Assembly (NCBI GenBank): GCA_900696625.1
Contig: CAADGU010000266.1
Coordinates: 1-34,676 of the forward strand
DNA: 34,676 nucleotides
Source of the DNA: an uncultured Chloroflexota bacterium
Lineage (GTDB): Bacteria; Chloroflexota; Anaerolineae; Promineifilales; Promineifilaceae
Direction: 5' to 3'
The notes beneath the pieces are model-generated. The model was not told where the DNA came from, did no database searches, and saw only the letters and a program-made list of their open reading frames with translations. Positions 1 through 34,676 of the stretch are shown piece by piece. The stretch's first letter is position 1, and each line of letters starts with the position of its first letter. Both the position numbers and the translations under genes were made by a program.

Positions 1-430
1 AATAACCGCCAACGGCCGTGAACAAACAGGCCACCCACACCTGCCACCGCGCCTGGGTGAATTGCAGGCTAATCCCATACGTCAGCAGCGGCAGCAGCCC
101 CGCCAACAGCCAAAACGGTGCCTGCGCCGCCCGAAAACTATCGGCAACCGCATACCCCACCGCCGCCAGCAGCGACGGCATCGGCATCCAATACGAATGG
201 CTGGGCGCGGGCAGCCCGGCGGGATCATCCAGATATTGCCAGATCACCTCTTCCGTAAAGCCATAGCCACCGGCCAACCGCTGCCCATTGGTGGTGTAAT
301 AATAGGCATCCATGTAGGATGGATGATCCATTTGCAGCGCCCAAAATCCCTGCATCAGCAAACCAATCAGCGCAATCCACAACCAATCACGTTTGATCCA
401 GGTGGGATTGGGGGGGTGGGGTGTTGTCAT
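1..430 (-). CDS. GT-C-like polytopic membrane protein, N-terminal part, cut by the window edge
   Basis: An open frame runs from an ATG at 428-430 leftwards off the window, giving 143 residues and no stop. After a proline-rich cytoplasmic tail there is a hydrophobic helix at about residues 18-34. It is followed by an acidic/aromatic stretch (MDAYYYTTNGQRLAGGYGF) and a P-x-S-x-x-W-M-P segment, then more helices near 85-98, 100-118 and 128-143. A first helix followed by an Asp-containing loop and a GG/GF stretch is the usual start of PMT/GT39/GT83-type GT-C transferases, which use polyprenyl-phosphate sugars. It is the last visible gene of the minus-strand glycosyltransferase operon, 37 bp after the preceding stop. 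The GT-C assignment is inferred from topology and context. Confidence 0.72.
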   Translation of the reverse strand, partial: MTTPHPPNPTWIKRDWLWIALIGLLMQGFWALQMDHPSYMDAYYYTTNGQRLAGGYGFTEEVIWQYLDDPAGLPAPSHSYWMPMPSLLAAVGYAVADSFRAAQAPFWLLAGLLPLLTYGISLQFTQARWQVWVACLFTAVGGY

Positions 431-439
431 AGATAGGGG

Positions 440-478
440 GTAATTGGGTAATTGAGTAATTACCCAATTACTCAATTA
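440..478. repeat. Octamer-based inverted repeat (TAATTGGG/TAATTGAG) at a gene junction
   Basis: Two overlapping hairpins are possible. Arms 441-453 and 458-470 pair over 13 bp with a 4-nt loop. Arms 449-461 and 466-478 also pair over 13 bp with a 4-nt loop. The unit is a tandem 8-mer TAATTGRG and its complement. The element supplies the last Val-Ile-Glu codons and the TAA stop of the upstream membrane-protein gene and fills the gap before the next ATG at 430. The same octamer, in direct orientation, is inside metH at 24114-24145. Confidence 0.85.
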
Positions 479-1928
479 CATCCATTCGCACAAAAATCTG
501 CGCCAATTCGTCCTGATACACTTGCTGCCACTCACCGCTGGCGGCCAAGACGGTCAGCAGGGGCGAATCGCGTTCCATCAGCACATAGGTCACGGCAAAA
601 TCGTCCAGCGGCTCTTGCCACTGTGGGCCGGCGTCAAACGCCTGGCGGTAATAAAAGAGGAAGTCGTCGCCGTAGACATCGGCACGGCCGTCTACAAACA
701 CCGGCAGCCCACGCCAGATCAGGTACCCGCCCCAGTTGTAGCTGTTGTACCCCCGTTCCTGCGCCAACCCGTTGGCTTGCAGAAAATCTACCGCCGCCGC
801 CGGATATTGGGCGGCCACGGCCGTGTCATTTTCCACCACCTGATTCGCCGTCCAACCCAACGCACCGACCACCGCCACCACGAGTACAATCACGTTCAAG
901 GTCGCCATCAGCCGGGTTGGTTGGGGTTCTTTCACGTCGCCGCTAAGGATGGGGTACACGGCCGTGCCCACCAGCGCGCTCAAGCCATGCCGGGCAATAA
1001 TAGGCGCGGCCACAATAGCAAACAGGGGAATATGCCGCGCCGAAAGCAGCCCCGCCGCCCCCGTGCCCAGAAACAGCAGCAAATCGGTAAACGTCACCCG
1101 CCGCTGGCTAAAGACAAAACTCAGCACCCCCAACGCCAACATGCCCGCAAACGGCCAGAAAAAGGTCAGATGAAAATCGGGCGAGTGCCATTCTTGAATG
1201 TACGCCTGCATGGCCGAACTGCCCAGGGTGTAAAAGGGGTATATCCACAATTCCGGGCCGTTCGGATTAAGCGCGGCGACGAGGAAGGAGATAACTGTGA
1301 CCACGAACAGGCGGCGAACAGCGGGCCAGGGCAGGGTGCGTTCATCCGTTTTGTGTAGCCACTGCTGTGCCGCTTCCCCCACCACATACGTGCCCAACAA
1401 CACCACACCCAATAAATAACCGCTGTGGAAATTGGCCCACAACAGCATGAACAACGGCAGCAGCCACCACGTCCAGAGTGGCAACTGCTTATCTTTGACG
1501 CGCTCTATCTGGAAGACAAACACGGCCGTAAACAGCAAATTAAACATCTGTGGCCGCGCCCCCCAGACGATGGCCGAGGTAATGGCGGCTAATAAGACCA
1601 CGAAGGCAGCCAGATACGGCCGTCCAGCACACGCCCCATACACCAGCCCAAACGTCAGCATCACCAGCACGGCCGTGCCCAGGATCAACCCGGTAAAACC
1701 ACCCGCCAGGTACACCAACCACATCACCACCTGGGACAACCACTCGTGCGTCACCCAGGCGTGTTCCATCACCGTAAACGAGAATACGTCCAGGCGCGGG
1801 ATGCCATGTTGCCAGATATATTCCCCCGTGCGCAGGTGCCACCACATATCGGCATCCAGCGTGGCCCGCACCCCCATCACAAAGAGGGCGACAAAAAACA
1901 ATCCTTCAAACAATCGGCGGATGCTCAT
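468..1928 (-). CDS. Polytopic membrane protein with a D-x-D-x-W-W-H-L-R motif, possible GT-C glycosyltransferase
   Basis: 486 residues from the ATG at 1926-1928. This start is chosen because it overlaps the stop of the upstream GT2 gene as ATGA; a longer reading from 1982 would run back into that gene. A short cytoplasmic N-terminus and first helix lead to the conserved-looking block LDADMWWHLRTGEYI, then PRLDVFSFT and W-V-T-H-E-W-L in the first outer loop. About ten hydrophobic helices follow, and a soluble C-terminal domain of about 110 residues holds Y-N-W-G-G-Y-L and V-F-V-D-G-R-A-D-V-Y-G. An acidic pair in the first extracytoplasmic loop is typical of GT-C enzymes, and the neighbours are two GT2 enzymes. 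A role in transferring a lipid-linked sugar is inference; the exact family is not recognised. Confidence 0.82.
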   Translation of the reverse strand: MSIRRLFEGLFFVALFVMGVRATLDADMWWHLRTGEYIWQHGIPRLDVFSFTVMEHAWVTHEWLSQVVMWLVYLAGGFTGLILGTAVLVMLTFGLVYGACAGRPYLAAFVVLLAAITSAIVWGARPQMFNLLFTAVFVFQIERVKDKQLPLWTWWLLPLFMLLWANFHSGYLLGVVLLGTYVVGEAAQQWLHKTDERTLPWPAVRRLFVVTVISFLVAALNPNGPELWIYPFYTLGSSAMQAYIQEWHSPDFHLTFFWPFAGMLALGVLSFVFSQRRVTFTDLLLFLGTGAAGLLSARHIPLFAIVAAPIIARHGLSALVGTAVYPILSGDVKEPQPTRLMATLNVIVLVVAVVGALGWTANQVVENDTAVAAQYPAAAVDFLQANGLAQERGYNSYNWGGYLIWRGLPVFVDGRADVYGDDFLFYYRQAFDAGPQWQEPLDDFAVTYVLMERDSPLLTVLAASGEWQQVYQDELAQIFVRMDVIE

Positions 1929-2686
1929 GAAACCTGTACCGGCTGCAAACGAGAGAAGAGAGGCGAGTGAACCACCCCCCACCGAGTCAAACGAAACAAC
2001 AACGAGACCTTGAGAACACCAAAACCATAAATAGTGGAGTTCTTGAAATTGATGGAAGAAGAGTCTGCCATATACACAGTAGGACAGGTGATTTCGCCAA
2101 TTCGATACCCGGCGTAGATGATTTGGGCCAACATCTGGTTATCAAAGACGAAGTTATCGGAATTGTCCGCCAGCGGTAGTTTCTCCAGAATTTCCCGCGT
2201 AAAACCGCGATAACCGGTATGGTATTCAGACAATTTGTAGCCAATGATGAGATTTTGCAGCAGCGTCAGCACCCGGTTAGAGATGTATTTATAGAGTGGC
2301 ATCCCCCCTTTGCGCGCGCCCACGCCCAAAATGCGCGAACCTAACACACAATCAAATAATCCCTCCGCCATCAGCGAAGCCATGGCCGTAATCAGTTTGG
2401 GCGTGTACTGGTAATCGGGGTGCAGCATGATCACAATGTCCGCACCCAGTTCAAGGGCGGTGCGGTAACAGGTTTTCTGGTTGCCACCATAACCCGTGTT
2501 TTGTTCGTGGACGATGGTGCGAATGCCCAATTCACGGGATACCTGCGCCGTGTGATCACGGCTGGCGTCATCCACCAGCACCAGGTCATCCACAATATCG
2601 TGGGGAATTTCGTCATAGGTGCGGCGCAGGGTTTGTTCGGCATTATACGCCGGCATGACCACGACCACTTTTTTGTCTTTGATCAT
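1925..2686 (-). CDS. Family 2 glycosyltransferase (polyprenyl-phosphate glycosyltransferase type)
   Basis: 253 residues with the GT-A order of family 2. There is a nucleotide-binding start VVVVMPAYNAEQTL, an Asp pair LVLVDDASRDHT, an acidic motif in M-L-H-P-D-Y-Q-Y-T-P at about 100-110, then GSRILG and H-T-G-Y-R-G-F, close to the dolichyl-phosphate glucosyl/mannosyltransferase subgroup. Such enzymes load a sugar from a nucleotide donor onto polyprenyl phosphate at the inner membrane face. No C-terminal membrane helix is obvious. The gene overlaps the next one by four bases (ATGA). It is preceded by the heptamer hairpin at 2696-2739 instead of a clear ribosome-binding site, so its translation may depend on upstream ribosomes. 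The sugar is not determinable. Confidence 0.9.
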   Translation of the reverse strand: MIKDKKVVVVMPAYNAEQTLRRTYDEIPHDIVDDLVLVDDASRDHTAQVSRELGIRTIVHEQNTGYGGNQKTCYRTALELGADIVIMLHPDYQYTPKLITAMASLMAEGLFDCVLGSRILGVGARKGGMPLYKYISNRVLTLLQNLIIGYKLSEYHTGYRGFTREILEKLPLADNSDNFVFDNQMLAQIIYAGYRIGEITCPTVYMADSSSINFKNSTIYGFGVLKVSLLFRLTRWGVVHSPLFSRLQPVQVS

Positions 2687-2695
2687 AATTATCGG

Positions 2696-2739
2696 GAGAT
2701 TGGAGATTGGAGATTACGCAATCTCCAATCTCCAATCTC
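2696..2739. repeat. Heptamer-based hairpin (GGAGATT)n / (AATCTCC)n
   Basis: A 20-bp perfect stem (2696-2715 with 2720-2739) closes a 4-nt loop. Each arm is almost three copies of GGAGATT or its complement. The hairpin lies between the start of the GT2 gene (2686) and the stop of the methyltransferase gene (2739-2741), touching that stop codon. The same unit and layout recur at 33551-33604. It resembles the heptameric short tandem repeats described in filamentous cyanobacteria in kind, not in ancestry. Confidence 0.9.
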
Positions 2740-3695
2740 TAATCTTCAGCTATCGGCCGTCTCGCATACACCGTAAACAAATCGCCAAAATTCACGGGCA
2801 CGGCCGTGCTGCCCAACCGTAATCCATGCACCAGTTTCGTCGCCACCGCACCTAAATACCGGTTCAGCCCGCCCAGGCGCGAGGCCACATAATTCAGCCG
2901 CAAATAACGCCCCTGCGCCCCCGACCAGACCACTTCAAACCCATTCTGGCGCAGCATCTCCGCCAGAGTGCGCTGGCTGAAATACTGCACATGCATATCC
3001 ATCAGCCAGGGCCAGCGCGGCCCCATCAGGCGCGCAGCCAGACTGCTGCTGTCCATGGTATGCACCACAATCCAACCGCCGGGGCGCAGCAAGCCATACG
3101 CTTTCGCCAGTTCTCCAGACGGATCAGCCAGATGCTCAATGACATCCCACATGGTGATCACATCAAACGACATCGGCTGGAGTTCATCATGGTCGAGTGT
3201 GCCGTGCAGCACCGGCAGACCATTGGCCTGGGCCACGCCGGCTCCCCAGGCCGAAGGTTCCACGCCACACGCCTGCCAGCCATTAGCCATGGCTACCTCC
3301 ACAAAAACGCCAATGTACGCGCCCACGTCCAGCAGGGCACGGCCCGAACCCGAAGCGGGTTCGCGGTTGGCCGGGCCGGTAAATTTTTCCATGGCGTACA
3401 AATGTTTACTAAACGTTAGTTCCCGCCCCAGTCGTTCTTCCACATAGGTATTGTCTTCAACGGCCGTGTACGCCGCCAACAATTCTTCATCCGTCCACCG
3501 GGGATTGGCATAGATATGCCCACAATGATTACACTGCACAATACGTGCATGACTGCCATACCCGGCATGCGTACAAGAAAACGCATCGGCGGCCAACGCA
3601 TGATGATCTTGCCCCATAGTTGCATACTGCCCGGTAGCCGGGTAACGCACTTTGTAATCATCGTGACCACACAAATTACATCTTACATCCATCAT
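2739..3695 (-). CDS. Class I SAM-dependent methyltransferase with N-terminal zinc ribbon
   Basis: 318 residues. The N-terminus has two Cys pairs, C-N-L-C near residue 6 and C-N-H-C near residue 55, suggesting a zinc ribbon. It is followed by a Rossmann methyltransferase (Methyltransf_23-like): motif I A-L-L-D-V-G-A-Y-I-G-V-F, acidic motif II G-V-E-P-S, and D-V-I-T-M-W-D-V-I-E-H-L before strand 4. This architecture is common in polysaccharide clusters, where it methylates sugars or lipid-linked intermediates; the substrate cannot be read here. The first ATG (3693-3695) overlaps the upstream stop as ATGA, which supports the start and translational coupling. The last codons and stop abut the heptamer hairpin. 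Confidence 0.9.
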   Translation of the reverse strand: MMDVRCNLCGHDDYKVRYPATGQYATMGQDHHALAADAFSCTHAGYGSHARIVQCNHCGHIYANPRWTDEELLAAYTAVEDNTYVEERLGRELTFSKHLYAMEKFTGPANREPASGSGRALLDVGAYIGVFVEVAMANGWQACGVEPSAWGAGVAQANGLPVLHGTLDHDELQPMSFDVITMWDVIEHLADPSGELAKAYGLLRPGGWIVVHTMDSSSLAARLMGPRWPWLMDMHVQYFSQRTLAEMLRQNGFEVVWSGAQGRYLRLNYVASRLGGLNRYLGAVATKLVHGLRLGSTAVPVNFGDLFTVYARRPIAED

Positions 3696-4459
3696 GATAG
3701 CGAAACAGGCACCTCCGGCCGGCGTGGTTCTCCTCGGCGCAGCCGCCGCACAAACAGGCGAAATACCGTATACTGCGCCTTAAAAACCTCATTCCGGGAA
3801 ATTTTGGTTTTCCCTTTGCGCCGATCTTCAAAAATAATGGGCACTTCCCCCACCTGCCAGCCCCGCCGCTGGCACAAAAACAACATCTCTACCAAAAAAG
3901 AATAACCGCTGGAAAAAATCTGCTCCAGCGGTATAGATTCCAAAACCTCGCGCCGGTACAAGCGAAAACCGGCCGTAGTATCCTTTGCCTTCAAACCCAA
4001 CAAAAAACGGGCCACAGAGTTAGCACCCCGGCTCAACATGATCCGTTTCCAGGTACAATTTTGCTGCCCACCACCCGGCACATAACGGGAACCAATGACC
4101 ACATGTTTATACTGGCTCATTTCTATCATCGCCGGGATATAACGCGGATTATGTGAGAAGTCAGCATCCATTGTCATTACGTTGCGGGTGTTCAGCGTAA
4201 TCGCGTACCGGAATCCGGCAATGTAGGCCGTGCCCAACCCCATCTTACCGGGGCGATGCACCACGTGTACCGCTTCCGGGTATTGTCTGGCCCAATCGTC
4301 GGCCAATTTTCCCGTGCCATCTGGGGAATTATCATCCACCACAATGACCCCTACCGGCACCGGCAGGCCAAGCAGTTGCGTGAGCAACTCGTCTATATTG
4401 TCAACCTCGTTGTAAGTAGGAACAATTACAAATGTGTCTATGGCGCTCATGTGCGTCAT
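3692..4459 (-). CDS. Polyprenol-phosphate mannosyltransferase-like GT2 (dolichyl-phosphate mannose synthase family)
   Basis: 255 residues matching the DPM1/Ppm1 type from end to end: FVIVPTYNEVDNI, VIVVDDNSPDGTG, GLGTAYIAGF, the acidic motif MTMDADFSHNP near 125-135, VIGSRYVPGG, D-T-T-A-G-F-R-L-Y-R and E-V-P-I-I-F-E-D-R-R. The reaction would be GDP-mannose (or a related donor) plus polyprenyl phosphate giving polyprenyl-phosphate sugar, the donor for GT-C enzymes such as the two downstream membrane proteins. There is no C-terminal membrane domain. GAGGAG lies upstream. Either the ATG at 4459 or the one at 4450 could be used; the second has the more usual spacing. First gene of the operon. Sugar specificity is inferred from family only. 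Confidence 0.9.
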   Translation of the reverse strand: MTHMSAIDTFVIVPTYNEVDNIDELLTQLLGLPVPVGVIVVDDNSPDGTGKLADDWARQYPEAVHVVHRPGKMGLGTAYIAGFRYAITLNTRNVMTMDADFSHNPRYIPAMIEMSQYKHVVIGSRYVPGGGQQNCTWKRIMLSRGANSVARFLLGLKAKDTTAGFRLYRREVLESIPLEQIFSSGYSFLVEMLFLCQRRGWQVGEVPIIFEDRRKGKTKISRNEVFKAQYTVFRLFVRRLRRGEPRRPEVPVSLS

Positions 4460-4554
4460 ATCTCCTCATAAAATGGGCGATTGTAGCCATTTTGCCAGGG
4501 GTGGGCAAAGGGACAACCCGCAATTGGGTATAAAGTCATATGCTAACCCACTTA

Positions 4555-4631
4555 TTGACAAATTGTCACCAGGCCCCCATAGTGAGGTAGAATTTCAAGA
4601 AGTTCAACTTCTTCTGAGAAGCTGAACTTCT
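4555..4631 (+). promoter_or_regulatory. Candidate promoter/operator and leader hairpin of the HAD gene
   Basis: In the 197-bp divergent spacer (4460-4656) a TTGACA at 4555-4560 overlaps the 13-base dyad TGACAAATTGTCA at 4556-4568, a possible operator. A matching -10 box is poor (CATAGT at 4578). Further on, 4598-4631 forms a hairpin: AGAAGTTCA with TGAACTTCT and CTTCT with AGAAG, one mismatch, 4-nt loop, ending 15 bases before AAGGAG. The remainder of the spacer shows no gene. Confidence 0.4.
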
Positions 4632-4656
4632 CACCATGAAGTCATAAGGAGTATCT

Positions 4657-5415
4657 ATGACCCAACACATTAAAGCAGTTTTTTTTGATCTGGATGGAAC
4701 CCTCCGCATTCCATCGCCGGGGCCAACGGCCGCGTTTATTCACTTTGCCCGCTCGCTGGATATTGAAATTCCACCGGCAGCCGAACACCGTGTGAAAGTA
4801 TGGGCACACGAATACTGGGGCCATGAAACGCTGGTGAAGCAAGATATGGAACAGTATGATATTGATGGCTTTTGGATTAACTACTCTAAACAATTACTGG
4901 AAAAAGTAGACGCCAGGCAGGATTTGACAACACGGGCTGCCCTGGTGCGGCAGTGGTTTGATACGGAATACAAACCGCAGGTGGCCTGTGCGCCAGGCGC
5001 TAAACAACTTTTGGCAACGCTGAAACAGGCTGGTTACATTGTAGGCCTGATTTCTAATCGTCCGAATCCGCTGCATGACGATGTGACCCAGCTTGGCTTG
5101 AATGAATTTTTTGATCTGATGTTGGCTGCCGGCGAAATTGGCTATTGGAAGCCAGATCCCAAAATCTTTTGGCACGTCATATCACGCTTTAATGGTTTAC
5201 GCGCCGAGGAATGCCTGTATGTGGGGGATAATTATTTTGCCGACGGCCGTGGTGCGGCTGCCGCAGGCATGATACCGGTGTTGTATGACCCGGAAGATTT
5301 ATATGGGGAATCGGTTTACCCCGTTTACCGACGTATCCGGCACATGACTGATGTGCTGCAAATTTTGTCAGAGAATGGCCTCAGGTCGGCAATCGGTAAT
5401 CGGCTGTTCAGTTAA
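4657..5415 (+). CDS. HAD-superfamily hydrolase
   Basis: 252 residues, with AAGGAG nine bases before the ATG. Haloacid dehalogenase motifs are in order: motif I V-F-F-D-L-D-G-T-L with nucleophile Asp11 and acid/base Asp13; motif II L-I-S-N-R; the Lys motif Y-W-K-P-D-P-K; and motif IV Y-V-G-D-N-Y-F-A-D with the metal-binding acids. A helical type I cap occupies roughly residues 20-95. Such proteins are mostly small-molecule phosphatases such as nucleotidases or sugar phosphatases; the sequence does not fix the substrate. It is transcribed away from the glycosylation operon and converges on the response-regulator gene with only 12 bp between stops. It contains one ACGGCCGT at 5243. Confidence 0.9.
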   Translation: MTQHIKAVFFDLDGTLRIPSPGPTAAFIHFARSLDIEIPPAAEHRVKVWAHEYWGHETLVKQDMEQYDIDGFWINYSKQLLEKVDARQDLTTRAALVRQWFDTEYKPQVACAPGAKQLLATLKQAGYIVGLISNRPNPLHDDVTQLGLNEFFDLMLAAGEIGYWKPDPKIFWHVISRFNGLRAEECLYVGDNYFADGRGAAAAGMIPVLYDPEDLYGESVYPVYRRIRHMTDVLQILSENGLRSAIGNRLFS

Positions 5416-5427
5416 CGATCACCGAGA

Positions 5428-6663
5428 TCATCTGCTCACGCCGGGCACATCACCTGAAATAAGCCCTTTTTGAATGGCCTCTTCTACGGAGAGGCCTTTA
5501 TTTTGGTCGTCATCCTCTGTTTCGGAGAAATCCAGCACATCATCCCAAAATGCATCTACGTCCGCGCCCACATCAACTGCCCCACCCGCTAACAAAGCCG
5601 CCAGTTCATCTGCGCCCATATCCAGCGCGGCCACTGGCTCATCAACCGAGGCGCCGGGTTCCGCTTCCGCGCCGATGATAGTGATGTTCACCGGCAGATT
5701 TTCCGCCGGGGCCAGTTCAAATTCCTCTGGCTCTTCCACTTTTGGCAGAGGTAATGGCATTGGTTCAGTGGGCGGTTCGACGACCGGTTGGGGGATAACG
5801 GCCGGCGGCTGCTTTTCAACTGCTCTGGGCAGGGATGTTTGTTTGAGGGGGGCGGGCACGGCCGTTGCCGGCAACAACACCTGCAAATCCTTAATCGCCC
5901 GCTGGGTAAACACCCAGATGGTGCCAATGCGGCCCCGCCGGGCGGCTGCATCAAAAAACAGCGTCAGAAAGTGCTGTTCACCGATATTGGCGCAGTACAA
6001 TTCCAGACGTGAACCGGCATGATATTGCAGCGTAAATGGCTCCTTACTGCCAATCTCCCGCGCCAATAAAAAACTGTCGCTAACGTTGCGGGCAATAATG
6101 GTAGCCAGCTTTTCCTGGTCAATTCTTGGCCCGCTGCCCACACTGTGCAGCACCTGCCCATGGATGGCCGACAACACCAATTGCAACGCGCCCGTGTCCA
6201 CCCGCAGCGTTTCCAACCGTTTACGCAAATCATCGGTCATGGTGAAGGGGGTTACGGCCGTAACCACCGCCATTGGTGGGGCTGGTTCATCACCGTGTAG
6301 GGCTTTGTTGACGGCCGTTAACACATCATCCGTATCCAGCGGCTTCTGAAAATATTGGAAGACCTCCAGGTCTGCCGCCTCCTTCCGTCCCTGCGCCGTT
6401 GAATACGCCGTAATCATAATGACCGGCAAATTCAACCCCAATCGCCGCGCCCGGCGAATCAAATCAAACCCACTCATCCCTGGCAAGCGAACATCGGTAA
6501 TCAACAAATCAAACATCCCCCGGCGCAGTTCAAGCAATCCTTCTTCCGCCGAAGGTACCGCCAATACTTCATAATCCTGGCTGGACAATTGCAGCATGGA
6601 GCGCAAAAACTCCAACATCTCAAAATGATCATCCACCACCAAAATATGTTTCACATCCGCCAT
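5428..6663 (-). CDS. Response regulator: receiver domain, roadblock-like domain, acidic C-terminal tail
   Basis: 411 residues from the ATG at 6661-6663, preceded at good spacing by GGTGGAG; an upstream TTG would add only five residues. Residues 1-125 are a CheY-like receiver with the acidic pair Asp11/Asp12, phospho-acceptor Asp57 (L-L-I-T-D-V-R-L-P-G), Thr85 and Lys107. Residues about 150-260 look like a roadblock/LC7 domain (a gap between start and repeats, then ALQLVLSAIHGQVLHSVG and a YCANIGEQHFLTLFFD strand), a fold often tied to small GTPases of the MglA/Ras type. The rest is proline-rich, then strongly acidic and probably disordered. No DNA-binding domain and no adjacent kinase gene are seen. 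A role in polarity or motility is inference only. It holds three ACGGCCGT copies. Confidence 0.85.
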   Translation of the reverse strand: MADVKHILVVDDHFEMLEFLRSMLQLSSQDYEVLAVPSAEEGLLELRRGMFDLLITDVRLPGMSGFDLIRRARRLGLNLPVIMITAYSTAQGRKEAADLEVFQYFQKPLDTDDVLTAVNKALHGDEPAPPMAVVTAVTPFTMTDDLRKRLETLRVDTGALQLVLSAIHGQVLHSVGSGPRIDQEKLATIIARNVSDSFLLAREIGSKEPFTLQYHAGSRLELYCANIGEQHFLTLFFDAAARRGRIGTIWVFTQRAIKDLQVLLPATAVPAPLKQTSLPRAVEKQPPAVIPQPVVEPPTEPMPLPLPKVEEPEEFELAPAENLPVNITIIGAEAEPGASVDEPVAALDMGADELAALLAGGAVDVGADVDAFWDDVLDFSETEDDDQNKGLSVEEAIQKGLISGDVPGVSR

Positions 6664-6738
6664 ACCATACTCCACCAATTATCACCTGCTATGGCAATCA
6701 TTATAGAGGGTAACTTACCCAGAAGACAACAATACAAA

Positions 6739-6760
6739 ATGACCCGCAATTGCGGGTCAT
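6739..6760 (-). terminator. Likely terminator of the peptide transporter operon
   Basis: A 22-bp perfect palindrome (ATGACCCGCAA and its complement) lies 33 bp beyond the stop of the last ATPase gene. On the minus strand it is followed by a short T-rich tract (TTTTGTATTG). The U-tract is weak, so termination could be partial. Confidence 0.6.
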
Positions 6761-6792
6761 CATTTCAAAACAAGACGAGTACAACCTTGTAC

Positions 6793-7881
6793 TTAATCAA
6801 CCTCAGCTACAAAGGCCACCTTGCTATGGCGTACTTTATCAATCGTTAGCTTACTGGCGCCCTTCTCCCCGGTTTCCAACAACCAACAGGCCGCATAATG
6901 TTCATCCCCATAATCCTTAAACGGTGGGGTTTCCTGTGAACACTTATCAAAAGCCAACGGGCAGCGCGTATGAAAACGACATCCCTTAGGTGGATTCAGT
7001 GGGCTGGGCACTTCCCCCTGCAAAATCACACGCTGCCGCTTCAAAGTTGGATCAGGAATCGGAATAGCCGACATCAGTGATTGGGTGTACGGGTGCAATG
7101 GATCTTCATACAGATCATCCCGTGAAGCCATCTCTACCATCTTGCCCAGATACATCACCCCCACCCGGTCACTAAAATGCTCCACCACACTCAGATTATG
7201 GGCAATAAACAGGTAAGTCAGGCCAAAATCCCGCTGCAACTCCTTCAGGATATTCAACACCTGCGCCTGAATAGAAACATCCAGGGCCGAAACCGGTTCA
7301 TCACACACAATAAACTTGGGCTGCAAAGCCAATGCCCGCGCAATACCAATACGCTGTCGCTGCCCACCCGAAAACTCATGCGGATAACGCCGCGCGTGTT
7401 CCGCCCGCATACCCACACGAGTTAACATCTCCACCACAATGTCGTAACGTTCCTGACCACTTTTATTGGTGTGAATACGCAGTCCTTCGGCAATACTTTC
7501 ACCAATGGGCATACGCGGGTCAAGCGATGAATATGGGTCTTGAAAAATGATCTGCATATTCCGCCGCATCTTCTTCATTTCCGATGCATTCAGCGTAGAC
7601 AAGTCCCTGCCATCAAAAATGACATGACCGTCTGTGGGCGGGATCAAATTCAAAATAGTACGGCCCACGGTGGTTTTACCGCAGCCAGATTCTCCCACCA
7701 ACCCCAGCGTTTCCCCCTCATAAACAAAAAAGGAAACATCATCTACTGCTTTAACCCATGCGCGAACCCGTTGCAGCAAACCACCACGCACCGGAAAGTA
7801 TTTCACCAGGTTGTTCACTTCCAGCAGTTTGGTTCTTCCCTGAGCGGGACTGCTCCCGTTATTTTTTATTTCTTCCGCCAT
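6793..7881 (-). CDS. Oligopeptide/dipeptide ABC transporter ATPase, OppF/DppF type
   Basis: 362 residues. Walker A is G-E-S-G-C-G-K-T-T near residue 65. The Q-loop and [14 protein letters not shown] follow, then the ABC signature F-S-G-G-Q-R-Q-R, Walker [13 protein letters not shown] and an H-loop with His in I-A-H-N-L-S-V-V. The C-terminal oligo_HPY region with [15 protein letters not shown] and three or four Cys marks the peptide-transporter subfamily; it may bind an iron-sulfur cluster as reported for DppD. Together with the neighbouring ATPase it would form the nucleotide-binding heterodimer. ATG at 7879-7881 with AGGAG upstream, 27 bp after the stop of the first ATPase gene. No ACGGCCGT copy is present. 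Confidence 0.96.
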
Positions 7882-7908
7882 AACATTTACTCTCCTCTAC
7901 CCTCAAAC

Positions 7909-8895
7909 TCACTCATACAACCAGCAGCGAACAGTATGATTGGGTGCAATCATTTTAAGTTGCGGTTCTTCCTCTGTACATCGCGTGAGCTGATGCTCTA
8001 TGCGCGGCAGACAGCGCGGCGCAAATTTACATCCTGGCGGAAGGTCCACCAGATTTGGTACCGATCCGGGAATTGTGATCAATTCCTTATCTGTTTCCCC
8101 TAAAACAGGTGTAGAACCAATGAGCGCTGTTGTATATGGATGTTTAGGCGCCTGAAACAACTCCACCACGGGCGCTTCTTCAACTATGCGACCGGCATAC
8201 ATCACCGTTACCCGGTCACACATCTCCGCCACCACACCCAAATCATGGGTGATCAAAACAATAGATGTCTCCATTTTGGAGCGCAGATTGCGCATCAGGT
8301 CCAAAATCTGCGCCTGAATAGTCACGTCTAGTGCGGTTGTGGGTTCATCGGCCAACAAGAGTTCCGGCAGGCAGGCCAGGGCCATGGCAATCATTACCCG
8401 CTGCGACATACCGCCTGACAATTCATGGGGAAATGCTTTAATGCGTGATTCAGGCTCGGGAATCCCCACCATAGCCAGCAGCTCAATAGCTCGCTTTTCG
8501 CCAGCCTCTTTACCTAAATCCTGATGAATATCCAGCACTTCCGATAGCTGTTCACCTATCCGAAAAACAGGATTCAAACAACTCTGCGGCTGCTGGAATA
8601 TCATGGAAATGCGATTGCCCCGTATTTTGGTCATGGCGGATTCCGATACTTTCATAATATCTTGACCATCGAAAATCACTTCGCCTTCCAATATCTTTCC
8701 GGGTTGGCCGATCAGGCGCATAATAGAAAGAGACATCACGCTCTTGCCACAGCCTGATTCACCGACAACGCCCATGACTTCGCCCCGTTTAACTGTTAAA
8801 TCTACCCCATCCACAGCCCTGACCACACCGGCTTCGGTGAAGAACTGTGTTTTTAGTCCTTTGATTTCGAGGATGTTATTGTTGTTTTGCTCCAC
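7909..8895 (-). CDS. Oligopeptide/dipeptide ABC transporter ATPase, OppD/DppD type
   Basis: 328 residues starting at a GTG (8893-8895) with GAAGG nine bases before it; no in-frame ATG lies nearby. Walker A is [11 protein letters not shown], the signature E-L-S-G-G-M-S-Q-R, Walker [13 protein letters not shown], and the switch His is in [10 protein letters not shown]. The C-terminal peptide-transporter extension contains [12 protein letters not shown] and further Cys residues. Partner of the other ATPase of the operon. Neither this gene nor its partner carries the ACGGCCGT octamer that fills most neighbouring genes. Confidence 0.96.
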
Positions 8896-8922
8896 TTCTC
8901 TCTACCTTCTTCCCTAATGTCC

Positions 8923-9900
8923 CTATAGCTTTAGACGTGGGTCTAAAGCGTCCCGTAAACCATCACCTAAATAGTTGAAAGATAATACGGTTATAAAAAT
9001 GAGCATACCCGGATACAACGCCTTCCAGGGGGCCATGAACATATCTTTTTGAACATCTTGTAGCATGTTTCCCCATGTAGCGACCGGGGGTTGCACACCA
9101 AAACCCAAAAAGCTTAAGGCTGACTCCAGCAGGATAACCCCACCTAAGCCCAATGTAGCACTGACGATGATTGGGGGAATGGCATTGGGCATCATGTGTC
9201 GGGTAATAATCTGAAGATTACTCATGCCTAAGGCGCGTGATGCTTCGGCAAATTCCATGTTGCGCAGCTTGAGTACTTCAGCCCGCGCCAGACGGCAGGC
9301 GCCCGTCCAACCCAGAACGGCCAGGATGACGATGATGATGAAAGCCTGACTCCATTCGGGGGGTAAAAACGAGACACGGACATTGCGCAAAAGCGATGAT
9401 AATACAAGCAGTAAGGGGAGGGATGGCAGAATGATGATGAACTCAACGATGCGTTGAATGACACTGTCTGCCCAACGGCCGTAATACCCCGACACCGCCC
9501 CAATAAACAAACCAAAGGTCTCGGCAACTAGCGTGACCGTAAAAGCAATGGTCAATGACAGGCGGCCGGCCACCATTAAGCGATATAACACATCCCGCCC
9601 CAACTCATCTGTTCCCAGAGGATGCTCCCGTGATGGCGGCATATTACGCGAGGCCAGGTCTTGTGTGTCCCGGCTGTAATTCATGTATTGACCACGGGAA
9701 ACATTATAGTAGGTACGGCGCGCCATAATTTCTGGACCAACCAACACCACCAGGATAATCGTAGCCAACACAATTAAACTGGCTGTCGCCAGCTTATGCC
9801 GGCGCAGCCGGTTCCAATAGGTGATAATCAGCGGCTCCGGTTTACCGGTAAGCAGCGCCTCAGACTGGAGAGCATCAATGTCAATCTTACTAACGGTCAT
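8923..9900 (-). CDS. Peptide ABC transporter permease, OppC/DppC type
   Basis: 325 residues. A cytoplasmic N-terminus with W-N-R-L-R-R-H-K-L leads into TM1 (residues about 38-58), an external loop with P-S-R-E-H-P-L-G-T-D-E-L-G-R-D-V-L-Y-R-L, the standard OppC/DppC signature, and five further helices. The EAA loop, EASRALGMSNLQIITRHMMP, contacts the ATPase. The family forms the inner-membrane channel with the OppB-type subunit. GGAG lies seven bases before the ATG. A hairpin occupies the 67-bp gap behind the upstream permease gene. It contains one ACGGCCGT (9475). Confidence 0.96.
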   Translation of the reverse strand: MTVSKIDIDALQSEALLTGKPEPLIITYWNRLRRHKLATASLIVLATIILVVLVGPEIMARRTYYNVSRGQYMNYSRDTQDLASRNMPPSREHPLGTDELGRDVLYRLMVAGRLSLTIAFTVTLVAETFGLFIGAVSGYYGRWADSVIQRIVEFIIILPSLPLLLVLSSLLRNVRVSFLPPEWSQAFIIIVILAVLGWTGACRLARAEVLKLRNMEFAEASRALGMSNLQIITRHMMPNAIPPIIVSATLGLGGVILLESALSFLGFGVQPPVATWGNMLQDVQKDMFMAPWKALYPGMLIFITVLSFNYLGDGLRDALDPRLKL

Positions 9901-9920
9901 AGGAGTTCTCCCTCAAGTCA

Positions 9921-9951
9921 GAAACCAGGCTTTTCTTAAAGGCCTGGTTTC
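9921..9951 (-). other. Intercistronic hairpin between the two permease genes
   Basis: A 10-bp perfect stem (GAAACCAGGC at 9921-9930, GCCTGGTTTC at 9942-9951) with an 11-nt loop lies in the 67-bp gap. No U-tract follows on the minus strand, so an mRNA-stability or processing role is more likely than termination. Confidence 0.5.
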
Positions 9952-9967
9952 TTGTTTCTCGCGTGAA

Positions 9968-11155
9968 TTAACCAAACCGGATGCGTGGGTCTACAATTGT
10001 ATAGAGAATATCACCAATCAGGGTGGCAACCACCACTAAAATAGCGGTGATAAACAACAAAGCCATAACAATGGGCCAGTCATCACGCCCCAAAGCATCA
10101 ATATACAATCGCCCCATACCCGGATAGTTAAAAATTGTCTCCGTAATAATGGCGCCGCCAAAGATACCTGGTATTTGGAAGACCACAATGGTGATAATGG
10201 GAATTAACGCATTGCGGAAGGCATGTCTCATAATGACGGCGCGTTCCCGCAAACCCTTGGACCGGGCGGTACGCACATAATCCTGGCGCAGCACTTCCAG
10301 CATCGAAGAGCGCATGTAGCGGCTCCAACCAGCCAGGTAAAGCAACGTCAGTACCATAACCGGCAATACCAAATGGATGGCTCGATCAGCCAGGGTATAG
10401 GGCTTTATATTCAACACGTCTTGAATGCTGCCTGGCAGCACCCGCTGTGTAAACACATCTCCAGTGGGGAAATAAGGCAATCCCCACCTTTGAAATTGCA
10501 GACCAAATAGAATAATAACCAACAGGCCAAACCAAAACACCGGCATGGCAATGCCAAAAAAGCTAAATGTCGTAGCCACATAATCCAACACTGAATATTG
10601 TCTCACAGCGGAAATAATGCCAATAGGAATGGCAATAACCAGGGAAACCACCGTTACCGTTGTCATCAAAATGAGTGTATTCGTCAGGCGGCTGCCAATA
10701 ATCGAAGTAACTGTTTGCCCGCGCGCCAACGCCCAGGACTCACCCCAATCCCAACGCAGCACACCTTCACGGCATGGCACTCTTTTGGCTGGATCCGCGC
10801 CCGCATTGGTGCCACTGGCTGCCTGACAGGTGGGTGACTGGTAATCACGCCAGGTACCGGTGATAAACAGGTTGTTTTTCGCGTCAGGGTTGCCAACAAC
10901 ATCGCCCACTTCGTCCAGCCAATCTTCACCAAACAGCCAGGTCAAATAGGCCAGGTACATGGGCTTATTCAGGCCCAGCGTTGCCTCTATCCGGGCAATT
11001 TCTTGAGGGCTGAGCCGGCTTTTGGCATCGGCTGCCAGGTTCAGGCCAGATAAAGGGCCACCGGGTACCGCATTTAACATGAGATAAATGGCAATCGTAG
11101 CGAAAATTACCACCAATACCATTTGAAACGCCCGTCGTATGAGATAATTGGTCAT
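9968..11155 (-). CDS. Peptide ABC transporter permease, OppB/DppB type, with enlarged first periplasmic-side loop
   Basis: 395 residues, clearly longer than the usual 305-340. AGGAGG lies seven bases before the ATG. TM1 (residues 9-28) is followed by V-P-G-G-P and G-L-N-K-P-M-Y-L-A-Y-L-T-W-L. A stretch of about 55 residues (roughly 75-135) with two Cys (T-C-Q and P-C-R-E) then separates this from the usual W-D-W-G-E-S continuation. The core resumes with five helices and the EAA loop DYVRTARSKGLRERAVIMRH. The inserted loop faces outward and could contact the binding protein or form a disulfide (inference). It carries no ACGGCCGT copy. Confidence 0.95.
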   Translation of the reverse strand: MTNYLIRRAFQMVLVVIFATIAIYLMLNAVPGGPLSGLNLAADAKSRLSPQEIARIEATLGLNKPMYLAYLTWLFGEDWLDEVGDVVGNPDAKNNLFITGTWRDYQSPTCQAASGTNAGADPAKRVPCREGVLRWDWGESWALARGQTVTSIIGSRLTNTLILMTTVTVVSLVIAIPIGIISAVRQYSVLDYVATTFSFFGIAMPVFWFGLLVIILFGLQFQRWGLPYFPTGDVFTQRVLPGSIQDVLNIKPYTLADRAIHLVLPVMVLTLLYLAGWSRYMRSSMLEVLRQDYVRTARSKGLRERAVIMRHAFRNALIPIITIVVFQIPGIFGGAIITETIFNYPGMGRLYIDALGRDDWPIVMALLFITAILVVVATLIGDILYTIVDPRIRFG

Positions 11156-11207
11156 CGGATACCTCCTGGCAAGTTGATAACCTTGCCTGAATCGGTTAAC
11201 TAACCTG

Positions 11208-11240
11208 AGATTGGTTCAATCTCAAAAATTGAACCAATCT
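11208..11240. repeat. Inverted repeat AGATTGGTTCAAT ... ATTGAACCAATCT
   Basis: A 13-bp perfect stem (11208-11220 with 11228-11240) with a 7-nt loop lies in the 285-bp gap between the binding-protein gene and the OppB-type gene. There is no U-tract outside the stem. It could be a dispersed repeat or an mRNA processing hairpin. Apart from this and the terminator at 11373-11419, no gene is seen in the gap. Confidence 0.6.
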
Positions 11241-11372
11241 AAACCCTATTCGTTTATGAGTGCGTGCCTGTGGATGCGGCCAAAAAGCCAGCGATTGATT
11301 AAATGAATGATGGGAGGAATCGGGAAACAGTGCATCCATGGCAAGATTGTATCAAAGCACATGGAAGAAACC

Positions 11373-11419
11373 AAAAAAATTACAATTAGTGGCAGCGCCA
11401 TCTCTGGCGCTGCCACTAA
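11373..11419 (-). terminator. Intercistronic Rho-independent terminator after the binding-protein gene
   Basis: A 15-bp perfect stem (TTAGTGGCAGCGCCA at 11386-11400, complement at 11405-11419) with a 4-nt loop lies 21 bp past the stop of the binding-protein gene. Six bases later on the minus strand comes a run of seven T (complement of 11373-11379). This fits partial termination that leaves binding-protein mRNA in excess over permease mRNA, as known for other ABC importers. Confidence 0.75.
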
Positions 11420-11440
11420 CTACTCATTCAAAGCACCGCA

Positions 11441-13441
11441 TTACTGCTGAATGTCAATCTCGAAGATGTTGAACATTTCAGAGTTCTGGGTTGGGTCAAC
11501 GAAGAAGTTCAGGATTTCCGGTCGGGCTGCGGCCACTTTCAGGCGCAGGAACAACGGGATAACCGGCACATTCTCGGAGAAGATAATCTGCGATTCAATG
11601 TGCCCTTCTTCGTATTCGGGTGTGCCCGGTAGGGAGCCAATGGCTTTCTGGCAGGCGGCATCAAAGTCGGCATTACGCCAACCGGTGTTGTTCTGACCAC
11701 CCCAGGCTGACGGATAAAGGGCATTGCCATTTTCGTCTACAGCTGCCGGGTCGCCAGGAACGTTCCAACCACCATACAGGCTGCAGGAAGGTTCAACGCC
11801 GGTTAACCAGGCAAATTCGCCCAGGTCATATTTACGGCCAAACAACACACCTTCCGGCCCATCAGCAAACCATTCACCGGCCGGCGGGTAATACAGTTCT
11901 ACCTGAATACCACACTGGGCCTGGTTTTCTTTGAAAATCTGGGTCAACTGCTGGCGCATAGCATTACCGGCGGTGGTGCCCAGGGTGATGACGAAGGGCT
12001 GACCATCGGTGTATTCACGGATGCCATCACCATCGCTGTCTACGAAACCAACCTCATCGAGCAGGGCATTGGCCGCTTCCACGTCATAGGGCCATTCAGT
12101 CAGACCTTCAGTGGGGTAGAGCGGATGCACGCTGGGGACGTAGGTGTGGATGATTTCGGAACGGCCGTACATGATGTTGTCCACCATGCCCTGGCGATCC
12201 GTACACATGGTCATGGCCTGGCGCACACGCACATCGGCAAACCAGTCACGGTATTCGGGACGGCTGCGATATTCATCCACCGGGTCAAGGTTGAAGTCAA
12301 TGTGTTCGTACACGGTACCAGTCTGGAAGAACGGCACGAGCAGACCATTGTTTTCCGCCTCGATCAGGAACGGGGCTTCATTGGTGGACATACCATCCTG
12401 CGTACCAATGTCGCAAGCGCCGGAGAGCAACTGGGCTATCAACTGATTGGTGTTGGGGATGAATTTGTAGGTAACACTGTCCAGATAGGGCAAACCTTCA
12501 GCAGCACGGTAATAATACGGGTTTTTCACCATGGAAATGCGGTCACCGGCTACCCATTCCGTGATCATGAACGGGCCATCACCAACCGGCAAACGGCTGG
12601 ATTCTTCGGCCGTCAGCAGTTCAGCGGCGGTGAAACCACCCAACAGATGCTCTGGCAGCGGCGCCCAGAAGTTGGTGTAGTAGGTGGAATCCATGAAACC
12701 GGGCAGACCTGTCCAACGGACAGTCAGATCACCGGTAGCTTCATAGCTGGCGGTACGCTCGAAAGCGTATTTGCCAGTGGGGGTGTCAGGATCACCAACA
12801 AGCTTATGGCTGAAAACGGAATCGCTGGCTTTGACCGGTTCACCATCTGACCAGACGCGCGGCTTCATAGTGAAGTCCACTACCAGTTGCTCCAACGTCA
12901 CCGGGCCACCATCAAAGGTGAATTCTTCACCGGCTTGATTCTTGACCGTCACGCCTTCACCCCAGGCCACAACACTGTCTGACGCATCACGCACCAGGTC
13001 GCCGGGCTGCACTTCAACTTCTACCAGTTGGGCGTCGCCATCGGCCAGGCTAGGTACTTTTTCCAGACCTTGCGCCTGGTAGCCATAGGACAGCGTGGTC
13101 AGGTCGTTTTCAAAAACAGCATGCAACACGGCGGACATCGCCAGCATGGAACCACCATAGACATACAGGGTTGTTGGTTCTTGGGCCATGCAGACAACCA
13201 GGTCTTTTGGTTTAACTTCCGCGGGGGCAGCCGTGGGTTCTACCACAACCGTTTCTACCACGACACGGGTAACTTCTACCTGAATTTCCTCAGTCCCGCC
13301 TTCAACTTCCACCGTTTCTACAACGGTTTCGGTGACAACGCGGGTAACTTCTACAACTTGCGGTTCAGCGGATTGACAGGCCGCTAACACAAAACTAAAC
13401 GCCACGAGTATGGCAATAATTGTAAACCACTTTTTGGACAT
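11441..13441 (-). CDS. Family 5 solute-binding lipoprotein of the peptide ABC importer
   Basis: 666 residues. The lipoprotein signal has K-K near the start, a hydrophobic core and lipobox L-A-A-C with Cys22. A Val/Thr/Glu-rich linker follows (VVEVTRVVTETVVETVEV and a second similar run, about residues 29-70), a feature I associate with Chloroflexota binding proteins. The SBP_bac_5 domain includes the family-typical regions W-S-D-G-E-P-V-K-A-S-D-S-V-F, F-M-I-T-E-W-V-A-G-D, V-R-V-R-Q-A-M-T-M-C-T-D and A-N-A-L-L-D-E-V-G-F near an EF-hand-like D-S-D-G-D-G-I-R-E. It captures peptides or other small solutes outside the membrane for the downstream permeases and ATPases. GGAGGAG lies five bases before the ATG. 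First gene of the operon. Confidence 0.95.
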   Translation of the reverse strand: MSKKWFTIIAILVAFSFVLAACQSAEPQVVEVTRVVTETVVETVEVEGGTEEIQVEVTRVVVETVVVEPTAAPAEVKPKDLVVCMAQEPTTLYVYGGSMLAMSAVLHAVFENDLTTLSYGYQAQGLEKVPSLADGDAQLVEVEVQPGDLVRDASDSVVAWGEGVTVKNQAGEEFTFDGGPVTLEQLVVDFTMKPRVWSDGEPVKASDSVFSHKLVGDPDTPTGKYAFERTASYEATGDLTVRWTGLPGFMDSTYYTNFWAPLPEHLLGGFTAAELLTAEESSRLPVGDGPFMITEWVAGDRISMVKNPYYYRAAEGLPYLDSVTYKFIPNTNQLIAQLLSGACDIGTQDGMSTNEAPFLIEAENNGLLVPFFQTGTVYEHIDFNLDPVDEYRSRPEYRDWFADVRVRQAMTMCTDRQGMVDNIMYGRSEIIHTYVPSVHPLYPTEGLTEWPYDVEAANALLDEVGFVDSDGDGIREYTDGQPFVITLGTTAGNAMRQQLTQIFKENQAQCGIQVELYYPPAGEWFADGPEGVLFGRKYDLGEFAWLTGVEPSCSLYGGWNVPGDPAAVDENGNALYPSAWGGQNNTGWRNADFDAACQKAIGSLPGTPEYEEGHIESQIIFSENVPVIPLFLRLKVAAARPEILNFFVDPTQNSEMFNIFEIDIQQ

Positions 13442-13536
13442 TTGTCTCCTCCAAATCTCTAGATGTTAAAACAATAAACTGTTTATGCTGTGGATTTTTA
13501 TATGACTGAATTCGCTGCATCACCTCCTTGAGAGGA

Positions 13537-13570
13537 AGACCTGGCGGGTTTTGAAAAACCTGTCAGATCT
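13537..13570. repeat. Imperfect inverted repeat AGACCTGGCGGGTTTT ... AAAACCTGTCAGATCT
   Basis: Two roughly 16-base arms around a two- to three-base centre, with a few mismatches, lie in the leader of the binding-protein gene. The arms match those of the perfect repeat at 18139-18200 (AGACCTGACAGGTTTTT), so this is a dispersed family with at least two members here. Confidence 0.65.
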
Positions 13571-13691
13571 GCGATTTAAATGCAAACAGCCCCTGTGACG
13601 CCACGGCAGGTTTGCCTTGTAGGGCAATGACCGGGGCACAGCAGGGGCTTGCTAAAAAAATACAATTATCAATAACCATAAAACGAACCAT
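13563..13691 (-). CDS. Putative 42-residue leader ORF upstream of the peptide importer operon
   Basis: Within the 400-bp gene-free region 13442-13841, an ATG at 13689-13691 follows AGGAGA at seven bases' distance and opens a 43-codon frame ending in TGA (13563-13565). The peptide begins MVRFMVIDNCIFLASPCC and ends in F-K-S-Q-I, with a hydrophobic start and a Cys pair. Its ribosome-binding site is as good as that of the main gene, and it lies between the promoter (13745-13772) and the binding-protein gene. It also spans the structured element at 13582-13652, so either the peptide or the RNA fold, or both as an attenuator, may matter. Translation is not proven. Confidence 0.4.
   Translation of the reverse strand: MVRFMVIDNCIFLASPCCAPVIALQGKPAVASQGLFAFKSQI
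13582..13652 (-). other. Structured leader RNA element, unclassified
   Basis: On the minus strand the arms AGCCCCTG[ct]GTG and CACAGGGGCT (13637-13649 and 13588-13597) form a 10-bp stem with a 2-nt bulge, extended by GCAA/TTGC. Inside is a hairpin GGT-ca-TTGCC, loop CTACAA, GGCAA-ACC. A second hairpin of 8 bp (CTGTTGAT/ATCAACAG, 13703-13728) sits just before the leader-ORF ribosome-binding site. I could not match it to a riboswitch class I know. Confidence 0.5.
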
Positions 13692-13744
13692 TAACCGTTC
13701 TCCTGTTGATTTGAGGGGGTATCAACAGTTGCCGGGATGTATCT

Positions 13745-13772
13745 ATTATACCCGTGTGCGTTTAAGTGTCAA
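13745..13772 (-). promoter_or_regulatory. Consensus sigma70-type promoter of the peptide importer operon
   Basis: On the minus strand TTGACA (complement of 13767-13772) and TATAAT (complement of 13745-13750) are both perfect and 16 bp apart. A start near 13738 would give a leader of about 300 nt before the binding-protein ATG at 13441. No other feature is seen between the promoter and the HExxH gene. Confidence 0.8.
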
Positions 13773-13841
13773 CGCAGTGACATAACAGCTACATTACAGT
13801 GACTAGGCGCCACGCACTTTGAAAGTACCTGGCGTCTGGAC

Positions 13842-14558
13842 CTACAAACGGCCGTGACGCAATTCATCCACATACGGTAAATAGGCCGCTACTTCCTCCC
13901 CGGCCACCAGCAAAGAAAAATAATCCTGCACGATTTGTGCCTGCTGCTCCCGGTTAAAACTGGACAGTGGCTTCTGGTTTTCATGCGCCTGCGCCAGGCC
14001 GGCCGCACCGCCATAGGTATAACAGTCGCGGCGGGTGGTGACCAACATGTAAATGGCCTCCGTCATGTACCGGGTACCTGCCTGCTCATATTGGTAGACA
14101 TGTGTTAATTCGTGTACCAGCAGGGCCAGGTTCTGGCGGGAACGAGAAGGGGTTTGCGGCAAAAAGATGGTATGCCAGGCGGTAAAGGCCAGATTCCCAT
14201 TAAACCGGAAGATCAACCTGGCCAGACCACCTTCCGCCAGGCGCACATCGGTAAAACGCAGGTGGATGCCGACGATGTCGGTAATAACGGCCGTCTCCGC
14301 CGCCGTCAGTGGGGTGGTATGCGCCAACATACGCAGGAAAATTTGCGCCAGTTCTGGGCCGCCTACCAGATCAAAAAGCTGCACGACCAGCAAATGGACG
14401 GTTTTTCTGAGGGGGGAGGTGTGGGTGACGGCCGTGGCGCCTGTTTGCCTGATGCGCCGCACCCGCGCCGGAAAGTCACGGACGAGGTTTAGCGGCCACA
14501 ACCAGAGGCTAACGGCGCGTTCGCGCCACCAGGTTAAGAAAGAGTGAGAGAGGGACAA
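13842..14558 (-). CDS. Putative HExxH zinc metalloprotease-like protein
   Basis: About 238 residues if started at the TTG at 14556-14558, 9 bp after the upstream stop. No ATG occurs before about residue 85 and no clear ribosome-binding site is visible, so the start is uncertain. The centre has L-A-L-L-V-H-E-L-T-H-V-Y-Q-Y-E-Q-A-G, an HExxH zinc motif, with a Glu 14 residues after the second His (Y-M-T-E-A-I-Y) as a possible third ligand, gluzincin style. It ends with F-N-R-E-Q-Q-A-Q-I-V-Q-D-Y-F. The motif resembles DUF4157-like domains, but the remainder is not diagnostic. No signal peptide is evident. Probably co-transcribed with the TPR gene. Confidence 0.7.
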   Translation of the reverse strand: MSLSHSFLTWWRERAVSLWLWPLNLVRDFPARVRRIRQTGATAVTHTSPLRKTVHLLVVQLFDLVGGPELAQIFLRMLAHTTPLTAAETAVITDIVGIHLRFTDVRLAEGGLARLIFRFNGNLAFTAWHTIFLPQTPSRSRQNLALLVHELTHVYQYEQAGTRYMTEAIYMLVTTRRDCYTYGGAAGLAQAHENQKPLSSFNREQQAQIVQDYFSLLVAGEEVAAYLPYVDELRHGRL

Positions 14559-14567
14559 CAGGGAGCG

Positions 14568-15881
14568 TTACAACTTTTCAGGATTGATATTGGCGGCCTG
14601 TAACACGGCCAATACCGGCGGTGCGTAGACAAAACAAGATTTCAAGTGTGGGTCTTGCAGGGGTTCAACCGTTTGCCGGATAAAATCGGCGGCAATTGTT
14701 AAATGCACAGCCGCGATATTTTCATTGTCGGCCACATGGCTCATGGTGGCGTGTAGTTTCCACAGCGTACCCCGATCCACCGAAGTTTGGGCAGACAACA
14801 TGGCGCTGTTTAATTCTGCCACGGCGCCGGCCCGGTCTCCCTGGTAATACAGCAGTTCCCCACGGACAAATGAGGCCAGCGCCCGATACCGGTCAGCGTT
14901 TAGCGTCTCGGCAATATGGGCCAATGCCGCCACTGCCTGCGCCGCCAGACCGAAATCTTCATGGCGTAAGTAGGCCCGCGCCAGGTTATACAAGGCCAGG
15001 GCTTCATGCTCCAGATTGCCTACATCACGCGCACCGTCCAGGGCCGCCTGCAAATAAACCAGCCCTTGTTCATATTGTCCCATTTCCACCAGATCAACAC
15101 CGAGATTGCGCTTGATTTCCGGCACCAGCAGATCGGCCTTTGTTTCCACCGCCTGCTGCAACGCGCGCTGGTGATAAGACAGGGCATTATCAATATCATA
15201 CAATGCCTGATGACACTCCCCGATGTCGTTGAGGGCTTGCACAACCCGCCAGCGATCGTTGACGGATTCCAGAATTGTGTGCGCTTCATGGTGGGCGGCC
15301 AGGGCGTGCTGATATTCGCCCCGTGCCTGGCGTGTACGACCCAGGCTGGTGAGAACGCGCCCTTGTTCACGCGCTTCACCGGCCTGGCGAAAAGCGGCTA
15401 ATGATTGGGTCAGGTGGTTGATGGCGGCGTCTGTATTTCCTTGTCGCCGGTACAATACACCCAGCCCCCGCCGCGCCCGGCCAATGACCAACAAGTTTTG
15501 CGAAGTCAGCCCCTCTTGCAATGCCTGTTGGTATAGTTTTTCGGCCTCTTCGTATTGGCCGCGAAAGTCAGCTAATTCCCCCAGGCGGACACGGGCGCGG
15601 GCGGTTTGATCCTGGGTGTCACTGATGGCTAACGAGTCGTTATAATCCTTTTCCGCGGCCTCAAATTCGCCCAATAACCAGTGACACTGCCCACGATACT
15701 CAAACAACCGGGAACGGAAGATCGCCGGCGCGCCTTCAAACGCCAGGGCATCACTGTAATAGCGTACAGCCTTATCGTATTCCTGCTCGCGGGCAGCCAA
15801 ACGACCCTCGCGGAAGGCTTTGACGGCGGCAGCGGAAACGCCAGAGAGGCTGAGTTGACCAGAGGTAACGGTATCTGACAT
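14568..15881 (-). CDS. Tetratricopeptide repeat protein
   Basis: 437 residues from the ATG at 15879-15881; a TTG start at 15917 would add 12 residues. Nearly the whole protein is TPR units of about 40 residues with the usual A/G-x-x-Y/L-x-x-x-A spacing. Examples are Y-D-K-A-V-R-Y-Y-S-D-A-L-A, Y-E-E-A-E-K-L-Y-Q-Q-A-L, DAAINHLTQSLAAFRQAG and Y-E-Q-G-L-V-Y-L-Q-A-A-L. No DNA-binding or catalytic domain precedes the repeats. Such proteins act as protein-interaction scaffolds, and the partner is unknown. The HExxH gene follows after 9 bp. Confidence 0.85.
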   Translation of the reverse strand: MSDTVTSGQLSLSGVSAAAVKAFREGRLAAREQEYDKAVRYYSDALAFEGAPAIFRSRLFEYRGQCHWLLGEFEAAEKDYNDSLAISDTQDQTARARVRLGELADFRGQYEEAEKLYQQALQEGLTSQNLLVIGRARRGLGVLYRRQGNTDAAINHLTQSLAAFRQAGEAREQGRVLTSLGRTRQARGEYQHALAAHHEAHTILESVNDRWRVVQALNDIGECHQALYDIDNALSYHQRALQQAVETKADLLVPEIKRNLGVDLVEMGQYEQGLVYLQAALDGARDVGNLEHEALALYNLARAYLRHEDFGLAAQAVAALAHIAETLNADRYRALASFVRGELLYYQGDRAGAVAELNSAMLSAQTSVDRGTLWKLHATMSHVADNENIAAVHLTIAADFIRQTVEPLQDPHLKSCFVYAPPVLAVLQAANINPEKL

Positions 15882-16062
15882 GCTGTGTATGATACACAGG
15901 AGCGTGATTTTTCTCAATAAAGGATTCGTGAAGGGATGGAACGGGTCACGGCCGTGCCCATCATTTTTTACGCTTTATCCACAAATGGGGGATGGTGCTA
16001 GAATTGGGGCTGGTAGCTGGTGGCTGTGTAGATGGTAGATGATACAGAGGTATGAGGTAAAG

Positions 16063-16770
16063 ATGGCCCATTTGGAAGGACAGGAACGCGCCGACTATGT
16101 GCAAGATATGTTTGCCCGCATTGCCGGGCGGTATGACCGCATGAATCGGTTAATGACGTTTGGGCAGGATATGAAATGGCGGCGCTATGTGATTCAGCAG
16201 GCGAATTTACCACCACACGGCCGTCTGCTGGACATTGCTACCGGTACCGGCGATATTGCTCTGGAAGGGTTACAGCAGATACCGGGACTGACGGCCGTTG
16301 GCGGTGACTTTACCATCGAGATGATGCAAGCCGGTAAACGGCTGCCCCCCCGCGCCGCCATTCTGTGGACGGCGGCGGATACGCTGCACCTGCCCTTTCC
16401 CGACAACACTTTCGATGCAGTCACTTCCGGCTTTCTCATGCGCAATGTCATTGACGTGTCCGGCGCTTTCCGCGAGCAGATGCGTGTGACCAAACCGGGT
16501 GGGCGGGTGGTGGTGTTGGAATCCAGCCCACCCAAGAAGAATGTGTTACGGCCGTTCATCAAAATCCACCTCAACACCATCATCCCCACCCTGGGCAAAC
16601 TGGTCACCGGCGAATCAGACGCCTACCGCTACTTACCCGACAGCACACAACAATTCCAGACCCCGGAAAATCTGGCCCAGACCATGCGTCAGATAGGCTT
16701 TCTGAATGTGCAATACAGATTGTTCATGTTTGGCACTATCGCCATACACACCGGACAAAAGCCAACGTAA
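16063..16770 (+). CDS. menG: Demethylmenaquinone methyltransferase (UbiE/MenG family)
   Basis: 235 residues from the ATG at 16063, chosen because GAGG lies five bases before it; an upstream in-frame ATG at 16039 lacks a site. The family hallmark Y-D-R-M-N-R-L-M-T-F-G-Q-D-M-K-W-R-R is near the N-terminus, motif I is L-L-D-I-A-T-G-T-G-D-I-A-L, and T-S-G-F-L-M-R-N-V-I-D is followed by E-Q-M-R-V-T-K-P-G-G-R-V-V-V-L-E. The enzyme transfers a methyl group from SAM to demethylmenaquinone, the last step of menaquinone synthesis. A ubiquinone role is less likely given the probable phylum. Three ACGGCCGT copies. It diverges from the TPR gene across a 181-bp spacer with no clear promoter. Confidence 0.92.
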   Translation: MAHLEGQERADYVQDMFARIAGRYDRMNRLMTFGQDMKWRRYVIQQANLPPHGRLLDIATGTGDIALEGLQQIPGLTAVGGDFTIEMMQAGKRLPPRAAILWTAADTLHLPFPDNTFDAVTSGFLMRNVIDVSGAFREQMRVTKPGGRVVVLESSPPKKNVLRPFIKIHLNTIIPTLGKLVTGESDAYRYLPDSTQQFQTPENLAQTMRQIGFLNVQYRLFMFGTIAIHTGQKPT

Positions 16771-16811
16771 CGTTTCTATATTCATCCGCTTTCTATTTGC
16801 AGGATAATTTT

Positions 16812-18146
16812 ATGTTAACTGAGATTAGCACGGAACTATTGATCATCTTTGTGTTGGTATTGGCAAACGGCTTTTTTGCCGGTTCAGAAATTGCCATTGT
16901 CTCTGCCCGGCGCAGCCGACTAGAGATACTGGCGCAAAGTGGGAATCGCGGGGCCAGACAAGCTATAGCCCTGGTCGAATCACCACACCGCTTCCTGGCA
17001 ACCGTGCAAATTGGCATCACCTTCATTGGCACGTTTTCGGCGGCTTTTGGGGGCGCTCGCATCAGTGGTGTGTTAGCAGCACAACTGGAAAACATCGCCG
17101 TATTGGCACCTTATGCCAGCAGCCTGTCTCTCCTCATCGTGGTGCTTTTTATTACTTATTTGTCACTGGTCATTGGCGAATTGGTACCCAAACAACTGGC
17201 GCTGCTGCACGCCGAGCGGTATGCGGTGTTAAGCGCGCCGGTGATGTCTGTTTTGTCGGGAGTGGCACGGCCGTTAGTCGCCATTCTCTCAGGCTCCGTC
17301 AGCCTGGCTTTTCGGCTATTAGGCCAATCATCAGAAAGCAAAAATTTTGTTACGACCGAAGACATTGAATACCTGGTGCGAGAGGGCAAAGCCAGCGGGA
17401 CTGTGGAAGCAGGCGAAGCCCAGTTAATTCACCGCGTCTTTCGCTTTACAGACCGCCCCATAAAAGCCGTGATGGTGCCGCGTAGTGAAATTGTGGCCGC
17501 CGACACCCAAATGCCGCTAGTGGAATTGGCCGAACTTTTCATCGAAAGCGGCTACTCCCGGCTGCCAATATATGAAGGTTCATTGGAGAACGTGATCGGC
17601 GTTTTACACGCCAAAGACCTGATGCGGTTTATTGCCAATCCAGACACAAAAGTCAACCTGCACCACCTGCTCCGGCCGGCGCCGATTGTTTTGCGCAACG
17701 ACCATGTAGATGATGTGATGGCGCAATTCCGACGCACAGCCACCCACATCGCCATGGTCATGGATGAATATGGGCAGGTGGCTGGTCTGGTCACAATGGA
17801 AGATTTGCTGGAAGAGCTGGTAGGTGAAATTCGAGATGAGTATGATGACGCTGAAGAACATCCCATCGTCCGCCGTGAAGATGGCAGTTGGTTGGTGAAT
17901 GGGTTGGAAGCGTTTGACAAAGTACAGGAAGTCGTAGGTCTGCCTGATGTATTAGAAGAAGACCGCGAGGATTTTACAACGCTGGCCGGTCTCATTTTAT
18001 ACTTGCTCAAGCAGTTGCCCACAGTTGGTGAAACAGTGGCATTTGGTGATTTTGTACTGGAAGTGGTAGATATGGATGGCAAGCGGATTGATAAGGTACT
18101 CATTCACAAAAAGTCAGGTAAGCATTCAGTCCCTCAAGAGACCTGA
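16812..18146 (+). CDS. CNNM/HlyC/CorC-type membrane protein with CBS domains
   Basis: 444 residues from the ATG at 16812 (AGGA eight bases before). An N-terminal DUF21/CNNM transmembrane domain (about residues 1-190) contains A-N-G-F-F-A-G-S-E-I-A-I-V-S-A-R-R-S-R and V-I-G-E-L-V-P-K-Q. A CBS pair (about 210-335) includes V-M-V-P-R-S-E-I and A-M-V-M-D-E-Y-G-Q-V-A-G-L-V-T-M-E-D. A CorC_HlyC C-terminal domain starts around 350 with V-R-R-E-D-G-S-W-L-V-N-G. Family members are linked to Mg2+/Co2+ transport; a role in haemolysis is a historical label. The stop codon lies inside the repeat arm at 18139-18155, so the terminal codons overlap that element. Confidence 0.92.
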   Translation: MLTEISTELLIIFVLVLANGFFAGSEIAIVSARRSRLEILAQSGNRGARQAIALVESPHRFLATVQIGITFIGTFSAAFGGARISGVLAAQLENIAVLAPYASSLSLLIVVLFITYLSLVIGELVPKQLALLHAERYAVLSAPVMSVLSGVARPLVAILSGSVSLAFRLLGQSSESKNFVTTEDIEYLVREGKASGTVEAGEAQLIHRVFRFTDRPIKAVMVPRSEIVAADTQMPLVELAELFIESGYSRLPIYEGSLENVIGVLHAKDLMRFIANPDTKVNLHHLLRPAPIVLRNDHVDDVMAQFRRTATHIAMVMDEYGQVAGLVTMEDLLEELVGEIRDEYDDAEEHPIVRREDGSWLVNGLEAFDKVQEVVGLPDVLEEDREDFTTLAGLILYLLKQLPTVGETVAFGDFVLEVVDMDGKRIDKVLIHKKSGKHSVPQET

Positions 18147-18200
18147 CAGGTTTTTGGCCTGCAAAGTTTCAAGTTGACTGGTAAAAAACCTGTCAGGTCT
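18139..18200. repeat. Inverted repeat AGACCTGACAGGTTTTT, 17-bp perfect arms
   Basis: Arms 18139-18155 and 18184-18200 are perfect complements around a 28-nt centre. The first arm contains the TGA stop of the CNNM/CorC-type gene. No U-run follows the second arm, so this is more like a dispersed repeat than a standard terminator. A degenerate relative is at 13537-13570. Confidence 0.8.
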
Positions 18201-18224
18201 GAACGGTTACGTTCCATCACGCTC

Positions 18225-18251
18225 TTGACGCCATTTCTGCGCCGGTATAAA
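18225..18251 (+). promoter_or_regulatory. Probable promoter of the SAM riboswitch transcript
   Basis: TTGACG at 18225-18230 and TATAAA at 18246-18251 are separated by 15 bp. Transcription would begin near 18258, about 23 nt before the first paired stem of the riboswitch. The spacing is slightly short. Confidence 0.55.
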
Positions 18252-18280
18252 CTCCGGCTGGTAATTTTAGACCTTTAATA

Positions 18281-18450
18281 CTCATCCAGAGAGGCAGAGG
18301 GACCGGCCCGTTGAAGCCTCGGCAACCGCTCCGTAGTCGGTAAACCGTGATCAGTAATTCGGTAAGCATAACCAATTACTGTATACCAGTAACCGGCTAC
18401 CGAAAAAGGTGCCAATTCCGGCAAACCCTATGGGTTTGGAAGATGAGAGA
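18281..18450 (+). promoter_or_regulatory. SAM-I (S-box) riboswitch
   Basis: The conserved S-box order is complete. P1 5' strand CTCATC is at 18281-18286, followed by the P2 core AGAGGCAGAGGGACCGGCCC, then TTGAAGCC and GGCAACC. The junction GGTGCCAATTCC is at 18409-18420. P4 is CAAACCC/GGGTTTG at 18422-18438. The P1 3' strand GATGAGAG starts at 18442. The arm between GGCAACC and GGTGCC is unusually long (about 80 nt) and contains a nested hairpin CAGTAATT/AATTACTG. Known role: SAM binding stabilises P1 and promotes termination of sulfur or methionine genes. The terminator follows directly, so this is an OFF switch. Confidence 0.95.
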
Positions 18451-18465
18451 CTTTGGTAAAGTGAC

Positions 18466-18494
18466 AAAAGCCTCTCCTGTTGAGAGGCTTTTTT
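18466..18494 (+). terminator. Rho-independent terminator of the SAM riboswitch
   Basis: An 11-bp perfect stem (AAAAGCCTCTC at 18466-18476, complement at 18482-18492) has a 5-nt loop and ends in a T-run at 18489-18494. GAGAG of the P1 3' strand (18446-18450) can pair with CTCTC of the terminator 5' arm, giving the alternative antiterminator expected without SAM. It ends 18 bp before the DUF4259 start. Confidence 0.93.
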
Positions 18495-18512
18495 ATTTCT
18501 GAGGAATGCTAG

Positions 18513-18944
18513 ATGGGCACATGGGGCATTGGCAGTTTTGAGAATGATACAGCCATGGATTGGCTGGTTGACTTTGCAGCCAATGATTTTCGGCTGATTG
18601 ATCGCACGTTGGCCGGTGTGGCTGCTATGCAAGCGGTAGATTATCTGGACGCCGATGAAGCGTGTGAGGTGCTGGCAGCAGCGGAATGTGTGGCTGCTGC
18701 CGCCGGTTTTCCTGCCGCCGACCTGCCGGATGAAGTACACAACTGGGTGTCGGCCAACCGGCCGATTCGCGTGAAACCGGACTATGTGCGCATGGCGATC
18801 ACGGCCGTCACCCGCGTTCGTACACACTCCGAGTTGCCAGAGTTATGGGCGGAAACAGATGATTATGAGGCGTGGAACACGGCCGTAGCCGACCTGCAAT
18901 CTCGTCTCCACCAGATTGAGAAAAATAATGACCACCGCGATTGA
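18513..18944 (+). CDS. DUF4259 protein, first gene behind the SAM riboswitch
   Basis: 143 residues, with GAGGA seven bases before the ATG. The start M-G-T-W-G-I-G-S-F-E-N-D-T-A-M-D-W is the hallmark of DUF4259, followed by an alanine-rich helical body (L-D-A-D-E-A-C-E-V-L-A-A-A-E) and a C-terminal W-x-E-T-D-D-Y-E-A-W block. No biochemical function is known to me. Its position right after a SAM-I riboswitch predicts expression when SAM is low. It overlaps the next gene by 17 bases. Two ACGGCCGT copies lie near the 3' end. Confidence 0.88.
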   Translation: MGTWGIGSFENDTAMDWLVDFAANDFRLIDRTLAGVAAMQAVDYLDADEACEVLAAAECVAAAAGFPAADLPDEVHNWVSANRPIRVKPDYVRMAITAVTRVRTHSELPELWAETDDYEAWNTAVADLQSRLHQIEKNNDHRD

Positions 18945-19584
18945 TATTTCCCACGAACCCGATCTGGGGTATGTTTTTCATCCAGCCAACGGCTGTTTTG
19001 GCGGAACTCGGTTTGATGTAATCATGCACGCGCAGCCCACCCGGCGCCACTACGACCCGGAAAGGGTGCAGGTCACTATCGTCCGCCAGAACGGTACTGA
19101 GACATGTCACCTGCACTACCCTGCATCGCCAGGGCAGCACCGGGTTTGCCCTGGTCGCATTGTGCTGACCGACCGGGTGGGCAAACAAGTGGTGGCTTTT
19201 TGTTTTGGGGGGGAACTGCATATCATCCACCAACCCCCGGAAACGATTTGTGTCTTTCAGTCGCCGGCGCCCATCCTTGACCTGACACTCTCTCACAACG
19301 CCGATGCCTTTCTGGCTAACGAAGTGGAAATTTTGCTGGCGCAGCGGCGGGCTGCCTGGGACCCGCAACAGCCCCACCGGTTTGAGCAGCACATGGCTCA
19401 AGTAGACCCGGCAGTGTTATATGCTGCCTGCCTGGAAGCGTTGGCGGCTAAATTTGTTACCTTTCCCCATGTGAATGATCCCGTCCGCCGCCAATTTGTG
19501 CATGATGTTCAGCAGGAGATCAAGGTGTGGCAGCAGGACGGCCGTTGGCCTGCGCCCGTACCGGAATTAGCGGAGTTGTTATGA
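18928..19584 (+). CDS. Uncharacterised protein
   Basis: 218 residues from the ATG at 18928, inside the end of the DUF4259 gene; a TTG at 18916 would add four residues. It is mixed alpha/beta with no signal peptide or membrane helix. The first half is beta-rich (F-D-V-I-M-H-A-Q-P-T, RVQVTIVRQNG, R-I-V-L-T-D-R-V-G-K-Q-V-V-A-F), the second half helical (EVEILLAQRRAAW, A-A-C-L-E-A-L-A-A-K-F). I do not recognise a family. The 17-base overlap upstream and ATGA overlap downstream make it part of one translationally coupled unit under the riboswitch. Confidence 0.75.
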   Translation: MTTAIDISHEPDLGYVFHPANGCFGGTRFDVIMHAQPTRRHYDPERVQVTIVRQNGTETCHLHYPASPGQHRVCPGRIVLTDRVGKQVVAFCFGGELHIIHQPPETICVFQSPAPILDLTLSHNADAFLANEVEILLAQRRAAWDPQQPHRFEQHMAQVDPAVLYAACLEALAAKFVTFPHVNDPVRRQFVHDVQQEIKVWQQDGRWPAPVPELAELL

Positions 19585-20528
19585 AATCTTGGGGCCGCCG
19601 GTTGAAACCGATATCTATTACCCAAAACCTGCAAAAGCAGGTTGACAGGCGTCCGGTAACGCGCTTTAGCGCGTTACTTGTATCAGCCTGGGGATGGAAT
19701 CCCCAGGGATGGTGGTCATTAGTCGTGGCGCTTTTTACCCTTGCTGCCTGTACATCGGCCGGGCCAACGGAGGTAACGGCCGTTCCCCTCATCTCCGCAC
19801 CCCTCATCACCGAAACGACGACTGTCGCAAATACAGCGATGCCTGCCGTTCCCGAACCGGCCACCGCGCCCGCCGAAGCTATCCTCATTCAGGAACCGGG
19901 GCCTGGCTCGCGCCTCACCAACCCACTGCTGGTGCGCGGCGAAGCCGAGTCCACCTTTGAGCAAAACCTGGTGGTACGGCTGGTGGATGCAAACGGGACG
20001 GAGTTGGGCTTAACGGCCGTAACCATTGCCGCCGAAATGGGCCAGCGTGGGCCGTTTGAAGCCACGCTCCCCTTTGCCGTCAGCGGTGAGCAGCAGGCGT
20101 TTATTCAGGTGTTTGCCACCAGTCCGCGTGATGGGGGTGTGACGCACCTGAATGCGGTGGGGGTGATGTTGACCGATGGCGCGGCGGCGATACGGCCGTC
20201 GCTGCCAGAAACAACCGAACGCATAGCCATCACCCAGCCGGCATTGGCGGCAACCATCAGTGGTGGCACAGTCCAAATAAGTGGCGTAGGTGTCGCCAGT
20301 TTTGAACAAACCCTGCTGGTGGAACTGGTGGGTGAAGATGGCACAACGCTTGCCAGCCAACCCGTCATCGTCAATGCGCCCGACCTGGGCCAACCGGGCA
20401 CATTCAGCGCCCAATTGCCCTACCGCGTGACGACTACCGGCTCCGGCCGCGTCGTGGTCCGCGACATCAGCCCCGCCTTTGGCGGCGATACGCACGTAAC
20501 CAGTGTCGAGGTAACGTTATCACCCTGA
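19581..20528 (+). CDS. Lipoprotein with two Gmad2-like immunoglobulin-like domains and an extended N-terminus
   Basis: 315 residues from the ATG at 19581, which overlaps the upstream stop as ATGA. A hydrophobic segment W-W-S-L-V-V-A-L-F-T-L-A-A-C ends in a lipobox with Cys57. This is unusually far from the start, because about 27 residues (16-42) are encoded by a block of three hairpins (19626-19707). After a Thr/Pro/Ala-rich linker come two similar domains of about 105 residues. They begin I-L-I-Q-E-P-G-P-G-S-R-L-T-N-P-L-L-V-R-G and I-A-I-T-Q-P-A-L-A-A-T-I-S-G-G, and share S-F-E-Q/T-F-E-Q and PGTFSAQLPY/RGPFEATLPF. This matches the Gmad2 domain of spore-germination and envelope proteins. Likely surface anchored; the function is unknown. 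Confidence 0.85.
   Translation: MKSWGRRLKPISITQNLQKQVDRRPVTRFSALLVSAWGWNPQGWWSLVVALFTLAACTSAGPTEVTAVPLISAPLITETTTVANTAMPAVPEPATAPAEAILIQEPGPGSRLTNPLLVRGEAESTFEQNLVVRLVDANGTELGLTAVTIAAEMGQRGPFEATLPFAVSGEQQAFIQVFATSPRDGGVTHLNAVGVMLTDGAAAIRPSLPETTERIAITQPALAATISGGTVQISGVGVASFEQTLLVELVGEDGTTLASQPVIVNAPDLGQPGTFSAQLPYRVTTTGSGRVVVRDISPAFGGDTHVTSVEVTLSP
19626..19707. repeat. Block of three perfect hairpins inside a coding sequence
   Basis: AACCTGC-AAAA-GCAGGTT (19626-19643, 7-bp stem), GTAACGCGC-TTTA-GCGCGTTAC (19656-19677, 9-bp stem) and CCTGGGGA-TGGAA-TCCCCAGG (19687-19707, 8-bp stem) follow each other within 82 bp. They encode residues 16-42 of the lipoprotein without breaking the frame. Three perfect stems in tandem point to an inserted repeat element. 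Confidence 0.85.
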
Positions 20529-20530
20529 GT

Positions 20531-20557
20531 GAGGAGTTCGCACGCCCACGTGCGAAC
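20531..20557 (+). repeat. REP palindrome 1
   Basis: A GGAG tetranucleotide (20533-20536) is followed by stem TTCGCACG (20537-20544), loop CCCA and stem CGTGCGAA (20549-20556). It sits just after the lipoprotein stop. A 5' GTAG/GGAG tetranucleotide next to a hairpin is the established substrate form of REP-associated tyrosine transposases. Confidence 0.88.
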
Positions 20558-20592
20558 GGTCAAATCGAGGCACAGAACGTTTGCGTCACAGT

Positions 20593-20620
20593 TGGGGCAT
20601 GTGGGCGTTCCCCACCCCTC
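20593..20620 (-). repeat. REP palindrome 2, inverted and diverged
   Basis: Read on the minus strand: GAGGGG, then TGGGGAACG, loop CCCA and CATGCCCCA. Loop and length match REP 1, while the outer stem has changed on both sides (TGGGG pairs with CCCCA), so the hairpin is kept in part. Two inner positions no longer pair. Confidence 0.65.
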
Positions 20621-20632
20621 ATATGACAGATT

Positions 20633-20659
20633 GAGGAGTTCGCACGCCCACGTGCGAAC
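20633..20659 (+). repeat. REP palindrome 3
   Basis: Identical to REP 1: GGAG at 20635-20638, stem TTCGCACG at 20639-20646, loop CCCA, stem CGTGCGAA at 20651-20658. It lies 38 bp before the transposase start. The remainder of the 169-bp gap shows nothing else. Confidence 0.88.
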
Positions 20660-20697
20660 GGGTAACATGAGATAGTTGAATCGAGGGCAAAAATAAT

Positions 20698-21234
20698 ATG
20701 AAACGAGTTTATGATGAAAGCTTCGTTTACTACATCACTTTCAACGTATATGGCCGACTAAATTTGTTTGTGCGGCCAAGTTTTGTGATCCCGTTGCTTG
20801 ATAGTCTCAACTTCTATCGCTACAAGCAACAATTCAAACTGCTTGGCTATGTCATCATGCCCGATCACCTTCATCTCCTTATCCTGGTTTATGGTCAGGC
20901 AACCATTTCAGATATTATGCGCGATTACAAAACATTCACTTCCAAGCGCATCATCAACCAGGCTGAAGTAGAAAATATCCAGGAATGGCTGATTGCTTTT
21001 CAGACTGCTGGTAATGAAACAGAGCGTAGTGAAAACAAGGTCTGGCAAGATGGTTTCTGGGATAAAACCATTTTTACGGAAAAACTCCTCAGGCAAAAAC
21101 TCAATTACATTCATCGCAATCCGGTACGTGCCGGATTGGTTGATGATGTGGTTGCTTATCCTTACTCAAGCTACCGCAATTATGAGTTTGACGATAACAC
21201 CCTGATTGAAATTGATAAAGATTGGCTATTTTAG
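20698..21234 (+). CDS. REP-associated tyrosine transposase (RAYT, Y1/HUH family)
   Basis: 178 residues, full length. The fold start Y-Y-I-T-F-N-V-Y-G-R is followed by the HUH motif M-P-D-H-L-H-L-L with His57 and His59, helix D-I-M-R-D-Y-K-T-F-T-S-K-R, then the G-F-W-D and Y-I-H-R-N-P-V-R-A-G-L-V blocks typical of RAYTs. Tyr137 in the last block is conserved; which Tyr is catalytic cannot be settled by eye. Known family activity is single-strand cleavage and joining at REP hairpins next to GTAG/GGAG. REP hairpins lie on both sides, two or three before and two after, in inverted layout. The gene has no ACGGCCGT copy and seems more AT-rich than its neighbours, which fits acquisition. No clear ribosome-binding site. 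Confidence 0.93.
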   Translation: MKRVYDESFVYYITFNVYGRLNLFVRPSFVIPLLDSLNFYRYKQQFKLLGYVIMPDHLHLLILVYGQATISDIMRDYKTFTSKRIINQAEVENIQEWLIAFQTAGNETERSENKVWQDGFWDKTIFTEKLLRQKLNYIHRNPVRAGLVDDVVAYPYSSYRNYEFDDNTLIEIDKDWLF

Positions 21235-21235
21235 C

Positions 21236-21262
21236 GAGGAGAGCCGCACGCCCGCGTGCGGC
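21236..21262 (+). repeat. REP palindrome 4 with compensatory stem changes
   Basis: GAGGAG, one extra A, stem GCCGCACG (21243-21250), loop CCCG, stem CGTGCGGC (21255-21262). Compared with REP 1, TT to GC in the 5' arm is matched by AA to GC in the 3' arm, so both changed base pairs are retained. It starts two bases after the transposase stop. Confidence 0.85.
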
Positions 21263-21270
21263 GTTGTTCG

Positions 21271-21296
21271 TTCGCACGTGGGCGTGCGAACTCCTC
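21271..21296 (-). repeat. REP palindrome 5, inverted
   Basis: Read on the minus strand: GAGGAG followed by TTCGCACG, loop CCCA, CGTGCGAA, identical to REP 1 and 3. It lies ten bases before the metH start codon and would fold close to its ribosome-binding site (AGGTAAGG). Confidence 0.88.
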
Positions 21297-21306
21297 AGGT
21301 AAGGTT

Positions 21307-24300
21307 ATGAACAGAACAGAACTACTCAAACAACAATTACAAGAACGTATTTTGATCATTGACGGGGCGATGGGGTCGTTGATCCAGACGTATGGATTGG
21401 ATGAGGCGGGCTATCGCGGGGAGCGATTCGCCGATCATCCGGCGGATGTGAAGGGCAACAACGAAATCCTGAACCTGACCCGGCCAGACATCATCCACGC
21501 CATCCACACCGCCTATCTGGAAGCAGGTGCAGACATCGTGGAGACCAATACCTTCAACGGCAACCGCTTCTCGCAGGCCGAATACCAGATGGCCGAATAT
21601 GTGTATGAAATCAACCGGGCGGCCGCCCGGATTGCCCGTGAAGCGTGCGATGCGTTTGTAGCCAAGGCCGCAGGGCGCGGGCCAAGATTTGTCGCCGGGT
21701 CATTGGGGCCGTTGAACCGCACGCTTTCGCTCTCGCCAGATGTGAATGATCCGGGCTACCGGGCGGTGACGTTTGACGAGGTGGCGGAGGCGTATGCCGA
21801 AGCAACGCGCGGTTTGATGGACGGCGGCGCGGACATCCTGCTCATCGAGACGATTTTTGACACGCTGAATGCGAAGGCGGCCATCTTTGGCATTCAAACT
21901 GTTTTCGAGGAGAAGGGTGAGGAACGGCCGTTGATGATTTCTGGCACGATTACGGACGCCAGCGGCCGCACCCTGTCCGGGCAGACGATGGAGGCGTGGT
22001 ATACCTCCATTCGCCACGCCAACCCGTTGATTGTGGGCATGAATTGCAGCTTTGGGCCGGGAGCGTTACGGCCGTATCTCACCACCATCGCCAACATGAG
22101 CGACAGCTACATCAGCTTCTACCCCAACGCCGGTCTGCCCGATGGATTCGGCGGCTTTGCCGAATCCATCGAGGATATGGCGCCCGTGCTGCGGGAATTG
22201 GCGCAGGAAGGGTATCTGAACATCGTCGGCGGCTGCTGCGGCACCACGCCCGCCTTCATCAAAGCGTTCGCCCAGGCCGTGGCGGGCATTGCACCGCGCA
22301 AGCCGGCGCCGCGCCCCCAATATCTGCGCCTCAGCGGGCTGGAACCGTTGACTCTGACGCCGGAACTGAACTTTGTAAACATCGGCGAGCGCACCAACGT
22401 CACCGGCTCCCGCCGCTTTGCCCGCCTGATTTTGAACGGGCAGTATGACGAAGCGTTGAGCATTGCCCGCAGCCAGGTGGAAAACGGGGCGCAAATGATT
22501 GACATAAATATGGACGAAGGGATGCTGGATGCCCTGACCGCCATGCCCCGCTTCCTCAATCTCATCGCCGCCGAGCCGGACATTTCCCGCGTACCGGTAG
22601 TCATTGACTCCTCCAAGTGGGAGGTGATTGAGGCCGGGCTGAAGTGTGTGCAGGGCAAATCCATCGTCAACTCCATCAGCATGAAGGAGGGGGAAGCGGA
22701 ATTTATCCGCCAGGCGAAGCTGGCGCGGCGCTATGGCGCGGCGGTGATTGTGATGGCCTTTGACGAGCAGGGGCAGGCGGATACGTTTGAGCGCAAGATT
22801 ACCATTTGCCAGCGGGCTTATGATGTGCTGACGCAGCAGGTGGGCTTCCCGCCGGAGGACATCATTTTTGACCCGAATATTTTTGCCATTGCTACTGGGA
22901 TTGAGGAGCATAATGAATACGGCCGTGCCTACATTGAGGCTACACGCTGGATCAAACAAAACCTGCCCCATGTACACGTCAGCGGCGGCGTCAGCAATAT
23001 CTCCTTCAGCTTCCGCGGCAACGACTTGATGCGCGAAGCCATTCACGCCGCCTTTTTGTACCACGCCATCCAGGCGGGTATGGACATGGGTATCGTCAAC
23101 GCCGGGCAGTTGGCAATATACGAAGAGATTCCCAAACCGCTGCTGGAGCGGGTGGAGGATGTACTCTTTAATCGCCGCCCAGACGCCACGGAGCGGCTGG
23201 TGGAACACGCCGAAATTGTGCGCGGTGCGGGCAAGGAAAAAGTGGCCGACCTGGCCTGGCGGGATGCGCCGGTGAACGAGCGCCTGGCGCATGCCCTGGT
23301 GAAGGGGATTACCGACTTTATTGTGGAAGACACGGAAGAAGCGCGGCAGCAGGCGACACGGCCGTTAGACGTGATCGAAGGGCCGCTGATGGATGGTATG
23401 AACGTGGTCGGCGATCTGTTTGGCGCGGGCAAGATGTTCTTGCCGCAGGTGGTGAAATCGGCGCGGGTGATGAAGCAGGCGGTGGCTTATCTGGTGCCGT
23501 TCATCGAAGCGGAGAAGGCGGCGGCGGGGCTGAATGGGCAGAGCAACGGCCGTATCGTTATGGCCACCGTGAAGGGGGACGTACACGACATTGGCAAGAA
23601 CATTGTCGGTGTGGTGCTGCAATGCAATGGCTATGAAGTGATTGACCTTGGGGTGATGGTACCGGCGGAGAAGATTTTGCAGACGGCCGTAGACGTGAAA
23701 GCAGACATCATTGGCCTGAGTGGGCTGATTACGCCCTCGCTGGAGGAGATGCGTTATGTGGCCAGCGAAATGACCCGGCAAGAGTTCGAGATTCCGCTGC
23801 TGATTGGCGGGGCGACGACGAGTAAGATTCATACGGCCGTGAAAATTGAACCTAACTACCTGGGCAGCCAGACCATCCACGTGGTAGATGCTTCCCGCGC
23901 TGTGGGCGTCGTCTCCCACCTGTTGGGCGACGACAAAGCCAGCTACATTGCCGATGTGAAAGCCGAATATGAAACCATCCGCGTCCAACACGGCAACCGG
24001 CGTGACCGCGCCCGCCTCATCCCCATTGCCGACGCCCGCGCCAACCATTTCAAAACAGATTGGGCCACTTACCAACCACCCCAACCCAACTTTCTGGGTA
24101 TCAAAACGTGGGACAATTACCCAATTACCCAATTACGCAATTACATAGACTGGACACCCTTCTTTGCCACCTGGGAACTGGCGGGCAAATTCCCGCGCAT
24201 TCTGGAAGACCCGGTGGTCGGCGAATCGGCGCGGCACCTGTATGCCGATGCCCAGGCCATGCTGGACAAGATCATCGCCGAGAAATGGCTGACGGCGAAA

Positions 24301-25029
24301 GCGACCATTGGCATCTTCCCGGCAAATAGCGTGGGGGATGATGTCATCATTTTCAACACAGAGGGGCGACCAGAGGTCGGGCAGAGGCGCAGAGGGGAGG
24401 AGATTGAGATTGGGAAGATTCACTTCTTGCGGCAGCAGATGGAGAAGCCGCCGGGCCGGCCGAATATGTGTCTGGCCGATTTTGTGGCCCCGATGGAGAC
24501 GGGATTGGACGATTATCTGGGCATGTTTGTGGTGACGGCGGGCATTGGGTTGGCGGAAAAGGTGGCCGAATTTGAGGCGGCGCACGACGATTACAGCGCC
24601 ATCTTGCTGAAGGCGCTGGCCGACCGGCTGGCGGAGGCGTTTGCCGAGGCGATGCACGCCTGCGTGCGCCGCGAGTATTGGGGTTATGCCGCCGACGAAT
24701 CGCTGGGAAATGAGGCGCTGATTGCCGAGACTTATCGCGGCATTCGGCCGGCGCCTGGCTACCCCGCCTGCCCCGACCACACCGAAAAGGGTGAACTGTT
24801 CCGGCTGCTGGAGGCGACCTGCCGTACCGGGGTGCAGTTGACGGAAAGTTATGCCATGTGGCCGGCGGCGGCCGTGTCTGGCTACTACTTCTCGCACCCG
24901 GAAGCGGCCTATTTTGGGATCGGCCGTGTCAACGCCGACCAGATCGCCGACTACGCCACCCGCAAAGGCCAGCCCATCGAAATCACCGAACGCTGGCTGG
25001 CTTCCAACCTGGGGTATGAACCTGTATAA
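21307..25029 (+). CDS. metH: Cobalamin-dependent methionine synthase
   Basis: 1240 residues from the ATG at 21307, after AGGTAAGG. A longer reading from 21256 would translate a REP hairpin and is rejected. All modules are present. The homocysteine domain has zinc ligands Cys247 (V-G-M-N-C-S-F-G) and Cys310/Cys311 (G-G-C-C-G-T), the same numbers as in E. coli MetH. Then come the methyltetrahydrofolate domain ([13 protein letters not shown]), the cobalamin cap, the cobalamin domain with D-V-H-D-I-G and the lower axial ligand His760, and the activation domain ([11 protein letters not shown] onwards). It transfers methyl from methyltetrahydrofolate to homocysteine. Oddities: an octamer array at residues 936-947, and a Gly/Arg/Glu-rich insertion, [19 protein letters not shown], encoded near 24360-24417. 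Confidence 0.97.
24114..24145 (+). repeat. Four tandem CAATTACN octamers inside metH
   Basis: Units 24114-24121, 24122-24129, 24130-24137 and 24138-24145 read CAATTACC twice, then CAATTACG and CAATTACA. They encode [10 protein letters not shown] at the start of the activation domain, a region whose [11 protein letters not shown] is conserved in the family. The same octamer makes the hairpin at 440-478. Confidence 0.8.
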
Positions 25030-25098
25030 TGTCGAGGTCTACGGTATGAGACTGGCTATACTTCTACTGAATCATGTAACAACTTGTACCAGACGACA

Positions 25099-25443
25099 AT
25101 GATCATTCCAAATGCTGAACATGCCATAGTAGACATTCGTAAACTGCGTGACTATGTACTCGACCCAACGCATGAGCGAGGAAAACATAAAGCGCGGGTA
25201 TTTGCGGCCACATTTGACCTGACTGCGAACGACGCAGAAGCTCTACAAGAATACCTGCTTGGCATTGTACAAACACATGAGGCACAAACAGCAGTAGAGG
25301 GTGATTACGGACAAATATACCGAATTGATCTCCCTTTCGCCTGGAATGACATCACTGAGAATGTCCGTATTACCTGGATCATAAGGCACGATGAAGATTT
25401 TCCGCGATTGGTTAGCTGCTTTGTACGACGCAAAGGAAGATAA
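25099..25443 (+). CDS. DUF6883 protein
   Basis: 114 residues from the ATG at 25099. The segment P-N-A-E-H-A-I-V-D-I-R-K-L-R-D-Y, then G-K-H-K-A-R-V-F and Y-G-Q-I-Y-R-I-D-L-P-F with a closing V-R-I-T-W-I-I-R-H-D-E-D-F-P-R-L, is what I recall for the small DUF6883 family. It is usually found beside a DUF4926 protein, as here (stop 25443, next ATG 25446). The conserved Lys/His/Arg cluster might be catalytic; a toxin or modifying enzyme in a two-gene module is inference. No export signal. Confidence 0.75.
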   Translation: MIIPNAEHAIVDIRKLRDYVLDPTHERGKHKARVFAATFDLTANDAEALQEYLLGIVQTHEAQTAVEGDYGQIYRIDLPFAWNDITENVRITWIIRHDEDFPRLVSCFVRRKGR

Positions 25444-25445
25444 CG

Positions 25446-25688
25446 ATGAAAGAGAGTTATGAGCTATTGGATGTCGTTGCGTTACTGGTTGATTTGCCTG
25501 CACACGGTTTGCGGCGAGGTGAAGTAGGCACACTGGTTGAATACCTGGCGCCTGATATATGGCTGGTGGAATTTAGCGATAACAGCGGCGAAGAGTACGC
25601 TATAGTTGAACTACACACTAACCAACTGATGAAGCTGTATTATGAACCCGGTCTGGCTTCTACTCCAGATAAAGCTATTGTGGCGTGA
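25446..25688 (+). CDS. DUF4926 protein
   Basis: 80 residues. Y-E-L-L-D-V-V-A-L-L-V-D-L-P-A-H-G-L-R-R-G-E-V-G-T-L-V-E and W-L-V-E-F-S-D-N-S-G-E-E-Y-A form a compact SH3-like beta barrel typical of DUF4926. It starts two bases after the DUF6883 stop and overlaps the following gene (GTGA), so the pair is co-translated. It could be the antitoxin or immunity partner of the preceding protein (inference from size, order and coupling). Confidence 0.8.
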   Translation: MKESYELLDVVALLVDLPAHGLRRGEVGTLVEYLAPDIWLVEFSDNSGEEYAIVELHTNQLMKLYYEPGLASTPDKAIVA

Positions 25689-25957
25689 ACGATGAGCCCA
25701 TCATTTTAATTGGGCCGCTGTATGCCGGGAAGACGACGGTAGGTAAGTTGCTGGCGGAAGGGTTGGGACGGCCGTTTGTGTTACCGGATCGGACGGAACG
25801 GCCGTACCAAAAACCGGAATACCTCAACCCCGATCTCAACGAAATCCTCTCGGCCGATGACCACTTTAACCGGCTGGTAAAGCACACCTTCTACACCAAC
25901 AGCAAAACCCCCGCCCAAACCTGCCAGGAAATCCTGGCTGCCCTGAACCTGGCCTGA
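25685..25957 (+). pseudogene. Internally deleted P-loop kinase (shikimate-kinase-like)
   Basis: 90 residues from a GTG that overlaps the previous stop. Residues 5-29 are a clear P-loop start (I-I-L-I-G-P-L-Y-A-G-K-T-T-V-G-K-L-L-A). Residues 48-88 look like a kinase C-terminus (Y-L-N-P-D-L-N-E-I-L and V-K-H-T-F-Y-T-N-S-K-T-P-A-Q-T). The roughly 100 residues expected between them, including Walker B and the lid, are absent. The junction region holds two ACGGCCGT copies 30 bp apart (25768 and 25798), so recombination between octamers could explain an in-frame loss. It is probably non-functional as a kinase; a retained small protein is possible. Confidence 0.65.
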
Positions 25958-26063
25958 CCATATCCATGACAGATAGCACACCCAATCGCCGCCAAAGGTA
26001 ACTGGTTTACCCGCGCCCACCTGCTTACAATTCCCCCCATCTTAACAAAACGAGGACGCAGGT

Positions 26064-27161
26064 ATGAAGAGAGCATGGTTACTGATTGGTCTGGTAATGG
26101 CGATGGGGCTGATGGGCTGCCAGCAGCAGCGCGACGCTTACAAATCTTTGCAGGCGGTAATGGATGACACGGTAGCGGCCGATGGGCCGGGCGTGGTGCT
26201 GCTGGTGGAAGGGGAAGGCGTCGGTCAGCAAATTTTTGCGCGGGGGTTGGCCGACCGGGAAAAGGGCAGCCCGGTACGCACCGTCAGCCATTTTCGTATG
26301 GGCGGCCTGACCAAGCCGTTTATCAGCACCCTGGTGCTGCAAATGGTAACAGAGGGCAAATTGAGCCTGGATGATACCCTGGCAGAGCGGCTGCCAGACA
26401 CGGCCGTCCTCTTCCCCCACAGCGCCCAAATCACCATCCGTCACCTGCTGAATATGACCAGCGGCATCCCCGACTACCGCGATAACCCCACCTTTTGGGA
26501 AGTGGTGCGCACCCAGGAAAAACGGGGCTGGCAGCCGGAAGAACTGCTGCCGTATGCGGCCGAACTGCCGGGCACGGCCGTGCCCGGCGAAACTTACCAC
26601 TACTCCAACACCAACTACCTGCTGCTGCAAATGATTCTGGCCACGGTACTCAAAGACCCATTGGCCGAAGAACTGCGCGACCGCATCTGGGACCCGGTGG
26701 ACATGCCCGATACCTACATCGAGCCAATTGCCCTGACTTCTGGCGGACATATTGCCGGGTATGCGGACGTGGATGGCGACGGCGCCGTAGAAAACACATT
26801 GCCCTACGATGATGCGCGGGGCCTGGCCGACCTGGGTTTCATTTCCAGCGCCATTGACCTGGGCGCGTTTGCACCCGCTTTGTATGCCCGCACGCTGCCA
26901 GGAGTGGACGGCCGTGCCCAAACCCTGACCACTATCCCTACCGGCAACGGCGCGGACGAATACGGCCTGGGCATCATGCGCCGCCCTTCGGCCTGGGGCG
27001 ATATGTGGGGTTACGACAGCACCACCGGCGGCTACAGCCACCAGATGTGGTACCTGCCCAACCAGAAATTGACCGTTGTTGTCTTGATCAGCGGCGAAGA
27101 ACCGGCACTGGCGGATGAATTGGTAGAACGGGCGCTGACGGCCGTGTTGGGGCAAGAATAA
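26064..27161 (+). CDS. Beta-lactamase/DD-peptidase-fold lipoprotein lacking the catalytic serine
   Basis: 365 residues. A lipoprotein signal has lipobox L-M-G-C with Cys19. The serine beta-lactamase (class C/esterase) fold follows: H-F-R-M-G-G-L-T-K-P-F at 76-86, H-L-L-N-M-T-S-G-I-P-D-Y, Y-S-N at 180-182, and a late S-T-T-G-G-Y. In active members the first motif is F-R-x-G-S-x-T-K. Here the serine position is Gly81 while Lys84 is kept, and the HTG motif reads T-T-G. Without the nucleophile, hydrolysis by the usual mechanism is not expected; a binding or regulatory pseudoenzyme is the simplest reading. It converges with the der gene, with two bases between the stops. Four ACGGCCGT copies. Confidence 0.88.
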   Translation: MKRAWLLIGLVMAMGLMGCQQQRDAYKSLQAVMDDTVAADGPGVVLLVEGEGVGQQIFARGLADREKGSPVRTVSHFRMGGLTKPFISTLVLQMVTEGKLSLDDTLAERLPDTAVLFPHSAQITIRHLLNMTSGIPDYRDNPTFWEVVRTQEKRGWQPEELLPYAAELPGTAVPGETYHYSNTNYLLLQMILATVLKDPLAEELRDRIWDPVDMPDTYIEPIALTSGGHIAGYADVDGDGAVENTLPYDDARGLADLGFISSAIDLGAFAPALYARTLPGVDGRAQTLTTIPTGNGADEYGLGIMRRPSAWGDMWGYDSTTGGYSHQMWYLPNQKLTVVVLISGEEPALADELVERALTAVLGQE

Positions 27162-27163
27162 GG

Positions 27164-28528
27164 CTACTCCCCAAACCGATCTTCGCTGCGGGCGCGGAAG
27201 AAGAGGCGGATGGGTGTACCCGTGAAGGGCCATCGCTCCCGCAACTGGTTTTCCAGGAAACGTTTGTAGCTGAAATTGATCCAATCCGGCTTGTTCACAA
27301 AAAAGATAAAGGTGGGCGGCGCGGTTTCCGCCTGGGTGGCGTAGAAAAATTTCACCCGTATGCCCCCCTTTTGTGGCGGTGGATGCAGGGTCGTGGCCTC
27401 GCGCATAAACGTATTCAGGGCGCTGGTTTGCACCCGCTGGTGGCGGGCTTCATTCACTTCCAACACCGCCGGCAGGATTTTGTTCACCCGCTGGCCCGTC
27501 AGCGCCGAGATGAAAACAATGGGCACATAGGGCAAAAAGTTTAATTCGTAGCGCACCTTTTGCTCCATCTCGTGCAACGTATGCGTGTCCTTTTCCACCA
27601 CATCCCACTTATTCACCAGGACAATGATGCCGGCGTCCTCCTCCGTTAGCATCCCGGCGATGTGGGCGTCCTGGGCCGTAATCCCCTCTTCGGCGTCCAC
27701 CAGCAGCAGGGCCACGTCGGCGCGGTTGAGCGCCTTCACCGAGCGCAGCACACTGTATTTTTCCACGCCCGGTTCAATTTTGCCGCGCCGCCGGATGCCG
27801 GCCGTATCAATCAGCGTAAATTCCTGACCGTGCCAGCGCAGTTTGGTGTCTATGGCGTCACGGGTGGTACCGGCAATGGGACTGACGATGGCCCGCTCCT
27901 GGCCTAACAACTTGTTGAGCAAGGTGGATTTACCGGCGTTCGGCCGGCCGAGGATGGCAATTTTGATGGAGTCGTCTTCTTCGTCGCTCGGTTCGCTGGC
28001 CGGAATGGCCTCCACGATAGCATCGAGCAAATCGCCCACGCCCACGCCGTGCAAGGCCGAAGTGGCAATGACTTCTCCCAGCGCCAGTTCATAAAATTCC
28101 ATGGCCTGGTCTTTGAGATTCATGGATTCCAATTTGTTGGCGGCGATGATGACCGGTTTGTCGGTGCGGCGCAGGATGTCGGCCACTTCACGGTCGGCGG
28201 CGGTGATACCGGCACGGCCGTCTACTACCTGCACAATCACGTCCGCATCTTGCATGGCCACCCGGGCCTGCTGGCGAATGGCGGGCAGGAATTGTTCCGA
28301 ATCCTCGGAGAGCGGTTCGGTATGCCAGCCTTCGGTCACTTCAATACCGCCGGTATCCACCAGCGAAAAAGCGACGCCGATCCATTCACTGTCGGCGTAG
28401 AGCCGGTCACGGGTAGTACCGGGTGTATCGGAGACAACGGCCAATCGGCGGCCGATGATGCGGTTAAAAAGGGTGGATTTGCCCACGTTAGGGCGTCCCA
28501 CCAGGGCTACTAAGGCTTTGGTTTTCAT
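27164..28528 (-). CDS. der: Ribosome-associated GTPase Der (EngA)
   Basis: 454 residues with two tandem GTPase domains and a C-terminal KH-like domain, the Der layout. The first domain has G1 G-R-P-N-V-G-K-S-T, D-T-P-G-T-T-R-D, D-T-G-G-I and N-K-L-E. The second has G-R-P-N-A-G-K-S-T, I-A-G-T-T-R-D-A-I, D-T-A-G-I and N-K-W-D. The C-terminal part ends with L-R-E-R-W-P-F-T-G-T-P-I-R-L-F-F-R, as usual. It functions in 50S subunit assembly. It is the last gene of the TPR-cdaA-cdaR cluster, 60 bp after cdaR. Confidence 0.97.
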   Translation of the reverse strand: MKTKALVALVGRPNVGKSTLFNRIIGRRLAVVSDTPGTTRDRLYADSEWIGVAFSLVDTGGIEVTEGWHTEPLSEDSEQFLPAIRQQARVAMQDADVIVQVVDGRAGITAADREVADILRRTDKPVIIAANKLESMNLKDQAMEFYELALGEVIATSALHGVGVGDLLDAIVEAIPASEPSDEEDDSIKIAILGRPNAGKSTLLNKLLGQERAIVSPIAGTTRDAIDTKLRWHGQEFTLIDTAGIRRRGKIEPGVEKYSVLRSVKALNRADVALLLVDAEEGITAQDAHIAGMLTEEDAGIIVLVNKWDVVEKDTHTLHEMEQKVRYELNFLPYVPIVFISALTGQRVNKILPAVLEVNEARHQRVQTSALNTFMREATTLHPPPQKGGIRVKFFYATQAETAPPTFIFFVNKPDWINFSYKRFLENQLRERWPFTGTPIRLFFRARSEDRFGE

Positions 28529-28588
28529 AAACGGGCTATTGTCCCGGAAAAGGGGATACTTTGCCAGATTTTGGGGGATATTCAGAAT

Positions 28589-29881
28589 TCAGGGTGCGGC
28601 AAAAGGCACAGCCGTGCCGTCCAGACCCACCGTATTTGTCAACGGCAGCGTGGGTGTGGGTCGGGTAATGATTACGGTAATGAGCGCCGGCTGCACCGAG
28701 CGAATTTCCAGACCGCGATTGGGAATAATTACCGTTGGTTCCAGTTCATAGATGCCGGGTCTCAGGCCAAAAACATCCACTGTGACTTCCACTTCCTGTT
28801 CCGGCATGGCATCCAATACCGGCAGCGGACCAAACAATACCACCCGCGCCGTTTCCGGCTGGATCACAGCTTGCAGGTCGCTGCCCAGGCCCAATACCTC
28901 AATGGGGCGGTTAAACACTTTGGTGCTGGAAAACGGTTCAATTTCCACCGTGGCCACAATCTCCTGCACTTCGTCCAGGGTAATGCCGGGCGGCAGCGCC
29001 AGCGATACCCGCGTGGAAAATGTTTCCGTCAGGCCGGTGACGTCAATTGGTTCGGTTTGCACGCGGAAGGGCTGCTCTAGCTGCGACGGCCGTCCCGTCA
29101 GCAGCACACTTGGCGGATTGACCGATGTGTTGAGGACGCGGTAACCCGGCGCCGGTTCACCCACGATATTGACACTGATGACCCGGTTGGCAAAATCCGC
29201 CGATTCTTCAATGGGGATCGTCACCGTCACCTGGTTTTGGCCGAGTTCCAGATTACTCACCCCGGCTACCCGCCCTTGCTGATCATAAAAAATGGGCTGC
29301 GGTGACACCACTTTGGTCTGTGTATCTTCATTGCTCAAGAAAACAGTGACACGGGCTAACTCCAGCCGGCTCACGTCAGACTCGATGCCTCTCACAGTAA
29401 TAGAGGCCGGTTCCAACAGCGCATCGCCGGCCGTATAACCACGGGGCACACTACCACGCAAATCCAACGCCACCGGTATTTCTTTAGAGACCAGTGGCTC
29501 CAGGTGAACACTGATTTGATCGGGGGCCGGTGGGTCGAGGGTTATCTGGGCGGCGCCGGTGCGCACTTCCACGGGCGCTAACTGCCCCTGCCCATAAGGC
29601 GTCTGGCTTAAATCTACGATAGCGGAAAAGTCAGCCGGCGTCAGCGTGTCTACCACCGAAGTTGGCCCTTGAAACACGGCCACCACCGCTACATTGTTCA
29701 AATTAGAAGGTTCAATAATGCGCACGTTTTCAGGCACATTAATAAATTCGACGGGGACTTGCAGCGCCCGGCGCAGGATGGGGTCATCCCCTTGCTGAGC
29801 ATTGACCCAGATAACGACGGCTAACAGCAGGGAAAGCAGCAGCGCCATCAGGTCGGCCAGGCTGGATTTGAAACGCCTCAT
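28589..29881 (-). CDS. cdaR: YbbR-domain regulator of diadenylate cyclase (CdaR-like)
   Basis: 430 residues. A short basic N-terminus and one membrane helix (M-A-L-L-L-S-L-L-L-A-V-V-I-W-V, about 12-27) are followed by about four YbbR repeats of about 80-90 residues. Recurrent cues are V-P-V-E-F-I-N-V-P, KEIPVALDLRGSVPRGYTAG and P-I-E-V-L-G-L-G. These domains sit outside the membrane. In Firmicutes, CdaR binds and modulates CdaA. The start codon overlaps the cdaA stop as ATGA, indicating tight coupling and equal dosage. glmM, the common third partner, is absent; der follows instead. Confidence 0.93.
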   Translation of the reverse strand: MRRFKSSLADLMALLLSLLLAVVIWVNAQQGDDPILRRALQVPVEFINVPENVRIIEPSNLNNVAVVAVFQGPTSVVDTLTPADFSAIVDLSQTPYGQGQLAPVEVRTGAAQITLDPPAPDQISVHLEPLVSKEIPVALDLRGSVPRGYTAGDALLEPASITVRGIESDVSRLELARVTVFLSNEDTQTKVVSPQPIFYDQQGRVAGVSNLELGQNQVTVTIPIEESADFANRVISVNIVGEPAPGYRVLNTSVNPPSVLLTGRPSQLEQPFRVQTEPIDVTGLTETFSTRVSLALPPGITLDEVQEIVATVEIEPFSSTKVFNRPIEVLGLGSDLQAVIQPETARVVLFGPLPVLDAMPEQEVEVTVDVFGLRPGIYELEPTVIIPNRGLEIRSVQPALITVIITRPTPTLPLTNTVGLDGTAVPFAAP

Positions 29882-30741
29882 AAGACGCCTCCTTTGGGGC
29901 CATCTTTGGGTGGACTGTCCGGTTTGACGGGGCTGTTCTTCAGAGAAGTGGAGCTGGTGAGCATGGTGTGCAGCACTTCATCCAGCCGGGAGGGTTCCAG
30001 GCGGCGCACGATGAAACGGCCGTTATGGGTAATGGAAACCTGCCCTGTCTCTTCCGACACGACCACCGTGACGGCATCACTCACTTCGCTGATACCCAGG
30101 GCGGCGCGGTGGCGCAGCCCCATTTGCCGGTCAGACAGGCTGCTGGTGGAAAGAGGCATCACGCAGGCGGCGGCAGCCAGTTTCTCACTGCGGATGATGA
30201 CGGCGCCATCGTGCAGTTCGGTATGTTTATTGAAAATAGTGAGCAGCAGTTCGGCAGAAATGTCGGCATTCATGGCAATGCCGGTATCAATGTACTCTTG
30301 CAAACCGGTATCCCGTTCAAAGGTGATCAACGCCCCGTGCCGCCGTTGGGAGAGGCGCAGGCAGGCTTCTTTCACGGCCGTAATCATCGGATTGATTTCG
30401 TTCTGTCGCCAAAAACGCAGGTAGCGCCCACTGCGGCCAATGCGCTCCAATGCCCGGCGCAGTTCTGGCTGGAAAATGATGGGAATGGATATGAGCAGCA
30501 CCGGCAAAATAGTATTAACCAGAGAGCGGAAGGCGATGAGGCCGGGAATAGAGGCCAACACCAAAACGGCCAGGGCAATCACCACCAGCCCCCGCAGCAC
30601 CTGTACCGCCCGTGTCCCCCGAATGAGCATAAACACGGCAAAAATGACGGCCGTGACTAACAAAATATCCAGCACACTGATCCAGTCCCATCTGAGATTC
30701 CGCACTGTTTCCAGAATGCTGTCTACGGTAAATTCATTCAT
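29878..30741 (-). CDS. cdaA: Membrane diadenylate cyclase CdaA
   Basis: 287 residues. Three N-terminal helices (about 24-40, 47-69, 74-90) are followed by a DAC domain (about 100-250) with the DGA motif at 178-180 (H-D-G-A-V-I-I) and the RHR motif at 210-212 (L-R-H-R-A-A-L-G), the nucleotide-binding and catalytic signatures. The reaction is two ATP to cyclic di-AMP, a second messenger for potassium, osmotic and cell-wall control. The C-terminal tail is Lys/Pro/Ser rich. It starts 9 bp after the TPR gene and overlaps cdaR. Three ACGGCCGT copies. Confidence 0.96.
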   Translation of the reverse strand: MNEFTVDSILETVRNLRWDWISVLDILLVTAVIFAVFMLIRGTRAVQVLRGLVVIALAVLVLASIPGLIAFRSLVNTILPVLLISIPIIFQPELRRALERIGRSGRYLRFWRQNEINPMITAVKEACLRLSQRRHGALITFERDTGLQEYIDTGIAMNADISAELLLTIFNKHTELHDGAVIIRSEKLAAAACVMPLSTSSLSDRQMGLRHRAALGISEVSDAVTVVVSEETGQVSITHNGRFIVRRLEPSRLDEVLHTMLTSSTSLKNSPVKPDSPPKDGPKGGVL

Positions 30742-30750
30742 CCTACCCGG

Positions 30751-33000
30751 TTATTGGCGTAATTGTGAAAGTAATTGTTGGTAACTGGCAGCATTCGGCG
30801 GATTCAGCGCCAAAATTTTCTGAATGGTGTCTACGGCGCTGCTGGTATCATTGGCTTCTAGCTGCGCTTCACCCAGTTTGTCCAGCAGTTCAATGGCTTC
30901 TGTCACCCGTTTTTGCTGCACATAGAGGCGCGACAAACGCTCGACGATACTGGCGTCAGACGGCCGTTGCCGGGCCATGTCTTCCAATATCCCCATCACC
31001 TTATTCCCCCGCCCACTGCGCACCAACTGTTTCAAATACTCGTCCAATTCCATCACCGCATTCACCGGCTGGCCCACTTTGTAATACAGGTCAACCAGGA
31101 TAATGGCGGTGCGTTCATCTTGGGGGTCGAGTTTGCGCAGTTCTTTATAAGCGGCCAATGCCCGCCGCCAGTCGAACCGCTGCATGTCAATATCTGCCGT
31201 CAACCGCAGCAGCTTCATTTGCCATTTGGCGCTGTTTTCGGCGCGGGGGGCCAGTTTCAAGCCTTCCTGGTACGTCTCCCGCGCTTTGTCCACCTGGGCC
31301 AGCTGGTAATACGCTTCGCCCATGGCCAGATATTGCTCCAAAGCGCGGTCTATCTGCCCGTGCCGTTTTTGCAGTTCAATCAGCCGGCCCCGAATGGATA
31401 AATCCAGCGGCGTAAATTCAACAGCACGGCCGTAGGCAATCATCGCCCCATTGGCATCACCCCGCACCTGGTATGTTTCCCCAATCACAATGAATTTGCG
31501 GGCGGCGGTGTCCCGCCAGCCCTGTTTGCCCAGCACATCCCCCAACTGCACGTGGGCGGGCAAATAATCGGGCGAAAGCTGGATGGCGCGGTAGGCTTCT
31601 TCAACGGCCGTGTCAAACATCCCCCGCCGCGCATATTCCTGGCTCAAAAACAGCGATTCCAGCACCAGTTCTGACCCGGCGGTAAGCATATCCCCCAGCG
31701 TCATCAAACCCGCATCCGAAATTGCATTCAGCCGGCCCCGCGCCTCTTTAACCTTATCCTCCCACCCCTTATGGCTCAGGAAATCCACCAGCGCATTGGC
31801 AAAACTCGTCGCCTGATCCACCTCACCCTTTGCCGTCAAACCTTCGGCCAGGTTTTCATACAACTCAATCAGACGATCCGCCTGATTATGCTGCACCGTA
31901 CCCAGGTCCACAATTTTCAGCACATTGATAAAATGTTCGGTGGCTTTATCAATGTTTCCCCGTGCCCGGAAACATTCACCTAACGAAAAGTGGCTGGCTA
32001 ACCGGTATTCATGGTCTTTAACCGAGGACTCAAACTCACGAATGGCATCCTCAAAACGCAGCTTATCCTGATAAAGAAGTCCCAGGTTAAAGTGAGCGGC
32101 GGCACTGTTCACCCCGGTAGCCATCACCTGTTCATAGGCGCTGATGGCCTCATTGGTCATGCCCCGCCGTTGAAAATCCAACGCCTGGCTCACCAACGCC
32201 TGGCGCTTCAACATGCGCGCATCCATCTCCCCTTCGCCAAACAAATCCCCGGCCAACTGCTCCATGGCCATGCGGTGGGCGTCCTGAACGGGGGTGGCAG
32301 CCTCGGCGCGTTTATGCACTCCACCTTCGCCATCCACCGTCAGCCGTTTGGTCAGGCTGCCGATCAGCCCCGATGTTTCGGCAACCGGGGCGGCGCTACC
32401 CCGGATCGGGCGACCCGATTTGATCATCTCAATTGCCGTTAACACGTCTGCATTGCGCGGGTCCAGGCGCAGCGCCAACTGGCAGGCTTGCAGCGCTTTT
32501 TCGCGCTCACCTTGTTTGTTGAGAACACGGGCAATCGCCAGATATTCATGAATGGCGTTAGGGATAACGCCCTGTTTTTCATAAACGGAAGCCAGCCGTT
32601 GGTGGGCTTTCAGCAGGTTTGGCTCCAGGCGAACGGCCCGCAGCCAGTTATCCATGGCATCATTCAGGTGGCGGCGGTTCAGTTCCACTTCACCAATGGC
32701 CATGTAAGTTTTACCGGCGTCTTCGTTCATGCCCAACTGCTCTTGCATATCGGCTACCTGGCGCAGGTAAATAATGTCACCACGCGAGTAACGGGCCGCC
32801 AGTTTGAAATTGTCCAGAGCTTTGTCTAGCCGGTTGAGTTTATGATATGCGGTGCCCAGCCCATCATAGGGGGCTGGTTCATTTGGGGCCAACTGCGCGG
32901 CAACCTCAAACTCCTTGATTGCCGCTTCCCATTTTTCATCCCATATGTAGGAATGACCGTTGTTGAGTGCCTCTTCGTAACGAACACGGTTACCTGCCAC
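30751..33000 (-). CDS. Large tetratricopeptide repeat protein upstream of cdaA
   Basis: 749 residues from the GTG at 32998-33000, chosen because GGAGG lies seven bases before it and a TATACT box lies upstream at 33048-33053. A frame from 33129 would translate through that promoter. The protein is a long solenoid of TPR units: A-I-K-E-F-E-V-A-A-Q-L-A-P, A-L-D-N-F-K-L-A-A-R-Y, A-M-D-N-W-L-R-A-V-R-L-E-P, and many more to the C-terminus. A low-complexity gap lies near 200-260. It has no signal peptide or membrane helix. A scaffold role, perhaps linked to c-di-AMP signalling through operon position, is inference. Confidence 0.88.
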   Translation of the reverse strand: MAGNRVRYEEALNNGHSYIWDEKWEAAIKEFEVAAQLAPNEPAPYDGLGTAYHKLNRLDKALDNFKLAARYSRGDIIYLRQVADMQEQLGMNEDAGKTYMAIGEVELNRRHLNDAMDNWLRAVRLEPNLLKAHQRLASVYEKQGVIPNAIHEYLAIARVLNKQGEREKALQACQLALRLDPRNADVLTAIEMIKSGRPIRGSAAPVAETSGLIGSLTKRLTVDGEGGVHKRAEAATPVQDAHRMAMEQLAGDLFGEGEMDARMLKRQALVSQALDFQRRGMTNEAISAYEQVMATGVNSAAAHFNLGLLYQDKLRFEDAIREFESSVKDHEYRLASHFSLGECFRARGNIDKATEHFINVLKIVDLGTVQHNQADRLIELYENLAEGLTAKGEVDQATSFANALVDFLSHKGWEDKVKEARGRLNAISDAGLMTLGDMLTAGSELVLESLFLSQEYARRGMFDTAVEEAYRAIQLSPDYLPAHVQLGDVLGKQGWRDTAARKFIVIGETYQVRGDANGAMIAYGRAVEFTPLDLSIRGRLIELQKRHGQIDRALEQYLAMGEAYYQLAQVDKARETYQEGLKLAPRAENSAKWQMKLLRLTADIDMQRFDWRRALAAYKELRKLDPQDERTAIILVDLYYKVGQPVNAVMELDEYLKQLVRSGRGNKVMGILEDMARQRPSDASIVERLSRLYVQQKRVTEAIELLDKLGEAQLEANDTSSAVDTIQKILALNPPNAASYQQLLSQLRQ

Positions 33001-33047
33001 AGCAGCGCCTCCAAAGGTGTTGTTTGCTAATTGACCAACGACGAGGT

Positions 33048-33122
33048 GAGTATACCACAGGGGAAAAGTGACGAAAAGCGTCTTATCTGCCACCTGTCCC
33101 TCACGGCCGTACCGGGTATAAT
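33048..33122. promoter_or_regulatory. Divergent promoter region
   Basis: Minus strand: TATACT (complement of 33048-33053) precedes the TPR gene by about 50 nt; its -35 box is weak. Plus strand: a perfect TATAAT at 33117-33122 ends eight bases before the ATG at 33131, so that transcript would have little or no leader; its -35 box is weak too. One ACGGCCGT (33103-33110) lies between them. Confidence 0.5.
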
Positions 33123-33130
33123 CTGCCACA

Positions 33131-33559
33131 ATGAGCGTCTACCTCCCGGCAAAGCGCCCCCGTTCCGTAACTCTCATTCTTGGGGGTGTTATCCTTTTTG
33201 GTGTGTGGAACGTGAGCAAAGCACTGTTGTTGATCCAAAACCGGCCCTTGTTAGACCCCTTTGCTATCCGGCCTGCCCCTTTGTGGCAGGCGGTGTGGGC
33301 GTTGGTGTGGGCGGCGTTGTTTTTGGGGGGTGCGTGGCTGTTGCGGGGGCGACGGCCGTTTGCCCAAATCGCTATCCCCCTGTTACTCTTTCTATTCGGT
33401 CTATACACCATCAGCCTGCGCCTCATCTTTTCCCCACTCCCCTTTGCCGTCCATGGCGGTCTGGTGATCACCCTGTTTTTTGCGGCGGCGGTACTGTTGT
33501 CCTTTTGGGGGTTGAGGCGCGCCGGGCGACGGCATTATTTTGTTGAGAGAGGAGATTAG
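33131..33559 (+). CDS. Small four-helix membrane protein, unknown
   Basis: 142 residues. Four hydrophobic segments lie at roughly 15-35, 50-70, 78-96 and 104-126, with basic residues at the cytoplasmic ends (K-R-P-R-S, R-G-R-R, R-R-A-G-R-R). No family is recognised. The start sits about eight bases after a TATAAT box, suggesting leaderless translation. The acyl-CoA carboxylase gene follows after a 53-bp spacer filled by a heptamer hairpin. Confidence 0.75.
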   Translation: MSVYLPAKRPRSVTLILGGVILFGVWNVSKALLLIQNRPLLDPFAIRPAPLWQAVWALVWAALFLGGAWLLRGRRPFAQIAIPLLLFLFGLYTISLRLIFSPLPFAVHGGLVITLFFAAAVLLSFWGLRRAGRRHYFVERGD

Positions 33560-33604
33560 AGATTGGAGATTGGCAGAATCTTTAATCTCCAATCTCCAAT
33601 CTCC
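33551..33604. repeat. Heptamer-based hairpin, second copy
   Basis: A 21-bp stem with one mismatch (33551-33571 and 33584-33604) around a 12-nt loop, built from GGAGATT and AATCTCC units as at 2696-2739. It overlaps the end of the small membrane-protein gene and stops eight bases before the carboxylase ATG, leaving no room for a normal ribosome-binding site. Confidence 0.9.
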
Positions 33605-33612
33605 ACACAGCT

Positions 33613-34676
33613 ATGAACGCCAAAATCGAACAACTACGACGACTGAGACAGGAATCCCACCAGGGGGGCGGCGCAGAGCGGATTGCCAAACACAAAGCGG
33701 GCGGCAAACTGACGGCCCGCGAGCGCATTGATCTGCTGCTGGATAAAGGGTCCTTTCACGAAATTGACGCCTTTGTTGTCCACCGGGAACGCAACTTTGG
33801 CATGGACAGCAAAAAGTACCTGGGGGATAGTGTGGTGACGGGGTGGGGGACCATAGACGGCCGTCTCATTTACGTCTTCTCCCAGGACTTCACCGTCTTT
33901 GGCGGCAGCCTCAGCCAGGTACACGCCGAAAAAGTGTGCAAAATTATGGACATGGCTATGCGTAACGGCGCGCCTGTCATCGGCATCAACGACTCCGGCG
34001 GGGCGCGCATCCAGGAAGGGGTCGTCAGCCTGGGTGGGTACGCGGACATCTTCCTGCGCAACACCCTGGCCTCCGGCGTCATCCCCCAGATCAGCGCCAT
34101 CATGGGGCCGTGCGCCGGCGGCGCGGTCTATTCCCCCGCCCTCACCGACTTCATCTACATGGTCAAAGAGAGCAGCTACATGTTCATCACCGGCCCCGAT
34201 GTGGTCAAGACCGTCACCGGCGAGGATGTCACCTTTGAGCAGTTAGGCGGGGCCATGACCCATAACGCCAAGAGCGGCGTGGCCCACATGGCCGCCGAAA
34301 GCGAAGCCGACGCACTCTTCCTCATCCGTGAATTGATGAGCTACCTGCCTTCCAACAATATGGAAGACCCCCCCTTCAAACCGGCCAAAGACGATCCGCT
34401 GCGCACCGAAGCGGCGCTGGACTCGCTGGTGCCGGACAACCCCAACAAACCGTATGACATCAAAGACGCTATCCACCTGATCATGGACGATGGCGAGTTT
34501 TACGAAATTCAGGAGCATTACGCCCAAAACATTGTGGTAGGGTTTGCCCGCCTGGGCGGCTTTCCGGTGGGCATTGTGGCCAACCAGCCGATGGTATTGG
34601 CCGGGGTGTTGGACATTAACGCCAGCGAGAAGGCGGGCCGCTTTGTCCGTTTTTGCGACTGTTTCAACATTCCCCT
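33613..34676 (+). CDS. Acyl-CoA carboxylase carboxyltransferase subunit (propionyl-CoA carboxylase beta type), cut by window edge
   Basis: 354 residues are visible and the frame is still open at the edge; the family is about 510-520 long. The N-terminal half has [28 protein letters not shown] and [14 protein letters not shown]. The oxyanion-hole region is [14 protein letters not shown], and the C-terminal half begins Y-D-I-K-D-A-I. The subunit moves carboxyl from biotin to propionyl-CoA or a related acyl-CoA. It could equally be part of a decarboxylase such as MmdA; the biotin partners are outside the window. The start lacks a clear ribosome-binding site because of the heptamer hairpin just upstream. 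Confidence 0.92.

Follow-up and report, generated by a model that had tools for sequence, protein, structure and literature searches.

A GGAG-tagged REPtron in a Chloroflexota genome and related REPINs apparently dispersed for the most part as MITE cargo

The window analysed here is a stretch of 34,676 nucleotides (contig CAADGU010000266.1 of assembly GCA_900696625.1) from an uncultured Chloroflexota bacterium of the family Promineifilaceae, whose genome is referred to below as G000. Between positions 20531 and 21296 it contains a gene for a REP-associated tyrosine transposase (RAYT) together with tagged hairpins, and on re-reading the sequence we found the gene and its flanking hairpins exactly at the coordinates given for them earlier (Table 1). 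The locus is a REPtron, i.e. a RAYT, which is a domesticated transposase of single-stranded DNA, with its own cognate REP hairpins on either side. Its tight fit to both neighbouring genes, which the original prediction had pointed out, is evident from the positions: REP1 starts 2 bases downstream of the stop codon (20526-20528) of the preceding gene, and the ATG of metH lies 10 bases past the end of REP5.

Table 1. Features of the RAYT locus and its neighbours (positions in the window)
Feature	Coordinates	Strand	Remarks
Gmad2-domain protein gene, upstream neighbour	19527..20528	+	predicted start; neighbour conserved in G001-G004
REP1	20531..20557	+	GAGGAG tag, 8(9)-bp stem, CCCA loop
REP2	20594..20620	-	decayed inverted REP; once the REPIN partner of REP1; 92% matching cores
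REP3	20633..20659	+	same sequence as REP1; perfect inverted repeat with REP5
RAYT (TnpAREP-like) HUH transposase, 178 aa	20698..21234	+	profile and structure matches
REP4	21236..21262	+	second stem subtype, GCCGCACG-CCCG-CGTGCGGC
REP5	21270..21296	-	REP1 sequence inverted; REPIN with REP4
metH, cobalamin-dependent methionine synthase, downstream neighbour	21307..25029	+	start conserved in sister species

REP1, REP3 and REP5 share one hairpin, GAGGA-GTTCGCACG-CCCA-CGTGCGAAC, the stem of which has 9 bp with the final G of the tag included and 8 bp without it. When folded as single-stranded DNA, this hairpin reaches -11.8 kcal/mol (z = -4.3 to -4.5), and none of the shuffled sequences was equally stable. 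REP3 and REP5 are complementary at 29 of 29 positions across the RAYT gene, forming a perfect 29-nt inverted repeat. REPIN-like inverted pairs are formed by REP1 with REP2 and by REP4 with REP5, the latter folding at -29 kcal/mol (z -6.9). The claim that the hairpins have identical 8-bp stems and 4-nt loops holds for the three identical copies, but not for REP2, a decayed relic with no excess stability over its shuffles (z = -0.8). It had also been claimed that REP4 differs from REP1 by two base pairs changed on both arms, and that the fold is therefore under selection. The two altered pairs are indeed present; however, the REP4 subtype also occurs elsewhere in the genome, so that the difference is one between separate subtypes and REP4 is not a mutated REP1. 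Selection on the fold is backed by covariation across the whole family (see below), not by these two hairpins alone.

The RAYT product matches the NCBIfam family of REP-associated tyrosine transposases (NF047646) with 123.3 bits (cut-off 80; 6.9e-36), and Pfam Y1_Tnp with a score of 37.4 (cut-off 23). Its nearest solved relative, by both sequence and predicted fold, is the REP-bound TnpAREP of E. coli (4ER8), which was the best PDB match of the predicted fold (E 1e-5, TM about 0.55), the model itself having a pLDDT of only 67; the two lines of evidence agree with the original assignment to the RAYT type of HUH transposases. The alignment with 4ER8 places the HUH motif at H57-L58-H59 and the catalytic tyrosine at Y137 (Y115 in 4ER8), and H57, H59 and Y137 are invariant in two related RAYTs (L072 and L073). 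The genome holds one close RAYT copy. A low-scoring Y1_Tnp match to a 392-aa ORF on contig C325 was set aside, the flank that was read being devoid of REP-like hairpins.

The usual hallmark of REPs is the 5' tetranucleotide GT[AG]G (PMC2817692, PMC6006769, PMC8266576), which is absent from this locus. The stems are immediately preceded by GGAG, within the GAGGAG tag, as had been noticed originally. GGAG is found as well at the orthologous loci of G004, G029 and G057, and the locus of G035 has GTAG, the one orthologue to keep the canonical form; GGAG is therefore likely to be the counterpart of GTAG. No mention of GGAG as a REP tag was found in the open-licence REP papers searched for the word. 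In E. coli TnpAREP, the residues described as contacting the GTAG tag include W94, Q95, E100, H101 and R104 (PMC6006769, PMC8266576). The first two are kept here as W116 and Q117, whereas E100 is replaced by D122, H101 by K123 and R104 by F126, and these alterations would fit a changed tag. From the model of base contacts in PMC8266576, one would expect cleavage at CT (or CC) with a GGAG tag.

The original prediction had been made dependent on further copies of the hairpin in the genome. The exact hairpin occurs at 19 sites in the 6.95-Mb genome, and the GAGGAG-tagged hairpin with up to 2 mismatches at 23, both reversed controls giving 0. These copies also bear on the question of whether the hairpins at the locus just terminate transcription or affect mRNA stability in the metH region and happen to be repeated. 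Although they do lie between co-directional genes beside metH, and the REP4/REP5 fold is very stable, the same tagged hairpin recurs next to unrelated genes at about 20 further positions, and related hairpins flank orthologous RAYTs elsewhere, which refutes such a function as the sole explanation and leaves this reading with hardly any credibility; a regulatory role could nevertheless coexist with the others. The stems of 38 distinct hairpins, drawn from G000, G003, G004 and the orthologous RAYT loci, contain 68 double-changed cells against 24 +/- 3.8 in shuffled sets, and have a covariation score of 0.646 against at most 0.12 in slid registers; the rows had been pre-filtered for at least 80% pairing, which inflates the percentage paired, but the two outer and two apical stem positions show a diversity of base-pair types that the filter alone does not create. 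These data support the conclusion that the REP palindrome is conserved as a structure and that its fold is selected throughout the family.

Close RAYTs with 62-69% identity are encoded by one genome of the same genus (G004), two of the same family (G029 and G035), one of the same class (G057) and by two Chloroflexi MAGs. The hairpin conservation expected of relatives with the transposase is seen in these orthologues, which are flanked by hairpins of their own with different stems and mostly the GGAG tag, i.e. TTCGCATC-CTCA-GATGCGAA in G004, GCATTCTCAAATGC in G035 and TTCCGCATC-CCCT-GATGCGGAA in G057. In G004 the RAYT gene has the same position, with the Gmad2-domain gene on one side and metH on the other, and its identity to G000 amounts to 69% for the RAYT, 77% for the Gmad2-domain gene and 91% for metH. 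Judging from the sequences of the two sister species, the REP stem has been switched (CACG in G000, CATC in G004) while the RAYT kept its place. This agrees with the orthoswitch of Nunvar et al. (2013, PMC3686654), in which an orthologous RAYT at one locus is accompanied by different REP stems in sister species; the present case differs in that it concerns a new lineage and that MITEs still contain REPs of both the old and the new type. In the same intergenic region the sister species G001, G002 and G003 have one or two tagged REPs and no RAYT, and G005 has neither RAYT nor REP. Directly repeated REPs are present at the RAYT locus of G004, and loss of the gene by recombination between such repeats would leave the remnant of one or two REPs found in G001-G003.

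Nearly all copies outside the locus are REPINs, i.e. inverted pairs of the form GAGGAG-hpA-hpB-CTCCTC (20 tagged sites). At 17 of these 20 sites, in a census that was seeded with the hpA sequence and may favour recent, MITE-amplified copies, the REPIN is enclosed by the terminal inverted repeats (TIRs) of a MITE, which belongs to one of three families that we call alpha (CAGGG[CT][GA]ATTCCAAAGTC, about 123 bp), beta ((C)TAGTACCYGACCAAC/TTGTTGAGGTACTAG) and gamma (GTGTGCGGA). The repeat shells around the REPINs have sharp outer boundaries. Among the sites sampled in G004 and G003, the shells encountered are beta and two additional ones, delta (TCAGTAGATCGAA) and epsilon (TATCTTCTCAATA). A complete pair of TIRs from one family was present at 24 of 40 sites in G004 and 8 of 20 in G003, as against 19 of 1600 shuffled trials (1.2%). 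Another 11 of the 40 sites in G004 are without a known shell and resemble ordinary bare REPINs, so that RAYT-driven spread may matter as much in that genome. Throughout the G000 sites (L016-L038), hpA is the RAYT-flanking REP and the stems of hpB are specific to the shell family, a pattern due in part to search bias; the between-family uniformity of hpA and hpB (2.8% versus 30%) is not evidence, because the sites were found via hpA.

The alpha shell has TIRs, no coding capacity and a target-site duplication, i.e. the attributes of a MITE: direct repeats of 9-10 bp flank 9 of 14 complete copies, as against 0 of 182 mismatched pairs of left and right flanks. With its CAGGG ends, 9-10 bp duplication and length it is like the ISAs1-type MITEs, but differs from these and from other IS-family MITEs in having a REPIN as its core. 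Furthermore, the relic of an ISAs1 transposase in G001 is followed by a near-identical alpha-like end. The contigs searched, which end inside the element, yielded no intact IS with alpha ends, the relic being the only part classified, and a 35-aa piece ahead of one alpha-like end had no family match. HUH transposases are not known to make target duplications; the duplications of alpha therefore support the view that its shell and core move as a unit by an IS (DDE) transposase and not by the RAYT, and this support for a DDE enzyme is limited to alpha. For beta, 4-bp duplications ([CG]TAG), and for gamma, imperfect ones of roughly 9-10 bp, were read by eye; for gamma, delta and epsilon, no autonomous IS with matching ends came to light. 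Folded single-stranded, an alpha element forms a junction of the TIR stem, a GAGGAG/CTCCTC stem and two hairpins. One 85-bp alpha element in G001 (L164, contig C70) has its REPIN collapsed into a single hairpin.

The same data argue against mobilisation of the whole element, shell plus REPIN, by the RAYT in the manner of a non-autonomous IS200/IS605 derivative. The intact RAYT gene and the numerous REPIN copies would suit such a process, but it is contradicted for alpha by the duplications and the ISAs1-like ends, and it accords poorly with G003, where 95 CATC hairpins are present despite the absence of a close RAYT; we consider it very improbable. The persistence of REPs in G003 without a close RAYT fits hitchhiking.

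A given shell can contain different cores. Four genomes (G000, G001, G003 and G004) have a beta shell with a CACG-type REPIN, and G003 and G004 also have one with a CATC-type REPIN. In G000 (L288), and in G023 from another genus (L285), the beta shell contains an unrelated pair of the GTAG/CCGCTTCAGCGG type. All of these cores begin at the same AATTT/AGTTT junction. The CCGCTTCAGCGG hairpin was absent from all the distant RAYT loci examined as a source of the GTAG-type cores. Delta has as its core either a CATC REPIN or an unrelated simple AGACMTCCGATTTC hairpin (L267, L269, L270). Two single elements may be recorded here: L197 (G021, contig C279) has alpha TIRs around a different inverted hairpin pair, GGAGCCTGAGCTTGTCGAAGG...GGCTTCGACAGGCTCAGCCTCC, and L172 (G003, contig C239) is an alpha element with an insertion in its REPIN region, namely a TTCCACGC-type REP like the one flanking the RAYTs L082 and L098.

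Such interchange could also come about if the RAYT inserted REPINs at the apex of palindromic DNA, for instance in extruded or lagging-strand hairpins of MITEs, so that MITE centres would be hot spots whose cores are repeatedly replaced. The core is central in all five shell families, three different REPINs, including a non-homologous one, occupy the same beta junction, and a further repeat is found inside the REP loop of six hairpins; in addition, according to a short aside of Di Nocera et al. (2013, PMC3733652, section 7), REP dimers regularly occupy the centre of a longer palindrome in A. variabilis, T. roseum and H. neapolitanus. However, a central position is no proof of apex preference, because insertion elsewhere in a MITE would destroy its TIRs. 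Moreover, the left junctions share no common target sequence, and no truly empty shell was found that would reveal the target, the 85-bp alpha copy retaining its collapsed hairpin. We regard targeted insertion as unlikely. The repeat in the REP loops, GCAT[CCTTCGGCAAGCTCAGGACAAGTTC]TGAGGATGC, sits at the hairpin tip (L213, L218, L225, L234, L263 and L108), and with a REPIN inside a MITE and a repeat inside a REP the nesting thus has layers, from MITE to REPIN to loop repeat.

The spread of REPs is poorly understood, and the credit for it usually goes to RAYTs alone. In the genomes compared here, REPINs lie inside shared TIR-bearing shells with interchangeable cores, and their dispersal thus appears to have been for the most part that of a cargo within MITEs moved by DDE transposases, in addition to dispersal by the RAYT or in its place. 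We consider it probable that the locus is a REPtron whose stems have been switched in place, and that REPINs elsewhere are mostly the central cargo of MITEs and spread mainly by MITE transposition, with a minority being bare. Spread mainly by MITEs is supported, at the level of sequence, by the shared TIR shells in all families and by the target duplications in one. By analogy with TnpAREP, the RAYT would bind the hairpin in its folded single-stranded form together with the 5' tag (GGAG here, GTAG classically), and would cut and join tagged REP strands through Y137. It may occasionally place REPINs at new sites, some of them within MITEs, whose transposition would then multiply shell and core together; the bare REPINs would be the expected product of dispersal by the RAYT. 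A closer partnership of two transposases, in which the shells serve as exchangeable vehicles and the RAYT, by apex insertion, fills their central hairpin with the REPIN current at the time, so that REPs outlive and outspread their own RAYT, is a bolder idea that we hold to be rather doubtful.

RAYT/REP systems, REPINs, the orthoswitch and REP dimers in palindromes are already known. With the REPtrons of RAYT/TnpAREP (E. coli 4ER8; groups 2 and 3; PMC2817692, PMC6006769, PMC8266576) the present system shares the HUH-Tyr family, flanking inverted tagged hairpins, REPINs, genomic dispersion and co-divergence of REP and RAYT; it differs from the classical ones in its tag, perfect stems and 4-nt loops. 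As in Pseudomonas fluorescens SBW25 (PMC3116915), the dispersed unit is an inverted REP pair, but most copies here lie inside TIR-bearing MITEs and the two halves, hpA and hpB, differ. The palindromes in the section of PMC3733652 mentioned above are not treated there as transposons, whereas those described here have TIRs, target duplications in alpha and cores interchangeable across species. Compared with the open-licence literature, new points here are the identification of the shells as MITEs, the number of such shells, the exchangeable cores and the GGAG tag. In these related genomes REPINs ride several MITE families, persist without a close RAYT and swap stems at a fixed gene locus, and the group is thus a natural test of hitchhiking against RAYT-driven spread, with a RAYT whose tag is unusual and whose tag-reading residues are unlike those of E. 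coli. It also gives a warning that REP copy number is not necessarily a measure of RAYT activity.

Two minor observations concern the surroundings of the shells. A lone gamma end without a REPIN, possibly half an element, lies beside an ORF for a LacI-like regulator in G000 (L068/L279, contig C582, position 851). In addition, a palindromic family, AGTGCCAGGCAAGGGGC...GCCCCTTGCCTGGCACT, is found near several REPIN-bearing MITEs, beside alpha and gamma elements (L028, L030, L034 and L051).
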